NCBI RefSeq assembly: GCF_015840915.1
Contig: NZ_CP060398.1
Coordinates: 3,410,001-3,474,000 of the forward strand
DNA length: 64,000 nt
Source of the DNA: Synechococcus sp. CBW1002
Lineage (GTDB): Bacteria; Cyanobacteriota; Cyanobacteriia; PCC-6307; Cyanobiaceae
Reading direction: 5' to 3'
The notes below the pieces were generated by a model, which was not told where the DNA came from, made no database searches, and worked only from the letters and a program-made list of their open reading frames with translations. Both the position numbers and the translations under genes were made by a program. Positions 1 through 64,000 of this stretch are shown piece by piece. Every line of letters starts with the position of its first letter. Positions within the stretch are counted from its first letter, which is position 1.

Positions 1-853
1 AACTGCTGTACCCCGGTTTGGTGATCAACCGACCGATCAGGGGCATTGCATCGAGGGGTCGCACCCCAGGCGGCAGGAGCCGGCCATTGGGTGCGGCCGT
101 CATGGCGAGATCGGGCCCAAGGAACACATGGTCGGGCCAGTGCGCCAGCAAGGCCGGATCGAGCGGGAAGCCCATGCCGCCGAAACTGATCAGCACACAG
201 CTCTGCCGATCAGGCGGTAGCTGCAGCCGCTGCGCCAGATCAGCCAGATCGAGCCGGGGGCTGCTGCTGGTGAGGCCGATCGCCTGTTCGGGCAGATCCC
301 AGGGCATCGGCAGGGCCAGCGGACAGCGCAGCAGCAGATCCCCGCAGCGGTACAGGGTGCGGCAGTGCTCGGCCCAGTCTGCGAAACGCTTGGCCTGATC
401 CGGTTCCAGCTGGGGATCGGCGGCCATCGGCCCGTAGATCGCATCCCACCCAAAGCTGGCCAACCAGACCAGGGGCAGTCCCGTACGGCCGGCTAACTGG
501 GCAGCCGCCGGCGGCACATCGCCCAGCACCAGGGCAGGCTCCCCCTGCTCCACCAACCAGGACGCCTCCCGCTCCAGCTGATCCGGCAAGGACCGCTCCA
601 ACTCCTCAAGCGCCTCGAGGGTGGCGGCCGGATCGGCGCCAAGGGCATCGGCCTGAATCACCCCCACATCCCAGCGGCAAGGCCGCTGCTCATGGGGAAC
701 AGGCCCAAGAGCCAGCTCCAGGAACGAGGCAGGCAGAGCCGTGCTGAGCACCAGCCGCCAGCCGGGCCGCAGCTTGACGAGTTCGGCCAGCACGGAGGCC
801 GTTCGGGATCCATGCCCGAAACCGTGGGCACTGACGCAGGCCAGGATCAACAT
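1..853 (-). CDS. glycosyltransferase-like protein, N-terminal part (cut by left edge)
   Basis: This reading frame opens at an ATG at 853 and runs off the left edge after about 284 codons, so only the N-terminal part is visible. The N-terminus reads LILACVSAHGFGHGSRTASV, the glycine/histidine-rich nucleotide-sugar transferase start seen in MurG/UGT-like (GT-B) proteins and in the N-terminal half of L-arabinokinase-type proteins. Near the edge it has an ITKPGYSS stretch, like the sugar-nucleotide-binding TKPGYG motif. The ATG overlaps the stop codon of the upstream metallophosphoesterase (stop at 849-847), so the two are probably translationally coupled. The acceptor substrate cannot be told from the sequence. 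Confidence 0.7.
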   Translation of the reverse strand, partial: MLILACVSAHGFGHGSRTASVLAELVKLRPGWRLVLSTALPASFLELALGPVPHEQRPCRWDVGVIQADALGADPAATLEALEELERSLPDQLEREASWLVEQGEPALVLGDVPPAAAQLAGRTGLPLVWLASFGWDAIYGPMAADPQLEPDQAKRFADWAEHCRTLYRCGDLLLRCPLALPMPWDLPEQAIGLTSSSPRLDLADLAQRLQLPPDRQSCVLISFGGMGFPLDPALLAHWPDHVFLGPDLAMTAAPNGRLLPPGVRPLDAMPLIGRLITKPGYSS

Positions 854-1860
854 GAGGAACAGGCCGTGCTGTCGGTAACGGCTGCGGAGCATGCCGCGGC
901 AGGGGGAGCCAGCGGAGCCGGGCCTGGGGCTGGCTCAGACCGCCAGAGCTTCTGCTCGTAATGCAGGGAGCCATCCAGGCCATACCAGCGGTGGCTCACG
1001 GCCGCCAGCTCCACTCCCCGGAATTCCACCCAGCTGAAGTGGCGCAGGGTGCGGCCGGCCTGATCCTCTCCATGGCGGGGCACACAGGCGGTGTTGAGGT
1101 AGGCGGTGCCACTGCGATCGCGGCAGAAGCTCCGCCGCTCCCCCTGTCCACGCCTGAGGGCATGGTGCATGTGGCCAAACACCACCAGAGGAACGGACCG
1201 CTGACGGCGGATCCCTTCCAGGGCCAGGGCCAGATCCTGATCGCCCCAGTCGCCGGCGGAGGCCTTCCAGTCGCGGCCACAGGGATCGCCCGGTTCACTG
1301 CCCAGGCCACTCGGACCGCAGTGGGAGAGCACCAGCAGCGGCAGGGAGGGATCGGCGGACAACGCCGCCTCACAGATGCGCCGGGCCGATTCCCGCATCT
1401 CCACCGGTCCGAACACAGCTCGCACGGCGCGGGACAGGTGAAAACCGCCGCCGGCACTGCCGGGTCGTGCCCCCACCACCGCCAGGCCGGGGGGAGAGAG
1501 CTGCCGCAGATCCCAGCCGCAGTGGAGATCACCGAGCAGGTCCAGCTGGCGTTGCAGGGTGCGACCGCTGGAATCGTGGCCGCTGTCGTGGTTCCCGAGA
1601 ATGCAGGCGAGCGGCAGCTCCAGGCGGCGCAGCAGGGAGGGGATGCGGGGCTTGCCGTCGCTGAAATCCCCCACCAGCAGCAGGGCATCGGGCCGGATCA
1701 GCTCCAGCAGAGCGTGATCGCTCTGGTCCCACTGATCATGGGGATCACCGGCGATCGCGATCCTCAGCAGCGTGCCGCAGGACGCTCCGGATGAGGGACC
1801 GCCCGACGGGGAGCCACCTGAGCGGGAAAGGCCTGCTGCGGAGACCGATCGTTCAGCCAA
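847..1860 (-). CDS. metallophosphoesterase (calcineurin-like)
   Basis: The protein of 337 residues carries the ordered metal-binding motifs of calcineurin-like phosphoesterases: GDPHDQW (D-x-H), GDFSD, GNHD, LSHCGPSG and GHMHH. This combination resembles the cyanobacterial/plastid family TIGR04168, whose substrate is unknown. The only usable start is TTG at 1860; about 30 low-complexity residues precede the catalytic core (LLRIAIAGDPH), so the true start could be a little further in. It is divergent from nadA (46-bp gap) and overlaps the start of the following glycosyltransferase-like gene, suggesting a two-gene unit. The C-terminal tail is alanine/proline rich. Confidence 0.82.
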   Translation of the reverse strand: MAERSVSAAGLSRSGGSPSGGPSSGASCGTLLRIAIAGDPHDQWDQSDHALLELIRPDALLLVGDFSDGKPRIPSLLRRLELPLACILGNHDSGHDSSGRTLQRQLDLLGDLHCGWDLRQLSPPGLAVVGARPGSAGGGFHLSRAVRAVFGPVEMRESARRICEAALSADPSLPLLVLSHCGPSGLGSEPGDPCGRDWKASAGDWGDQDLALALEGIRRQRSVPLVVFGHMHHALRRGQGERRSFCRDRSGTAYLNTACVPRHGEDQAGRTLRHFSWVEFRGVELAAVSHRWYGLDGSLHYEQKLWRSEPAPGPAPLAPPAAACSAAVTDSTACSSC

Positions 1861-1906
1861 TACGGATCCCTAGGCTGGGATCATCCTGCCTGCCCCGAGG
1901 TTCCGG

Positions 1907-2878
1907 TTGGTTTCAGCCGCCCAGCTCACCAACGCAACCGACACCCTGGAGGTGCCCAGGGATCTGGCGGCGGCGATCCGCGAGCTCAGCCGCGAGCGGC
2001 GGGCCGTGATCCTGGCCCATTACTACCAGGACGACGCCATTCAGGACATCGCCGACTTCATCGGTGATTCGCTCGAACTCTCCCGCAAGGCGGCCAGCAC
2101 CGACGCCGACGTGATCGTGTTCTGCGGCGTCCATTTCATGGCCGAGACCGCAAAGATCCTCAATCCCGGCAAGACCGTTCTGCTGCCCGACCTGGAGGCC
2201 GGCTGCTCCCTGGCGGATGCCTGTCCGGCCGATGGTTTCGCCGCCTTTCGAGCCGAGCATCCCGAGCACTTCGTGGTGAGCTACATCAATTGCTCCGCAG
2301 CAGTGAAGGCCCAGAGCGATCTGATCTGCACCAGCAGCAACGCCGTGGATCTGGTGCAGCAACTACCGGCCGACCAGCCGATCCTGTTCGCTCCCGATCA
2401 GAACCTGGGCCGCTGGGTGCAGCGCCAGAGCGGCCGGGAGCTCACCCTCTGGCCCGGCAGCTGCATGGTTCACGAGACCTTCAGTGAGCAGGCGCTGCTG
2501 CAGCTTCAACTGGAGCACCCGGACGCCGAGGTACTGGCCCACCCCGAGTGCCAGGAGCATCTGCTGGACCTGGCGGACTTCATCGGCTCCACCAGCAAGC
2601 TGCTGCACCGCGCCGCAGCCAGCCCGGCCCAGGAGTTGATCGTGCTCACTGAACCAGGGATCCTCCACCAGATGCGCAAGGCGGCGCCCTCCAAGACGTT
2701 CTTCGAGGTGCCCGGAGCCGATGGCTGCAGCTGCAACAGCTGCCCCTACATGCGGCTCAACACCCTGGAGAAGCTGTGGCGCTGCCTGCGGGATCTCAGC
2801 CCGGCGATCGAACTCGATGAATCCACCAGCCAGAGAGCCCTGATGCCGATCCAGCGGATGCTGGAGATGAGCCGCTGA
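1907..2878 (+). CDS. nadA: quinolinate synthase
   Basis: NadA condenses iminoaspartate with dihydroxyacetone phosphate to quinolinate in de novo NAD synthesis, using a [4Fe-4S] cluster. The 323-residue protein has the family landmarks in order: [20 protein letters not shown] near the start, [12 protein letters not shown], the cluster cysteine region [41 protein letters not shown] and the C-terminal cluster site [13 protein letters not shown]. The length is normal for the family. The start is TTG at 1907, supported by a GAGG Shine-Dalgarno at 1897-1900 six bases upstream. It is convergent with the class I aldolase. Confidence 0.95.
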
Positions 2879-2911
2879 GCAGCCTCCCTGGAGCTTGCCT
2901 GGGCTGCTCAG
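2875..2911. terminator. hairpin between convergent nadA and class I aldolase
   Basis: A 10-bp perfect inverted repeat (CTGAGCAGCC at 2875-2884 and GGCTGCTCAG at 2902-2911) with a 17-nt loop joins the two convergent genes. The nadA stop (2876-2878) and the aldolase stop (2908-2910) both lie inside the stem. There is no long T tract, so bidirectional termination is an inference from position and symmetry. Confidence 0.55.
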
Positions 2912-3975
2912 TAGCTGTAGTTGGCCACGTACAGAGACTTGCCATCGGAGGGCTGGGAGCCAGGCACGTAGATCCCCCGCGCCGCATCCCCATTGGCCCG
3001 GGCCCGGGCCAGCAGGGCCCCATGACCGGCCTCGATGTCAACGCCGGCCCAGTGCTTCAGGCACGACTGCTGCATGGCCCGGCCATAGGAAAAACCCAGA
3101 TGCCAGGGAGCCCCATCGGCGGCGGCATTGATGGCATTGAGATAGACGCTGGCTTCCTCTTCGCTGAGACCACCGGAGAGGAACAGGATCGCCGGCACAC
3201 TGGCCGGCACCGTCCGCTCGAGGGTGCGCAGGGTATAAGCGGCGGCCTGCTCGGGGCTTGGAGCCTGGGCGCAACCCATGCCCGGCAAGGTCATCGACGG
3301 CTTCAGCAGGCTGCCCTCGAGGAACACTCCGTTGATCGCCAGGGCCTCGTAGACAAGGCGCAGCACCCATTCCTGCACCGCGGCAGTGGTCTCGATGTCG
3401 TGGTCGCCATCCATCAGGATTTCGGGCTCCACGATCGGCACCAGTCCTTCCTCCTGCACGGTGCGGGCGTAACGGGCCAGCCCCCAGGCGTTCTCACGCA
3501 CGCAGAGCTCCGACGGGCAGCCATCGGCGGTGATGCGCAGCACCGCGCGCCATTTGGCGAAGCGGGCACCACGTTCGTAGTACCGGGCGGCCCGCTGCTG
3601 GAGACCCTTGAGGCCGGTGCACCAGCTCTCACCGGACAGCCCACCGGCCAGAGGCTCCACCCCCTGATCGACCTTGATCCCCGGCACCAGGCCCTGGGCC
3701 TTGAACAGATCAAGAATCGAGCCACCGTCCGGGGCATCCTGAAACAGGGTTTCCTCGTAGAGGATCACGCCGCTGATCGCGTCGCCCAGGCCTGGGGCGG
3801 TGGCCAGCAGGGTGCGATAGGCCCGGCGATGCTCCTCGGTGTTCTCCACTCCAATCGCCGCAAAGCGCTTGCCGATCGTGCCGGTGGATTCATCGGCCGC
3901 CAGCAGACCGGTGCCTGGAGCCGCCAGAGCGGCCGCCGTGCTCGCCAGCTCTTCGCGAAAGGCGTCGAGCGCCAT
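2908..3975 (-). CDS. fda: class I fructose-bisphosphate aldolase
   Basis: The 355-residue protein cleaves or forms fructose 1,6-bisphosphate through a Schiff-base lysine. It shows the class I signatures: GTGLLAADESTGTIGKRF near the N-terminus, SGVILYEETLFQ, VPGIKVDQGVEPL with the conserved lysine, KWRAVLRI, a VEPEIL(M)DGDHD block, FLEGSLLKPSMTLPG containing the expected Schiff-base lysine, and LSGGLSEEEASVYLNAIN. The ATG at 3975 gives the typical length. A class II enzyme is encoded at 61.75-62.82 kb in the same window; many cyanobacteria keep both, the class II enzyme usually serving the Calvin cycle. Confidence 0.95.
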   Translation of the reverse strand: MALDAFREELASTAAALAAPGTGLLAADESTGTIGKRFAAIGVENTEEHRRAYRTLLATAPGLGDAISGVILYEETLFQDAPDGGSILDLFKAQGLVPGIKVDQGVEPLAGGLSGESWCTGLKGLQQRAARYYERGARFAKWRAVLRITADGCPSELCVRENAWGLARYARTVQEEGLVPIVEPEILMDGDHDIETTAAVQEWVLRLVYEALAINGVFLEGSLLKPSMTLPGMGCAQAPSPEQAAAYTLRTLERTVPASVPAILFLSGGLSEEEASVYLNAINAAADGAPWHLGFSYGRAMQQSCLKHWAGVDIEAGHGALLARARANGDAARGIYVPGSQPSDGKSLYVANYSY

Positions 3976-4084
3976 GGGCCTGCTGCATCAGTTAGTCCAT
4001 GGCTAGAGGGACTGCAGCGCGCCGTCAACGGCGCGGCATCGCCAGGATGCGGTGATCGCGCCAGCACCCTGTTCGTTCCGCGCC

Positions 4085-5113
4085 ATGCCCCTGCCGCCGG
4101 ATGGTCTGCTGCAGCTCACCCCCGAGGGCCTGTACTGCCCGGCGGCCCAGGCCTGGATTGATCCCTGGCGACCGGTGCCGCGGGCGTTGATCAGTCACGC
4201 CCATGCCGACCATGCCCGCCCCGGCTGCGGTGAATACTGGGCGATCGGCGCCAGTGAGGCGATCCTGCGGCAACGGCTCGGCAGCGCCATTGAGCTGAAC
4301 CGCGTCGTCTACGACCAGGAGCTCAGAATCGGCGCGGCGCGGGTGTCATTCCATTCCGCCGGCCATGTGCTCGGTTCGGCCCAGGTGCGGCTGGAGGCCG
4401 GCGGCGAAAGCTGGCTGGTGAGCGGCGATTACAAGCGCTGCGCCGATCCCAGCTGCCAGCCGTTCCAACCTGTGCAGGCCGATGTGTTCATCACAGAAGC
4501 CACCTTCGCCCTGCCGATCTACCGCTGGCGTCCCGGCGCCGAGGTGGCCACTGAGATCCAGCGGTGGTGGCAGACGGCACCGGATCGTCCATCGATTCTG
4601 TTTGCCTATGCCTTCGGTAAGGCGCAGCGAATCCTGGCGGAGCTCCACGCCGTCGGCGTGAGCGACGAAGTGTTGCTCCATGGCGCCGTTCAGGCCCTGA
4701 TGCCGGCCTACCGCGAGGCGGGCCTAGCACTGCCGCCCACCCAGGCAGTGAGCGCAATCCCGCGAAGCGACTCCCTGGCGGGCCGCCTGGTGATCGCGCC
4801 ACCGGCCGCCCATCGTTCAGCCTGGATAAAGCGCTTCCGATGGCCCCAGACGGCCTTCGTGAGCGGCTGGATGGCGGTGCGCGGCGCCCGGCGACGCCGG
4901 GGCTTCGAACGCGGATTCGTGCTGAGTGACCATGCCGACTGGGACGGCCTGGTGCGCACGGTCAAGGACACCAGCGCCCGGCAGGTGTACGTGACCCATG
5001 GTAAGGCAGATAGCCTAGCCCGCTATCTGCGTGAGATCGAGGGGATCAGCGCCGAACCACTGGAGGGGCACGGCGTGGCCGATCGGGGGGAGGATGGAGC
5101 CGAGATGGATTGA
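4085..5113 (+). CDS. ligase-associated DNA exonuclease (beta-lactamase fold)
   Basis: This metallo-beta-lactamase/beta-CASP protein (342 residues from ATG 4085; a GTG at 4052 would add 11) has the metal-binding motif SHAHADHA near residues 39-46, GHVLGSAQ, SGDYKRC, EATFALP and a C-terminal SDHADW/VYVTHG block. These match the ligase-associated exonuclease family (TIGR04122), relatives of CPSF/mRNA 3'-end processing nucleases that usually sit next to an ATP-dependent DNA ligase. No ligase is visible here: the next gene is the ruined mechanosensitive channel, whose TTG start overlaps this stop codon. A role in DNA or RNA end trimming is inferred from the family. Confidence 0.8.
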   Translation: MPLPPDGLLQLTPEGLYCPAAQAWIDPWRPVPRALISHAHADHARPGCGEYWAIGASEAILRQRLGSAIELNRVVYDQELRIGAARVSFHSAGHVLGSAQVRLEAGGESWLVSGDYKRCADPSCQPFQPVQADVFITEATFALPIYRWRPGAEVATEIQRWWQTAPDRPSILFAYAFGKAQRILAELHAVGVSDEVLLHGAVQALMPAYREAGLALPPTQAVSAIPRSDSLAGRLVIAPPAAHRSAWIKRFRWPQTAFVSGWMAVRGARRRRGFERGFVLSDHADWDGLVRTVKDTSARQVYVTHGKADSLARYLREIEGISAEPLEGHGVADRGEDGAEMD

Positions 5114-5137
5114 TCCCACTGAACTGGCTGCCACGGC

Positions 5138-5169
5138 TGTTCAGCGCACCGCTTGTTCAGCGCACCGCT
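5138..5169. repeat. 16-bp tandem duplication that shifts the channel frame
   Basis: The unit TGTTCAGCGCACCGCT occurs twice head to tail (5138-5153 and 5154-5169). Removing one unit joins the TTG-initiated N-terminus at 5110 in frame to the long membrane-segment frame that continues to 5416, so this looks like a replication-slippage mutation in the channel gene. Confidence 0.9.
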
Positions 5170-5412
5170 GATTCCGCTGGGGCGGCAATCGCTGTCATTA
5201 CTCCGGTTGCTGCAGGTGGGAGGCCTGCTGCTGGTCGTGACCGCGGCGGCACGACTGCTCCGCTTTGTGCTGGCCAAGGGGGTGCTGGTCTGGCTGGGCC
5301 TGAAGGAAAGTCGCCGCGAGGCGATCGGAACGCTGCTGGCCCTGGGACTGGCGGCGTTCGGCGACGTGGCCGTGGCCCAGGGCATGGGGCTCGATTTCCG
5401 GGGCCTGGCAGT

Positions 5413-5418
5413 CATGTA
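5413..5418. repeat. 6-bp target-site duplication of IS copy 1 (left)
   Basis: CATGTA at 5413-5418 is repeated directly after the IS at 7186-7191. Collapsing the two copies restores an uninterrupted channel reading frame (…GLAVMYGARSVG…), which confirms both the element ends and the 6-bp duplication. Confidence 0.9.
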
Positions 5419-7185
5419 GGGACTCCTGAAAAATCCAGATCCATTGCGCCGCAGCTGGTCTCAAGCATGAGAAACCGCTAAAGTGGCCGTGAATCAGGCA
5501 ATCCGTGATTGCCTTTACTCCTGATCGTTCCATATGTACCGGAGGCACAATAACGGTCAGATCTCAATCAAGGAGTTCCACCTGCCATTTGGCGGCACAC
5601 TTGATCCCGAGAATCGCTGGGTTCAACTGGAGGGGCTGATCCCATGGGATGAGCTGGAAGAAACCTATGCCCCTCAATTCAGCGCCACAATTGGCGCTCC
5701 AGCCAAATCAGTGAGAATGGCCTTTGGTGCTCTCTACATCAAACAGAAGTTAGGGCTCACCGACGAAGAGACAGTCCATCAGATCAGAGAGAACGCCTAT
5801 ATTCAGTTCTTTCTCGGCTTTGCGGGCTACACAGCTAAGGCACCGTTTGATGCCTCGATGATGGTGCACTTTCGCAAGCGTTTTTCTGACGAGGATCTGC
5901 GCCGTATCAACGAGCTGGTGGTGCAGCGCGGCAAAGAGATCCTTCTGGAAGCACTTGCTCAGGCAGCAGACGATGACGACCATGATGATCGTGATTCCAG
6001 TGGAGGAGGCGCTCAGCTAGAACTTGATGCGTTGATCAAGCCTGCTGACTGGCCAGAAGGAAAGAATTGGGGCACTCTCACGATTGATGCCAGTTGCACT
6101 CCAGCCGACATCACCTATCCCAGAGACCTCAAGCTCCTCAACGAGGCTCGCACAACGACCGAGCGAGTCATTGATGATCTGTGCAGTCAGTCATCGGGAT
6201 TCAGGAGACATCGACCTCGCTACGACCGTGGCCTTGCTCGTGCTCATTTCCTGAGAGTGGCGAAGCAAAAACGACCACGTCGCCGCAAAGTGAAGGCTGC
6301 CATTAAACATCAGCTTGGCTATGTGCGGCAGAATCTCAAGGCCATTGATGCTCTGATCGGCTGCGGGGCAAGGCTTTCCGAGCTTAAGAGGCATTGGTGG
6401 CAGAAGTTGTTGGCCTGCAGCGAGTTGGAGCGGCAACAGGGCCTTCTGCTCGCCTCTCAGACCAACAGCATTCCAGACCGCCTGGTGAATCTTGTGCAGA
6501 CCCATATCCGCCCAATGGTGCGAGGCAAAGCACGTGCTGCGGTGGAGTTTGGAGCCAAAATCAGTGTTTCGGTTCAAAACGGCTTTCCGTTCTTGCACCG
6601 CACAAGCTGGAACCCCTACAACGAAGGAGAAGACCTTATCGCTCAGGCGGAAAAATACAAGCTGGATACAGGATCTTACCCAGAGCGAATCTGCGCCGAC
6701 CGGATTTATATCACGGCCAAGAATAGGCATTTCTGCACGAGGAACGGTATTCGCCTCTCCGGCAAGCGATTGGGTCGCCCGCCCAAGGATCCTGATGTCA
6801 CCACTGCACACAAGCACCAGCTCCGATCTGATCAAGCTCGACGCAATGAAGTGGAAGGCGTCTTTGGCTCTGGAAAGCGCAAGTATTCCCTGGATCTGAT
6901 CATGGCTCGTCTACCAGCTGGTGCCGAATCCTCCATCTCGATGGCCTTTGTCGTGATGTGCGCGGAAAAGGTCTTGAGGCTGCTGCGCCTCTTTTTTGTC
7001 CTTCTTTTTGGGTGGATCTACAGCTTTTTTATGGCCTGGTCAGCGATCAGAGCGCCTGAGGGCATCTGCAAGCCATGCTTTTGAGATCTGGCCGACTTGA
7101 TGTCACCGCGCTTGCCAGCCTGATTAACGCGAAGCAAACGGACGAATCCGGCGCCGATGGGCCGAGAATCTTTTTCAGGAGTCCC
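5419..7185 (+). mobile_element. insertion sequence, 1767 bp, copy 1 (DUF772/DDE transposase type)
   Basis: The element runs from GGGACTCCTGAAAAA at 5419 to its perfect 15-bp inverted complement ending at 7185. It carries one transposase gene (5534-7084) and about 100 bp of noncoding sequence at each end. Two further copies lie at 13158-14924 and 14931-16697, all exactly 1767 bp. Copy 1 has A at position 13 (GAAAAATCC), while copies 2 and 3 have C (GAACAATCC). It interrupts the mechanosensitive channel gene with a 6-bp CATGTA duplication. The IS5/IS1182-like group assignment is tentative. Confidence 0.93.
5534..7084 (+). CDS. transposase of IS copy 1 (DUF772 + DDE)
   Basis: The 516-residue protein begins MYRRHNNGQISIKEFHLPF. 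It has a DUF772-type N-terminal domain (VRMAFGALYIKQKLGLTDEE, ENAYIQFFLGF, PFDASMMVHFRKRF), a catalytic-core start TLTIDASCTPADITYP with the first Asp, a second block around ERICADRIYITAKNR, and a C-terminal QARRNEVEGVFGSGKRKYSL carrying the expected Glu. This is the layout of IS5/IS1182-like DDE transposases. The reading frame is intact and identical to that of copy 3. An acidic insert (DDDDHDDRD) lies near residues 146-154. The protein ends with a hydrophobic stretch (FFVLLFGWIYSFFMAW). Confidence 0.92.
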   Translation: MYRRHNNGQISIKEFHLPFGGTLDPENRWVQLEGLIPWDELEETYAPQFSATIGAPAKSVRMAFGALYIKQKLGLTDEETVHQIRENAYIQFFLGFAGYTAKAPFDASMMVHFRKRFSDEDLRRINELVVQRGKEILLEALAQAADDDDHDDRDSSGGGAQLELDALIKPADWPEGKNWGTLTIDASCTPADITYPRDLKLLNEARTTTERVIDDLCSQSSGFRRHRPRYDRGLARAHFLRVAKQKRPRRRKVKAAIKHQLGYVRQNLKAIDALIGCGARLSELKRHWWQKLLACSELERQQGLLLASQTNSIPDRLVNLVQTHIRPMVRGKARAAVEFGAKISVSVQNGFPFLHRTSWNPYNEGEDLIAQAEKYKLDTGSYPERICADRIYITAKNRHFCTRNGIRLSGKRLGRPPKDPDVTTAHKHQLRSDQARRNEVEGVFGSGKRKYSLDLIMARLPAGAESSISMAFVVMCAEKVLRLLRLFFVLLFGWIYSFFMAWSAIRAPEGICKPCF

Positions 7186-7191
7186 CATGTA
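7186..7191. repeat. 6-bp target-site duplication of IS copy 1 (right)
   Basis: This CATGTA matches 5413-5418 on the other side of the element and resumes the channel codons (ATG TAC GGG GCC). Confidence 0.9.
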
Positions 7192-8404
7192 CGGGGCCCG
7201 TAGCGTCGGTGTTTGCTTCGGATTGCAGGACCTGACCCGCAACCTCAGCAGTGGCCTCACCCTGCTGCTGAAGAGCAGGCTCAAGGTGGGCGATCTGATC
7301 GAATCCGCCTCCATCTGCGACTACATCCGCGAGATCTCCTTTCGCTCCACGGTGATCCGCACGTTCCAGGGGCCAGAGATCGTGCTGCCCAACGCCATGA
7401 TCACCAACACCCCGGTACACAAGCTCAGCGACGCGAGCAGCGACGGGCGGGTCGATGTGGTGGTGAGCGTGATGTAGAGCTGTAACCCCTGCTAGTGACG
7501 GAGGCTTTGCTGGAGGCGGGGTTGGCGGTGCCACAGAAGCTGGAGTTCGAGTTGTGGGTCTGGACTAGCGCCATCCATAGCCAGGCCCTGCTGCGCAGCG
7601 CCCTGACTTACGCCATTCAGCATGGACTCAGCGCCCGTGGGATTCACCTTCAGGGCGAGAAGCAGATGATGCAACTCCTGCCCAGCAGGATGGCGAGGCC
7701 GCAGGCCGGTGAGACGCCCACCGCGCCATAACCGAAGCCTCATCCGAAGCCCCTGCCGGCACGGGAGCAGCGGCTGGCAGAGATTCCCTGTTTCAGCAAT
7801 CTCGATGCCCGCAGGCTGCGTGAACTGGTGGAAGCGACGCTCGCCGAAGGGTTGCAGCCGGAGAGGTGCTGATCCACAAGGCAGAAGACAGTCTTGCGCT
7901 CCATCTGGTACTGGAGGGTCGCATCACCGCCATCCAGGAGACGGATCGCATCAGCCGCCAACTGTTCAGCTTCGGTGAGGCGGAGTTCTTCGGTGAACAA
8001 CCCCATCGACTGCCGGTGGCTTATCCCACCTCGATGTGGGCCACGGAAGACAGCCTCGTGTTTGACATCCCCAGTGGCAGTTTCAGGGAACTGCTGGCGG
8101 CTAGACCCGACTTCTCGGAGACGGTGTCGCAGGCCGTGGCCCGCTTCAGTGATGTGCGGCGCAGCGATGAAACCTGCCTGCCCGAGCGAGGCCTGCTGGA
8201 CGATGTCGACCTGGTGCAGCCGCTGCAGAGGTTGCGCGATCGGCTGCGAGAGGTGCTGTCCAACCAACCATGCAGCCGACACGACCAATCGACTGTCCCA
8301 TGCCCCCCCGTGACCGGCTTGGTCAGCGGCAGGATTGTGGAGATCTGGAGAAATCCAGCCGGGGCCGATAGGGTCGACATCCAGAACCTCTGCCCCGCCT
8401 TGCC

Positions 8405-9010
8405 ATGGACGTGATCGACGCCATCTACGCGCGGCGGGCCGTGAAGCACTTCGATCCGAGCCATCGCTTGACCGCGGAGGAGGAACGGCGGCTGCTCGAG
8501 GCCACCATCCAGGCGCCCACCAGCTTCAACATCCAGCACTGGCGGTTTGTGATCCTGCGTGATCCGGCGCTGCGGAGCACGATCCGCAAGGAGTACGGCA
8601 ACGACCAGGCCCAGATCACCGATGCCTCGCTGCTGGTGTTGTTCACCGCCGACGTCAAGGCCTGGAGCAAGCAGCCGCAGCGCTACTGGGCAGGAGCTCC
8701 CCAGCCGGTGGCCGATCTGCTGGTGGGCTGGATGGGCCCTTTCCATGACGGGAGGGAGTGGCTGCAGCGCGATGAAGCCCAGCGCTCGATCGGCCTGGCC
8801 ATGCAGACCCTGATGCTGGCCGCCACCGGCATGGGCTATCAGAGCTGTCCGATGATCGGCTTCGAGATCGAGAAACTGGCCGAGCTGATCCACCTGCCGG
8901 CAGACCACGTGATGGGGCCGATGGTGGCGATCGGCAAGGGCACCCAGGAGCCCTGGCCAAAGCCCGGCCAGCTCCCGCTGAAGGAGCTCGTGGTCGAAAA
9001 CGGGTTCTGA
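8405..9010 (+). CDS. nitroreductase family flavoprotein
   Basis: The 201-residue protein has the nitroreductase fold signatures: AIYARRAVKHFDPSH at the N-terminus (FMN phosphate contact), APTSFNIQHWRFVIL, a central SIGLAMQTLMLAATGMGYQSCPMIGF helix, and VAIGKGTQEPWPKP near the C-terminus. It would be a cytoplasmic FMN-dependent NAD(P)H oxidoreductase of unknown physiological substrate. It starts at ATG 8405 where the ruined channel frame ends. It is intact and has the high GC of the host genome, so it is probably the last native gene before the mobile-element-rich stretch. Confidence 0.88.
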   Translation: MDVIDAIYARRAVKHFDPSHRLTAEEERRLLEATIQAPTSFNIQHWRFVILRDPALRSTIRKEYGNDQAQITDASLLVLFTADVKAWSKQPQRYWAGAPQPVADLLVGWMGPFHDGREWLQRDEAQRSIGLAMQTLMLAATGMGYQSCPMIGFEIEKLAELIHLPADHVMGPMVAIGKGTQEPWPKPGQLPLKELVVENGF

Positions 9011-9690
9011 GCCATTGCAGGGCACATCAAGCTTGTCGGCCCCCAATCCTGCTGGGATCACTGGAGGCAGGGCAGTGCCCCCATTGACCACGACCGTCAG
9101 GAGCCACCTCAGCGACGCTGCCGAGCTTCAGGACAATCCTGGGGGCGCTCACGGCCCTGGGCGGGGCGGATCTGCGGGCAACAAAGCAACCTGAGGGGGT
9201 GCTGGAATGGAACGACATCACCGACGAGACGGTGAAGACCAAGCTGCTGAGCCACAGGGGGTTCAGAAACTCGCCACGGTCGCCCCTGAGAAGCAGGAGT
9301 GACTGGAAACAGAAGAGGGAGTAGAAGCTGGTGCCCAGACGAAACGCCTTGGCCGTCTCGTTCTTGGCTACATCAAAAACCACGTCTTCCTGCATCGGAA
9401 GCTTGACATTTCCGGCATTAGGATTGCCCGTTGTGCTGCAACGCCCCCCTGCATGGTCCAGCAGCTGGCCGCCTCTGCGGTGCTGCTGGATGTAGACACC
9501 AGCGCCCGCCAGGCACTGGCGATGGATCCGGCCCTGATGCTGGGGCCGGGCCTCGGCCGAGCCTGCAGGATGAGTGACAGGTGAAGCCAGCGATCTGGAA
9601 GCAGGTGAGGCGAGCAGTGGATGCCGTGGATGAACCAGGGCAGTTTCTGCTACCGGTTCGTCGGTGCCGGGTGAGGTGGTCTGGCTTTTC
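9011..9690. other. gene-poor stretch with possible decayed coding sequence
   Basis: No convincing intact gene is seen. On the + strand two open stretches read like protein but end in stops: one around 9130-9320 (containing ALGGADLRATKQPEGVLEW) and another around 9330-9585 (containing YIKNHVFLHRKLDISGIRI). They are in different frames and I do not recognise a family, so they may be relics of one or two genes. The long minus-strand frame through 9027-9749 has low-complexity, shadow-like composition. Confidence 0.4.
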
Positions 9691-10918
9691 TGGACAGGCC
9701 CCATCGTTAACCTCTGAGGCGGGGTACCGCCCCTGAAAGGGGCTCCCACCGATGAGCAAGCGCCGCACCCACAGCCCCGAGTTCAAGGCCAGGGTCGCCA
9801 TGGAGGCGATCAGTGGCCGCAAGACGATCCAGGAGATCGCCGCCGACCACGCCATCCACCCGATCCAGGTGAGCCAGTGGAAGCGGCAGCTCCTGGACGG
9901 TGCCAGCGAGCTCTTCACCCGAGGCAAGAAGACCAAGGACAAGGAGGAGGGGCAGGCCAAGGAGGCGGAGCTGTTCCAGCAGATCGGACGGCTGCAGATG
10001 GAGCTGGAGTGGCTCAAAAAAAAGTCTCAACTGCTCTGATGCCCGTGAACTGCGCAAGCTGGTCGATCACGACCACCCCGAGCTCAGCATCAGCAGGCAG
10101 TGTGCGCTGCTGGGGCTGCCTCGATCCACGCTGTACTACCGGCCGACACCGGTCCGTGTATCGACGCTGCGGATCATGGCCAGGATCGATGCTCTCTACC
10201 TGGAGGATCCCTGCAGCGGCAGCCGCCGGATGGTGGACTATCTGGCCCAAGATGGTATCCCGATCAGCCGAGATCGAGTGCGAAACCTCATGCGGCGCAT
10301 GGGATTACGGGCGATCTACCAGAAGCCCCGGACGACGGTTCCAGGTGATCCGTCCGTGCGGTTCCCCTGCCTGGTGGACCTCACGCAGGTCACGTCGGTG
10401 GATCAGGTCTGGGCGACCGACATCACCTACATCCCTCTGCAGAAAGGGTTCCTCTATCTGGTGGCGATCATGGATCTCCATTCCAGGCATGTGCTCAGCT
10501 GGAGGCTCTCCAACAGCCTTGACACGAAGTTCTGTCTGGAGGCCCTGGAGATGGCCTTGGGAGGCGGCCGTAGGCCAGAGATCTTCCACTCCGATCAAGG
10601 CTGTCAGTTCACGTCCGCTGACTTTGTGGCCAGACTCAAAGGGGAGCGGATCCAGATCAGCTGGTCCGGCAGAAAGCGGTGCTACGACAACATCCTTGTT
10701 GAACGGCTGTGGAGGACTGTCAAGTACGAGGAGGTCTACCTACGGGCATACAGCGATGGCTGGGACGCTGAAATCAGCCTGGCCCGCTTCCTGTGGCGGT
10801 ATTGCCATGTAAGACCTCACAGTTCCCTTGGAGGCAAAACTCCCCACGCGGTCTACACTGAGGCCGAACCATGTTCCACCCGTCCTGGGTTAACGATGTC
10901 AGGGGCCGGAACTGTCCA
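9691..10918 (+). mobile_element. IS3-family insertion sequence, about 1.23 kb
   Basis: The left end TGGACAGGCCCCATCGTTAA at 9691 and the right end, whose complement reads TGGACAGTTCCGGCCCC and then ATCGTTAACC, form imperfect inverted repeats with the TG...CA termini of IS3 elements. Two overlapping genes (orfA, orfB) lie inside. No short target duplication is obvious (TTC on the left, ATA on the right), so the flanks may have been rearranged. The orfB stop codon TAA (10920-10922) lies just outside the predicted right end. Confidence 0.85.
9752..10039 (+). CDS. IS3-family transposase OrfA
   Basis: The 95-residue protein has a helix-turn-helix of the IS3 OrfA type (SPEFKARVAMEAISGRKTIQ, then IAADHAIHPIQVSQWKRQLL) followed by a lysine-rich segment and a C-terminal leucine-zipper-like helix (AELFQQIGRLQMELEWLKKK). 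It ends shortly after an A8 tract at 10016-10023, where frameshifting into orfB would be expected. Confidence 0.9.
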   Translation: MSKRRTHSPEFKARVAMEAISGRKTIQEIAADHAIHPIQVSQWKRQLLDGASELFTRGKKTKDKEEGQAKEAELFQQIGRLQMELEWLKKKSQLL

Positions 10919-10922
10919 ATAA
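10023..10922 (+). CDS. IS3-family transposase OrfB (DDE integrase core)
   Basis: The OrfB region shows ELSISRQCALLGLPRSTLYY, then the rve integrase core with DQVWATDITYIPL (first Asp), IFHSDQGCQFTS (second Asp), and YDNILVERLWRTVKYEEVYL (Glu), ending RPHSSLGGKTPHAVYTE. All three catalytic residues are present. There is no ATG/GTG near its start, so it needs a fusion with OrfA. OrfB lies in the +1 (equivalently -2) frame relative to OrfA rather than the -1 frame usual for IS3, with an A8 run at the junction. Confidence 0.85.
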   Translation, partial: SLNCSDARELRKLVDHDHPELSISRQCALLGLPRSTLYYRPTPVRVSTLRIMARIDALYLEDPCSGSRRMVDYLAQDGIPISRDRVRNLMRRMGLRAIYQKPRTTVPGDPSVRFPCLVDLTQVTSVDQVWATDITYIPLQKGFLYLVAIMDLHSRHVLSWRLSNSLDTKFCLEALEMALGGGRRPEIFHSDQGCQFTSADFVARLKGERIQISWSGRKRCYDNILVERLWRTVKYEEVYLRAYSDGWDAEISLARFLWRYCHVRPHSSLGGKTPHAVYTEAEPCSTRPGLTMSGAGTVQ

Positions 10923-10943
10923 AAGGCACCCACCTCAGGGGCC

Positions 10944-11210
10944 TTGCCGCAGCAGGTCTGTGATCGCCGGAACATGGAGAACAGCTGGCACCGGTCTCGC
11001 GATACCCAGCGACAGAAAGGCGCCCAACGCGACCGCGAGGACAACGGCGTTCAGATCATGGCCACGCTCAGGAGCCTGACGATGGATGCGCTGCACTTCG
11101 ATGGGTTCTGGTCGATCATCAAAGACCTGGCCGCGTTGTCGCACGACATCAAGGGCTTGCTGCCATTGCTGGGCTGGCGAGAACCAGCTCAGGCCATCAG
11201 CCCTGAATAA
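10944..11210 (+). pseudogene. probable transposase C-terminal remnant
   Basis: The frame contains NMENSWHRSRDTQRQKGAQR and then NGVQIMATLRSLTMDAL and DIKGLLPLLGWREPAQ. The spacing of a short asparagine/tryptophan-containing stretch, a VQIMATLR helix and a terminal GLLxLLGW resembles the C-terminus of ISAs1-like transposases. No N-terminal part is found on either side of the adjacent IS3 element, so it is read as a truncated relic. The family match is by eye only. Confidence 0.45.
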
Positions 11211-11297
11211 AGTCAGATGAGTTCTAGCCGATTCAGGCCCAAGAGATGGTTCGGGACCACGATGGGTTAGACAAGAGGATCGTTCTATCTTGGAACT

Positions 11298-12899
11298 GTG
11301 TCGAACTCAGAAAGGCGCGCCCTGGACGCGATAGAAGTCTCGAAACCAATCCTGCAGCGGGTTGATCTCGACTCCCCTACCCTTAACACCGAAACAGTAA
11401 GCACAGATGGCAATACGACCGTCATCTTCGAACTCGCACATCTAGCGACCGAAGCGGTTGCATCGAAGACCGTCAAGATAGACGGCCTCATCGGACCGAC
11501 AATTGCGGCACGTTTCTATGCAGCAGCAGGCTCGGCATTTTACGAAGCTGATCAACTTTTTGACCCCAATAGCTTCACAAGCCTAGGATCGAAGAAGTCG
11601 GACCGACTACTTGAGCGTCAAGTCATAAAATTCACCAAAGATCTAAGCGATGAACTCCGTGAAAAGTTCATAGACAATGTAACTGCCTACGCAGCCGGCG
11701 CAACGATGCTTGCGCAAGCTCCCGACTCAGCGCCGCTGATTGAGCTATCACTGCCAAGTATTTTAAAATCGATTCCATCCAAGTTAGATGCGAAGGCACG
11801 CAAGCTTGGCAATAAGATTGCAGTCCGTGTCAATGATTTTTATGCCAACGACGGCTCTACTGATTCTGTCAATTACGAGTCCGTGAATGGCGGGCCGGCA
11901 GAGATTCGGATCATAGATCGCTGGAGCCCCGAGTACCGTGTAGGGGGAGATCCATCCAGTGGCTTGCAAACATTCTTGACGCCGCAGTGGGGAGATGTAC
12001 GTCAGATTCTTGACGGGAAAAAGCTGGATACTCTCAAGGATAGCGTTTCACGACCCGAGCCTTTCTTACTTGTTGATGGTGCTTCATATGACTTGGCCAA
12101 TGGGACAATAACTTATGATGGACAAACCCAGCCCATTACCACTGAGCTCATAGGTACACTGATCAACCCCAGGTTCATCGCTCAGGCTCAGCGCGTTGTC
12201 GACGCCAGCGCAAATCTCACGCCAGAAGAGAAGCTGATTGCAGAGTTCTGGGAGGATGGAGCAGGAACAGGCTTCCCGCCTGGTACATGGATGGAATTCG
12301 GCAGATTTGCATCAGAGCTAAACGATAACAATCGAAGCGAAGACGCACGTCTCTTCTTTGCTATCGGACAAGCCCTTTATTCAGCTGGGGTGGCCGCCTG
12401 GGGCTTAAAGACAGAAACTGATTATGGTCGGCCTCAATCAGCGATCACAGAACTCAGTCGTCTTGGCCTGCTACGCGACGAGGATTTGCTGGCTCCTGGA
12501 ATTCAAGTCTTTGCCTACTCTAGAGAGACACAGCAGCGAGAGCTTATCAATGGCGTCGACTGGGAGACGTATCAGACACTTGGAGCAGGATACTCTCCGC
12601 CTTTTGCCGAATTTGTATCTGGGCACAGTACGTTTTCCTCTGCCGCTGGCAAGATCATCGATCTTATCACTGGCAACGCATATTTTGGCGCCTCTGTAAC
12701 CACAACATCACTAATTGAGAAGTCAAAGAATATCCCGATTACACTGTCTTGGGCTACATGGCAAGACGCCTGGCTGGAATCAGGGATTTCTCGTATTTAT
12801 GGTGGCATTCATTTTGACGACGCAAACCAGGGTGGGCTCCTGCTTGGGCAGCAGATAGGCGAAGCTGTATTCAATCAGATCTCTGATCTCTGGTCGTAA
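11298..12899 (+). CDS. vanadium-dependent haloperoxidase-like / PAP2-superfamily protein
   Basis: The 533-residue protein has the vanadate/phosphate-binding pattern of vanadium haloperoxidases in its C-terminal third: K371-x6-RP (KTETDYGRP), FVSGHSTFSSAAG with SGH at 441-443, and SRIYGGIH with R499 and H505. Known relatives oxidise halides with H2O2; some PAP2 relatives are phosphatases, so the activity is not certain. No signal peptide is obvious. The start is GTG 11298, with an in-frame stop 30 bases upstream. The gene is visibly more AT-rich than its neighbours and lies between mobile elements, which suggests horizontal acquisition. No partner genes are evident. Confidence 0.75.
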   Translation: MSNSERRALDAIEVSKPILQRVDLDSPTLNTETVSTDGNTTVIFELAHLATEAVASKTVKIDGLIGPTIAARFYAAAGSAFYEADQLFDPNSFTSLGSKKSDRLLERQVIKFTKDLSDELREKFIDNVTAYAAGATMLAQAPDSAPLIELSLPSILKSIPSKLDAKARKLGNKIAVRVNDFYANDGSTDSVNYESVNGGPAEIRIIDRWSPEYRVGGDPSSGLQTFLTPQWGDVRQILDGKKLDTLKDSVSRPEPFLLVDGASYDLANGTITYDGQTQPITTELIGTLINPRFIAQAQRVVDASANLTPEEKLIAEFWEDGAGTGFPPGTWMEFGRFASELNDNNRSEDARLFFAIGQALYSAGVAAWGLKTETDYGRPQSAITELSRLGLLRDEDLLAPGIQVFAYSRETQQRELINGVDWETYQTLGAGYSPPFAEFVSGHSTFSSAAGKIIDLITGNAYFGASVTTTSLIEKSKNIPITLSWATWQDAWLESGISRIYGGIHFDDANQGGLLLGQQIGEAVFNQISDLWS

Positions 12900-13157
12900 A
12901 TACCGCCGCTACCGGATGCTTTAGAATTGACACTTACAACGTCTCCGAAAGAATCAAGATGCCTCCATGGTTTAGCCAAAAGCATGATCGTGAGCTCAGT
13001 TATATACGGTCCATAGCCAGTTGAGGCGAACTGGCCATTCTGAACAGGCCCCCTCGTCAACCTCTGAGGCAGGAACTTTCTCCTGAACAGAGTTATTCGC
13101 TGCTGGTGTGATCCAAGTGTCACTATCTCTCGAAGCCTGATACCACAAGACTTCTTG
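12900..13157. other. intergenic stretch with solo IS3-like end
   Basis: There is no gene here. Positions 13041-13074 (TGAACAGGCCCCCTCGTCAA, then CCTCTGAGGC) match the left end of the IS3 element at 9691-9724 at about 30 of 34 positions, but no transposase follows. The stretch is cut off at 13158 by IS copy 2. Confidence 0.7.
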
Positions 13158-14924
13158 GGGACTCCTGAACAATCCAGATCCATTGCGCCGCAGCTGGTCT
13201 CAAGCATGAGAAACCGCTAAAGTGGCCGTGAATCAGGCAATCCGTGATTGCCTTTACTCCTGATCGTTCCATATGTACCGGAGGCACAATAACGGTCAGA
13301 TCTCAATCAAGGAGTTCCACCTGCCATTTGGCGGCACACTTGATCCCGAGAATCGCTGGGTTCAACTGGAGGGGCTGATCCCATGGGATGAGCTGGAAGA
13401 AACCTATGCCCCTCAATTCAGCGCCACAATTGGCGCTCCAGCCAAATCAGTGAGAATGGCCTTTGGTGCTCTCTACATCAAACAGAAGTTAGGGCTCACC
13501 GACGAAGAGACAGTCCATCAGATCAGAGAGAACGCCTATATTCAGTTCTTTCTCGGCTTTGCGGGCTACACAGCTAAGGCACCGTTTGATGCCTCGATGA
13601 TGGTGCACTTTCGCAAGCGTTTTTCTGACGAGGATCTGCGCCGTATCAACGAGCTGGTGGTGCAGCGCGGCAAAGAGATCCTTCTGGAAGCACTTGCTCA
13701 GGCAGCAGACGATGACGACCATGATGATCGTGATTCCAGTGGAGGAGGCGCTCAGCTAGAACTTGATGCGTTGATCAAGCCTGCTGACTGGCCAGAAGGA
13801 AAGAATTGGGGCACTCTCACGATTGATGCCAGTTGCACTCCAGCCGACATCACCTATCCCAGAGACCTCAAGCTCCTCAACGAGGCTCGCACAACGACCG
13901 AGCGAGTCATTGATGATCTGTGCAGTCAGTCATCGGGATTCAGGAGACATCGACCTCGCTACGACCGTGGCCTTGCTCGTGCTCATTTCCTGAGAGTGGC
14001 GAAGCAAAAACGACCACGTCGCCGCAAAGTGAAGGCTGCCATTAAACATCAGCTTGGCTATGTGCGGCAGAATCTCAAGGCCATTGATGCTCTGATCGGC
14101 TGCGGGGCAAGGCTTTCCGAGCTTAAGAGGCATTGGTGGCAGAAGTTGTTGGCCTGCAGCGAGTTGGAGCGGCAACAGGGCCTTCTGCTCGCCTCTCAGA
14201 CCAACAGCATTCCAGACCGCCTGGTGAATCTTGTGCAGACCCATATCCGCCCAATGGTGCGAGGCAAAGCACGTGCTGCGGTGGAGTTTGGAGCCAAAAT
14301 CAGTGTTTCGGTTCAAAACGGCTTTCCGTTCTTGCACCGCATAAGCTGGAACCCCTACAACGAAGGAGAAGACCTTATCGCTCAGGCGGAAAAATACAAG
14401 CTGGATACAGGATCTTACCCAGAGCGAATCTGCGCCGACCGGATTTATATCACGGCCAAGAATAGGCATTTCTGCACGAGGAACGGTATTCGCCTCTCCG
14501 GCAAGCGATTGGGTCGCCCGCCCAAGGATCCTGATGTCACCACTGCACACAAGCACCAGCTCCGATCTGATCAAGCTCGACGCAATGAAGTGGAAGGCGT
14601 CTTTGGCTCTGGAAAGCGCAAGTATTCCCTGGATCTGATCATGGCTCGTCTACCAGCTGGTGCCGAATCCTCCATCTCGATGGCCTTTGTCGTGATGTGC
14701 GCGGAAAAGGTCTTGAGGCTGCTGCGCCTCTTTTTTGTCCTTCTTTTTGGGTGGATCTACAGCTTTTTTATGGCCTGGTCAGCGATCAGAGCGCCTGAGG
14801 GCATCTGCAAGCCATGCTTTTGAGATCTGGCCGACTTGATGTCACCGCGCTTGCCAGCCTGATTAACGCGAAGCAAACGGACGAATCCGGCGCCGATGGG
14901 CCGAGAATCTTTTTCAGGAGTCCC
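13158..14924 (+). mobile_element. insertion sequence, 1767 bp, copy 2 (tandem pair, left)
   Basis: This element has the same length, ends and single transposase gene as copy 1. Its left flank (TTCTTG) does not match its right flank (TACTGA), so it has no target duplication of its own; the left side was probably rearranged after insertion. It is separated from copy 3 by exactly 6 bp. It differs from copy 3 by one visible coding change (Thr to Ile). Confidence 0.92.
13273..14823 (+). CDS. transposase of IS copy 2
   Basis: This 516-residue DUF772/DDE transposase is identical to copies 1 and 3 except for one substitution in the stretch FLHRISWNPYNEGED (Ile instead of Thr, ATA for ACA at about 14341). 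The frame is intact, so it could be active; the substitution lies between the first and second catalytic blocks and its effect is unknown. Confidence 0.92.
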   Translation: MYRRHNNGQISIKEFHLPFGGTLDPENRWVQLEGLIPWDELEETYAPQFSATIGAPAKSVRMAFGALYIKQKLGLTDEETVHQIRENAYIQFFLGFAGYTAKAPFDASMMVHFRKRFSDEDLRRINELVVQRGKEILLEALAQAADDDDHDDRDSSGGGAQLELDALIKPADWPEGKNWGTLTIDASCTPADITYPRDLKLLNEARTTTERVIDDLCSQSSGFRRHRPRYDRGLARAHFLRVAKQKRPRRRKVKAAIKHQLGYVRQNLKAIDALIGCGARLSELKRHWWQKLLACSELERQQGLLLASQTNSIPDRLVNLVQTHIRPMVRGKARAAVEFGAKISVSVQNGFPFLHRISWNPYNEGEDLIAQAEKYKLDTGSYPERICADRIYITAKNRHFCTRNGIRLSGKRLGRPPKDPDVTTAHKHQLRSDQARRNEVEGVFGSGKRKYSLDLIMARLPAGAESSISMAFVVMCAEKVLRLLRLFFVLLFGWIYSFFMAWSAIRAPEGICKPCF

Positions 14925-14930
14925 TACTGA
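14925..14930. repeat. 6-bp target-site duplication of IS copy 3 (left)
   Basis: TACTGA at 14925-14930 is repeated directly after copy 3 at 16698-16703. It is also the entire spacer between the tandem copies 2 and 3. Confidence 0.88.
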
Positions 14931-16697
14931 GGGACTCCTGAACAATCCAGATCCATTGCGCCGCAGCTGGTCTCAAGCATGAGAAACCGCTAAAGTGGCC
15001 GTGAATCAGGCAATCCGTGATTGCCTTTACTCCTGATCGTTCCATATGTACCGGAGGCACAATAACGGTCAGATCTCAATCAAGGAGTTCCACCTGCCAT
15101 TTGGCGGCACACTTGATCCCGAGAATCGCTGGGTTCAACTGGAGGGGCTGATCCCATGGGATGAGCTGGAAGAAACCTATGCCCCTCAATTCAGCGCCAC
15201 AATTGGCGCTCCAGCCAAATCAGTGAGAATGGCCTTTGGTGCTCTCTACATCAAACAGAAGTTAGGGCTCACCGACGAAGAGACAGTCCATCAGATCAGA
15301 GAGAACGCCTATATTCAGTTCTTTCTCGGCTTTGCGGGCTACACAGCTAAGGCACCGTTTGATGCCTCGATGATGGTGCACTTTCGCAAGCGTTTTTCTG
15401 ACGAGGATCTGCGCCGTATCAACGAGCTGGTGGTGCAGCGCGGCAAAGAGATCCTTCTGGAAGCACTTGCTCAGGCAGCAGACGATGACGACCATGATGA
15501 TCGTGATTCCAGTGGAGGAGGCGCTCAGCTAGAACTTGATGCGTTGATCAAGCCTGCTGACTGGCCAGAAGGAAAGAATTGGGGCACTCTCACGATTGAT
15601 GCCAGTTGCACTCCAGCCGACATCACCTATCCCAGAGACCTCAAGCTCCTCAACGAGGCTCGCACAACGACCGAGCGAGTCATTGATGATCTGTGCAGTC
15701 AGTCATCGGGATTCAGGAGACATCGACCTCGCTACGACCGTGGCCTTGCTCGTGCTCATTTCCTGAGAGTGGCGAAGCAAAAACGACCACGTCGCCGCAA
15801 AGTGAAGGCTGCCATTAAACATCAGCTTGGCTATGTGCGGCAGAATCTCAAGGCCATTGATGCTCTGATCGGCTGCGGGGCAAGGCTTTCCGAGCTTAAG
15901 AGGCATTGGTGGCAGAAGTTGTTGGCCTGCAGCGAGTTGGAGCGGCAACAGGGCCTTCTGCTCGCCTCTCAGACCAACAGCATTCCAGACCGCCTGGTGA
16001 ATCTTGTGCAGACCCATATCCGCCCAATGGTGCGAGGCAAAGCACGTGCTGCGGTGGAGTTTGGAGCCAAAATCAGTGTTTCGGTTCAAAACGGCTTTCC
16101 GTTCTTGCACCGCACAAGCTGGAACCCCTACAACGAAGGAGAAGACCTTATCGCTCAGGCGGAAAAATACAAGCTGGATACAGGATCTTACCCAGAGCGA
16201 ATCTGCGCCGACCGGATTTATATCACGGCCAAGAATAGGCATTTCTGCACGAGGAACGGTATTCGCCTCTCCGGCAAGCGATTGGGTCGCCCGCCCAAGG
16301 ATCCTGATGTCACCACTGCACACAAGCACCAGCTCCGATCTGATCAAGCTCGACGCAATGAAGTGGAAGGCGTCTTTGGCTCTGGAAAGCGCAAGTATTC
16401 CCTGGATCTGATCATGGCTCGTCTACCAGCTGGTGCCGAATCCTCCATCTCGATGGCCTTTGTCGTGATGTGCGCGGAAAAGGTCTTGAGGCTGCTGCGC
16501 CTCTTTTTTGTCCTTCTTTTTGGGTGGATCTACAGCTTTTTTATGGCCTGGTCAGCGATCAGAGCGCCTGAGGGCATCTGCAAGCCATGCTTTTGAGATC
16601 TGGCCGACTTGATGTCACCGCGCTTGCCAGCCTGATTAACGCGAAGCAAACGGACGAATCCGGCGCCGATGGGCCGAGAATCTTTTTCAGGAGTCCC
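14931..16697 (+). mobile_element. insertion sequence, 1767 bp, copy 3 (tandem pair, right)
   Basis: This third copy starts GGGACTCCTGAACAATCC and ends TTTTTCAGGAGTCCC. It is flanked on both sides by TACTGA, a clear 6-bp target duplication. Its right side cuts into the cation/proton antiporter gene: the antiporter frame is open right up to the element. A promoter reading out of the right end could drive the truncated gene, but no such promoter is evident. Confidence 0.93.
15046..16596 (+). CDS. transposase of IS copy 3
   Basis: This 516-residue transposase is identical in sequence to that of copy 1, with a DUF772 N-terminal domain followed by a DDE core (TLTIDASCTP, ICADRIYITAKNR, QARRNEVEGVFGSG). 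Identity between copies about 8 kb apart indicates recent transposition or ongoing homogenisation. Confidence 0.92.
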   Translation: MYRRHNNGQISIKEFHLPFGGTLDPENRWVQLEGLIPWDELEETYAPQFSATIGAPAKSVRMAFGALYIKQKLGLTDEETVHQIRENAYIQFFLGFAGYTAKAPFDASMMVHFRKRFSDEDLRRINELVVQRGKEILLEALAQAADDDDHDDRDSSGGGAQLELDALIKPADWPEGKNWGTLTIDASCTPADITYPRDLKLLNEARTTTERVIDDLCSQSSGFRRHRPRYDRGLARAHFLRVAKQKRPRRRKVKAAIKHQLGYVRQNLKAIDALIGCGARLSELKRHWWQKLLACSELERQQGLLLASQTNSIPDRLVNLVQTHIRPMVRGKARAAVEFGAKISVSVQNGFPFLHRTSWNPYNEGEDLIAQAEKYKLDTGSYPERICADRIYITAKNRHFCTRNGIRLSGKRLGRPPKDPDVTTAHKHQLRSDQARRNEVEGVFGSGKRKYSLDLIMARLPAGAESSISMAFVVMCAEKVLRLLRLFFVLLFGWIYSFFMAWSAIRAPEGICKPCF

Positions 16698-16703
16698 TAC
16701 TGA
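16698..16703. repeat. 6-bp target-site duplication of IS copy 3 (right)
   Basis: TACTGA here matches 14925-14930 and marks the boundary where the antiporter coding sequence resumes. Confidence 0.88.
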
Positions 16704-17878
16704 CGGCCTGGCTCCCGGCGATGCTGCCGTGGCTACCACTGCCCGCTGGCGTGCTTGAGATGGCGCTCGGGGCATGGATCGGTCCTCAGGGTCTGCACCT
16801 GGTGAGTGTTGGTCCCTTTCTCACGAACATCTCCGCCTTCGGCATGGGGATGCTGTTTCTGGTGGCCGGCCTTGAGATCCAGCCGGACCTGCTGCGCGGC
16901 AAGCCGCTGCAGCGTGCCCTCACGGCCTGGTTTGCGTCCGCCGGCCTCGCCGTGGTCGTGGCGATGCTGCTGGTGAGCTTCGCTGGTTTCGACAATCTCC
17001 AGATCGTGGCTCTGGCACTCACCACCACAGCCCTGGGCATCCTGATGCCGGTGCTGCGGGATCGCACCCACCTCCCGGAGAGCTATGCCCGCACGCTCAT
17101 CAGCGTGGCCACCCTCGGAGAGGTGGCGCCCACCGTGATTTTCAGCCTGCTGCTGGCAGGACAGCGTGCTCCAGAAGAGGCCACCATTCTCGTTGCCTTT
17201 GGCTCCGTTTCGATCTTGGGACTGCTGCTGGTGCGAAGGCATCAGTCCCGCTGGGAGGAACTGTTTGAGCACACCATGCAGCGATCGGCCCAGTTGCCCA
17301 CCCGCCTGGTCGTGGGTGCGCTGATCCTGATGGTGGTGCTCAATAACGTCGTTCAGATCAACCTGGCGCTGGGGGGACTTGTGCTCGGCCTGCTGGTGCG
17401 TGAGGGCACTGCCCATCGGCATCGTCTCAAGATCGGAGAACGACTGGATGGTCTGGGCCAGGCCTTTGCGATTCCACTGTTTTTCATCGTGTCAGGCATG
17501 CAGCTTGACGTCCGTGCGCTGGCTCAGGCGCCAAGCCTCTGGGGACTGGTACCACTGCTGGCGTTAGCCATGCTGCTGGTGCGGGGGCTTCCCGTCTGGC
17601 TGCTGCTCCGAAAGCAGCTCAGCCCCCGGTCGCGGCTGGCTCTGGCTCTGGACAACGCCACCCAGCTGCCCCTGGTGGTGGCCATGGCCGTGATGGCGCG
17701 TCAGGCAGGTCTGTTGACACCACCTGATGCCACCGTGCTCGTGGCAGCCGCCGCACTCACAGTGCTGCTGTTTCCGGCCCTGGCCACCGTGGTGCTGGAG
17801 GGGGACAGACCCCTGACCACTGCCGAGCTCACAGGCTCAGAACCGCCTGGTCCTGGTCAGCCAACTCAGCCAAGCTGA
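16704..17878 (+). pseudogene. CPA2-type cation:proton antiporter (KefB-like), 5' end removed by IS
   Basis: The remaining frame encodes about 390 residues with roughly ten membrane segments, including PAGVLEMALGAWIGPQGL, MGMLFLVAGLEIQPDLLRG, and a late LALDNATQLPLVVAMAVMAR segment, typical of the Na+/H+-exchanger domain of KefB/CPA2 antiporters. The frame is open back to the IS boundary with no natural start, and the first membrane helix or helices (normally before LPLPAGVLE) are missing. The first internal ATG is at 16721, giving 385 residues. No upstream fragment was found left of the tandem IS pair. Function is therefore doubtful unless an internal start yields a working core. Confidence 0.78.
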
Positions 17879-18621
17879 GCAAGCCATTGAGGTTCCCTCT
17901 TTTCGGTGGGCAGGTCTCAGAGCTTCTCTGGGATGAGTGTACGGACAGGGATGAACTCCTGCCCGTAGTCGAACGGGCTCAGTTTCCGGGGGCCACGTCA
18001 GATGAGAGGCGTCGTTCAGGGTTGTCGTAGCCCTCAATCAAGAAGCAGGATCGCACTGCAGTTGCTGGGGTGAAATCAGGACTTGCCGATCGTCATCAAG
18101 GTCCATGTCCAGTTTCAGGGTGGGAAAAGAAGTTCTCCACCAAAGCGTGATATCCCAGCAGCATCCTTCCGCTCTGCGGGCGACGGTGCTGATGAGCCTG
18201 CTGCGAGGCGGGGCGGCTACCGCTCGATCCGCCAGGAGTCCCGGGAATTGCCTGCGACATCCAAAGGTCCAGAAGCTGGGAGTGATGGGAACCGGCCACT
18301 GGCTCGTCTTGATGACGATATTGACAGCCCTTGGGCCAGAATCTGGACGTTGCGTCACCGCTACCTGTCTCCTGAACCGGGGGAGCGGAAGCAGGTTGAC
18401 GACTGAAAGCTAGACTGGCACGTCTTACAACTCTCTAGCTGACATTGCAAGCGATTGTGGAGAGAAGCTCCAGCACAACAAACCGGCTGACAGAAATGAA
18501 AGATCGTGACCAAACTGCGCAGTGCCTCCCGGCCTCATTAGCATGATCCGCAGAATGAGATCTTGAGGCTTGAAAAACTGAAAAGATCTTGTGATGCGTA
18601 CCTGAAATGAGAGTCGAAACC
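17879..18621. other. gene-poor stretch before the SDR gene
   Basis: No gene is supported here. Overlapping frames on both strands between about 18040 and 18410 are short, mutually overlapping and match no family I recognise. Base composition drops toward AT after about 18.4 kb, which continues into the SDR gene. The promoter of the SDR gene probably lies in the last 150 bases, but no box is convincing. Confidence 0.4.
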
Positions 18622-19395
18622 ATGAAGGACTTCAGACTGGATGGCCAAAGGGCGCTGATCTCAGGCGATTCAAAGGGCTTGGGTGCAGCCATCGCTGAAA
18701 CATTTGCCGAAGCCGGAGCTGATATCGGAGTGATCGGCAGGAACACGGCAGGACTCCACAACACAAAGCGCCTTGTAGAAGGGAAAGGGCGACACTGCGA
18801 TGTGATCACGGCAGACCTGGCTTGCGCCGAAGGAGCACAAAGAGCGGGAGACAAAGCCCTGGAACTTTGCCCTGCATGGGATGTTCTCGTCAACAATGCA
18901 GGCATCGCCGCCATAGTCAAACCGATTCTGGAAACTAGCCAGGCTGAGTGGGACGAGACTTTTGACTTGAATCTGCGCTCTGTTCTACTACTTTCTCAAG
19001 CCTTAGTTCCTCAGATGATCGCACGAGGAAGTGGGAAGATTGTGAATATTTCGTCGATTGGAGCCTTTGTCGGCTCGCCAGGCCTGAGTGCCTACGCCGC
19101 ATCTAAGGCGGCACTGAATCAGCTCACACGCACCATGGCGGTTGAATGGGGTCCGCATAAAATCCACGTGAATGCTATCTGCCCGACAGTGATCCTCACT
19201 GATATGGGGCACGCAATCTGGGATAAACCGGCCATGAAGGAACAGAGAGAACTGAAGGAAAAGAGAATCCCCTTGCATCGCTTTGGCGAACCCAAGGAGG
19301 TCGCCAATGTCGCCCTGTTCCTTGCCAGCGCAGCATCAGACTTCATCCATGGCGTATCACTCCCGCTTGATGGAGGCATGACAATATCACCCTAG
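18622..19395 (+). CDS. SDR-family oxidoreductase
   Basis: This short-chain dehydrogenase/reductase has 257 residues from ATG 18622; an in-frame ATG at 18607 would add five. It has a cofactor loop SGDSKGLGAAIAE (the usual Thr of TGxxxGxG is not present), VLVNNAGIA, NISSIGA with the catalytic serine region, YAASKAALNQLTRTMAVEW with catalytic Tyr and Lys, and a C-terminal PLDGGMTISP. It is closest in style to FabG/gluconate-5-dehydrogenase-like enzymes; the substrate is not predictable. It is convergent with the transglutaminase-like gene 13 bp away, and is less GC-rich than the surrounding housekeeping genes. Confidence 0.88.
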   Translation: MKDFRLDGQRALISGDSKGLGAAIAETFAEAGADIGVIGRNTAGLHNTKRLVEGKGRHCDVITADLACAEGAQRAGDKALELCPAWDVLVNNAGIAAIVKPILETSQAEWDETFDLNLRSVLLLSQALVPQMIARGSGKIVNISSIGAFVGSPGLSAYAASKAALNQLTRTMAVEWGPHKIHVNAICPTVILTDMGHAIWDKPAMKEQRELKEKRIPLHRFGEPKEVANVALFLASAASDFIHGVSLPLDGGMTISP

Positions 19396-19408
19396 CGAGA
19401 TTATCCTG

Positions 19409-19960
19409 TCATGCAGGCAACTGAGCATCAGGTTCAGGGCAAACAAGCTTTGGACCGACTCGCACATTCTCAAGCCACTGATTGAATGCGCACGCGAACG
19501 GAGCCACCAGTTCAAAGTAGCTGCACAGAAGGCCCTGATCCTCCCATTGCATCTGATAGGCAATGATGTCTTCTTGTGAGTAGACTTTAGTGATTTCAAA
19601 GCACGTCCTGTTGCTGTCCCACTGATTCACAACCAACCCAGCCTCTGCAAGGGGTGGATCATAACTGCAATCAAGAACATGCCAACCGCCATCCAACCAG
19701 ATCTCAACCCAGAAGTGGGTGGGCAGGAATTCAGAGGGATGCAGGCTCTGAATTCCTGCAGGGATGATATCTCCGAAACAGATCTCGCCAACTCGCCCGC
19801 GAACCCCATATCCCAGCACTCCCAACCGCTGAAGCAACGCGATACCCTTGACATAGCAATTGTTCGCCGGACTTTCTGAAGAGACAGCCCAGGCATAGGG
19901 TCGATCTCTGATTGCATTGAAGATGCGTCGCGCTACCGGATGATCAGTGAGATAGTTCAT
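19409..19960 (-). CDS. transglutaminase-like protein
   Basis: This protein of about 183 residues (ATG 19960; an upstream TTG at 19972 is possible) has the pattern of the transglutaminase/protease-like fold: ANNCYVKGIALLQRLGV with the candidate catalytic cysteine, PTHFWVEIWLDGGWHVLDCS with histidine then aspartate in WHVLDCSYDP. This Cys-His-Asp order matches the superfamily core. There is no signal peptide, so it is probably cytoplasmic. It sits upstream-adjacent to the sulfotransferase-like gene on the same strand (68-bp gap), and the two may be co-transcribed. Confidence 0.68.
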   Translation of the reverse strand: MNYLTDHPVARRIFNAIRDRPYAWAVSSESPANNCYVKGIALLQRLGVLGYGVRGRVGEICFGDIIPAGIQSLHPSEFLPTHFWVEIWLDGGWHVLDCSYDPPLAEAGLVVNQWDSNRTCFEITKVYSQEDIIAYQMQWEDQGLLCSYFELVAPFACAFNQWLENVRVGPKLVCPEPDAQLPA

Positions 19961-20028
19961 GGCAGTTCTCAATCAGGGTGCCCATAGGTTTGCGAATCAA
20001 TCAAAGAACTTTAACCATAAGTCATCAG

Positions 20029-20703
20029 TCAGAGGTATCCAAACAGGTCAAAGTCCTTAGCATAGATCCTGCGTAGGTTGGCGATCGCCACATCACTTAG
20101 CCCTGATGCTGACGCATCGATTGACAGGGCCGCTTCCACCTGGACAGGGTCGGGTGAGCGAAGCTGGATGCCTGTGATTGTCTGCAACAGATCAAGATCG
20201 GCTTTCCAGGTCTCCGCCTTGAACACACGATCAACATAGAGCTTTTCCTTGAACTCCAGGAACCTATGCTGAGGTCGAAACAGGGGATGGGACAGCAACG
20301 GTGAATCGGCTTCAACGTTGGCGGCAATCGCATCTGCTGACGATCCAAAACGCATCAATTCACGGCGTAAAGCGGTCAGCTCAGTGATCTGCTGGCCCGC
20401 ATCCACACGGCGAATAACCGCGAGAAAGCGATCGATCGGATGACGGACAAAAGCATAGACAAACGCTGAACTGAAGAACAGCCGATCGCACCTGAAACAT
20501 TCCTCCACCGTCAGAGGCCTGATCTGGAAACCAAGATAGGCATCAAGGAAAAGATCTCCGCCACTGCATGGGATCGGCAGAAAGATCAGATTGTCACGAC
20601 GAAATTGCGGTGGGGAAACGTCGTTCTGGTAATTGCGAATCAGGCGCAGGCTCTCTCTGAGCGCCTTGGAGGCTTTGGAGGCGGAAAGGAGCTGGCTGAA
20701 CAT
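20029..20703 (-). CDS. sulfotransferase-family-like protein
   Basis: The 224-residue protein has the layout of Sulfotransfer_2-type enzymes: NLIFLPIPCSGGDLFLDAYL where the 5'-phosphosulfate loop should be, FVYAFVRHPIDRFLAVIRRV (3'-phosphate-binding region, well conserved), and a C-terminal RIYAKDFDLFGYL, the usual ending of this family. The first loop lacks the lysine of the consensus (PKxAGT/S becomes PCSGGD), so PAPS use is uncertain. The family transfers sulfate to carbohydrates. Its position in the accessory region fits a role in variable surface glycans, which is an inference. Confidence 0.65.
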   Translation of the reverse strand: MFSQLLSASKASKALRESLRLIRNYQNDVSPPQFRRDNLIFLPIPCSGGDLFLDAYLGFQIRPLTVEECFRCDRLFFSSAFVYAFVRHPIDRFLAVIRRVDAGQQITELTALRRELMRFGSSADAIAANVEADSPLLSHPLFRPQHRFLEFKEKLYVDRVFKAETWKADLDLLQTITGIQLRSPDPVQVEAALSIDASASGLSDVAIANLRRIYAKDFDLFGYL

Positions 20704-20896
20704 CAGAAGAATAAACGAGCCTCCAGACCAACTCTGTTCCAGCCGGCCAGCCGTGTCATCTCACCTGCGGGCGGGAACAGAACATCCGGCTTGCGTCTGG
20801 GCCATGGGCTGGCTCCTGGAGCATGGGCTTGCGCCTGGGCAGCTGGTTCTGTTCATGGTGGTTGGCCACCACAGCGATCACTGCCATCATCGCCGT

Positions 20897-23800
20897 TCAA
20901 AGGCTCAGCACCGCCTGGTTCTGGGCCTTCATCTGCGCTGCCCGCTCAGTCTCGGTGAGGCCGTCCGCCCCGGGGATCTGGGCGGCCATCTGGTTGAGCC
21001 ATTCCATCAGCTGGTCCAGCTGCTTATCCATCGGCAGCACCCCCAGGCCACGGGCCAGCACCTTGGCGGTGCTGCCACTACCGGCCTGATAGACCAACCG
21101 GCCGTGCAGGTGCTGGGGCAGACCCTGACGCAGCAGGCGGAAGGCGGGCTCCTCCATCGGTGTTTCCAGGGCGATGTTGGGTTTCTCTGATTTGATGCGG
21201 GAGAAGCCGCAACGCCTGGCCAGCAGCTTCAGCTTCATCAGCTGCAGCAGCGAGATCACCGGTGCCGGGATGGCGCCATAGCGATCGACCCAGCCGGCGG
21301 CCAGCTCCACCAGAGCCTCCTGGCTGGAGCAGTCGGCAGCCGCCCGGTAGGCCGCCATCTTCTCGTCGTTCTCGGTGATCCAGTCGCCTGGGATAAAGGC
21401 CGTGATCGGTAGATCGATCTGGGTGTCGTCCACGGCGGGGATGTCCTGCCCCTGGATCTCCGCGAGGGATTCCTGCAGCATCTCCATATAGAGATCGAAG
21501 CCGATCGTTTCCATCTGGCCGCTCTGCTCCACCCCCAGCAGATTGCCCACGCCGCGGATCTCCATGTCGCGCATGGCCAGCTGGTAGCCACTGCCGAGCT
21601 GGGCGAATTCCTGAATCGCCCGCAGCCGTTGCCGCGCCGCTTCACTGAGGGACGCATCACCGGGATAGAACAGCCAGGCATGGGCCTGGATGCCGCTGCG
21701 TCCTACCCGACCACGCAGCTGATAGAGCTGGGCCAGGCCGAATATGTGGGCATCCTCGATCAGGATCGTGTTGACGCGGGGAATATCCAGACCGCTCTCC
21801 ACGATCGTGGTGCAGAGCATCAGATCGGCCTCACCGGCATTGAACGCCACCATGGCGCTCTCCAGTTCTCCCTCCGCCATCTGGCCGTGGGCCACCAGCA
21901 GCCGCAACCCCGGCAGCATCACCCGCAGCTGGGCGGCCACCTCCTCAATCCCCTGCACCCGCGGCACCACATAGAACACCTGGCCACCGCGATCCAGTTC
22001 CTGACGGATGGCACTGCGCACCGCCTCTTCATCCAGGGAGGCCAGATGGGTCTTGATCGGGCGACGCATCGGCGGCGGCGTGGTGATCAGGCTCATTTCC
22101 CGCACCCCCGACAGGCTCATATAGAGGGTGCGGGGGATTGGCGTGGCCGAGAGGGTGAGCACATCCACATCCTTCCGCAGTGCCTTGATCTTTTCCTTCT
22201 GATTCACACCGAAACGCTGCTCCTCATCCACCACCAGCAGGCCCAGCTGCTGAAAGCGGGTGCCCTTGCCCAGCAGCTGATGGGTGCCCACCACCACATC
22301 CACGGTGCCGGCGGCCAGCCCCTCGCTGATCGCCTTGCGTTCGGTAGCGGTGCGGAAGCGGTTCAGCAGGCTCACCTTGAGCGGATAGGGGGCAAAACGC
22401 TCACTCAAGGTGCGCCAGTGCTGCTGCGCCAGCACCGTGGTGGGGGCCAGCATCGCCACCTGCTTGCCTGCAGTGACGGCCTTGAAGATGGCGCGGATCG
22501 CCACCTCGGTCTTGCCGAAGCCCACGTCGCCGCAGACCAGCCGATCCATCGGCTTGGACTGCTCCATGTCACGCTTGACGTCCGCGATCGCCTTCACCTG
22601 ATCGGGGGTGGGTTCGTAGGGGAACGAGTCTTCGAGTTCGTTCTGCCAGGGGCCATCCGCGGGGAAGGCAAACCCCGGTGCCTGGTGCCGTTCGGCGTAG
22701 AGCTTCACCAGATCGAGCGCCACCTTGCGGATCGCCTTCTGGGCCCGCTCCTTGGCCCTGGTCCAGGCCACACCGCCCATGCGGTTCAGATCCGGCGGGT
22801 TGTCGCTGGTGGCGCGGTAGCGGCCGAGGCTGCCCAGCTGGTCGGCGGCGACGCGCAGCAACCCATCGGCGTATTGCACCACCAGGTAATCGCGCGATTC
22901 ACCGCTGATCGCCAGCTTTTCCAGCTTCAGGAAGCGGCCGATGCCATGGTTGCGGTGCACCACGAAATCACCCGGCTGCATCTTGTTCGGGTCGACCGTG
23001 CGACTGGCGGCCTTGCGACGCCGGCGCACATAGCCCGTGGCCGCCAGGGCGTGCTGGCCGAAGAACTCGCGATCGGTGATCAGTACCAGCTTCCAGGCCG
23101 GCAATTGCAGGCCCTCGATCTCAGCGGTGCCCCGCGTCTTGAGCGCCACGGGGGTGTACTGCTCGATCAATCGATCGATGGCCGGAAAGTCGGCCGGATT
23201 GGGAACGAAGCGGGCGAGGCAGTCGTGTTCCTCCAGCAGGGCAACGGCGCGGCTGGGCTGGGCCGAGAGCAGCCACACTCTTGCCTTCTCCGCCACGAAG
23301 CCCTTGACCAGGCCCGCCAGCTTGCCGAAGGCGTTGGGATAGGCCGGCACCGAGCGGCTGGCCAGATCCAGGCTGTTGGGGTGGTTGTCGGTCTCGTGCA
23401 GTTCCGCCAGATCAAAGCCGGCGAAGCCATCGATCTGCTCCAGGGCCTCAAGCGGCGGGCGATGCAGCAGCGGCGGCAGCAGGGCAGCGATGGCGGCAGC
23501 ATCGGTGTCGCCCGAGGCCCGCGCCAATTCCTCGCAGACATCCCGGTAGTGGTCGCCGGCGTGGTCGACCCACAGCTGGCCATGGGAGAGGCAATGGCGC
23601 CGCTCATCCACCGCGATCAGGGTGTTGGCCGGCAGATAGCTGAGCAGTGAGGCGGGTCGCTCCCAGGCCAGACCCAGCAGGCGCCGCATCCCCTCCGGTG
23701 TGCCGCCCTCCAGCAACTGCTCGGTGGCCTCGGGGCTGAGCAGCTGCTCCAGCCCATCGGGCATCGACTCGCGCAGGGCCTCGGCGATCAGCGGGCCATA

Positions 23801-24511
23801 GCCGGTGGGGGTGAGCCGCACCACGGCGATGCCATCAAGGGAGCGCTGCGAGGCCGGATCGAACTCCCGCAGCTTCTCCAGCTCCTCGCCGAAGAACTCC
23901 AGCCGCACGGGCAGCTCAGCACTCACTGGAAACACATCGACGATGTCGCCGCGGCGGCTCCAGCTGCCCTCCTGCTCGATCGTGGGCACCCGCTCGTAAC
24001 CCAGGCGCGTCAGCGTTGCAGCCAGCACCTCGAGATCGACCGTATCGCCCTTGCGCAGGCTCAGGCACTCGGCTCTGAGGGCTTCGGGCGGCGGAAGGTG
24101 TGGCTGGAGAGCCCGCTCCGTGGCGACGATGGCAAGGCGACGGGCGTTGCCAGTCTTCGCCCCCTGCTCCGTCCCGTCCAGCAGTTCGCTGAGCACCTGC
24201 AGCTGACCCCAGGTGATCTCACTGGTGGGATCAAAGGGCTCGTAGGGGCTGCCCTCGCTGGTGGGGTAGAGCTGGCAGCTGCCCCAGCCCATCAGCTCCA
24301 GCAGGGCCGCCCAGCGGCCGGCTTCCTCAAGGGTGGGCACCACCACCAGCAGCGGCGCGTCGGCGGCCCCCGCCAGGGCACTGCTGACCAGGGCCCGCGC
24401 CGCCCGGCCGGCACCGCTCAGCCGCAGGCGCTGGGGCCGCTTGCTGCGCTCCAGCACCTCACTGGTGAGGGTCGCCTGCTGCAGCTGACGCACCAGGGCG
24501 GTGAGGGGCAT
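20897..24511 (-). CDS. mfd: transcription-repair coupling factor
   Basis: Mfd removes RNA polymerase stalled at lesions and recruits UvrAB. From ATG 24511 (MPLTALVRQLQQ) it has 1204 residues, normal for the family. Visible are the UvrB-homology N-terminal part (YPTSEGSPYEPFDPTSEITW), the polymerase-interaction domain (GDFVVHRNHGIGRFLKLEKL, VVQYADGLLRV), and helicase motifs: GDVGFGKTEVAIRAIF (Walker A), APTTVLAQQH, GTHQLLGKG, VVDEEQRFGVNQKEK (DEEQ box), TLSATPIPRTLYMSL, TIVESGLDIPRVNTIL and QLRGRVGRSG, followed by the C-terminal TRCF domain. The frame is open 100 codons upstream but without family similarity. It is divergent from the next gene. Confidence 0.96.
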   Translation of the reverse strand: MPLTALVRQLQQATLTSEVLERSKRPQRLRLSGAGRAARALVSSALAGAADAPLLVVVPTLEEAGRWAALLELMGWGSCQLYPTSEGSPYEPFDPTSEITWGQLQVLSELLDGTEQGAKTGNARRLAIVATERALQPHLPPPEALRAECLSLRKGDTVDLEVLAATLTRLGYERVPTIEQEGSWSRRGDIVDVFPVSAELPVRLEFFGEELEKLREFDPASQRSLDGIAVVRLTPTGYGPLIAEALRESMPDGLEQLLSPEATEQLLEGGTPEGMRRLLGLAWERPASLLSYLPANTLIAVDERRHCLSHGQLWVDHAGDHYRDVCEELARASGDTDAAAIAALLPPLLHRPPLEALEQIDGFAGFDLAELHETDNHPNSLDLASRSVPAYPNAFGKLAGLVKGFVAEKARVWLLSAQPSRAVALLEEHDCLARFVPNPADFPAIDRLIEQYTPVALKTRGTAEIEGLQLPAWKLVLITDREFFGQHALAATGYVRRRRKAASRTVDPNKMQPGDFVVHRNHGIGRFLKLEKLAISGESRDYLVVQYADGLLRVAADQLGSLGRYRATSDNPPDLNRMGGVAWTRAKERAQKAIRKVALDLVKLYAERHQAPGFAFPADGPWQNELEDSFPYEPTPDQVKAIADVKRDMEQSKPMDRLVCGDVGFGKTEVAIRAIFKAVTAGKQVAMLAPTTVLAQQHWRTLSERFAPYPLKVSLLNRFRTATERKAISEGLAAGTVDVVVGTHQLLGKGTRFQQLGLLVVDEEQRFGVNQKEKIKALRKDVDVLTLSATPIPRTLYMSLSGVREMSLITTPPPMRRPIKTHLASLDEEAVRSAIRQELDRGGQVFYVVPRVQGIEEVAAQLRVMLPGLRLLVAHGQMAEGELESAMVAFNAGEADLMLCTTIVESGLDIPRVNTILIEDAHIFGLAQLYQLRGRVGRSGIQAHAWLFYPGDASLSEAARQRLRAIQEFAQLGSGYQLAMRDMEIRGVGNLLGVEQSGQMETIGFDLYMEMLQESLAEIQGQDIPAVDDTQIDLPITAFIPGDWITENDEKMAAYRAAADCSSQEALVELAAGWVDRYGAIPAPVISLLQLMKLKLLARRCGFSRIKSEKPNIALETPMEEPAFRLLRQGLPQHLHGRLVYQAGSGSTAKVLARGLGVLPMDKQLDQLMEWLNQMAAQIPGADGLTETERAAQMKAQNQAVLSL

Positions 24512-24674
24512 CGGGAGCTGGGGCGAACGACCCCAGATCTTCGCAACCGGTGGCGGGCATCGCGGCATGGTCTGGCCAGAAGGGCCGCGGCGTTGCAGCC
24601 TGGAGATCGTGATGCGATTCCCCCCGCGATTCTCCTGGCGCTGCCCTGCCGGATCCCCTGAAGGGGCCAGGCGC

Positions 24675-25514
24675 ATGGATGGAGTGGCAACGATCACAGG
24701 AACCCTGCTGGTCCTGGCACCGTTGCTGGCAGCCGGTCTGGGCCCTGGCCGGACCTGGCTGCGGCAGGCCAGTGCCGCCACGGCCCTGCGGCCCCAGGAC
24801 GCCGCCCTCACCCCCAGTCAGGAGCTGCAGCTGTTTCGCCAGCTCGATCAAGGGGATCAGCGCAGCCGGCCGCGGATGACCTCCATCCCCGGTCCCGGCG
24901 GCGGGGTCGCCATCACCTACCGCAGGGAACCGGGCGAAACGCCTCTCACGGCGACCCAGTTGCGCCGTCTGGTTGCCAATCCGCAGAGCTACGAGAAAGA
25001 ACGGGTTGTGATCACCGCCCTCCTGCAGGCCCTGCGCCGCCTCGGCGTCACCCTGGTGCTGGGCCCGCCCCGCAAGAGTGGCGCCCTGGCGGAATGGGAA
25101 CCGAAGACAGCCGTGTTGCGCATCCGGCCAGACGCCGCCAATCGGGGCAGCCGCAGCTTCGCCCGCATGCTGAACCACGAAGCGATCCATGTGGCCCAGA
25201 GCTGCAGCAGCGGCCGCTTGCGCTCCATGCCAAAGCCCCTCGGCTTACCGCGACCAGCCTCCGCGGTCCTCGATCGCCAGCTGTCCCATCGGGTCTATGC
25301 CAGTGCCTCGCCCACGGAACGGATTGTGGAGCAGGAGGCCTACGCCAACCACAATCGACTTGATCTGAGCCTGCAGCTTCTGCGGCGGCACTGCCGGCCT
25401 GGTGCTGGCCAGACTGGATCGAGCGAGTCCGGCAAACGCGCCGGTTCCGGTCCTGGCCGTCTACCGCTGTCCCACCTGTCAATCCCAGCCCCTGCGGGCC
25501 CACCGCCGCGCTGA
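24675..25514 (+). CDS. HEAIH-motif cyanobacterial protein with signal peptide (paralog 1)
   Basis: The 279-residue protein starts at ATG 24675 with a hydrophobic, signal-peptide-like segment (ITGTLLVLAPLLAAGLGPG). Its core reads TATQLRRLVANPQSYEKERV, KTAVLRIRPDAANRGSRSFA and LNHEAIHVAQSCSSG, followed by EAYANHNRLDLSLQLL. HEAIH fits the HExxH zinc-peptidase motif, with a possible third ligand in VEQEAYANH. A paralog follows directly at 25402-26298. Homology with that paralog ends at RRHC, so the last 40 or so residues look like read-through into its 5' region. The function is unknown; a secreted or periplasmic metalloprotein is an inference. Confidence 0.72.
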   Translation: MDGVATITGTLLVLAPLLAAGLGPGRTWLRQASAATALRPQDAALTPSQELQLFRQLDQGDQRSRPRMTSIPGPGGGVAITYRREPGETPLTATQLRRLVANPQSYEKERVVITALLQALRRLGVTLVLGPPRKSGALAEWEPKTAVLRIRPDAANRGSRSFARMLNHEAIHVAQSCSSGRLRSMPKPLGLPRPASAVLDRQLSHRVYASASPTERIVEQEAYANHNRLDLSLQLLRRHCRPGAGQTGSSESGKRAGSGPGRLPLSHLSIPAPAGPPPR

Positions 25515-26298
25515 CGGCACGTGCTCTGCGGCCGCTGCGGCCACCCGCTTGTGCGGATGACCTCGACGGGACCCTGGCCCATGCTGGCTGGAACCCTGCT
25601 GCTCCTCGGCCTGGGGACTCTCATCCTCCCCCGGCTGCTGGGACCCGACCAACCCTCTGGCACCAATGCTGCCATCGATGCCCGCGTGGAGGAGGGTCCG
25701 GCGGGCCTGGACCCCCAGGCCCGCGGCCAGTTGATGGACGATCTGGCCGCCGCAGATCGCGAATGGATCCCCCGCGCCGAGGCTCTGCCCGATGGCGGCA
25801 CCCGCTACCTCTACAAACGCCGCAGCGGCGATCCAGAGCTCTCCATCCCGGAGATCAAGGACCTGATTGATCGCCCCCCCCAGCTTTCTGCAGGAACGCA
25901 ACGCCATCGTGGCGTTGCTTGACAGCCTGGAGCGGGCGCAGGTGCGCATCGACCTGGTGCAGCCCCACAAACAGGGTGCGGCAGGCGAGTGGGATCCCAG
26001 GGCCGGCACCCTGCGCATCCGCCCGGATGTGGTGGAGAAGGGCAGCGAGGAATTTGCCAAAGTGCTCAACCATGAGGCGATTCACGTGGCTCAGAGCTGC
26101 GGCAACGGGAATCTGCGCGCGGCACCACGGCCGCTGGGGCTCACCACGCGCATGGATGCTCGGCTGGAACGCAACCTCGATGAGCCGATCTATGCCAAGG
26201 CGTCACCCAGTGAACAGGTACTGGAGCGGGAGGCCTATGCCAACCAGCACCATCTCGAACTGGGGCGTGCCCTGGTCGAGAGCCACTGCCTGAGCTGA
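25402..26298 (+). pseudogene. HEAIH-motif paralog 2 with zinc ribbon, broken by two frameshifts
   Basis: Joining three frame segments gives one protein: GTG 25402 through VYRCPTCQSQPLRAHRRADG in frame 1; then LCGRCGHPLVR, a membrane segment (MLAGTLLLLGLGTLILPRLL) and SIPEIKDLIDRP in another frame; then SFLQERNAIVALLDSLERAQ, TLRIRPDVVEKGSEEFAKVL and NHEAIHVAQSCGNG back in frame 1. The CPTC...CGRC pair makes a zinc ribbon only when the frames are joined. The first shift (near 25518) fits loss of one G; the second is an extra C in a C8 tract at 25874-25881. Alignment with paralog 1 (LRRLVANPQSYEKERV versus IKDLIDRPPSFLQERN) supports the joined reading. It may be a pseudogene, a slippage-controlled gene or a sequencing error. 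Confidence 0.75.
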
Positions 26299-26318
26299 GC
26301 CAGGAGATTGGCTCTCTG

Positions 26319-27101
26319 TCAGGTCGCAGCCTGCTCCAGCATCGCGGTCTCCAGCAGCATGTTGAACCGCAGCAATTCATCGTCGCTGAGTTGCTGGCGA
26401 CTGCCGCGGTTGAACTGCTCCTCCAGGAATCGCCGACCTCGCTGGGCATCCCAGCCCAGCAACTGCAGCAATCCATCGCACTGACTGAGCAGATCGCAGC
26501 GGCGCAGCGGCAGCGGCGCGGCAGCTGGATCGCTGGGCACGCCAAGACTCTCCACCGCCCGCAGATAAGCCATCAGATCGGCATAGGTGGTGAGGCGGCT
26601 GCGGCTGGGATGGCCGAAGGCCCTCTCCAGATAGAGGCATTCCTGCTCCCGCTTCCAACCCAGGCGCTGCAGGGCGAGATCGAGTCGGGCCAACTCAGCG
26701 CTCCAGTCTTCAGGATCCGGGGGCGGTTCGGCGGCGGGCTCAGCGGGGGCCTGAGGTTCGGCGGCAGGTTCGGGTTCGGGCTCCACTGGCTTGGCGGCAG
26801 GCGTGAGGTCGACAGGACCGGATGGGGCGATCGGTGCTGGGTGGGGTCGCGGCTGCGGGACTGACGGCTGTGGCGATGGAGGCTGCGGAGGTGGCTTGAC
26901 CGCAGCAGGGCGATGCACCAGTGCGGAAGAAGCAAGAGGGCCGATCTGAGCCAGCAGCCGTTCCCGGGCTCGGTCTTCCGCCTCCTCAGCCGTCGCGCCT
27001 TCCCCCAGGGCGCTGCCCAGGGGCACGCCAGCGGCAACGGCATGGGCCCGCACCACCCGGGCGCCCACTTCAGCGTGGACCAGCTGGACCTCGAGCAACA
27101 T
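26319..27101 (-). CDS. conserved hypothetical protein with proline-rich linker
   Basis: The 260-residue protein has three parts: an N-terminal small domain (LLEVQLVHAEVGARVVRAHA, then GATAEEAEDRARERLLAQIG), a Pro/Ala/Glu-rich linker at residues 67-130, and a helical C-terminal domain (LARLDLALQRLGWKREQECL, YLERAFGHPSRSRLTTYADL) containing two similar LGW units (LGWKREQ and LGWDAQRGRRFLEEQF). The linker and domain style suggest a cytoplasmic nucleic-acid or protein-binding adaptor, but I do not recognise a family. It is divergent from terC by 70 bp. Confidence 0.6.
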   Translation of the reverse strand: MLLEVQLVHAEVGARVVRAHAVAAGVPLGSALGEGATAEEAEDRARERLLAQIGPLASSALVHRPAAVKPPPQPPSPQPSVPQPRPHPAPIAPSGPVDLTPAAKPVEPEPEPAAEPQAPAEPAAEPPPDPEDWSAELARLDLALQRLGWKREQECLYLERAFGHPSRSRLTTYADLMAYLRAVESLGVPSDPAAAPLPLRRCDLLSQCDGLLQLLGWDAQRGRRFLEEQFNRGSRQQLSDDELLRFNMLLETAMLEQAAT

Positions 27102-27171
27102 CGAAGTGGAGGAGGAAGGCGCGTTTCTAGAGTGACCCTTTCAGGCCCCGCTGCGGTCGCCGGGAAGCGCA

Positions 27172-27987
27172 ATGGAAGCGGAGTCGATCGAGTCGATCAC
27201 CCCATTACTGGCGTCGGCGGATCAGTGGGGAGAGGTGCTGCTGCTGCTGCCGCTGCTGCTGGCGCTGGAGGCAGTGCTTTCGGCCGACAACGCCATCGCC
27301 CTGGCCGCGATCTCCCGCCGGGTGGGCGATCGCGCCGGCCAGGAAAAGGCCCTGAACCTTGGCCTGCTCCTGGCTCTGGTGTTCCGCCTCGGCCTGATCG
27401 CCGCCGCGGAGTGGGTGCTCGACTTCTGGCCCCTCCAGCTCCTGGCGGCGGGCTATCTGCTCTGGTTGAGCGGCAGCCAGCTGCTCGGACTCAACGCAGA
27501 CGACGACGAGCCGGAGGAGGGAGCCAGGCCTGAGGCTCTGCCAGCCCATGGCTCCCACCCGTCTCAAGGGCATCACCATGCCTCGCTGGGTTCGGTGGTG
27601 GCCACCCTGGCCCTCACGGACCTGGCCTTCTCCCTCGACAGCGTCGCCGCCGCGGTGGCGGTGAGTGATCGGCTGTGGCTGGTGATGCTCGGCGGCGTTC
27701 TGGGGGTGATCGCGCTGCGGCTCACCGCCGAACTGTTCATCCGCTGGCTGGGGGTGTTCCGCCATCTGGAGACGGCCGGTTACCTGGCGGTGGGACTGGT
27801 GGGCATCCGCCTGTTGCTGCGGCTGGCGTTGCCCCAGGTGGTGCCGCCAGAATGGTCGCTGCTGATCGTGGTGGGACTGCTGTTCGCCTGGGGCTTCTCA
27901 GTGCGCCGTCCCGTCCCTGCCCTGGAGACAGGGAGCCTGCCCAGCAGGAGCCTCGACCTCGAAGAGAGCGGCCATGGCCGACCCTGA
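27172..27987 (+). CDS. TerC/Alx-family membrane protein
   Basis: The 271-residue integral membrane protein has the TerC signatures: LEAVLSADNAIALAAISRRV with the conserved acidic/Asn metal-site motif in the first helices and VATLALTDLAFSLDSVAAAV as the repeat counterpart (aspartates in both). A histidine-rich cytoplasmic loop (HGSHPSQGHHHA) lies between the two halves. TerC-family proteins are linked to tellurite resistance, manganese export and thylakoid membrane protein insertion, so metal transport is plausible. Its 3' end overlaps the DUF6464 gene by 14 bp, indicating one transcript. Confidence 0.87.
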   Translation: MEAESIESITPLLASADQWGEVLLLLPLLLALEAVLSADNAIALAAISRRVGDRAGQEKALNLGLLLALVFRLGLIAAAEWVLDFWPLQLLAAGYLLWLSGSQLLGLNADDDEPEEGARPEALPAHGSHPSQGHHHASLGSVVATLALTDLAFSLDSVAAAVAVSDRLWLVMLGGVLGVIALRLTAELFIRWLGVFRHLETAGYLAVGLVGIRLLLRLALPQVVPPEWSLLIVVGLLFAWGFSVRRPVPALETGSLPSRSLDLEESGHGRP

Positions 27988-28354
27988 GACCACCAGCCGC
28001 CTGCGGGTGGAACTGCGCCAGATCGACAGCGACCGGCTGCTGGATCGGCTTGAGGTGGCCGAGCTCGGCGAGATCCCCCAACCCGGCCGCTGGATCACCT
28101 GCGGAGGCACAAGCTTTCTGGTGCTGCAACGCCGGCACCGCTATCAACTGCGCAACGGCCGCTACGAGCTGGCGACCATCGCTCTGGAGGTGAAAGCCCA
28201 GAGCCAGCCTGCCGATGCCCGGTGGTGGCAGGGCCGGTGGGTGATCGGTGATCCCTCCTGCCGCTTCAATGCCCGCACGCCCTTGCTCCGCTGCGCCGTG
28301 CTCCCGGAGGGGCCCTGTGACCGCTGCGCTCACTTCACCAACGCCACCACATGA
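27974..28354 (+). CDS. DUF6464 family protein
   Basis: The 126-residue protein has the conserved C-terminal cyanobacterial signature IGDPSCRFNARTPLLRCAVL followed by PEGPCDRCAHF; the cysteines could bind a metal. The N-terminal half (VELRQIDSDRLLDRLEVAEL) looks like a small beta-rich domain. It starts inside the terC 3' end (ATG 27974), so it is translationally coupled to terC. The function is unknown. Confidence 0.78.
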   Translation: MADPETTSRLRVELRQIDSDRLLDRLEVAELGEIPQPGRWITCGGTSFLVLQRRHRYQLRNGRYELATIALEVKAQSQPADARWWQGRWVIGDPSCRFNARTPLLRCAVLPEGPCDRCAHFTNATT

Positions 28355-28504
28355 ACCGGTGTCCGAGCGGTCCGGTCGTGACGATCACGCTGGCTCTCTA
28401 AGCGAAGCAAAGCACTCAAGGAGCAGCAGACCGCTGCGTCGCTGCATTCCATCGTGAGCCTGCCTGTAACGGGGCTGGGAGTTCCGACCCCACCCCCTAG
28501 GGTG

Positions 28505-29869
28505 ATGAACCACGAATGGCTTCCCCTGCAGCGCTCTCCCGATTCCACCGGCGAGCCCCCCGCCGTCGACTTCGACTCTCTTGGGCTCGGCGAGCCTCTG
28601 TTGAGGGCTGTGGCCGACAAGGGCTATCGGGTTCCCTCGCCGATTCAGCGGGATTGCATTCCGGCAGTGCTGAGCGGCCGCGACGTGATGGCCGCCGCCC
28701 AGACCGGCACCGGCAAGACCGCCGGCTTCACCCTGCCGATGCTGGAGCGTCTGCGCCATGGGCCCCATGCCCGGGCCGGCGTGGTTCGAGCCCTGGTGCT
28801 CACCCCCACCCGCGAACTCGCCGCCCAGGTGGGTGAAAGCGTGACCGCCTATGGCCGCTACCTGGATCTGCGCTCCGACGTGGTCTTCGGTGGAGTGAAG
28901 GTGAATCCCCAGATCTCCCGTCTGCAGCGGGGCACCGACGTGCTGGTGGCCACGCCCGGTCGGCTGATGGATCTCCATCAGCAGAAGGCTCTCCGCCTGG
29001 ATCGCGTCGAGATCCTGGTGCTCGATGAAGCCGATCGGATGCTCGACATGGGCTTCATCCGCGACATCCAGAAGATCCTGGCCCTGCTGCCGGCCAAGCG
29101 TCAGAACCTGCTGTTCTCAGCAACCTTCAACCCCTCGATCCGCCGGCTGGCCACGGGGCTGCTGCACAACCCCCTGCAGCTTCAGGCCTCCCCCGAGAAT
29201 CGAACCGCCACCACGGTGGAGCACATCCTCCATCCCTGCGACATGGGGCGGAAACCGGATCTGCTCTGCCATCTGATTGCCAGCAATGACTGGCGGCAAG
29301 TGCTGGTGTTCTCCCGCACCAAGCACGGCGCCAACCGCCTGGCCGAACGGCTCACCCAGGAGGGGATGGCGGCGGCGGCGATCCACGGCAACAAGAGCCA
29401 GGGGGCCCGCACCAGGGCCCTGGCGGGATTCAAGAGCGGCGAGTTGCGGGTTCTGGTGGCGACCGATCTTGCCGCCCGCGGCATCGACATTCACCAGTTG
29501 CCCCACGTGGTGAATCTGGATCTGCCCAACCAGGCGGAAGACTATGTCCATCGCATCGGCCGCACCGGCCGTGCCGGCCACAACGGCCACGCCGTGTCTC
29601 TCGTGGCGGCGGAGGAGCATGAGCTGCTGCGTGCCATCGAGAAGATGATCGGCACCGCCCTGCCGCGCCAGGAGGTGCCTGGGTTTGAACCCAAGGTTCT
29701 GTCAGCGCCTCCCCTGGATCTGAGCGGCGGCCGGGGCCGGGGCGGCCCACCCCGCACAGGCAGCCGCAGGACTTCATCATCTGCACCGAGTGGCCGCCGT
29801 GGTGGGGGCGGCGGGCGGTCCGAAGCAGGTCGCCCTGAATCCGGCCGGCGGCCCCAGCGACGGGGCTGA
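28505..29869 (+). CDS. DEAD-box RNA helicase
   Basis: The protein has about 454 residues from ATG 28505 (a GTG at 28454 in frame would add 17). The ordered motifs are: the Q motif ([16 protein letters not shown]), AAQTGTGKT (I), PTRELAAQ (Ia), TPGRLMD (Ib), VLDEADRML (II), FSATF (III), [10 protein letters not shown] (IV), [14 protein letters not shown] (V) and [10 protein letters not shown] (VI). The tail is Gly/Arg/Ser-rich ([22 protein letters not shown]), typical of RNA-binding extensions in RhlE/CrhR-like helicases. It probably remodels mRNA or rRNA. The 150-bp 5' region could hold a regulated leader but shows no clear motif. Confidence 0.92.
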
Positions 29870-29874
29870 GCATC

Positions 29875-29899
29875 TGTCAAAACCGCAGTCGTTTTGACA
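29875..29899. terminator. hairpin downstream of the RNA helicase gene
   Basis: A perfect 9-bp inverted repeat (TGTCAAAAC / GTTTTGACA) with a 7-nt loop follows the helicase stop codon by a few bases. It lacks a T tract. It could be a terminator or a regulatory site in the leader of the small gene that starts at 29960. Confidence 0.5.
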
Positions 29900-29959
29900 G
29901 TCCGAATCAGCAGAGTGCGTTCAGATAGCGGTGTCCCTGCCTCCAGCTCTCGCAGCTCC

Positions 29960-30142
29960 ATGCCCTACGAACCCGGAAGCACCGAATGCCGCGTTCTGAT
30001 CGACTGCAAGGCCCAGATCGAATCGATGCTCCTGTCGCTGAATCGCATCTCCGATTCGGCGCCCATCCGTGATCAGCTGGTGTCGGTCTACAGCCAGCTC
30101 GAAGGTCTGCACGACAGCCACCGCTCCTCGACACTGGTCTGA
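29960..30142 (+). CDS. small hypothetical protein
   Basis: The 60-residue protein starts at ATG 29960 (MPYEPGSTECRVLIDCKAQI) and is mostly one amphipathic helical region (ESMLLSLNRISDSAPIRDQL, VSVYSQLEGLHDSH). An upstream in-frame GTG/ATG at 29894 would add 22 residues of poor composition that overlap the hairpin. It resembles the small, uncharacterised acidic proteins often seen in picocyanobacteria, but I cannot name a family. Confidence 0.5.
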   Translation: MPYEPGSTECRVLIDCKAQIESMLLSLNRISDSAPIRDQLVSVYSQLEGLHDSHRSSTLV

Positions 30143-30647
30143 GCTTCTGCCACTGATTCGACTTCTGCCATTAGTCAAACCCCTGGCTTTCGTGCACCAT
30201 GGTTTATCTGTAGTTGAGGCCATTCCTGAATCCTTGCCATCTTGTGGATGTCATCAATCACGAGCAATGGCAATCATCAATTCGTCTCCAGAGCAGATTA
30301 ATCTGATCATCATCTTGTGATCTGCCGCTAGCCATCCATCGGAACACATGGATCAAGGAGGGGCTGGCAAGCCAAAGCACTCGCCGGATCTGAGCTTCAG
30401 ACTCACATCCGTGCCATGACGAATCTTTCTCCAGTCTCTTGCCCACGTCACTTGCCCAGGCCACCCCGACAGGATCCAGCAGAGCCTCTGAATTCAGAGC
30501 AGGCCTGCCAGGTTCGACCTGAAGTCTTGAAAGAACAACACGAACGACACCACTTGATTCCGTCGAGATCACGCAAATAGTGACGGGTTTGAGATGCTGT
30601 AGCGACGATGGCCAACGGCTGAAGGACCAGGGGGCTTAACTTGGTCA
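30143..30647. other. intergenic stretch without recognisable gene
   Basis: About 500 bases of lower GC separate the small gene and ppk2. The only pattern noted is a short direct repeat (CTTCTGCCACTGATTCGA followed by CTTCTGCCATTAGTCA near 30144-30177). No convincing open frame, tRNA or hairpin was found; the ppk2 promoter is expected here. Confidence 0.4.
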
Positions 30648-31673
30648 ATGCCGCCGATCGACTTCGTCCCCATGGCAGACAATGAACTGGAGATGGACCT
30701 GACCGAAACGGCCAAAGACAAGAAGGAAATCAAGAATGGCATGAAGGAGAAAAAAAAGAAGAAGAAAAAGAAGAAAGCCAACAATCTCATCAGCGGCAAG
30801 AGCAAGCATGGACCCAGCAAGGCTGTCTCCCTTGACCGCTACCATCCATCGCCGATTCTCGACGACTTCTCCGTCAATTCCGAAGGCAAGCAACCCAAAC
30901 TGAATCGCAAGTTGTACGAGAAAGAGCTGGAAAGGCTGCAAGTGGAGCTGGTGAAGATGCAATATTGGATCAAACATGTTGGCTATCGCATTATCATCCT
31001 CTTTGAGGGCCGCGATGCTGCCGGAAAAGGCGGCACGATCAAGCGCATCACGGAGCCCCTCAATCCCCGAGGCTGCAATGTGGTGGCCTTGGGGACCCCA
31101 TCGGACAGGCAGAAAAATCAATGGTATTTCCAGCGTTACGTCGAGAATTTTCCCTCCTCTGGCGAACTGGTTCTGTTCGATCGCAGCTGGTATAACCGGG
31201 CCGGCGTGGAACGGGTGATGGGATTCTGCACGCCTGAACAGGTGGATGAATTCATGCTGTCTTGTCCCGAATTCGAAAGGATGCTGGTCAGAAGTGGCAT
31301 CACCTTGATCAAGTACTGGTTCTCGGTCAGCGATGACGAGCAGGAAGCACGGTTCCGCTCCAGGCTCCAGGATCCTGCCCGCCGCTGGAAGTTGAGCCCG
31401 ATGGATCTCGAATCCAGGGATCGCTGGGTGGAATTCAGCAAGGCTAAAGACGACATGTTCCTGCATACCAACATCCCCGAAGCACCCTGGTTCACCGTCG
31501 AGGCGGATGACAAACGTCGCGCCCGGCTCAACTGCATCCGCCATCTGTTGAGCAAGGTGCCCTACAAGGACATGACGCCCGAAGCCATTGAACTCCCACC
31601 TCGCAAGAGCGGTGGTGATTACCAACGGCCGCCGATGAATGAGCAGTTCTTTGTTCCCAACTGCTATCCCTGA
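30648..31673 (+). CDS. ppk2: polyphosphate kinase 2
   Basis: PPK2 uses polyphosphate to phosphorylate nucleoside mono- or diphosphates. The 341-residue protein has EGRDAAGKGGTIKRITEPLN (Walker A), QRYVENFPSSGELVLFDRSW plus YNRAGVERVMGF (Walker B and lid), and LSPMDLESRDRWVEFSKAKD. It is a single-domain form. The N-terminal extension holds an unusual run of lysines (residues 28-40, encoded by an A-rich tract near 30750-30777), which could bind the polyanionic substrate. Starts at 30648 or 30672 are both possible. The type II NADH dehydrogenase gene follows 7 bp downstream. Confidence 0.92.
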   Translation: MPPIDFVPMADNELEMDLTETAKDKKEIKNGMKEKKKKKKKKKANNLISGKSKHGPSKAVSLDRYHPSPILDDFSVNSEGKQPKLNRKLYEKELERLQVELVKMQYWIKHVGYRIIILFEGRDAAGKGGTIKRITEPLNPRGCNVVALGTPSDRQKNQWYFQRYVENFPSSGELVLFDRSWYNRAGVERVMGFCTPEQVDEFMLSCPEFERMLVRSGITLIKYWFSVSDDEQEARFRSRLQDPARRWKLSPMDLESRDRWVEFSKAKDDMFLHTNIPEAPWFTVEADDKRRARLNCIRHLLSKVPYKDMTPEAIELPPRKSGGDYQRPPMNEQFFVPNCYP

Positions 31674-31680
31674 GCCGGCA

Positions 31681-33117
31681 ATGGCAAACCAGCACTACTA
31701 TCTCGAACTCGATCCCCCCCAGGAGTCGCTGCGCAGCTGTCCCCATGTGGTGGTGGTGGGTGGTGGGTTTGCGGGTCTGAAGGTTTGCCACACCCTCAAG
31801 AACAAGGATGTTCGGGTCACACTGATCGATAAGCGGAACTTCAACCTGTTCCAGCCCCTGCTCTACCAGGTGGCCTCAGGCCTGGTTTCCGAGGCCGATG
31901 TGGCCTCACCCTTGCGGCAGATGGTGGGGCAGGCCCCCAACCTGCAGATTCTGCTGGGCGAGGTGGTGGACATCCATGCCGACAAGCGCGAAGTGGTGCT
32001 CAACGATCGCCGCCTCAGCTACGACCACCTCATCCTGGCCAGCGGGTCGGGCAGCACCTACTTCGGCCGCGAGGAGTGGCGGCCGCTGGCGCCACCGATG
32101 AAGATCCTGGAGCACGCCGATGAAATCCGCCGGCGCCTGCTGATGGCCCTCGAGGAAGCGGAACAGACCCGCGATCCGGAACGCCGTCGCTTTCTGCAGA
32201 CCGCCGTGGTGGTGGGGGCAGGTCCGGCCGGCTGCGAACTGGCCGGTTCGTTGATCGAGCTGATGCACCGCTCCGTCCGCTGCGACTTCAAACAACTGAA
32301 GCGCGAAGACTGTCAGGTGGTGCTGCTCGATGCGGTGGATCGGGTCTTGCCGACCATGGCGCCAGCCCTATCCGCCGATGCCGGTCACTATCTCACCCGT
32401 CAGGGGGTGGATCTGCGGCTCAACACCATGGTGGAGAGCATTCAGCCCGGCCGGGTTCTGATGCGCAGCACCGCCACCAAACTCGTAGACGAGCTGGAAG
32501 CGGCAACCATCTGCTGGACGGCCGGTGTGCGGGCCTCAAGGCTGGGCAAGCGTCTGGCGGACGCCACCGGCTGTGAGCTGGATCGGGGCGGTCGTGTGGT
32601 GGTCAACCCGGATTTTTCGGTGCCGGGCCATCCCGAAATCCGGGTGGTGGGTGATCTCTGCTGCTACAGCCACACCCAGGACAGCAAAGCCGTGCCTGGC
32701 ATGGCCGGACCGGCCGTGCAGATGGGCGGTTGGGTGGCCAGCGACCTGCTCGCCAAGCTCAACGACCAGCCCCATGCACCGTTCCGTTGGATGGATCTGG
32801 GCAGCATGGCGGTGATCGGCCCCTGGTATGCCGTGGCGGATCTGCGCGGCCTGCATCTCACCGGCCTGGCCGGCTGGATCGTCTGGGCCCTGGCCCATCT
32901 GGCCTTCATCCCCGACACGGAGAACCGGATCGCGCTGTTCAGCAAGTGGATGTGGCAGATCGCCACCCGCCAGCGCACGGCCCTGCTGATCACCGGCCGC
33001 CCGGATCAGCACCTGGGTGTCGATGTGGGACTGATGCCTGCCGAACGTTCCGAACGACTGCCAGCCACGGTATCCCTGTCTGAAACTCCGGCTCAAGAAG
33101 AGGCAACGGCAGCCTGA
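31681..33117 (+). CDS. type II NAD(P)H dehydrogenase (NDH-2)
   Basis: The 478-residue FAD-dependent oxidoreductase transfers electrons from NAD(P)H to quinone without pumping protons. It has an N-terminal FAD-binding motif VVVVGGGFAGLKVCHTL, the NDH-2-like FNLFQPLLYQVASGLVSEAD, a second nucleotide fold VVVGAGPAGCELAGSLIELM, and VVGDLCCYSHTQD with the FAD-contacting Gly-Asp. The C-terminal part includes a hydrophobic segment (LTGLAGWIVWALAHLAF) that could anchor it to membranes. ATG 31681 fits the family start. It follows ppk2 closely and is likely co-transcribed. Confidence 0.9.
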   Translation: MANQHYYLELDPPQESLRSCPHVVVVGGGFAGLKVCHTLKNKDVRVTLIDKRNFNLFQPLLYQVASGLVSEADVASPLRQMVGQAPNLQILLGEVVDIHADKREVVLNDRRLSYDHLILASGSGSTYFGREEWRPLAPPMKILEHADEIRRRLLMALEEAEQTRDPERRRFLQTAVVVGAGPAGCELAGSLIELMHRSVRCDFKQLKREDCQVVLLDAVDRVLPTMAPALSADAGHYLTRQGVDLRLNTMVESIQPGRVLMRSTATKLVDELEAATICWTAGVRASRLGKRLADATGCELDRGGRVVVNPDFSVPGHPEIRVVGDLCCYSHTQDSKAVPGMAGPAVQMGGWVASDLLAKLNDQPHAPFRWMDLGSMAVIGPWYAVADLRGLHLTGLAGWIVWALAHLAFIPDTENRIALFSKWMWQIATRQRTALLITGRPDQHLGVDVGLMPAERSERLPATVSLSETPAQEEATAA

Positions 33118-33160
33118 TCAAGGCTCAGACGCCGGTTGGGCCAGCGCGTCGGAGCCAGGA

Positions 33161-34231
33161 TCAGACGCCGAAGCGATCCCCTGGCTGGGCCCCCAGCTGT
33201 TGCAGCAGGCTCTGGCCCGCCGCAGGAGCCTTGCCCTCCAGTTGCGCCGTGCGCAGCAACACGGGACAACCACCCGTGGCAATCACCAGTCCCACCCCCT
33301 GTGCCACGGCCAGCACCGTGCCAGGAACGGCCTCACTCGAACGATCGGGCACTCCTGACTGCGTGGGGAGCTCTGGCACTCCTGGCTGACTCCAGCGATC
33401 ACACAACGCCGCCCCCGCTTCGCTGAGCTGGTCGCGCAGGCGCTGCACCAGAGGCTCGGTGGCCAGCAGCTTGATGCGTTTGCCCCGCCACTGGCTCACG
33501 GCGCCGGGGTAGAGGCCCATCACCTGGCGATGCAGGGTCAGGGCCGAGCTGGCCCAGTCGATCTGGAGGTCGTCCTTGGTGAGCATGCGGGCGTAGGTCG
33601 TGCCCTCTTCGCTCTGAGTCCGTACCCCGAGCCGCTGCAGCCGCTCCGCCTCCGGGCCGGATCCGGCCGCCTCGATCAGGGGCAGGCTCTCGATCAGAAG
33701 CTCGGCGGTGAGCTGACTGAGCCGCTGGCCGAGTTGCTCGGCGTTCTCGATCAGGCCGATCGGCAGACGGCGCTCCAGCAGCACCGGCCCGGTATCGAGC
33801 CCCTCCTCCATCGCCATGATCCCCACGCCGGTCTCGGCATCCCCCTCCAGCAGGCTCCACTGGATCGGGCCGGCGCCACGCCAGCGAGGCAGCAGGGAGC
33901 CATGGCCGTTCCAACAGCCCAGCGGCGGCTGGGACAGCACCGCTGGCGGCAGGATCTGGCCGAAGGCCACCACCACGTAGAGGTCGGCGCCGAGGGCAGC
34001 CAGCTGGGCCTGGCACTCGGGTTCGCGTCGGATCCGTTCGGGTGTGAACACGGGTAAGCCCAGCTCCAGGGCCCGTGCCTTCACCGGCGAAGGCTGAAGC
34101 GCCTTGCCACGGCCACGCCGCCGATCCGGCTGGGTCACCACGCCCACCAGCTGATGGCCTGCTGCCACCAGGGCATCAAGGCTGGGAACTGCGTAGGCAG
34201 GAGTGCCCCAGAACAGGATCTTCAACGCCAT
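33161..34231 (-). CDS. fmt: methionyl-tRNA formyltransferase
   Basis: Fmt formylates initiator Met-tRNA using 10-formyl-THF. The 356-residue protein begins LKILFWGTPAYAVPSLDALV, has VTQPDRRRGRGK, the active-site block NGHGSLLPRWRGAGPIQWSL (consensus NxHxSLLPxWRGAxPI; Asn and His kept), EGLDTGPVLL with the catalytic Asp region, and a C-terminal tRNA-binding domain with QLEGKAPAAGQ. The C-terminal domain carries an insert rich in Pro/Ser near residues 285-310. It is the last gene of the tldD-tldE-fmt run on this strand, 15 bp after tldE. Confidence 0.94.
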   Translation of the reverse strand: MALKILFWGTPAYAVPSLDALVAAGHQLVGVVTQPDRRRGRGKALQPSPVKARALELGLPVFTPERIRREPECQAQLAALGADLYVVVAFGQILPPAVLSQPPLGCWNGHGSLLPRWRGAGPIQWSLLEGDAETGVGIMAMEEGLDTGPVLLERRLPIGLIENAEQLGQRLSQLTAELLIESLPLIEAAGSGPEAERLQRLGVRTQSEEGTTYARMLTKDDLQIDWASSALTLHRQVMGLYPGAVSQWRGKRIKLLATEPLVQRLRDQLSEAGAALCDRWSQPGVPELPTQSGVPDRSSEAVPGTVLAVAQGVGLVIATGGCPVLLRTAQLEGKAPAAGQSLLQQLGAQPGDRFGV

Positions 34232-34246
34232 CGCGGGGCCGGAGCG

Positions 34247-35620
34247 TCAGGCCTCGCCGGTGATCGAAAGCCCTTCCACCCAGACATGCGGGCAGACCCC
34301 ATCCGGGGTGATCTGCGGCTCCCCCTCGAAACCGACGATCGCCTTCAAGACCTGGCGGATATCCCCGGCCACGGTGGCGGCCTCGATCGAGCGGCGTTCA
34401 CCGCGTCTGAGCAACCAGCCGTCGAAGGGCAAGGAGAACGACCCCTGGCTGGCCTTGACGCCGGCATGAAGCGCCGAGAGTGAGTCGATCCAGACGATCG
34501 GATCGGCAGCGGTGAAGCGATTCAGGCCCTGCTGGCCGCCGCCGCTGCCCGGGGTGGGACCGATCTCAAACCAATCGGGACCCACCGACACCTTGGCACC
34601 CATGCCCGCATGGCCCGTGGGAGCCACACCAAAGGCACGGGCGGTGGCTTCCGAATGGAGGAAATGGCGCAACACGCCCCCCTCCAGCAAGGCCAAGCGG
34701 GCCGTGGGTGTGCCTTCACCATCGAAGGCAGAGGCGCCGATGTTGCCGGGATGGCGGCCGTGGTCGTGCAGGTCGAGGAAGGGAACGGCAAGAGACTCCC
34801 CCAGCGACTCCCGGTTGCTGAGGCTGACGCCATCGAGCACGGCGCGGGCATTGAACAGGTTGCTGAAGGCGCCGATCAGATCAAGAAAGGCCTCGGGGCT
34901 GAACACGCAGGTGTAACGGCCGGTCTCGATCGGGGCGTAATCGAGGTGGGAGGCCGTGAGCCCAGCGGCCTCCTCGATGCAGCCGGCGATGTCGAGGTCA
35001 GCGGCGCCGTAGGCCAGGCGCACCGCACCGGCACTGCGTGGTTTGCGGCCGGCTTCTTCGGCCCGGGCGTAGAGATAGAGGCTGGCAGTGGTGAGCTGCT
35101 GCTGGCGGCAGGCACCGGCACTGTTGAGATAGATGCGGTCGCTGCTGCGCTGGGCCAGACCGTTGTAGGGAACGGTGTCGATGGCGGGATGGCTCTCCAG
35201 CAGCTGGTGCTCCGCATCCTTGAGGGTGGCGAGCAGATCAAGGATGCTGACCGGGTCCTTGATCGGTTGATCCAGGGGCTGCAACGGCGCAGTGGCCAGT
35301 GGCGAGAAGGCGGGGATGTCGTCGGCATTCCCGAAGGCGCTGGCCTCACTGGCACCGGCCAGGGCCCGCTCCAGGCCGGCATCGGACAGATCAGAGGTGC
35401 TGGTGATGCCCACAAGGCCGTCGTCGTTCCAGACCCGCACGGTGATGGAGCTGCGCTGAGCCCCTTTCATCTGCTTCGCCTCGCCGCGGTCGACCTGCAC
35501 CGAGGTGTCGGTGCTGCAGGCGGCACCAAGATCCCACTGGCGAATGCCCGAACGGGCGGCCATCTGATCGAGGCGGGAGCGGAGGGTCTCGGCATCGAGA
35601 CCGGAAGGAGAGCGGGTCAT
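34247..35620 (-). CDS. tldE: TldE/PmbA-family metalloprotease subunit
   Basis: The 457-residue protein is the partner of TldD: SITVRVWNDDGLVGITSTSD in the N-terminal domain, YTCVFSPEAFLDLIGAFSNL, VPFLDLHDHGRHPGNIGASA, FDGEGTPTARLALLEGGVLR and a C-terminal region ending in SIEAATVAGDIRQVLKAIVG. As in other PmbA/TldE proteins there is no HExxxH zinc motif, so it is expected to act as the non-catalytic half of a TldD/TldE heterodimer that degrades small or unfolded peptides. The ATG at 35620 lies 3 bp after the tldD stop codon. Confidence 0.9.
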   Translation of the reverse strand: MTRSPSGLDAETLRSRLDQMAARSGIRQWDLGAACSTDTSVQVDRGEAKQMKGAQRSSITVRVWNDDGLVGITSTSDLSDAGLERALAGASEASAFGNADDIPAFSPLATAPLQPLDQPIKDPVSILDLLATLKDAEHQLLESHPAIDTVPYNGLAQRSSDRIYLNSAGACRQQQLTTASLYLYARAEEAGRKPRSAGAVRLAYGAADLDIAGCIEEAAGLTASHLDYAPIETGRYTCVFSPEAFLDLIGAFSNLFNARAVLDGVSLSNRESLGESLAVPFLDLHDHGRHPGNIGASAFDGEGTPTARLALLEGGVLRHFLHSEATARAFGVAPTGHAGMGAKVSVGPDWFEIGPTPGSGGGQQGLNRFTAADPIVWIDSLSALHAGVKASQGSFSLPFDGWLLRRGERRSIEAATVAGDIRQVLKAIVGFEGEPQITPDGVCPHVWVEGLSITGEA

Positions 35621-35623
35621 GAC

Positions 35624-37087
35624 TCAGCGGCCTCCCACGGTGATCGAATCCACCTTGATGTGGGGCTGGCCCACGGTCACGAAGATGCTGCCGCTCACCG
35701 AGCCGCAGAAGCCCGCAGCCAGTTCAAGGTCATCGGCGCACATGGAGATGCGGGGCATCACCTCCTTGGCCTCACCGATCAAGGTGGCGCCCTTCACCGG
35801 CTTGGTGAGTTCACCGTTCTCGATCAGATAGCCCTCCTCCACGGCAAAGTTGAACTGGCCGGTGGGTCCGACGCTGCCGCCACCCATGGCCTTGCAGTAG
35901 AGACCCCGATCCACCGAGGCGATCAGCTCAGCGGGCGTATGGGGTCCAGCGGCGATGTAGGTGTTGCGCATGCGGCTGGCGGCGGCAAACGAATGGCTCT
36001 GGCGCCGGCCGCTGCCGGTGCGCGCATGGCCGGTGCGCCGCTCGCCGGCGCGGTCGCTGAGGAAACGCTGCAGCACGCCATTCTCGATCAGCACGGTGCG
36101 CTGGGGCTCCATGCCCTCGTCATCCATCGAGAGGGAACCGAAGGCGCCATCGCTGAGGCCTTCGTCGATGGCGGTGACGGCCTCATGGGCAATCGCGGAG
36201 CCGACCCGGTCGGCGAAGGGAGTGGTGCCCCGCTCCACCTGGGTGGTTTCCAGCAGATGGCCGCAGGCTTCGTGGAAGATCACGCCGCCGAAGCGGTTGG
36301 CCAGCACCACCGGGCACTGTCCGGCCTCGACGTAGTCGGCGTAGAGCATGGTGCTGGCGCTGGCACAGACCTCCTGGGCTGAGGTCTCGGCGTTCCACTG
36401 GCGCAGGTCGTCCGGTCGGCCGGAGGTGCCGTAGCGGCGTCCCACGCCGGCGCGGTGATCGCCATCGGCGGCCAGCACATTCAGTCCCACGGATTGATGC
36501 AGCCGGATATCGCGGGCAAAGGTGCCATCGCTGGCGGCCACCAGCACCTCCTGCCAGTCGCGGGCGTAACTGCCGCGGCGGGCCTGAAGGTGGCTGCCAT
36601 GCCGTTGCAGCCGATCAGTGCCTTCCAGCAAACGATGGGTGGCTTCGCGCAGGTCGGGGCAGCGGTCGAGCCAGTCGAGCTTGGCGGCACCAAAGTCACG
36701 CAGACCGGGAAGACCCTCAAAGGGGGATCGATCCGGGACACTGCGCACCAGAGCCAGCATGCCCAGAGCCTGATCAAGGGCGGCCATCAGACCCGCCGCA
36801 CTGAGATCATTGGTGGAGACAAAGCCATCCCGTTCCCCGAGGAAGACGCGGATGCCGGCACCCATGCCTAAGGCCGGGCTCACGTTGGTGATCGTGTCCT
36901 GTTCGGCGAGCACGCCAAGGTGGTCGGTGCGCTCGAGAAACACCTCCACCAGATCGGCACCAGCACCGCGGCCGGCGCTGAGCAGAGGCTCCAGGCGACC
37001 ACTCCAGCTGGCATCAAAACCGGAAGGGCCGGCACTGGCGCGCGGCGCCTCGGCCGCTGGAGCGTTGCTGGGGAGGGACGCGACCAA
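35624..37087 (-). CDS. tldD: TldD-family metalloprotease subunit
   Basis: The 487-residue protein contains the TldD zinc motif [10 protein letters not shown] (HExxxH), preceded by [11 protein letters not shown] and followed by [36 protein letters not shown] and [20 protein letters not shown]. This is the catalytic partner of the TldE encoded just downstream. The apparent start is TTG at 37087; the first 25 residues are Ala/Pro rich and the real start may be internal. The pair is common in cyanobacteria and is usually cytoplasmic. Confidence 0.92.
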
Positions 37088-37184
37088 GGCGGTGTCTTGC
37101 AGAAATCAAAAAGCCATCACCGGCCAGTCGCAGCGGGCTGCAGACCAGTGGTGATGGCAGTGAGGCTAGCCAGGCAGCCCGGCC

Positions 37185-38294
37185 TCAGCGCACCGCCGGC
37201 TGGAAGCGCTCGCTGCGGATGGGCGCCATCAGGAACAGTTTCGCCATCTCCAGGCCGTTGGCCGCCCAGAAGGGAAGCTTGCGCAGGGCTCTGATCGGAG
37301 CGGGAGCCTCGGAGCTGTCGGCAGCGGCGAGGGCCGCGTTGTTCTGGACGAGGCGCTCAAGGCGCTCGTAGAACTTGGGGTTCTCCACATCCAGCACCAC
37401 GGGGAAGACGCGGGCGGAGGTCTCGTTGGTTTTGGCGATCACGTACTTGTCGTAATCGCGGGCATCGAGCCCCAGGGCTTCATAGAACTCCTTGCGGGCC
37501 ACGTCGCGCACATACATCGTGGCGAACACGGCCAACAGGAAGAAGCGGCACCAGAGGCGGGCGGTGAAGCCGCGCACGGTGTCGGGCTGGGCCTTCATCA
37601 GGGCATCAAAGAAATCGCCATGGCGGTTCTCGTCCTGACACCAGTTTTCGAAGAAGTTGAAGATCGGGAAGATCTTGCTTTCCGGGTGCTGCTCAAGGTG
37701 CCGGTAGATAGCGATATAACGCCAGTAGCCGATCTTCTCGGAGAGATAGGTGGCGTAGAAGATAAACTTCGGCTTGAAGAATGTGTAGGCCTTGTTGGCG
37801 GTGAGGAAGCCAAGATCCAGCTGCAGCCCGAAATCACTCATCGACTTGTTGAGGAAGCCGGCATGCCGGGCCTCATCGCGGGCCATATGGGCGAAACACT
37901 CCGCCAGCAGCGGATTCTTCTCCTTGATCCGACGGCTGAGTTCCTTGTAGAGCAGGAAGCCCGAGAATTCGGAGGTGCAGCTCTGCTCAAGGAACTCCAC
38001 GAACACCTTGCGGGTTTCAGGGTCGAGCTTGTCGGCCGCGCCCTCAAACTCCTCGTTCCGCACGAAGTGGTGACGGTTGTAGTCCTTGCGGAATTCCTCG
38101 CAGATCGCCTCCAGCTCCACCTCGTTGGGCCGCAGATCCATCGCCGCCATGGCGTCGAAATCCGTGGTGTAGAAGCGCGGCGTCAGGATCGTGTCCTTCA
38201 CCGGATCCTTGAACGCCGGCGCATCCGCGGTGCCGATGGCGGCATCGGGGATCGCGGCTGCGGCTGGGGCGGTCGTGGCAGCGGGTGGCACCAT
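37185..38294 (-). CDS. acsF: Mg-protoporphyrin IX monomethyl ester oxidative cyclase
   Basis: AcsF is the di-iron oxygenase that forms the isocyclic ring of chlorophyll. Landmarks are [64 protein letters not shown] (ExxH iron ligands), [20 protein letters not shown] (second ExxH) and [20 protein letters not shown]. The start chosen is ATG 38294 ([10 protein letters not shown]), the usual style in picocyanobacteria, giving 369 residues; in-frame ATGs at 38309 and 38324 are possible. The gene marks the organism as an oxygenic phototroph. Confidence 0.95.
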
Positions 38295-38387
38295 CGCGCA
38301 GGTCGGCATCGAGCGTGGCCCCATCGTAGTGGGGGCAACTCCGCTGCCGACTGGATGTGACAGTGCGTCTCGATCTGGAGGCAGTGA

Positions 38388-38864
38388 TCAGTTCGGGCCG
38401 AGCCACTTCTGGCCATTCAGCCGCTGCACCAGGCGAGAAACCAGGAGAGCCAGCGTGATCTTGCGCTCGTCGATCAGAAACGACTCCAGCAGGCTGGGTT
38501 CACTGCCCGACTCGGCCACCGCCACGGTCTTGGCGCTGGAGATGTCCGGCTGGGTGAAGCAGAGCCAGAAGCGGCGATCCCCCGGCAGGCTGCCCTGCAC
38601 CATCCAACAGGGACTGCCCACCACCGGCATCGGGCCCTCGCAGAAGCGAAGGTCGGGAGTTGGGCCGCCATAGGCCTCGATCTCCTTGGCCAGGGCCGGC
38701 AGCAGCAGGTCCGGCACGAAGCTGGCGAAGGGCTGGTCTTCCGGGGCCGGTGGCTTGGCCTTGGGCTTCGCCGCAGCAGCGGCAGCAGCAGGAGCAGCGG
38801 CGGCTGGGCTGGCAGGAGCCGGGCTGGCGGCAGGCTGAGGGGCGGGATTGGCGGAATCGCTCAC
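38388..38864 (-). CDS. DUF2996 family protein
   Basis: The 158-residue protein has an Ala/Pro-rich N-terminal 40 residues and a conserved cyanobacterial domain: PPAPEDQPFASFVPDLLLPA, then CWMVQGSLPGDRRFWLCFTQ and LLESFLIDERKITLALLVSR ending LVQRLNGQKWLGPN. The ending (QRLNGQKWL) is characteristic of DUF2996. No signal peptide or membrane segment is seen. It lies 93 bp upstream of acsF on the same strand, but the function is unknown. Confidence 0.8.
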   Translation of the reverse strand: MSDSANPAPQPAASPAPASPAAAAPAAAAAAAKPKAKPPAPEDQPFASFVPDLLLPALAKEIEAYGGPTPDLRFCEGPMPVVGSPCWMVQGSLPGDRRFWLCFTQPDISSAKTVAVAESGSEPSLLESFLIDERKITLALLVSRLVQRLNGQKWLGPN

Positions 38865-38926
38865 CGGAGCTGGCCTCGTAGCGGGGTGCTGGTATCGACT
38901 CTAGGCAGTCCTGACAGAGTACCTGC

Positions 38927-39511
38927 TCACCAGTCTTCGCCGGGCGGCGGGGTTCCCCAGTCTCCAAGGTCTGCGCTGGACCCATCCGAGGATGCGGCGC
39001 CCGCGGACCTGGAGGCAGCGGCCCTCGGCTCAGCTGTCCACGCGGCACGGGCCGCTGTTGTCGTGGTCGCCTGGGCCGTTGCCGATCCCTGCCGCACCAC
39101 CCGATAGGGAACACTCACAGTCGGCGGTGGTTCGCCGGGGGAGCGGCCCGGCCCGGCAGTGCCGGGAGGGGGGGCGTCCCAGGGTTCCTGGCGACCAGCC
39201 CCCTCCGACCAGGACTCCGAACCGGCCTCGGCACCCGTGCGGGAGCGACGCCTTGCTGCAAACGGCGGCGACTCCGCCGCAGTGGGGCCTGATGATCCCC
39301 CCCGCAGGGCCAGGGCCGTGGCGGTGGCGCTGAGGGCCGCTCCGGCAAGGCCGGCGGTGGCCAGCCACAGCCCGCTGGGCAGCGGCGGGCTGACCCAGAG
39401 CAGCAGCCGCAGCCGCAAGGGCGGACGGGGATTGAGGGCAGCCACCACGAGCACCGCCAGAAGGGGCGCCAGCAAGGGCAGCAACAGCAGGCGACGCAGA
39501 AGCGGAGTCAC
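38927..39511 (-). CDS. membrane protein with two N-terminal helices, hypothetical
   Basis: The 194-residue protein starts with two hydrophobic segments (LLLLPLLAPLLAVLVVAALN at about 8-27 and WLATAGLAGAALSATATALA at about 49-68). A long Ser/Gly/Pro/Arg-rich tail follows, containing a short conserved-looking stretch SPGEPPPTVSVPYRVVRQGS and ending in acidic/aromatic residues (LGDWGTPPPGEDW). Similar short two-helix proteins with the PTVSVPxRV patch occur in picocyanobacteria. The function is unknown; the patch could be a docking motif for a thylakoid partner. Confidence 0.6.
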   Translation of the reverse strand: MTPLLRRLLLLPLLAPLLAVLVVAALNPRPPLRLRLLLWVSPPLPSGLWLATAGLAGAALSATATALALRGGSSGPTAAESPPFAARRRSRTGAEAGSESWSEGAGRQEPWDAPPPGTAGPGRSPGEPPPTVSVPYRVVRQGSATAQATTTTAARAAWTAEPRAAASRSAGAASSDGSSADLGDWGTPPPGEDW

Positions 39512-39568
39512 AGCAGGGGATCAGCTCGGCAGGGACTCAACACAGCACAGGTGCAATGCAACGCAGAT

Positions 39569-40186
39569 TCAACGCAGCGCCGGCCGGCCCTGCCAGCGGT
39601 TGAGCGGGCCCAGGTCGTAACCCAGCACGTCGAAGACGCGGATCACCAGAAAATCCACCATGTCGTCGAGGCTGCGGGGCTGCTGATACCAGGCGGGAAC
39701 GGGCGGCGCGATCCGAGCGCCGGCCTCGGCCAGGGCCGTGAGATTGCGCAGATGCACCAGGCTCCAGGGAGTTTCCCGCGGGGCAATCACCAGCGGTCTG
39801 CCCTCCTTGAGGTGAACATCGGCGGCACGCTCCACCAGATCGAGGGCCACGCCCGAGGCAATCCGCCCCACCGTGCCCATGCTCGCCGGCAGGATGACCA
39901 TGCCGCGGGTGCGGTAGCTGCCACTGGCAATCGCCGCCCCCTGGTCATTCCAGCGGTGGCAGCGGAGCTGGCCGCCGTTGCAACCGGTGCGCTCTCGCCA
40001 GAACCGCTCCTGAAGGTCGGGTTCGGATGGAACCCGCAGGCCCAGTTCCGCCTGCCAGACCCCGATGGCGCCACGGCTGGTGACCATCTCCACGGTTTCT
40101 CCGGCCTGCAGCAACAGCTGCAGGGCCCGTTCAGCCAGGGGCTGAGCGGAGGCCCCGGACACAGCTAGAACCACCGGCAGGGTCAC
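39569..40186 (-). CDS. ubiX: flavin prenyltransferase (UbiX family)
   Basis: UbiX makes prenylated FMN, the cofactor of UbiD decarboxylases. The protein (205 residues from GTG 40186) begins LPVVLAVSGASAQPLAERAL with the SGAS phosphate loop, then SGSYRTRGMVILPASMGTVG, LKEGRPLVIAPRETPWSLVH, LRNLTALAEAGARIAPPVPA with the expected PxxPAWY, and VDFLVIRVFDVLG at the end. The GTG lies 4 bp after the stop codon of the RNB-family gene, so the two genes are likely coupled. Confidence 0.92.
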   Translation of the reverse strand: MTLPVVLAVSGASAQPLAERALQLLLQAGETVEMVTSRGAIGVWQAELGLRVPSEPDLQERFWRERTGCNGGQLRCHRWNDQGAAIASGSYRTRGMVILPASMGTVGRIASGVALDLVERAADVHLKEGRPLVIAPRETPWSLVHLRNLTALAEAGARIAPPVPAWYQQPRSLDDMVDFLVIRVFDVLGYDLGPLNRWQGRPALR

Positions 40187-40190
40187 GCGC

Positions 40191-42584
40191 TCAGTCCTGG
40201 CTGAGGTCGTCGTCGCTGGAGGATTCGTCCTCGTCAGCACCGAACTGGGAAGTCCCGTCAGCAGAGGCGGCGAAGCCAGGGCTGTCGAAGGAGGAGGCAC
40301 CCAGAGCATCAGGCCCGGAGCTACTGGTCATCTCGCTGCTGTCTGTCAGGTCATCGCCTTCGGGCAGGAGCACCACCAGGTCGATCTGATGGCGCAGGGC
40401 ATCCACCTTCTGGATCTCCACCTCCACGGCATCGCCCAACATGTAGGTGCGGCGGTTCTTACGCCCCACCAATCGGTTCTGGCGGGCCCGGTACTCGTAC
40501 CAGTCGTCCTTGAGGGAGCTGACGTGCACGAGACCTTCCACCTGGGAGGGCGGCACTTCCACGAAGAACCCGTAGCTCTGCACGCCACTGATCACCCCCG
40601 GCATCACCTGACCCACCAGCGGCTCGGCCTGCCGGGCCTGGGCCATGGCGAGGGCATCGCTCTGTACCTCCTGCAGGAAGCGAGCCCGGCCCTGAAGCCT
40701 CTGGGCCAGGCCGTGGGCGATCGCCTCCTGATAAGGAGTCAGCTGGCTGGGAGTGAGCAACGACCAGTCGATCGTGGCGGAACGGCAGGCATCACTGGCC
40801 AGATCGACGGTCACCTTGTGACGGACCGTGGGGCGATCCTTGCCATCAACCAGCAGGCTGGTGAGCAGCTGCTGGTTCCAGAGGTCGGCGTAGTGCAGAC
40901 CGGGGCAACACCAGGGGGCCACCGCCACCTCCTCGCCTGCCACCGCATTGGGACCCGGCACCTCGCTGATCTGAACAGGCTCCAGCGTGTCGCGCAACTG
41001 CTGCTGCAACACCCGGCTGCGGTCGGTGGCGGCGAAGGCGGCGGCCAGCTCGGCGGCGCTGGCATTGCCTTCAGCCGAGAGTTCCAGGGGGATTTCGAGG
41101 GCCAGGGCAGCCTTGGCCACCTCGTTCAGTTCGCTCGCTTCGGCGGCTGGATTGATGGCATACAGGGCCGGCAGGTTCAGGGCGGCCAGGTGCCCCCCCA
41201 GAGCACGATGGGCCAGCAACACGGCTTCCCGCAGCAGGGCCACGGGATGCTGCAGCGGCAGGTCCACCATCCAGCCCTGGCTGGCGCCATCGGGGCCAGG
41301 GGTGAGCAGATCGCCAAGGCCGGGGATCGCAGGCATCGGCAGGGCCAGATCGATCGAGCCCCCCGCCAAACGGCGCTGGCGCAACAGCTCAGCCACACCA
41401 ATCAGCTGTTCGATCAGCGGGATGTGATCTTTGAGCGCCTTGAGGCCGGCCGGCACCGTGCGGGCCTTGGGTTTGCGCTCCGCCAGGGCCGTGAGGGCGG
41501 CCAGGTCGACCCGTGCCGTGGGGCGGATTATGCTCCGGCTGAAACGGTAATGCTCCAGCGCGCCGTCGGGGGAAAGATCAAGGGCCACCGAGAGGGCCGA
41601 CTCACTGCGGCCGGGCTGGAACGCACTCGCCTTGGCCAGGGCAGGGGTGAGCAGGGGCAGCCAGGAGGGACCGACGCAGAAGGCCTCGGCCTGCTCCCGC
41701 AGCCACAGATCCAGCGAGGAGCCAAGGGCCAGGCGTTCCGCCACGCAGGGGGCATGGACCCACAGTCGCCAGCCGGCGCCGTCTTCGCGGGGTTCAAGAG
41801 CCAGCGCCGGCAGCCCCGGGGCCTCGTTGCTCCAGGCTTCCAGCAGAAGGGTGGTCTGCGCGGTGAGATCGATCCGATCCTTGGGAGCCGGGGTCCGGAG
41901 GGTGGCGCGCGGTGCGGCAGGCCGCTCCCGCAAGCCATGTTTGGTGAGCAGCAGGTCGAGGTCGGCCTCCACGCCACCGTGGATGGGCAGCTGGCGCTCC
42001 ACGTGGCCCTGGGGAGCGAACTGGCCCACCGGGTAACGGTCCACCATGACCTCGACCACCGAAGACTGACTGGGGTCGAGGTGAACGGCATCAGCACTGG
42101 GCAGCTCCAGGCTGGTGAGCAGCCGATCGTCAAGCGGCACGGCCAACAGCCGATCGTTCTGCTCCTCCACCTGGGCCAGGAGGCTGCTGGTGGCCCGTTC
42201 CAGAATGCATTGCACGCCGCCTTCGGGTGAACGGCGGCGGCCACCCTCGCGGGTGATGCGCACCAGCACCCGATCGCCGTTCCAGGCGTGGTTGAGCTGG
42301 TGGTCACGGATGTAGATGTCTTCGCCGCCGTCATCCCGCAGGGCAAAGCAGAAGCCCTTGCTCGAGCAGCGCAGCCTCGCCTCGATCAGGGTGTCATCCT
42401 GGCGCCGCTGCAGACCGGCCTCGCTCTCCTCCAGCAGACCCAGACGCACCAGACCATCGAGGCCGATGCGCAGGTGCTGCTGCTCAGGCTCTCCGGAGAG
42501 ACCGAGGGCCTTCTCCAGTTGTGCCACGGGCACGGTGCTGTCGGGTGTGAGCTGGTCGAGCAGGTCGGCGACCGTGAACTTCAT
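40191..42584 (-). CDS. RNase II/R-like protein with degenerate RNB domain and C-terminal S1 domain
   Basis: The protein (797 residues from ATG 42584, MKFTVADLLDQL) has an RNase R-like N-terminus (SKGFCFALRDDGGEDIYIRD cold-shock-like stretch), an RNB-like centre (RIDLTAQTTLLLEAWS, WRLWVHAPCVAERLALGSSL, LPLLTPALAKASAFQPGRSE, HYRFSRSIIRPTARVDL) and a C-terminal S1 domain (VMPGVISGVQSYGFFVEVPP, VEGLVHVSSLKDDWYEY). The catalytic aspartate cluster (consensus DGEDARDFDDA) is replaced by sequence without those Asp residues, and the TSPIRRYAD motif reads CPGLHYAD. Exonuclease activity is therefore doubtful. An RNA-binding role is inferred. Confidence 0.85.
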   Translation of the reverse strand: MKFTVADLLDQLTPDSTVPVAQLEKALGLSGEPEQQHLRIGLDGLVRLGLLEESEAGLQRRQDDTLIEARLRCSSKGFCFALRDDGGEDIYIRDHQLNHAWNGDRVLVRITREGGRRRSPEGGVQCILERATSSLLAQVEEQNDRLLAVPLDDRLLTSLELPSADAVHLDPSQSSVVEVMVDRYPVGQFAPQGHVERQLPIHGGVEADLDLLLTKHGLRERPAAPRATLRTPAPKDRIDLTAQTTLLLEAWSNEAPGLPALALEPREDGAGWRLWVHAPCVAERLALGSSLDLWLREQAEAFCVGPSWLPLLTPALAKASAFQPGRSESALSVALDLSPDGALEHYRFSRSIIRPTARVDLAALTALAERKPKARTVPAGLKALKDHIPLIEQLIGVAELLRQRRLAGGSIDLALPMPAIPGLGDLLTPGPDGASQGWMVDLPLQHPVALLREAVLLAHRALGGHLAALNLPALYAINPAAEASELNEVAKAALALEIPLELSAEGNASAAELAAAFAATDRSRVLQQQLRDTLEPVQISEVPGPNAVAGEEVAVAPWCCPGLHYADLWNQQLLTSLLVDGKDRPTVRHKVTVDLASDACRSATIDWSLLTPSQLTPYQEAIAHGLAQRLQGRARFLQEVQSDALAMAQARQAEPLVGQVMPGVISGVQSYGFFVEVPPSQVEGLVHVSSLKDDWYEYRARQNRLVGRKNRRTYMLGDAVEVEIQKVDALRHQIDLVVLLPEGDDLTDSSEMTSSSGPDALGASSFDSPGFAASADGTSQFGADEDESSSDDDLSQD

Positions 42585-42830
42585 GCGGCGAGGGTGCGCT
42601 GGTGGAACCGTGACGGCAAAAGGCACCGAAGCTGTCCGGCCGTGAAGCGTGGGCGCGGCAGCGATGCTTTTCTAGACAAGACTTTAGGCAGCAGCCGACC
42701 CTGGCCCCACAACAAAGCCGAGACCATGACCAGGGGAGAACCCAGGCGAACAACCAGACGACCAGCCAGTCGACCAACCAGGAGGAACGATCTCAGTGCC
42801 GGATCGATGTGAAGCCGGGGATCGGATCGC

Positions 42831-43199
42831 TCAGGCCGGGGGTTCCTGAGCGCTGGACACCACCCCGTCGACCCTCACCAGATCGTCACCGGCCAGTGCT
42901 TCGCCACCGGCCAGGTCGTCCTCGCTGACCCTGGAGCGCTGAATCAGGCGCAGGCCGATCACCAGAAAGCCAAGGGAGGCCACCAGTTGCAGCAGATCGG
43001 TGGGCACCACACTGGACAGGGAGCCACCGGCAGCCGCCCCAAGCAGGCTGGCCAGCACCAGGGCCACGGAACTGCCGGCGAACACCGCCGTGGGGCGGCT
43101 CGAGGTGCCGCTGATCGTGACGATGGCGAGCTGGGTCTTGTCGCCCAGTTCCGCCAGAAACACCGTGGCGAAGGTTGAAGCCAGGAGGGCGAGCGGCAT
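42831..43199 (-). CDS. UPF0016/GDT1 half-size transporter (second of pair)
   Basis: The 122-residue membrane protein carries a single copy of the UPF0016 motif (TFATVFLAELGDKTQLAIVT, consensus ExGDKT) within three predicted helices. Half-size members work as heteromeric or homo-oligomeric cation exporters; in cyanobacteria the family is linked to manganese export. It lies 55 bp downstream of a similar half-size gene, which fits a two-component exchanger. The C-terminal tail is acidic. Confidence 0.88.
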   Translation of the reverse strand: MPLALLASTFATVFLAELGDKTQLAIVTISGTSSRPTAVFAGSSVALVLASLLGAAAGGSLSSVVPTDLLQLVASLGFLVIGLRLIQRSRVSEDDLAGGEALAGDDLVRVDGVVSSAQEPPA

Positions 43200-43254
43200 G
43201 GCAAGGGCGGGAGTTCGAAGGAAGCCACAGGGTTAGACCTCGGTGCGAGGCCCT

Positions 43255-43620
43255 TCAGGGCTGGATCTGGGGGAGATGCAGCAGGTCAGGGTGCAGCGAA
43301 GACAGGTGAAGCACGGCCTGGCGACCGAGCCAGAGCCCCAGAGCAACCATCACCAGCCCGGCCAGTCGCTCGAGCTGATGGGCCGGCATGACACTGGCCA
43401 GCCAGCGGCCCAGCACCACCCCCACCAGGCTGGAGCTGATCAGGGCCAGGGAGGCCCCGATGAACACCACCACCGGCTGACCGGACTGCGCCGACAGCAG
43501 AAGGGCGGCCAGCTGGGTCTTGTCCCCCAGCTCCGCCAGAAACACGGTGGTGGCTGTGGTGAGGAAGGCAGCTCCCCAGCTGCCGGCGTGGCTGTTGTCG
43601 CTGCCGGAGGTGCTGCTCAT
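43255..43620 (-). CDS. UPF0016/GDT1 half-size transporter (first of pair)
   Basis: This 121-residue protein (ATG 43620) also has a single ExGDKT motif (ATTVFLAELGDKTQLAALLL) and three helices ending in ERLAGLVMVALGLWLGRQAV. Its ATG overlaps the stop codon of the YkgJ-like gene (ATGA), so all three genes are probably co-translated. The split arrangement suggests that two halves form one transporter; Mn2+ (or Ca2+) as substrate comes from the family, not from this sequence. Confidence 0.88.
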   Translation of the reverse strand: MSSTSGSDNSHAGSWGAAFLTTATTVFLAELGDKTQLAALLLSAQSGQPVVVFIGASLALISSSLVGVVLGRWLASVMPAHQLERLAGLVMVALGLWLGRQAVLHLSSLHPDLLHLPQIQP

Positions 43621-43976
43621 GGCCGTTGGCGAATGGCGCGCCGGAATCGCCGCATCACCCTGCCACGGCCGCCGTATTCGCTGCGGATCTGCTGTTTGCA
43701 ACAGTCGATCGCCAGGGCATCCGCCTCACCGGCCTCGGCGCCGAACAGGGCCATGAGGTTCTCAACCCTGCAGAAATCAGGCCGATCCTCGTAGATCCGG
43801 CATCGACGGGCACCGGTGTCGTAGTGGATGCACCAGCCGTCTTCGCCCACCATCGCGAGGTACGTGCGGCGCTGCTCGTCGCTGAGCGCCGCGATGGCGT
43901 CCTCGCGCAGGCTGGGATCGAGCCGGCAGCAGGCGCCGCAGCAGGCGATGCACTGCCAGCGTTCCGGCTTACTCAT
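43617..43976 (-). CDS. YkgJ-family cysteine-cluster protein
   Basis: The 119-residue protein (ATG 43976) has the cysteine pattern of the YkgJ zinc/iron-chelating domain: CIACCGACCRLDP, WCIHYDTGARRCRIYEDRPD, FCRVENL and IDCCKQQI. It probably binds a metal cluster. It is the first gene of a coupled set with the two UPF0016 half transporters, hinting at metal homeostasis, which is an inference. It is divergent from psb30. Confidence 0.85.
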   Translation of the reverse strand: MSKPERWQCIACCGACCRLDPSLREDAIAALSDEQRRTYLAMVGEDGWCIHYDTGARRCRIYEDRPDFCRVENLMALFGAEAGEADALAIDCCKQQIRSEYGGRGRVMRRFRRAIRQRP

Positions 43977-44149
43977 GCAAAGAAAATGGTGATTCCAGCG
44001 ATCAGCATGGCGAGGGGCCTCGCAGACAGCGGGTTGGCAGCCCGAAGCCGGGCGGTTGTGACATCGCTTCACAATCAACGCGCAGGTCAGGACCTCCCCC
44101 CAGGCCATCCGTAGAGTGCGGGGCAAATCCACAACCGACCTGACCCGTC

Positions 44150-44257
44150 ATGGGCATTGATTTTCACCTGATTGCCAACTTCGCTGCCCTGGCCTTGATC
44201 ACCATTGCCGGGCCGGCCGTGATCTTCATCCTCTTTTACCGTCGCGGCGCACTCTGA
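44150..44257 (+). CDS. psb30: photosystem II protein Psb30 (Ycf12)
   Basis: The 35-residue single-helix peptide reads [20 protein letters not shown] followed by [15 protein letters not shown], the typical Psb30/Ycf12 sequence. Psb30 is a small photosystem II core subunit on the periphery near PsbJ/PsbK. It starts at ATG 44150, a short distance after a GACC stretch without a strong Shine-Dalgarno. It is a strong marker for a cyanobacterium. Confidence 0.92.
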
Positions 44258-44548
44258 AAAGCGCCCAACGGATCAACTCCTTTGGCTCAATGACGTCCGA
44301 GCCGCTGTGAGTTGCACTGATCTCAAATAGTTCGTTGATTATTTATCAGCACGATCAATTCACTCATTTCGCAGTCATTTGATCCTGTATCTACTTTTCC
44401 CACTTAAGCAGCTGGGATTTGCATCAAAAACGAGCGCGTGAACAGAATAAGCATTACTTGATGATGCTTAAGAGAGATAATGAAACGGTTGGGATCACGC
44501 CATCATATTATTAGTTTCGGTCGTGGCATGATGGGGGTGCATGCTGAT
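44258..44548. other. intergenic stretch between psb30 and phytochrome gene
   Basis: There is no gene here. The stretch is AT-rich and is the common 3' region of psb30 and of the phytochrome gene reading toward it. No clear hairpin was found. Confidence 0.4.
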
Positions 44549-47500
44549 CTAGGCCATGGTTTCTGCATGATTTTTCAGTGCGAAGCCCAGGAAATGATCT
44601 GGGGGCATTGGCCTTCCCAGTCCATATCCTTGCAACATGTCGCATCCAAAGTCGTGCGCCAGCTTTGCGGTTCCCATGTTTTCCACTCCCTCTGCCGTTA
44701 CGGAGATCCCCAGTGAGTGGCCCATATCGACCACCAATTTCATCAGACACCGAGCGTCTTGCGATTCCTGGCTTGGAATCACCAGGCCTCGATCCAGCTT
44801 GATGCCGGAGGGTTTGACGGACATCAGGCTGATCACAGAGGTGCGTCCTGTGCCGAAGTCGTCCAGCTCGATTCGTACCCCCAGATCCTGCAGGTCGCGG
44901 ATCTTGTCCAGGAGATCCTGATCGGGATAATCCAGATAAATCGACTCAAGCAGCTCAAACACGAGTACCCCATCAGGGAAGTCCAGAGCGCGGACGTGCT
45001 TGACAAGATCCTGTGATAGCAACCGATCCGCAGACACATTCACGGATAGTTTGCTCAGCGACAACCCCTGCTCCATCCATCTCCGGAGATCGTCACGCGC
45101 CTGGCTCAGGGAGAAATGATCTAATGCGGGCATCATCCTGGCCTGATCCACAGCATTGAAGAACTGTCCCGGTGCAAGCAATCCCATCCTGGGGTGATTC
45201 CAGCGCACCAGAGCCTCAGCCCCTACCAAGCGGCGAGAATCGGCACGAAAGAGGGGTTGGTAATAAAGTAGCAATTCGGATCGGGAAAAACCGATCTCAA
45301 ATTCCTCGGCAAGCTGAACTTCCTGATTAAAAGCCTTGTCGAGATTTTCATCATAGAAAGAATAGCAGCCCTTGCCTTTTCGCTTGCTCTCATACAGAGC
45401 AATATCCGCTCGACGCAGCAGGCTTGAGGACGAATTATCCTGGCGATTGACAATCGCGATGCCGATGCTTGCGCTGATCCGGCAGACTTTACCCGAAATC
45501 TGGATTGGATTGCTCAGAACCTGAAGCAATCTCGAAGCCAATGCTTCAATAGCATCCTTACTTCGGCCGCAAGAAGTTAGCACGATGAACTCATCGCCAC
45601 CCATTCGCGCCGCCAGATCTTCGCGCCGAAGGCATCCACGAATTGAATTAGCGACCATGACCAGCAACTGATCACCTGAATCATGACCAAGGGTATCGTT
45701 CACCCGCTTGAATCCATCAAGATCGAGATGCAATAGTGCCGTGAGCTTAGCTTCAGGCTCATCGAGGCTGAGGAGACTCCGTTCAATCGAGCCTTGCAGT
45801 TCAATCTCAAGCATGCGCCGATTTGCCAGTCCCGTGAGCTCATCGTGCATGGCTGCATGAGTCATGCGTTCGGTTGCCTCAATCGCTTCTAGCTTCGCGA
45901 TTTTCAGTGCCTCGAAACTGTCGCGGCGATCCATCACAAATTGAGCATGGCTGAGCGTATCAAACAGCTGGAACGCCACGGCCTGGTCGGCCAGGGTCCA
46001 CTCCAAGCAGCTGTGATGATTTTCCTCGACAAAACGTTCAAAGGAGGAACGGGGGTCAAGCCCACCACCACCCTCAAGCCTGACCACACGATGCTTCGGA
46101 TCTCCAGCCCAGGTGCTGGAGAATAATCGGGGTCGGCGGAATAACAACATCTTCGTAGCATCATCAGCATTTTGAATCGCAATGACACCAGCAGCCTTCG
46201 TTTGATCTGAACTGGAGAGGGAAACACCGTAATCACGCAGACGTGCTGTGATTAGACTGGATGATTGCTGATGACGCGACCAATCACGAAAGAAACAACG
46301 CACTTTCTCGATGCCGGAAGCACTGGGAGCGTTATCACTGGAAAACAGTACCGCCGGAGAGATGTAGACAAATCCATCGCAACCGATAAGATCAGGCAGT
46401 TGATCAACGATTGGCCTGAGAATTACCTCTACAAAGTTAGTGGAAACTGACTTGGCCGACTGATCGCGAATCCAATTGCAAAGCCTCGTGATCTCATCTA
46501 GAGCCTGCTTCTCTTGCCGCGCCAAGATCCGCGAGAGCCCCACTGACATAATGTCACTAAAACTTTTGAAGATGACCAGCTGAGTGGGACTGATCTGCCG
46601 GGAGCGGTCCATGTTGTGACAGGCAATCAGCCCCCAGAGCTTGTTATTGACCGACAATGCGAAAGTGAGGGAAGAACGCACTCCCATGTTGACTAGATAG
46701 CGACGATGAACATCCGACACATCGCGATAATGGCATTGGCCCAAATCGACAGGTTGAGCCTGGCTATACGCCTTGGTGTACTGCAGAGCTGAAGCTGGGC
46801 GCTGCATGTCCACCAAGGTGCGTACCGAATTGGCATGAAATAAATGCCGCGCTGCCCTGGGAATGTCCGAAGAAGGAAAGTGCAATCCCAGGTAGGAGGT
46901 CGCCACCTCTGGGGCCCGATCTTCAGCAATGACAATGCCGTTCCAATCAGAATCAAAGCGATAGAGCATCACCCGGTCAAATCCGGTGATGGTGCGCACC
47001 ACGTTCACCATGGTGTTGGAGAAAGGCTCCAATCCATCCTCCGAGGCTTCATCGATCGTCTGTAGCAGGCAAGTGGCGGTGGTGATGGACCGCAACAGCT
47101 CCGTTGGACTCGGCTCCTCTTGCCGACCGGCATGGTCCGCAAGGCTCGGGTGCTCCAGGCAGAGCCCCACGTAGGGCCTGCAGGAGAAACAGCTCGCCTG
47201 AAGGGAAAGACCGCTGCTGGTCTCGAGGGAAAAATTCTGAAGACCTCGATCCTGGGTCAACACCCCGGCGAGAACGGCGGCAGCCTCCCCACCGAAGAGC
47301 TGCTCAGGTGAGCGCTTCAACAGCTCCGGCAGGCTGAGGTCAAACAGAGCCGCACAGTTCTCCGAGGCTGCCACCAAGGGATGCTCTCCCTCGGCGAAGA
47401 TGAGTACGGCTGCGCAAGCTTGTACGGCATCGGGTCGCCGAATCGAGAGGTCATTGCACTCGATCAGATCGAGAGGTGCCTCCAGCTCAGCCAGCCCGAC

Positions 47501-47638
47501 GGAGGTGGGCGAAAAGTTCGAGTCCTTCGAAACATCACTGTGAGGACGGGCAGGCCTGGCCCGCTTGCTTTGTCCTCGATGGGCTCCGCTCCTCTCGTCA
47601 CTGCGACCACCACCACGACCAGGGATGGCCTTACCCAT
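44549..47638 (-). CDS. bacteriophytochrome with GGDEF and EAL domains
   Basis: The 1029-residue protein has PAS, GAF and PHY domains followed by GGDEF and EAL. The N-terminal LIECNDLSIRRPDAVQA contains C61, placed like the biliverdin-binding cysteine of bacteriophytochromes. GAF has FPSSDIPRAARHLFHANSVR (DIP motif) and VHRRYLVNMGVRSSLTFALS without the Cys of plant-type phytochromes. PHY has the tongue PRSSF at 529-533. GGDEF is intact at 680-684 (ARMGGDEFIVLTS) and EAL at 808-810 (GAEALVRW) with DDFGTGRTS. It would make and/or degrade c-di-GMP in response to red/far-red light. The gene is less GC-rich than its surroundings. The first 35 residues are Arg-rich and may include an over-long start. 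Confidence 0.92.
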   Translation of the reverse strand: MGKAIPGRGGGRSDERSGAHRGQSKRARPARPHSDVSKDSNFSPTSVGLAELEAPLDLIECNDLSIRRPDAVQACAAVLIFAEGEHPLVAASENCAALFDLSLPELLKRSPEQLFGGEAAAVLAGVLTQDRGLQNFSLETSSGLSLQASCFSCRPYVGLCLEHPSLADHAGRQEEPSPTELLRSITTATCLLQTIDEASEDGLEPFSNTMVNVVRTITGFDRVMLYRFDSDWNGIVIAEDRAPEVATSYLGLHFPSSDIPRAARHLFHANSVRTLVDMQRPASALQYTKAYSQAQPVDLGQCHYRDVSDVHRRYLVNMGVRSSLTFALSVNNKLWGLIACHNMDRSRQISPTQLVIFKSFSDIMSVGLSRILARQEKQALDEITRLCNWIRDQSAKSVSTNFVEVILRPIVDQLPDLIGCDGFVYISPAVLFSSDNAPSASGIEKVRCFFRDWSRHQQSSSLITARLRDYGVSLSSSDQTKAAGVIAIQNADDATKMLLFRRPRLFSSTWAGDPKHRVVRLEGGGGLDPRSSFERFVEENHHSCLEWTLADQAVAFQLFDTLSHAQFVMDRRDSFEALKIAKLEAIEATERMTHAAMHDELTGLANRRMLEIELQGSIERSLLSLDEPEAKLTALLHLDLDGFKRVNDTLGHDSGDQLLVMVANSIRGCLRREDLAARMGGDEFIVLTSCGRSKDAIEALASRLLQVLSNPIQISGKVCRISASIGIAIVNRQDNSSSSLLRRADIALYESKRKGKGCYSFYDENLDKAFNQEVQLAEEFEIGFSRSELLLYYQPLFRADSRRLVGAEALVRWNHPRMGLLAPGQFFNAVDQARMMPALDHFSLSQARDDLRRWMEQGLSLSKLSVNVSADRLLSQDLVKHVRALDFPDGVLVFELLESIYLDYPDQDLLDKIRDLQDLGVRIELDDFGTGRTSVISLMSVKPSGIKLDRGLVIPSQESQDARCLMKLVVDMGHSLGISVTAEGVENMGTAKLAHDFGCDMLQGYGLGRPMPPDHFLGFALKNHAETMA

Positions 47639-47796
47639 GATGCAGTACTGCCTCGTCTGTGGTGGGCCTTTACCGGAGAGGAGATAGCCCTAGGGAGGCG
47701 ATTCCTGAGTCAGGACTCCTCCAAATCCAATTCTATGTGCCAGCAATGCCGCGCACCAATGCAAGCGGTCTGGGCCTCAGACGATGCAACATCACT

Positions 47797-49122
47797 TCAC
47801 GACGTAGCCTCGCTGCCTGCGTTCGAATTCGGCTGATCCAGGGCCGCCAGAGCGTGGTACACCGGCAATTTCAGCAACATCCGCCCTGCATAGGCCCCCA
47901 GGGCACCTGCCAGCAGCAGGCCGGCCAGCAGCTGCTGATCTCCTGCCATGTGCAGGGCAAAGAGCATGCTCATCACCGGCAACTGGGTGGCGCCGGCCAG
48001 GGCCGCCACCATGCCAAGAGCCAGACCCACGTGAGGATCACCACCGAACCACTCGATCACCCCGGAGCCGAAGACGGCCCCCAGGGTGAAGGCCGGATCG
48101 ATCAGGCCGCCTGGCACACCTGCCGCCAGCGGGATGATCGGGGCCACAATTCGCAGAACCAACAGCCCCAACCACCGCCAGCCGGTGGCAATGGGCTTCT
48201 GGTCATCGATCAGCAGGGTCATCAGGCGCTCGCCATCCCCGCCGCTGAGGCCGCCGCTGACCAGCAGCATTAGACTCAACAGAAGACCCAGCCCCAGCCC
48301 CCAGAGCCAGGGGTGGCGGAGCACCCGAACGCGCAGCTGTCGCGCTGTCGCCAGCAGCAGCGAGGCAAACGCCCCCCCCAGCAGTCCGGCTGACAGGCCA
48401 ATCGGCACCGCCCAGAGCAGCAGTTCGGTCTCAGGGGTGGCATTGGCCACCACCCCAAGTCCGTAGAGCGGTTCGCCACCCCAATGGCTCATCAGGGCAG
48501 CGGTGGCACAGACCATCAAGCCCGGCCAGATCAGGGCCGACTGAAAGCGACCGGTGAGCTCCTCAGCCATGAACACCACCCCCATCAGGGGGCTGTTGAA
48601 GCCACCCGCCAAACCGGCTCCGGCAGCGATCGCCAATACGCCTCCAGGAACCAGCCCCCGCAGCAGCGCCGGGAAGCGACGGCGCAGGGCATGGGCCACA
48701 CTGGCCCCCACCTGCACCACCGGGCCTTCCCGTCCCAGCGAGAACAGGGCGAGGCTGGCGACCGTCCAGAGCAGGGAGCGCCGCCAGGTGGGCGTGGCCG
48801 CCAGCAGCAGCTCCCGCCGCTCCGGATCGTGAAGGCTTTCCATCGTCTGGGGGATGCCCGATCCCCGCCCGTCCTTCCAGGGGCCCGCCTGCAGCACCAG
48901 CAGCAGGGGCATCACCACCAGCGGCACCAGCACCAGCGCCAGACTGGCGGCCGACCACGCCCCCCCGCCGAAACCGGGCATCCTCTCCAGCAGGCGATCC
49001 TGCCAGCGGTCCACCAGGTTCAGGGGCCAGCAGGCGGCCCCCACCATCAGGCCGAGAAATCCCAGGTCGATCAGATGGCGACCGAGATGCTGGATCTGGG
49101 CACGGGGGCTGGGGCGCACCAT
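47797..49122 (-). CDS. ClC-family chloride channel/antiporter
   Basis: The 441-residue membrane protein shows the ClC signatures GSGIPQTME, SLGREGPVVQVGASVAHAL (GREGP with the gating glutamate), AGVPGGLIDPAFTLGA (the GxFxP counterpart) and about ten helices. Transport is of chloride or related anions, likely Cl-/H+ exchange because the glutamate is present. The ATG shares a base with the recJ stop codon (TGATG), so the two genes are translationally coupled. There is no cytoplasmic CBS domain. Confidence 0.9.
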   Translation of the reverse strand: MVRPSPRAQIQHLGRHLIDLGFLGLMVGAACWPLNLVDRWQDRLLERMPGFGGGAWSAASLALVLVPLVVMPLLLVLQAGPWKDGRGSGIPQTMESLHDPERRELLLAATPTWRRSLLWTVASLALFSLGREGPVVQVGASVAHALRRRFPALLRGLVPGGVLAIAAGAGLAGGFNSPLMGVVFMAEELTGRFQSALIWPGLMVCATAALMSHWGGEPLYGLGVVANATPETELLLWAVPIGLSAGLLGGAFASLLLATARQLRVRVLRHPWLWGLGLGLLLSLMLLVSGGLSGGDGERLMTLLIDDQKPIATGWRWLGLLVLRIVAPIIPLAAGVPGGLIDPAFTLGAVFGSGVIEWFGGDPHVGLALGMVAALAGATQLPVMSMLFALHMAGDQQLLAGLLLAGALGAYAGRMLLKLPVYHALAALDQPNSNAGSEATS

Positions 49123-51056
49123 CAGGCCACCAGTCCCAAGGCCATCGAAGCCTCCTGCACCAGGGTGCGCAGGTACGGATGCTCGGGCCGGCTGCAGCCG
49201 CTATCGGCGTCGGTGAGGCGACCATCGGGGAGAGACAGCAGCTTCTCACCGGCGGCATTGCAGATCAGCACCGCCTCCCCCTGGCGGCGACATCGGTAGG
49301 TGCGATGGGCCCGTTGCAGCAGCACCTCCTCGGCACCGCTGGGTCGCAGGGCCACCAACTCCAGCTGCAGCCGTTCGGTCCCCTGCCAGCGGTTGTTGCG
49401 CAGCTGGAAAGCCACGTCCACCCGCGGTGGCACCACAGCCTCGCCCTGCCAGCGCCAGGCGATTGCCCGCAGGGCCGCCTCCCCCTGGCGCAGTTCCAGC
49501 TCGAGATGGCCACCACGCAGCAACTTCTGGCTGCTCACCTGGCAGTCCGCAGCCCAGAACACCGGCGTGGCATGGCCGATCCCGAAGGGCTCGAGCCGCT
49601 GCAGCTGCCGCCAGAACGGCCGGTCGATCCGCTCCAACCGCAGCAGCGCATCCGGCTCCACCACCGGGCCACCGGCCTGGCCCCCCAGCCAGGCGGCGGC
49701 GAGGCCATCGAGCCGCTCATGCAGGGCCGCCACCCGTTCGGCCAGCACCGTGAACCCCCCGGCGGCGGGATGGCCGCCATGGCGCTCCAGCAGATCGGTG
49801 CACTCCTGCAGAGCCCTGTCCACGGCAAAACCACGCGGGGCCCGCACCGAGGCCCTCAAGCGGCCGTTTCCCTCGCCGGCCAGCAGGGCCACCGGCCGGC
49901 CATAGCGCTCCACCAGGCGCGAAGCGACGATGCCGATCACCCCGTGGTGCCAATGGCTCTGAGCGAGCAGCAGGAAGTGGCTGCGATGGGGGCCATCGGC
50001 GTCGACCAGGGCAATGGCCTCGGCCTCGATGGCGCCGCAGAGTTCGCGCCGCTGGCGGTTGAGGGCTTCACAGTCACGCGCCAGCTCCAGAGCGCGATCA
50101 GGGTCGTCGGTGGTGAGCAGCTCCACCACCAGCTCGGGATCGCCGAGGCGCCCCACCGCGTTGATCCGCGGAGCGAGCTGGAAACCCACCACCTGGGCAT
50201 CCACAGCATCGTCCTCCAGGCCCGCCACCCGCTGCAGGGCCTGCAGGCCGGCCAGGCGGCTGCGGCGCAGCTGGGGCAGGCCATCCAGCAACCAGCGCCG
50301 GTTCACCCCCAGCAGGGGCGCCATGTCGGCAATGGTGCCGATGCAGAACAGATCGCGGGCAGCGTCCAGACCCTGGCGGCTGCCCATCTGCTGGCTGAGG
50401 GCCATGGCCAGCACGTAGGCGAGGCCCACCCCGGCCAGGCTGCGGAAGGGGGACTCGGGCGGCGTGCAGGCCGGATGGAGCAGGGCCAGGTAGGGCGGCC
50501 GCTGCTCAGGAATCGTGTGATGGTCGGTGAGGATCACCTCCACGGCCAGCTGGCGGGCGCGCTCAAGGGCCTCCGCGGCGGCGATGCCGTTGTCGACCGT
50601 AACCAGCAGGGCAATCCCTTCGCCAGCCAGCCGTTCGACCATGGCGGCATTGAGGCCGTAGCCATCGTCCTGCCGACTGGGGATGGCGGCCATCGGCCGG
50701 GCGCCCAGGCGCTGCAGCACCCCCACCAGCAGGGCCGTGCTGGTCATGCCATCGGCGTCGTAATCGCCGCAGATCGCTAACCGTTCACCCTCGCGACAGG
50801 CCTGCTCCAGCCGCTGCACCGCCACGGCCAGATCGGCGAAATGGGCATGGGGATCGGGGGCTGCCGGTGGATCGAGCAGGGCCTCGATCGCGGCGGCACT
50901 CTCCAGCCCGCGGCGACGCAACACCGCCAGCAGCTCGGCTGGCAATGCCTGGCCATCCAGCGAGGGCGTGAGATCGCCTGCGGGCAAGGGCGGCGGTAGC
51001 TGCCAGCGTTGCTCGGGATGCTCAGGGAGCAACGGTGCGCGGCGAAGGCTCCCCAT
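49122..51056 (-). CDS. recJ: single-stranded-DNA-specific exonuclease RecJ
   Basis: RecJ degrades 5' single-stranded DNA in recombination and repair. The protein (644 residues from ATG 51056, MGSLRRAPLLPEHPEQRW) has ERLAICGDYDADGMTSTALL (motif I), ALLVTVDNGI, EVILTDHHT (DHH motif), DMAPLLGVNR, LVERYGRPVALLAGEGNGRL with RASVRAPRGF, RHGGHPAAGGFTV (DHHA1 motif) and an OB-like C-terminal part. An upstream extension of about 60 codons is open but low in quality. It is divergent from the CbbY-like gene. Confidence 0.94.
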   Translation of the reverse strand: MGSLRRAPLLPEHPEQRWQLPPPLPAGDLTPSLDGQALPAELLAVLRRRGLESAAAIEALLDPPAAPDPHAHFADLAVAVQRLEQACREGERLAICGDYDADGMTSTALLVGVLQRLGARPMAAIPSRQDDGYGLNAAMVERLAGEGIALLVTVDNGIAAAEALERARQLAVEVILTDHHTIPEQRPPYLALLHPACTPPESPFRSLAGVGLAYVLAMALSQQMGSRQGLDAARDLFCIGTIADMAPLLGVNRRWLLDGLPQLRRSRLAGLQALQRVAGLEDDAVDAQVVGFQLAPRINAVGRLGDPELVVELLTTDDPDRALELARDCEALNRQRRELCGAIEAEAIALVDADGPHRSHFLLLAQSHWHHGVIGIVASRLVERYGRPVALLAGEGNGRLRASVRAPRGFAVDRALQECTDLLERHGGHPAAGGFTVLAERVAALHERLDGLAAAWLGGQAGGPVVEPDALLRLERIDRPFWRQLQRLEPFGIGHATPVFWAADCQVSSQKLLRGGHLELELRQGEAALRAIAWRWQGEAVVPPRVDVAFQLRNNRWQGTERLQLELVALRPSGAEEVLLQRAHRTYRCRRQGEAVLICNAAGEKLLSLPDGRLTDADSGCSRPEHPYLRTLVQEASMALGLVA

Positions 51057-51111
51057 TCTGCGGCGCTGCCGCAGGCCTGGCAGCCTGAGGTCAGACGTTG
51101 TCAACCTGCCG

Positions 51112-51867
51112 ATGCCACTGGAGGCCCTGCTCTGGGATGTGGACGGCACCATCGCCGAAACCGAGCGCGACGGACACCGGCCGGCCTTCAACGCTGCCTT
51201 CGCCGAGGCGGGCCTGCCCTGGCACTGGGATGTGGACACCTACGGCCGCCTGTTGGCGATCAGCGGCGGCCACGAGCGGATCAGCGCCTTCCTCACCGCG
51301 GTGGAGGGCGTCGCGCCGGACCCGGAACGGGTGCAGGCGCTGCAACGCCGCAAGCAACAGCACTACCGCCGCCTGCTGGGCGAGGGGCGGGTGGAGCTGC
51401 GACCCGGTGTGGTGCGGCTGATGAGGCAGGCGGCAGCAGCAGGGCTGGCCCAGGCGATCGTGACCACCAGCGGACGCGAGGCGGTGGCAGCTCTGATGGA
51501 GGCGCAGCTGCCTGAAGCGGTCAGCCTGCTTCCGGTGTGGATCTGCGGAGGCGACGTGACCCGCAAGAAACCAGACCCCGAGGCCTATCAGCTCGCCTGC
51601 GAGCGGCTGAGGGTGGCGCCCGGCCGCAGCCTCGCCCTTGAGGATTCCGTCAACGGTCTGCGGGCCGCCTGCGGGGCGGGGCTTACCTGCCTGATCAGCC
51701 GCAGCGCCTTCAGCGCGGCCGAGCCGGCCCAGGCCTTCGCCAAGGCCGCCGCCGTGGTGGATCACCTTGGTGAGGCGGAGCATCCCAACCGGATCGAGCG
51801 GGGGCCGACTTGCGTGCAGGGGCAGATCACGCTCTCCTATCTGCAATCGTTGCTGGATCCGGCCTGA
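51112..51867 (+). CDS. CbbY-like HAD-family phosphatase
   Basis: The 251-residue HAD hydrolase starts at ATG 51112 with LEALLWDVDGTIAETERDGH (motif I DxDGT), then the small cap domain, VTTSGREAV (motif II), GGDVTRKKPDPEAY (motif III Lys) and ALEDSVNGLRAA (motif IV). CbbY-type enzymes dephosphorylate xylulose-1,5-bisphosphate, a Rubisco inhibitor, and the C-terminal layout fits, although other sugar phosphates are possible. It is followed by ycf20 14 bp downstream and divergent from recJ by 55 bp. Confidence 0.88.
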   Translation: MPLEALLWDVDGTIAETERDGHRPAFNAAFAEAGLPWHWDVDTYGRLLAISGGHERISAFLTAVEGVAPDPERVQALQRRKQQHYRRLLGEGRVELRPGVVRLMRQAAAAGLAQAIVTTSGREAVAALMEAQLPEAVSLLPVWICGGDVTRKKPDPEAYQLACERLRVAPGRSLALEDSVNGLRAACGAGLTCLISRSAFSAAEPAQAFAKAAAVVDHLGEAEHPNRIERGPTCVQGQITLSYLQSLLDPA

Positions 51868-51881
51868 AATCCGGCACGCCC

Positions 51882-52229
51882 ATGACCCGCCTTCCCCTCA
51901 GCCAGACCCGCTGGCAACAGGCCCAGGACCGCTGGCTGCAGCAGCTGCGCGGTGCGGTGGCAGGAGGTTGGCGGGTGCGCAGCCTGGCCCTGCTGGCCCT
52001 GCTGATCGGCTTCTACCTGGGCCAGAACCTCACCTCCCTACTCCTGCTGAAGGCCCCAGGAGGGAGGCCCATGGTGGTGCTGGGTTGTGTGCTGGGGACC
52101 GAACTGCTGGTGCGGCTCCGCACCCGCTGGGTCCGGCAGGAGCCACCCCTGATCTGGGTTCTGGTTGACAACCTGCGGATGGGTGGGGTGTACGCCGTGG
52201 TGCTGGAGGCGTTCAAGCTGGGATCGTGA
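51882..52229 (+). CDS. ycf20: Ycf20-like protein (DUF565)
   Basis: The 115-residue protein (ATG 51882, MTRLPLSQTRWQQAQ) has the conserved segment SLALLALLIGFYLGQNLTSL, then VVLGCVLGTELLVRLRTRWV and LIWVLVDNLRMGGVYAVVLE, as in plastid Ycf20 and cyanobacterial DUF565 proteins. It is predicted to be a small membrane protein with two or three helices. In plants a relative affects non-photochemical quenching; its role here is unknown. Its stop codon overlaps the GTG start of the glycerate kinase gene. Confidence 0.85.
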   Translation: MTRLPLSQTRWQQAQDRWLQQLRGAVAGGWRVRSLALLALLIGFYLGQNLTSLLLLKAPGGRPMVVLGCVLGTELLVRLRTRWVRQEPPLIWVLVDNLRMGGVYAVVLEAFKLGS

Positions 52230-53335
52230 GTCGCGTCGTGACCGATTCGGGGATGAACGATTCCGCCGCCCCGCTCTGGCTACCGGAACCGGCCAGGATG
52301 TTTCCTGAACAGCCCTACAGAGACCTGCTGGCCATCGGCGGCGTCACTGAGCCGGTCAGCTGGGTGCAGAAGTGGAAGACCCAACTGGCGCACCTGAGCC
52401 CAGCGCCGACGGCCCATCCATCGCTGCTCTGGGGCGGCTGGCTGCCGCTGCTGGAACGCTGCCGCCAGCTGGTCGACAGCGGCCAACGCCATGTGTTCGG
52501 CCTGAATGGCCCGATCGGCGCTGGCAAGAGCACCCTGCTGGCCCTGATCACACGGCTCGCCCGGGAGCTGGACCTGCCGATCGCGGTGGCATCGATCGAC
52601 GACCTCTATCTGCCTTGGACGGAGCGAAAGCAGGCCATGGCCGGCAATCCCTTCGGTGTGCTGCGCGGTCCACCCGGCAGCCACGATCCCGCCCTGGCCC
52701 AGGCTGCCATCGCCCAGTGGCGCCGGGGCGGAACGCTGGTGCTGCCCCGCTTCGATAAGCGGCTGCGGCAGGGGGAAGGGGATCGCTGTGGCCAGTGGCA
52801 AGGCGAACCGCAGCTGCTCCTGCTCGACGGCTGGCTCCTGGGCTGCCGGGAGGTATCGGAAGCCACTCTTCAGGCCCTTCTTTCCAACGAGAGCTACGCG
52901 GCCGAAAAAAGATTCGCAGGAACGCACAGCGCCACTGCTGATCGGCTGATCAGCCCCATCCCTACGGGGTTGAGTGCGGAGGAACAGGCCTGGCTGCCGA
53001 TCTGGAATTGCCATCTCAAGAGCTATCAGCCCCTCTGGCAGGAGCTGAGTGCGCTATGGCAACTGCGCCCCCAGCGCTGGAGCCTGGCGCGGCGCTGGCG
53101 CTTTCAGGCCGAAGCCAGGCAACGCCGACTGAGTGGATCGGCTTTACCGATGGAGCGTCTGGAGGGGTTGGTGCGCTCCTGCCTCTACAGCCTGCCGCCC
53201 AACTGGTACCAGAACCTGTCCGCTGAAGCTGTGATCCTGCTGGACAGCAGACGCCGCTGCCTCTGGAGCGGGCCAGGCCCTCAGGCCGACCTCCATCCTC
53301 AGTCTGCGCTGGAGTCGTCGTCAGCAACGGGGTAG
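52226..53335 (+). CDS. D-glycerate 3-kinase (plant-type GLYK)
   Basis: The 369-residue kinase phosphorylates glycerate to 3-phosphoglycerate, the last step of photorespiration. It has [20 protein letters not shown] (P-loop), [20 protein letters not shown] (Asp-Asp-Leu motif), [39 protein letters not shown] and [10 protein letters not shown]. The GTG at 52226 overlaps the ycf20 stop codon; an ATG at 52253 is the alternative. The 3' end overlaps the convergent rpmF by 37 bp. Confidence 0.9.
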
Positions 53336-53475
53336 ACGAAGCCCTGGGCACGGCCACTCAGCACGGCTTTGCCGATCGAGAGGGCCTTCTGGGCCGCCAC
53401 AACAGCCTTGCCCTTCCAGGTGGCATGGCGCTGATTGCGCTTGCCCTTGGAGGTTTTCTTCTTGGGAACAGCCAT
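53299..53475 (-). CDS. rpmF: 50S ribosomal protein L32
   Basis: The 58-residue protein begins [20 protein letters not shown] and ends in an acidic DDDSSAD tail, the typical cyanobacterial L32. This form lacks the CxxC zinc motif found in some bacteria. It overlaps the 3' end of the glycerate kinase gene on the other strand. The start is ATG 53475. Confidence 0.93.
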
Positions 53476-53566
53476 CCCTGGGTTTCCTTAGCAGCCAAAC
53501 AACGATCTTCCGTGGTCAACTTGCCTTTCGTCAAATCGCTAAGCTCGTCTTCAGAACGAAGATCCC

Positions 53567-55543
53567 GTGAGCGCCAGCCCTTCAACGGCCTCCCCGAACG
53601 GGGATCCCAAGTCCAAACCCATTGATGGTGCCGCTCCTGGTGCCGCCTCTCCCTCCTCCGGCGCAGAGGCTCCGGCGAAAGCCGCCGCAGATTCTTCTGT
53701 TGCTCCTTCGGCTGCTGGCACCAGTTCAGGCCGCCCTGCCGAGCTGAGCTACAGCCAGCTGCTCCGGGATCTGGACAAGGGCCTGGTGAAGGACCTGGAG
53801 CTGTCGCCACGTCAGCGGGAGGTGCGCGTCACCTTCCAGGACGGCCGCAAGGAGTCGGTGGCGGTGTTCAGCAACGACCAGATGTTGCTGCGCGCCGCGG
53901 AGGAGGCTCGCGTGCCGCTCACGGTGCGCGACGACCGCAAGGACGAGGCCGCGGCAGGCCTGCTGGGCAACGTGCTGCTGGTGGTGCTGCTGCTCACAGG
54001 GCTGAGTCTGCTGCTACGCCGCTCCGCCTCGGCGGCCAACAAGGCGATGGGCTTCGGCCGCAGCCAGCCGCGGCTTCAGGAGGACGGCACCGTGACGGTG
54101 CGGTTCGAAGATGTGGCCGGCATCGGCGAGGCCAAGGAGGAGTTGCAGGAGGTGGTGACCTTTCTGCAGTCACCGGAGCGCTTCACCAGCCTCGGTGCCA
54201 AGATCCCCAGAGGTGTTCTTCTGGTGGGCCCTCCCGGCACCGGCAAGACACTGCTGGCCAAGGCGATCGCCGGCGAAGCCGGTGTGCCGTTCTTCTCGAT
54301 GGCGGCATCGGAATTCGTCGAATTGTTCGTGGGAGTCGGCGCCAGCCGGGTTCGCGATCTGTTCCGCAAAGCCAAGGCCAAGGCGCCCTGCATCATTTTC
54401 ATTGACGAGATCGATGCGGTCGGACGCCAGCGCGGCGCCGGCATCGGTGGCGGCAATGACGAGCGCGAGCAGACGCTGAACCAGCTGCTCACCGAGATGG
54501 ACGGCTTCGAGGAAAACTCCGGCGTGATTCTGTTGGCGGCCACCAACCGTCCGGATGTGCTGGATTCGGCCCTGATGCGGCCCGGCAGGTTCGATCGCCG
54601 CATCACTGTCGACCTGCCGGATCGACGCGGCCGCGAGGCCATCCTGGCGGTCCATGCCCGCAGCCGGCCCCTGGGTCCCGAGGTGAGCCTCGGGGTCTGG
54701 GCCAGCCGCACCCCAGGCTTTTCAGGTGCCGACCTGGCCAACCTGCTGAACGAGGCCGCGATCCTCACCGCCCGCAGACAGCAGACCGTTCTCGACGATG
54801 CCGCCCTCTCCGATGCGCTCGAGCGGATCACCATGGGGCTGACGGTGGCTCCCCTGCAGGACGGTGCCAAGAAACGCCTGATCGCTTACCACGAGGTGGG
54901 CCATGCCCTGCTCACCACGCTGGTGCCCCATGCCGACAAACTCGACAAGGTGACCCTGCTCCCTCGGGCTGGTGGTGTGGGCGGTTTTGCTCGCATGATG
55001 CCCGACGAGGACATCCTCGATTCCGGCCTGATCACCAAGGCCTATCTGCAGGCTCGCCTGGTGGTGGCCCTGGGCGGCAGAGCCGCTGAGCTTGTCGTGT
55101 TCGGGGCCAGCGAAGTGACCCAGGGTGCCAGTGGAGATCTGCTGCTGGTCAGCAGGATCTGCCGCGAAATGGTCACCCGCTATGGCTTCTCCAGCCTCGG
55201 GCCAGTGGCCCTGGAGGGTGATGGCGCCGAAGTGTTTCTGGGCCGTGATCTGATCCATACCCGTCCGGGTTACGCCGATCGCACCGGCCGCGAGATTGAC
55301 CTGCGGGTGCGCACGCTGGCCCAGGAAGCCCTCGATCAGGCGGTGTCTCTTCTGGAGACACGCCGCCCCCTGCTCGACGACCTGGTGGATCGCCTGGTGG
55401 AGGAAGAAACGCTGCAGGGTGAGGACTTCCGCCGGATCGTGGAGGCCTATGAATCCGCCGCCGCTTCAGCCGGTGCCGGCCAGCCATCGCCTGCAGTGGC
55501 CGAAGACATTGCAGCCTCGGTCTCTTCAGCCTGCCGGATCTGA
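53567..55543 (+). CDS. ftsH: FtsH-family AAA+ metalloprotease with single N-terminal membrane segment
   Basis: The 658-residue membrane protease has [24 protein letters not shown] (Walker A at 221-228), [17 protein letters not shown] (Walker B), [19 protein letters not shown] (SRH region), and the zinc site HEVGH at 442-446 (HEAGH in most FtsH). Only one membrane segment is visible ([20 protein letters not shown], about 137-156). The first 55 residues are Ser/Ala/Pro rich and no helix precedes the FtsH-ext-like part ([20 protein letters not shown]). Start is GTG 53567 with an in-frame stop 27 bases upstream, so the missing helix is not a start error. It probably serves membrane protein quality control. 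Confidence 0.92.
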
Positions 55544-55562
55544 TCCGCCCTCACTGATCAGG

Positions 55563-55946
55563 TCAGCCCACGGTGGGCTCGGTGCCTTCAGGCAGGGGTG
55601 TGAGCGTGGCGCCGAAGCACCAGTAATCGCCTCGCTTTTCGGCCACGATGTAGTGCTCCGACACCACTTCGGCGCCGGAGCTGCAGACCGTGCGCAGACG
55701 CAGGGGATGGTTGAGCACCTTCGATTCTTCAGTGACCTGAAAGCGAGAAAAGCCAAGGTGATGGGACAGTTTGAAGGCATCCGGCAGGATCACACTGAGC
55801 GGCTTGGCGACCAGGTCGGCCTGATGCCAGCCATACACCTGTTCAAAACTGTCGTTCACTTCCAGGATCAGACCCTGGTGATCGGCCAAGATGAAGGGAT
55901 GCCCGGTGTGCCGCAGCTGCTCAATGCTGGTCAGAGTGTCGTTCAA
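55563..55946 (-). CDS. stand-alone PAS domain protein
   Basis: The 127-residue protein is essentially one PAS domain: PFILADHQGLILEVNDSFEQ, VYGWHQADLVAKPLSVILPD and RTVCSSGAEVVSEHYIVAEK. It has no output domain. Its TTG start overlaps the stop codon of the upstream cupin gene (TTGA), so the two are translationally coupled and may form a sensory/enzymatic pair. Ligand and partner are unknown. Confidence 0.8.
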   Translation of the reverse strand: MNDTLTSIEQLRHTGHPFILADHQGLILEVNDSFEQVYGWHQADLVAKPLSVILPDAFKLSHHLGFSRFQVTEESKVLNHPLRLRTVCSSGAEVVSEHYIVAEKRGDYWCFGATLTPLPEGTEPTVG

Positions 55947-56929
55947 GGAGCGGAAAAGCGGATGTCAAGGCTGCGCAGGTAAGTGTGCAGGGCGGCGTCC
56001 TGGATCGGCAGAAGCAGGGCGTCTTCGCCACTTTCGTTGATGTGACCGTGCCAGTGGCCCGGCGGGGTCACGAAGGCTGCACCGGGCTCCCACTCCATGC
56101 GCAGGGGATTGCGGATCGTGCCATCAGCATTGAGCTCGGGCCCAAAGAGGGTGGCACAGCCCGGTGCGCAGGCGATCACCAGGTCGAGGGCCACCGACTG
56201 GTGGCGGTGGGGGGGCTGGATGGCCCCGGCCGGTACCAACCCATACATGGCCCAGAGGGTGTGGGTGACGGTGCGGCTCCTGGGCAGATCGCTGTTGGCC
56301 AGAAGCAGGCTGAGGCGGTTGCTGCGGGCGCTGATGGGGTCGGCCGCCAGGGCCGCCAACTCCCGCCGCAGCCACTCGCCTGGGTAGTGGGTGGGCTCGA
56401 AGCGGGGCTGATCGGCGCTCACCCCCAGGTGGTTGAGCAGGGGCTCGTCATGGACCCAGTAGAGAACGCTCTCCTCCTGGGCCTCCAGCTGGGCCGCCTC
56501 ACCGCAGGGAAGCACGAAGAGATCCCCCTGGCTCCAGGGCTGATTGAACGGACCGCCGTAGGCACCGGCCGGCCGCCGGCAATGGCCGGCCCCACGCCAG
56601 ACATAAAACAGGAAGCTGGTGGCATTGGCCCCGGCGCTGATTGTTTCACCCGCCAGGATGCGGATGAAGTTGGCACTCAGGGCAGGACTGGTGGCCGGAC
56701 CCCGACAACCCAGTTCGTCGCTGAGATCGAGGGGAAGGATGGCACTGGGGCCGTTGGCGTGCAGCTCAGGCCCCCAGCGCCCCTCCGGGATCGGCTCGGT
56801 CAGGCCGCGCCGCACCGGATTGGCGGCCTGGCGGTAGTCAAAGAGCTGGGCCTTGCCCGCCGCCGCCATCGACAGGGCGGCGCTCTGATCCGGCTTCAGT
56901 GCCATGGGGGCATCGGGAGCTTGGGTCAT
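55943..56929 (-). CDS. bicupin, gentisate dioxygenase-like protein
   Basis: The 328-residue protein has two cupin-like halves; the second carries PAGAIQPPHRHQSVALDLVI (His-x-His with metal-binding pattern) and TPPGHWHGHINESGEDALLL. The first half (SFLFYVWRGAGHCRRPAGAY) is less conserved. The overall form resembles gentisate 1,2-dioxygenase/bicupin proteins, but the substrate is not identifiable. It is followed by and overlaps the PAS gene, so light, redox or metabolite sensing may control its use; this is an inference. Confidence 0.75.
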   Translation of the reverse strand: MTQAPDAPMALKPDQSAALSMAAAGKAQLFDYRQAANPVRRGLTEPIPEGRWGPELHANGPSAILPLDLSDELGCRGPATSPALSANFIRILAGETISAGANATSFLFYVWRGAGHCRRPAGAYGGPFNQPWSQGDLFVLPCGEAAQLEAQEESVLYWVHDEPLLNHLGVSADQPRFEPTHYPGEWLRRELAALAADPISARSNRLSLLLANSDLPRSRTVTHTLWAMYGLVPAGAIQPPHRHQSVALDLVIACAPGCATLFGPELNADGTIRNPLRMEWEPGAAFVTPPGHWHGHINESGEDALLLPIQDAALHTYLRSLDIRFSAP

Positions 56930-57034
56930 GGATCCAGCTGCACGGAAGATGCGCTGAGCCTATGGACAATCCCTGCCCCATTGAGTGCTGGCAGGCACAG
57001 CTGGGCGCGGAAAACCATGGGCCTCCTCTCCTGG

Positions 57035-57310
57035 TCAGCCGCCGGCTACGGCGGGCACGATGCTGACTTCGTCGCCGTCTTTGAGTGGGGTGGCCTGGTT
57101 GTCAAGGAAGCGGATGTCCTCGCTGTTGACGTAGACGTTCAGAAAACGGCGCAACTTGCCGTTCTCGTCACACAGACGGGCCAGGATCCCGGGGAAATGG
57201 CCTTCGAGGGCCTGAAGCAACTCGTCGACACTGGTGGCGTCCACATCAACGCTGGCGGCGTTGCTGGTGAACTTCTGCAGGGGGGTGGGGATCAGAACCT
57301 GAATCGCCAT
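57035..57310 (-). CDS. MoaD/ThiS-family sulfur-carrier-like protein
   Basis: The 91-residue protein has the ubiquitin-like ThiS/MoaD fold pattern ([76 protein letters not shown]) and ends in the diglycine GG that is adenylated and thiocarboxylated in such carriers. It lies 38 bp downstream of thrC on the same strand. In other bacteria such proteins donate sulfur to PLP enzymes; a link to amino-acid synthesis here is an inference. Confidence 0.85.
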
Positions 57311-57348
57311 GGAGGAAAGAAAGAAGAAACAGAGCGAAGAACGAGCGA

Positions 57349-58647
57349 TCAGCCGATCGTGTCCCAGTCGGCCCGGTGCAGGGCCTGGGCCCGCTCCCAG
57401 GCACTGTTGAAGCTGTCGAGCTGGGCTTCGATCAGGAAGGGTTCACCGATGGCGGAGGCAATGGCTTCGGTGGTCTTGAGGCCATTGCCGGTGATGTAGG
57501 CCACGGTGGTTTCGTTGGGGTCGATCTTGCCCTGCTCCACCAGCTTCTTGAGCACGGCGATGGTGGTGCCTCCGGCGGTCTCGGTGAACACGCCCTCAGT
57601 TTCTGCCAGCAGCTTGATGCCCTCGACGATCTCCTCGTCGTTGACCGCGGCGATGCTGCCACCGGTCCTGTTGGCGATGTCGATGGCATAGGGACCATCG
57701 GCGGGGTTACCGATGGCAATCGACTTGGCGATGGTGTTGGGCTTGACCGGGGTGATGAAGTCGCGGCCTTCGGCGAAGGCCTGGGCGATCGGGGAGCAGC
57801 CTTCAGCCTGGGCGCCGCTGAAGCGCACCGGCTTCTCATCCACCAGGCCTACCTTGATGAATTCATCAAAGCCCTTGCGGATCTTGGTGAACAGGGAACC
57901 AGAGGCCAGGGGCGCCACGATGTGGTCGGGCAGTTGCCAACCGAGCTGTTCGATCACCTCGTAGCCGAGGGTCTTGGAACCTTCGGAGTAATAGGGGCGC
58001 AGATTGATGTTCACAAACCCCCAGCCATAGGTGTTGGCCACCTCGGAGCAGAGGCGGTTCACCTGGTCGTAGTTGCCCTTCACCGCCATCAGGGTGGGGT
58101 TGTAGATCAGGGTGCCGAGCACCTTGCCCAGCTCCAGATCACTGGGGATGAACACACAGCATTCCAGGCCGGCATGGGCGGCGATGGCGGCGGTGGAATT
58201 GGCCAGGTTGCCAGTGCTGGCACAGCTCACCGTGGTGAAGCCCAGTTCGCGGGCCCGGGTGAGCGCCACCGACACCACCCGATCCTTGAACGAGAGCGTC
58301 GGCATGTTGACACCGTCGTTCTTGATGTAGAGATTCTTGAGACCGAGCCGGCGGGCCAGACGGTTGGCCTTGAGCAGGGGCGTGAAGCCGGTGCCGACAT
58401 CGATCGGGTCGCCTTGGATCGGCAGAAACTCGCGATAGCGCCAGATCGAGGTGGGGCCGGCCTCGATCGTGGCGCGGCTGACGCGGGCGCGAATCGCGTC
58501 GTAGTCGTACACCACTTCCAGCGGCCCGAAGCAGACGTCTTCGCAGACATGACGGGCGGTGGCCTCATAGGCGTGGCCGCATTCCTTGCAGCGCAGCCCC
58601 GTGAAGGTGGGCCCCGTCAGGGTGGAGCGGGAGAGGGTGACCGTCAC
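57349..58647 (-). CDS. thrC: threonine synthase
   Basis: The 432-residue PLP enzyme has an N-terminal Cys-rich zinc-ribbon-like start ([20 protein letters not shown]), [40 protein letters not shown] with the PLP lysine, [20 protein letters not shown], and [17 protein letters not shown]. It converts O-phosphohomoserine to threonine. It is followed by the ThiS-like gene. The start is GTG/ATG-like at 58647 and the length is normal. Confidence 0.93.
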
Positions 58648-58700
58648 GGCTACGACTGAAGCTCAACAGAGGCTATCAGCGGTTTCGAGCAGCCTGCATC

Positions 58701-58725
58701 AATCCCGACTTTGAGAGTCGGGATT
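58701..58725. promoter_or_regulatory. 10-bp perfect inverted repeat in the thrC / UPF0182 divergent region
   Basis: AATCCCGACT at 58701-58710 and AGTCGGGATT at 58716-58725 are perfectly complementary with a 5-nt loop. It lies between divergent thrC (start 58647) and the UPF0182 gene (start 58806), where a terminator is not expected. It could be an operator or a structured leader; there is no T tract. Confidence 0.45.
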
Positions 58726-58805
58726 TCAATCGTGACGTTGGCTGTCGCGCTGCTGGTGCTGGCTGCAACGCGCCTGCCTACGCTCAATCAGCGATCCGCG
58801 TGCCC

Positions 58806-61652
58806 ATGACAACGCCGCGGCTGTCCGGCCTCTCCCTTCCCCAGCGCCTGCTGCTCTCTCTGGTGGTGGGGATGATGGGCGTGCTGCTGCTCTGGAGCTC
58901 AGCGCGCCTCTGGATCGAGTGGCAGTGGTTCGCCCAGTTCGGTTTCAGCGGCGTGCTTCTGCTGCGCTGGACCCTGCAGCTGGCAGGGCTCGGGGTGGGT
59001 CTGGCCCTGGCACTGGGGCTGCAGCTCTGGCTGCGGCATCTCTGGCGTCTGCCGCGCCTCGCTCCGGAGCGCCACACCCTGCCGCCCCTGGCCTATGGCG
59101 GCGTTCTGACCCTGCTGGCCGGGCTGCAGGTGGTGGCCCTGACCATTGCGCTGTGGCTGGCCCGGCGGTTGCTGCTGGCCCCGTTCGATCCGAGCCGCCT
59201 GCATGGCCTGATCGCCCTGGAGGGGCCTCCCTCCCTGCCCATGCTGCTGGCGAGCGCCCTGGTCCTGCTGGCTCTGCTGATCCGGCCGATGGCAACGGCG
59301 CGGCTGGTGGCGGGTGTGCTGGGTGCCGCGGGAGCCATGGCCCTGGCTCGAGGCTGGAGCCTCTGGAGCGTGGCCCTGGTGGCCCGCGATGCGGGGATCA
59401 CCGAACCCTTGCTCGGGGCCGACATCAGCTTCGCCCTGCTGCGTTTCCCCGCACTCGCCTTTCTGCTCACCCTGCTGAGCTGTCTGCTGATCGGAGGACT
59501 GGCCTGCGGACTCTGGGGTGTGCTGGCCCGGCCACCCCAGCTCAGCGATGGCCGTTTCGCCGGCTTCACCCCCCCCCAGCTGCTGGCCCTGCGCGCCCCC
59601 CTGGCGGCCCTGTCCCTGTTGGCCGCCGCCGCCTTCTGGCTGGGACGCCACCAGCTCCTGCTCAGCACCGTGGGCAGCGTGCCCGGAGCTGGCTGGTTCG
59701 ATGTGCACGTCTCCTTACCCCTGCGCACCCTCGCTGCCCTGCTGGCGTTGACGCTGGCGGTGGTGATCCTGGTGCCCCTGCCGCGGCGGGGCCTGCGGGG
59801 GGCCGCCATCGGCTGCACGGCTCTCGCCCTGGCGGCCACGCCACTGGTGGAGGCCCTGCTGCTGCCGCTGGTTCAGCTGTTGGTGGTCAAGCCGCGGGAG
59901 CTCGAGCGGGAGACCCCCTACCTGGAGCGCTCGATCCGAGCGACCCGCCATGCCTTTCAGCTGGATCGGATCTCCAGTCGCAATGTCAACCCACGCGACC
60001 GGCTGACCCGCGCCGATGTCGAGCAGGGTCAGGCCACCCTGCGCAACATCCGCCTCTGGGACAGCCAGCCCCTGCTGGCCACCAACCGCCAGCTGCAGCA
60101 GCTCCGTGTCTACTACCGCTTCTCCGAGCCGGCCGTCGATCGCTACGCACTGCGCCACAGCCAGGGGAGCGGGCGGCAACAGGTGATCATCACGCCACGG
60201 GAAATGGATCAGGCGGCCCTGCCCACGGCGGCGCGCACCTGGCTCAACCGCCATCTGGTCTTCACCCACGGCAATGGCTTCACGGTGTCGCCGGTGAACA
60301 CCAGCGGTCCGGATGGACTGCCTGAATTCTTCATCAGTGATCTGGGCGCTTCCACCCGAGTGCAGGGCAGTCGTCAACTGGGGATCAGCGCCGCAGCCGT
60401 GAAGGCCGGCATCCCGATCGGCCGGCCGGCGCTCTACTTCGGCGCCCTCAGCTCCCCCTATGCCCTGGCTCCGTCGAAGGTGGAGGAGTTCGATTACCCC
60501 CAGGGAGACGACAACTTCTATTCGCGGTACAGCGGCACCGCCGGCGTACCGATCGGCCATCCCTGGCAGCGGCTGGCGGCATCGCTTTACCTGAGCGAAC
60601 CGAAACTGCTCAGCCAGGGGGCTCTGACCAGCTCGACCCGCCTGCTGCTGCGCCGCGAGGTGCGTGAACGACTTCGCACCCTGGCGCCGTTTCTCCGCTT
60701 CGAGAATGAGCCCTATCTGGTTTCAGTCCAACTCAGGCAGGATGGCCACTTCCCCCGCGCGCAGCATCAGTACTGGATCGTGGATGCGTTCACCACCAGC
60801 CGCACCTATCCCTACAGCGCCGCCGTGCCAGGCGACCCGGACATCCGCTATCTGCGCAATTCCGTCAAGGCCGTGGTCGATGCCTACAACGGCTCCGTGC
60901 AGCTGTATGTGAGTGAGCCCACTGACCCGATCATCGCCAGCTGGAGGCGTCTGTTCCCGGGGTTGTTTCAACCCCTCTGGAAGATGCCCGACGTTTTGCA
61001 GGCCCATATCCGCTATCCCCTGCGCCAGTTTGAGTTACAGACGACCCAGTTGCTGCGCTATCACGTGACCGATCCCCGCGTGTTCTACAGCGGCGACGAC
61101 GTCTGGCAGGTGCCGATGGAGCTCTACGGCAACAGTCAGGTGCCGGTGAAGCCTTATCACATCAGCGGCCAGGTGGCTGGCCGGCAACAACCTGAATTCC
61201 TGCTGCTGCAGCCCCTCACCCCCCTGGCACGCCCCAACCTGGCGGGCTGGCTTGCGGCACGCAGCGATGCTCCCCACTACGGTGAACTGGTGCTGCTGCG
61301 CTTCCCCAGCCAGACACCGATCTTCGGGCCAGAGCAGATTCAGGCCCTGATCAATCAGAATCCCAGGATCAGTCAGCAGTTCGGTCTCTGGGATCGAGCT
61401 GGTTCCCAGGTGATCCAGGGAAATCTGCTGGTGATGCCGGTTGGCGAGGCGCTGCTCTATGTCGAGCCGGTGTATCTCAAGGCGCGCAACGGCGGTCTGC
61501 CCACCTTGACGCGGGTGGTGGTGAGCGACGGTACTCGCATCGCCATGGAGGAGACCCTGGAGAAAGGGATTGAGGCCCTCCTCGATCCGCGTCGTTCCAA
61601 CCTGGCGACCCAAGCGAGTCCTTCACCTCAGGCACCGATAGCTGATCCTTAG
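58806..61652 (+). CDS. UPF0182 family membrane protein
   Basis: The 948-residue protein (ATG 58806; GTG 58800 is 2 codons upstream) has about seven N-terminal membrane helices over residues 1-330. A large soluble domain follows, containing RETPYLERSIRATRHAFQLD, VTPREMDQAALP-like and VYYRFSEPAVDRYALRHSQG stretches typical of UPF0182 (YjcE-like) proteins conserved in cyanobacteria and actinobacteria. The soluble part probably faces the periplasm. The function is unknown. Confidence 0.9.
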   Translation: MTTPRLSGLSLPQRLLLSLVVGMMGVLLLWSSARLWIEWQWFAQFGFSGVLLLRWTLQLAGLGVGLALALGLQLWLRHLWRLPRLAPERHTLPPLAYGGVLTLLAGLQVVALTIALWLARRLLLAPFDPSRLHGLIALEGPPSLPMLLASALVLLALLIRPMATARLVAGVLGAAGAMALARGWSLWSVALVARDAGITEPLLGADISFALLRFPALAFLLTLLSCLLIGGLACGLWGVLARPPQLSDGRFAGFTPPQLLALRAPLAALSLLAAAAFWLGRHQLLLSTVGSVPGAGWFDVHVSLPLRTLAALLALTLAVVILVPLPRRGLRGAAIGCTALALAATPLVEALLLPLVQLLVVKPRELERETPYLERSIRATRHAFQLDRISSRNVNPRDRLTRADVEQGQATLRNIRLWDSQPLLATNRQLQQLRVYYRFSEPAVDRYALRHSQGSGRQQVIITPREMDQAALPTAARTWLNRHLVFTHGNGFTVSPVNTSGPDGLPEFFISDLGASTRVQGSRQLGISAAAVKAGIPIGRPALYFGALSSPYALAPSKVEEFDYPQGDDNFYSRYSGTAGVPIGHPWQRLAASLYLSEPKLLSQGALTSSTRLLLRREVRERLRTLAPFLRFENEPYLVSVQLRQDGHFPRAQHQYWIVDAFTTSRTYPYSAAVPGDPDIRYLRNSVKAVVDAYNGSVQLYVSEPTDPIIASWRRLFPGLFQPLWKMPDVLQAHIRYPLRQFELQTTQLLRYHVTDPRVFYSGDDVWQVPMELYGNSQVPVKPYHISGQVAGRQQPEFLLLQPLTPLARPNLAGWLAARSDAPHYGELVLLRFPSQTPIFGPEQIQALINQNPRISQQFGLWDRAGSQVIQGNLLVMPVGEALLYVEPVYLKARNGGLPTLTRVVVSDGTRIAMEETLEKGIEALLDPRRSNLATQASPSPQAPIADP

Positions 61653-61673
61653 CCAGAGCGGCATGCATCCATG

Positions 61674-61698
61674 AAAAAAGGGGAGCTTATGCTCCCCT
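61674..61698 (-). terminator. Rho-independent terminator of the class II aldolase gene
   Basis: On the minus strand the order is AGGGGAGC, ATAA loop, GCTCCCCT and then six T residues (complement of 61674-61679). The 8-bp GC-rich stem followed by T6 is a classical intrinsic terminator about 50 bases after the aldolase stop codon. Confidence 0.88.
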
Positions 61699-61749
61699 GG
61701 ACCGATTCAATGTGGCCTGCTTGTCGACCGGTGACGTACCGGGAATCAA

Positions 61750-62823
61750 TCAGGCGGCCACGGCGGTCTTGGGATCGAGTTCGCCCTTGGCGTAGAGAGC
61801 GGCGTAGTAGTTGATGTCGCGCTGTTTGATCTTGCTGGCGTTGCCGGCACACCAGAACTGCTGGTAGCGATCCAGGCACACCTGCTTCATGTAGGCCCGG
61901 GCGGGCTTGTTGAAGTGGCGGGGATCGAAGTTGGCGGGATCCTTGAAGGCGGCTTCCCGCACGGCGGCAGTGAAGGCGAGGCGGTTGTCGGTGTCGATGT
62001 TCACCTTGCGCACGCCATTGCGGATGCCCTCCTGGATCTCTTCGACGGGTACGCCGTAGGTCTCGGGGATGGCGCCGCCGTACTTGTTGATCATGTCCAG
62101 CCACTCCTGGGGAACCGAGGAGGAGCCGTGCATCACCAGGTGGGTGTTGGGGATGGCCTTGTGGATTTCAGCGATGCGGCTGATCGCCAGCACTTCACCG
62201 GTGGGCTTGCGGGTGAACTTATAGGCGCCGTGGCTGGTGCCGATGGCGATGGCCAGGGCGTCGACCTTGGTCTTGGCGACGAAGTCGGCGGCCTCAGCGG
62301 GATCGGTGAGCAGCTGGCTGTGGTCGAGCTTGCCCTCGAAACCGTGGCCGTCCTCGGCCTCACCCATGCCGGTCTCCAGGGAACCCAGGCAACCCAGTTC
62401 GCCTTCGACGCTCACGCCGATGGCGTGGGCCACGTCGACCACTTCCTTGGTCACAGCCACGTTGTACTCGTAGCTGGCCGGCGACTTGGCGTCGGCCATC
62501 AGTGAGCCGTCCATCATCACCGAGGTGAAACCGTTGGCGGCGGCACCGAAGCAGGTGGCAGGGCTGTTGCCGTGGTCCTGGTGCATCACCACCGGGATGT
62601 CGGGATAGGTTTCAACGGCGGCCAGGATCAGGTGCCGCAGAAAGGCCTCACCGGCGTACTGGCGGGCACCGCGGGATGCCTGCAGGATGACGGGGCTGTC
62701 GGTCTCGTAGGCAGCCTCCATGATCGACTGCACCTGCTCCAGGTTGTTGACGTTGAAGGCAGGGATGCCGTAGCCGTTCTCAGCGGCGTGGTCGAGCAGC
62801 AGCCGAAGCGGAACGAGCGCCAT
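61750..62823 (-). CDS. cbbA: class II fructose-bisphosphate aldolase
   Basis: The 357-residue zinc-dependent aldolase works in the Calvin cycle and gluconeogenesis. It has [40 protein letters not shown] (catalytic Asp and zinc His), [51 protein letters not shown] and [13 protein letters not shown] (zinc ligands), and [20 protein letters not shown]. The length fits the cyanobacterial CbbA/FbaA type. A strong terminator lies just downstream. Confidence 0.95.
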
Positions 62824-63022
62824 GGATAGAACCTCGGATCGGTGGGTATGGGACTGGGTGACACCAGGGGACAGGTAGGGCCGTGCTCGGGTGGAGCCGT
62901 GCTCTGAAGGGGTCCGGCTCAGGAGCCGGGCCGGGGTCGGTCAACCCGCCTTGGTCTGGCGGCGAGTCTAGGGGATCCCCCTCAAGACCCAGGCCCTCAC
63001 CAGTGCCGCTCCACGGCCTGAC

Positions 63023-64000
63023 TCAGGGATCAAGCGCCAGGGACGCCTCGCCCGACGTGCCCTGCCGTGCCCAGTCGCAGCAACGCTGGCTCGCCACCGC
63101 TTCCGCCAGGCCCGGCAGCATCGGACGGCCCTCGCGGATCGCCTCGGCCCACCACTGCTGAATCCGCTGCACCGGTGCCACCCGGCCGTCCTCCCAGGTG
63201 CGGGCAAAGGCGAGTGACGGATCGGCTGGGAGCGGCCGCAGCGCCTCGCCCGGCCGGGCCATCCACAGCTGGAAGCCGTGCACATAATCGCTCTGGTTGG
63301 ACGAACCCAGCACCAGGGTGGCCTCGCTGCCATAGAGCTCGATCCAGTAGCCCCGGCCCTGACGGGTCACCGAGGCCAGCGTCACCTGGGCCGGGGTGCG
63401 GACGCCAGAGGCGGTGCCCAGAACCATCTGCAGCAGGGCGATGTCTTCGGCATCCACCGCCGCCCGACCCTCGCCCGGCCCCGGCAGGGGACGCTCAGTG
63501 ATGGCAGTGCTGAGCTGGGCCCGAAGGCTGCGGGTCGGGCCCACCAGCCAGTGGAGCGTGTCGAAGGCGTGAGTCCCGAGGGCGCCCAGCACCCCGCCGC
63601 CCTGCTCCACCTGGGAATACCAGGTCCAGGGACGCTGGCCATCGGCGCGGCTGCTCATCAGCCAATCCAGCTTCACCAGCCAGGGATCACCCAGCACCCC
63701 CTCTGCGATCAGGGCTGCCATCTGCTGAAACAACGGCACAGCCCGGTATTCGAAATCCACCGCCACACAGCAGCGTTGCCGCAGGGCAAGGCGCTGCAGC
63801 TCCTCGATCTGGGCCGCCTCCAGGGCCACGGGCTTCTCCAGCAACAGGTGCTTGCCCGCCAGCAGGGCGCGCCGGGCCATATCAAACCGGGGGCCCGGTG
63901 GGGTGGCGATCACCACCGCCTCGATCTGCGGGTCGCCGAGCAGGGCATCGAAATCGGTGTGGCCGGGCAGTTCGGCGCGGTGACAGGCCTGCTCCAATCG
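63023..64000 (-). CDS. Gfo/Idh/MocA-family oxidoreductase, N-terminus beyond right edge
   Basis: The 3' part (about 325 residues) covers the end of the NAD(P)-binding Rossmann domain (EAVVIATPPGPRFDMARRAL, LAGKHLLLEKPVALEAAQIE with the EKP motif) and the C-terminal alpha/beta domain (GGGVLGALGTHAFDTLHWLV with the catalytic-region histidine, TLVLGSSNQSDYVHGFQLWM). The GxGxxG loop and start codon lie outside the window. The family acts on sugars and related substrates; the substrate is not predictable. Confidence 0.88.
   Translation of the reverse strand, partial: RLEQACHRAELPGHTDFDALLGDPQIEAVVIATPPGPRFDMARRALLAGKHLLLEKPVALEAAQIEELQRLALRQRCCVAVDFEYRAVPLFQQMAALIAEGVLGDPWLVKLDWLMSSRADGQRPWTWYSQVEQGGGVLGALGTHAFDTLHWLVGPTRSLRAQLSTAITERPLPGPGEGRAAVDAEDIALLQMVLGTASGVRTPAQVTLASVTRQGRGYWIELYGSEATLVLGSSNQSDYVHGFQLWMARPGEALRPLPADPSLAFARTWEDGRVAPVQRIQQWWAEAIREGRPMLPGLAEAVASQRCCDWARQGTSGEASLALDP

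Follow-up and report, generated by a model that had tools for sequence, protein, structure and literature searches.

An RNase R-like gene of Synechococcus sp. CBW1002 is predicted to encode a non-catalytic, picocyanobacterial form of Zam

The window, by which we mean the whole 64,000-nucleotide stretch of the Synechococcus sp. CBW1002 contig analyzed here, contains a gene for an RNB-family protein that is almost certainly zam in its picocyanobacterial form, judging from its sequence features and its place in a tree. All six of the catalytic residues compared with RNase II have been replaced, and the window form of Zam is very unlikely to act as an exonuclease. As read from alignments and substitution rates, no other group of the family has a site as strongly altered as the picocyanobacterial one, yet it is newly conserved and under purifying selection. 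In 2022 Thomas et al. described Zam as an RNB protein present throughout the cyanobacteria, whose active site is degenerate and whose OB domains are conserved (PMC9145284). The observation made in the sequence-only reading of this DNA is correct, but the protein is not new; what is distinctive is the picocyanobacterial form.

The gene and its identity

The open reading frame runs from an ATG at 42584 to a TGA at 40191, with an in-frame GTG also present 14 codons upstream of the ATG (Table 1). A promoter and terminator scan gave no signal above chance. The Pfam matches of the 797-residue product are OB_RNB, CSD2, RNB (132 bits) and S1, every one above its cut-off, and the top matches in a PDB sequence search are RNase R chains. 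An alignment with E. coli RNase R covers almost all of the protein, with 23% identity. The RNase R-like layout and the retention of cold-shock-like and S1 domains, both proposed from the letters, are thus borne out, and CSD1 and S1 are the most conserved parts of the protein. The window's genome, a single contig of 3,854,122 bases, has two RNB matches.

Zam is the acetazolamide resistance protein, encoded by sll1910 in Synechocystis PCC 6803 and A1543 in Synechococcus PCC 7002; its CSD1 carries two redox-active cysteines, C73 and C79, on which function in vivo depends, and zam mutants contain less phycocyanin and show a higher PSI:PSII ratio (PMC9145284). The acetazolamide and pigment phenotypes and the redox-active cysteines are published for PCC 6803 and PCC 7002 only. 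The window protein has the same CSD, RNB and S1 architecture, a degenerate RNB active site and both cysteines at the same numbers, where architecture and numbering were compared with the published description (PMC9145284). A tree of 84 rows, from which the catalytic columns were excluded, places 73 Zams, including the window protein, apart from 11 RNB enzymes (SH-aLRT 99) and gathers the 33 picocyanobacterial rows into one group (SH-aLRT 100); this is a quick tree in which 31 of 81 inner branches fall below 80, the E. coli and L073 branches are long, the outgroup does not lie on one side of a branch and 42 of the 84 rows have odd composition. Throughout, we take the window's family (f1) to be the picocyanobacteria and its small genomes to be Prochlorococcus-like, and families f41 and f49 are presumably Gloeobacter-like and Anthocerotibacter-like, respectively.

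Table 1. Features of the zam region in the window
Feature	Position	Strand	Basis
zam coding sequence (as assigned here), 797 aa + stop	40191..42584	-	ORF, Pfam, alignment, tree
CSD1 (about residues 67-130; limits approximate)	42195..42386	-	Pfam OB_RNB 70-125; dN/dS
CSSKGFC, C73 + C79, published Zam redox pair	42348..42368	-	invariant in 15/15 rows; redox role PMC9145284
RNB domain (residues 237-578)	40851..41876	-	Pfam RNB 132 bits
Former aspartate cluster E249-P259; D201/D207/D209/D210 to E/P/L/P	41808..41840	-	alignments
C303, RNase II Tyr253 column	41676..41678	-	Cys in 68/74 picocyanobacterial rows, 0/86 other rows
CCPGLHY (559-565), at place of TSPIRRY; Arg500 column = L563	40890..40910	-	alignments
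S1 domain (about residues 656-740)	40365..40619	-	Pfam S1 656-736; dN/dS
Acidic C-terminal tail, residues 741-797, poorly conserved	40194..40364	-	sequence; dN/dS
ubiX-like flavoprotein gene, GTG start	39569..40186	-	Pfam PF02441 123.7 bits; adjacency
Small third gene after ubiX	38927..39511	-	weak match to third gene of Nostocaceae cluster

The catalytic site and what replaced it

When the window protein is aligned with E. coli RNase II and RNase R, the columns of RNase II D201, D207, D209, D210, Tyr253 and Arg500 are occupied by E249, P256, L258, P259, C303 and L563, so that none of the four catalytic aspartates is present and both the tyrosine and the arginine have been replaced. The loss of the DxxDxDD cluster and the degeneration of the TSPIRRYAD motif, as claimed in the sequence-only reading, are confirmed by this comparison. 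A slip of the alignment is unlikely because the stretch is bracketed by residues that align well in picocyanobacterial Zams (R237 in 74/74, D239 in 69/74 and H277 in 74/74). We also looked through the whole protein for an intact acidic cluster that might have been displaced; the pattern D-x-[DE]-[DE] matches once, at residue 784 in the C-terminal tail, and nowhere else. As a positive control, all 46 Rnb rows (some being the same gene twice) read D[D/E]DDYR at the six columns. The window genome's own Rnb, its other RNB protein, is intact, reading DDDDYR and keeping TIDDADTRDIDD and TSPIRRYGD. Against the NCBIfam RNase_R equivalog model the window protein scores 178 bits, below the cut-off of 597.85. 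For RNase II, the substitution D209N alone abolishes activity (PMC3293843).

An AlphaFold2 model built from the window protein and 29 Nostocaceae Zams has a mean pLDDT of 48.7 and is too poor for use. By analogy with the RNase II site, C303, C559 and C560 may lie close to one another. On a more daring reading that we regard as doubtful, the former pocket has been rebuilt, perhaps as a cysteine-based redox or RNA-gripping site around C303. We do not claim a fixed three-cysteine site, since C559 is cysteine in 52/74 and C560 in 45/74 picocyanobacterial rows, compared with 68/74 for C303.

The state of the site across the family was compared in 160 Zams (162 matches, from which E. coli RNase R and one truncated entry, L131, were removed), of which 74 are picocyanobacterial and 86 are not; the latter were taken as best-scoring loci and are biased to high RNB scores, so that fractions among them are not phylum frequencies. 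None of the 160 keeps all four aspartates and ten keep three. The sole aspartate lost is D207 in nine of these (L005, L006, L116, L122, L125, L130, L132, L133 and L137), three of which have Phe for Tyr253, and D201 in the tenth (L123); Arg500 is kept in all ten. Nostocaceae Zams mostly read x-V-E-N at the aspartate columns and retain Tyr253 and Arg500. On the 84-row tree, the minimum number of changes is five for D209, three for D210 and seven for R500. The alignments thus indicate that erosion of the Zam site is graded, which is a new result of this analysis. According to the 2022 discussion, no Zam has the canonical site (PMC9145284). On our alignments this is still true, but some Zams are only one aspartate short.

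At the far end of this gradation, the 74 picocyanobacterial Zams have Pro for D207 in 73, Leu for D209 in 68 and Pro for D210 in 63, with no aspartate at any of the three columns in any row; the Arg500 column holds Leu in 51 rows and Arg in a single one (L194). Residues new to this lineage have become almost invariant: W308, K385, G506 and K582 in all 74, P256 and E283 in 73, W275 and R284 in 72, and W251 in 71. Median dN/dS over 35 close pairs, which share genomes and are not independent, is 0.018 for CSD1, 0.025 for S1 and 0.149 for the RNB domain, and it is 0.56 for the C-terminal tail (26 pairs). For 22 pairs with both genes, the RNB-domain value is 0.112 in Zam versus 0.132 in active Rnb, a comparison that omitted G135 and G210, the Rnb sites of which are both intact by alignment. 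In 70 of the 91 pairs from 14 genomes, the full Zam protein is better conserved than the full Rnb protein, but the RNB domain is more conserved in Zam in only 17 of the 91 (means of 0.668 and 0.745). These values are those of a maintained, altered RNB domain and not of decay.

Distribution, gene order and Alr1240

An RNB protein was found in 71/146 genomes from the phylum and 387/388 from the class. The Zam query matches 145/161 genomes of the window's family, although four of these (G187, G196, G292 and G298) match only weakly and could be cross-hits to Rnb, and 99 of the 100 family genomes with at least 90% completeness and at most 5% contamination. In the six Gloeobacter-like genomes, Zam has the cysteine pair and retains no more than one of the four aspartates. 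In a check of 20 genomes, picked mostly for a single RNB match or special interest, Zam was not found in six: four drafts (G302, G342, G520 and G521) and the two f49 genomes (G367 and G375), which are of an early-branching type, do have Rnb and include one single 4.2-Mb contig. Only a Zam fragment was seen in G501. Zam is thus very widespread, though perhaps not universal; according to the 2022 survey it was present in every genome searched (PMC9145284). The suggestion that the gene is specific to picocyanobacteria has to be rejected because Zams are found in Nostocaceae, in Gloeobacter-like genomes and in many other cyanobacterial genomes, in line with the cyanobacterium-wide distribution given in that survey.

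The CxxxxxC motif in CSD1 is present in 155 of the 160 unique Zam open reading frames, which were chosen by HMM score. One of its cysteines, though published as invariant, is lost in L141, L142, L177, L188 and L195, three of which are picocyanobacterial. As a separate observation, f13 genomes encode an extra RNB-family protein with an open frame of about 740-777 aa and a weak RNB score of 150-172 bits (L074, at G050:C1:206500-214500, with matches in G103, G113, G139 and G145).

A GTG start for ubiX is possible 4 nt after the zam stop, as read from the sequence. The third gene has no Pfam match; over 64 aa it is 33% identical to the gene in third place in the Nostocaceae cluster (E 2e-5, a single comparison). 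Where 700 bases or more of sequence lie downstream, a same-strand ubiX homologue directly follows zam in 117/153 loci (66/72 picocyanobacterial and 51/81 other); the 36 zam genes with no adjacent ubiX include all six from Gloeobacter-like genomes and four from Prochlorococcus-like ones. The zam-ubiX pair is widespread, so that the coupling to ubiX proposed from the letters is seen in the window but is not special to its lineage. Elsewhere on the same strand, two tandem genes for GDT1-family membrane proteins lie upstream of zam (42831-43701), and a DUF2996 gene and a rubrerythrin-domain gene, the latter presumably acsF, lie downstream of the zam-ubiX group (37185-38864).

Gene order also bears on a protein reported to be active. 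A review describes Alr1240 of Anabaena PCC 7120, under the name RNase II, as having exonuclease activity and binding RNase E (PMC10989914), and the RNase E binding is repeated, with the same name, in a later paper (PMC10783494); Thomas et al. name Alr1240 as Zam (PMC9145284). alr1240-alr1241-alr1242 form one transcription unit (PMC10287535), ClpP1 is alr1238 (PMC8147232) and shikimate kinase is alr1244 (PMC4005646). All four Nostocaceae zam loci (L046, L290, L292 and L294) have the order clpP, reverse gene, zam, ubiX, third gene and shikimate kinase gene, and in one of the four Pfam supports the ClpP, shikimate kinase, flavoprotein and RNB assignments; this order is not found in the three rnb loci examined. 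Placed by published gene numbers and gene order, Alr1240, for which exonuclease activity is reported, is probably a Zam. This would make for a conflict in print between a reported active exonuclease and Zams of its relatives that have lost the aspartates. The conflict is directly testable, and the Alr1240 activity deserves a re-test because D209N alone is enough to abolish the activity of RNase II.

Possible functions and comparison with known systems

Several explanations of these observations can be weighed. A decaying zam gene headed for loss would account for the missing catalytic residues and for the failure to see Zam in both f49 genomes and some drafts, but we reject this explanation on dN/dS, which is far below 1 in every domain except the tail; with new residues nearly fixed in the 74 picocyanobacterial rows and Zam retained in nearly all good-quality family genomes, it is scarcely credible. 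It is also very unlikely that Zam works with ubiX in the metabolism of quinones or prenylated flavins instead of RNA, as the adjacency of the two genes might suggest, because the pair is missing from 36 of the 153 loci and the Zam domains are of RNA-binding types. We give only a small chance to the idea that Zam retains exonuclease activity through a residual or rearranged site, the activity being real in Alr1240 and common to the window protein. The review of Alr1240 and its probable identification as a Zam by gene order argue for this idea, as do the ten Zams that keep three aspartates, Tyr or Phe, and Arg; however, all six residues are gone from the window form, the D209N result shows how little is needed to kill RNase II activity, and PCC 7002 Zam is reported as inactive (PMC9145284).

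A further alternative arises from Rnb itself. We searched 30 family genomes, mostly chosen for small size, with a short Rnb as query. The Rnb open frame is 398-453 aa in 23 of the 28 genomes with a match and 684-703 aa in the other five; G210 has a long Rnb, and the two genomes with no match (G160 and G164) are both drafts. In 12/12 single-contig genomes with the short form, a search with the N-terminal part of Rnb gives no match up to an E of 1, whereas 4/4 controls match. The Prochlorococcus-like Rnb has therefore lost this part, but its active site is intact (L312, L313, L315-L330, L332 and L335-L340), and Zam is full length in the same genomes. A full-text literature search returned no title on a shortened Prochlorococcus Rnb among the matches listed. 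The work of one enzyme might thus be split in picocyanobacteria, with Zam, its non-catalytic site conserved, serving as a platform for RNA binding and RNase E contact, and the Prochlorococcus-like Rnb being reduced to its catalytic core and reliant on Zam. We regard this as doubtful: the shortening of Rnb with a full-length Zam in the same clade speaks for it, but it is apparently one evolutionary event, so no statistical test applies, and full-length Rnb coexists with Zam in the window's genome and most others. An active RNase II reduced in this way in Prochlorococcus-like genomes is directly testable.

We lean, by a modest degree, toward Zam being a non-catalytic, redox-tuned regulator of RNA decay. 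The case for a non-catalytic regulator follows from membership in the Zam clade, the loss of six site residues, the retention of CSD1, S1, C73 and C79, and purifying selection. An RNase R-like protein would have lost exonuclease catalysis and survived as a regulator; CSD1 and S1 would bind RNA, RNase E or both, the redox state of C73 and C79 would set that binding, and RNA decay would thereby follow photosynthetic redox state. For the window Zam we put the redox and RNase E mechanism at even chances. Of the earlier proposal of a non-catalytic chaperone or regulator, the RNB fold with no catalytic site, the RNA-binding-type domains and the probable regulatory role stand, but it had missed that this is a known Zam with a redox pair. 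As to function, what has been published for Zams hints at redox control and, in the case of an Anabaena homologue, at binding of RNase E.

Some observations weigh against this regulator. The reported exonuclease activity of Alr1240 (PMC10989914) does so, as does the loss of one cysteine of the pair in five of 160 Zams. Purified PCC 7002 Zam showed neither nuclease activity nor RNA binding with Rnb substrates (given by the authors as data not shown), and the protein aggregates (PMC9145284). In addition, the regulator cannot easily be one of phycobilisomes alone. Prochlorococcus has no phycobilisomes, and Prochlorococcus-like genomes nevertheless keep Zam, which disfavors such a role. Zam is an erased-site paralogue kept by nearly all cyanobacteria examined and linked in print to redox and photosynthesis; this wide retention, together with the published link, is why Zam may couple RNA decay to light.

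Compared with known systems, the window protein is closest to the Zams of PCC 6803 and PCC 7002, with which it shares the CSD/RNB/S1 architecture, a degenerate site, the C73/C79 numbering, a second RNB gene in the genome and the Zam clade. It differs from other Zams in having the most altered site, with P/L/P at three aspartates, Cys at Tyr253 and Leu at Arg500. Alr1240 is probably alike, gene order making it the likely Zam of PCC 7120, and its relatives are about 35% identical to the window protein and share zam-ubiX; it is unlike in being a reported exonuclease and RNase E binder, and Tyr253 and Arg500 are retained in Nostocaceae Zams. E. coli RNase R (rnr) shares the near-full-length alignment and accounts for the best PDB matches, but keeps the four aspartates, the Tyr and the Arg, all of which are missing from the window form. 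Cyanobacterial Rnb (RNase II of the sll1290 type, L001 in the window's own genome) shares the RNB domain, with only about 100 residues alignable to the window protein, and unlike it has an intact site and N-terminal wH_RNase_II and HTH_RNase_II domains.
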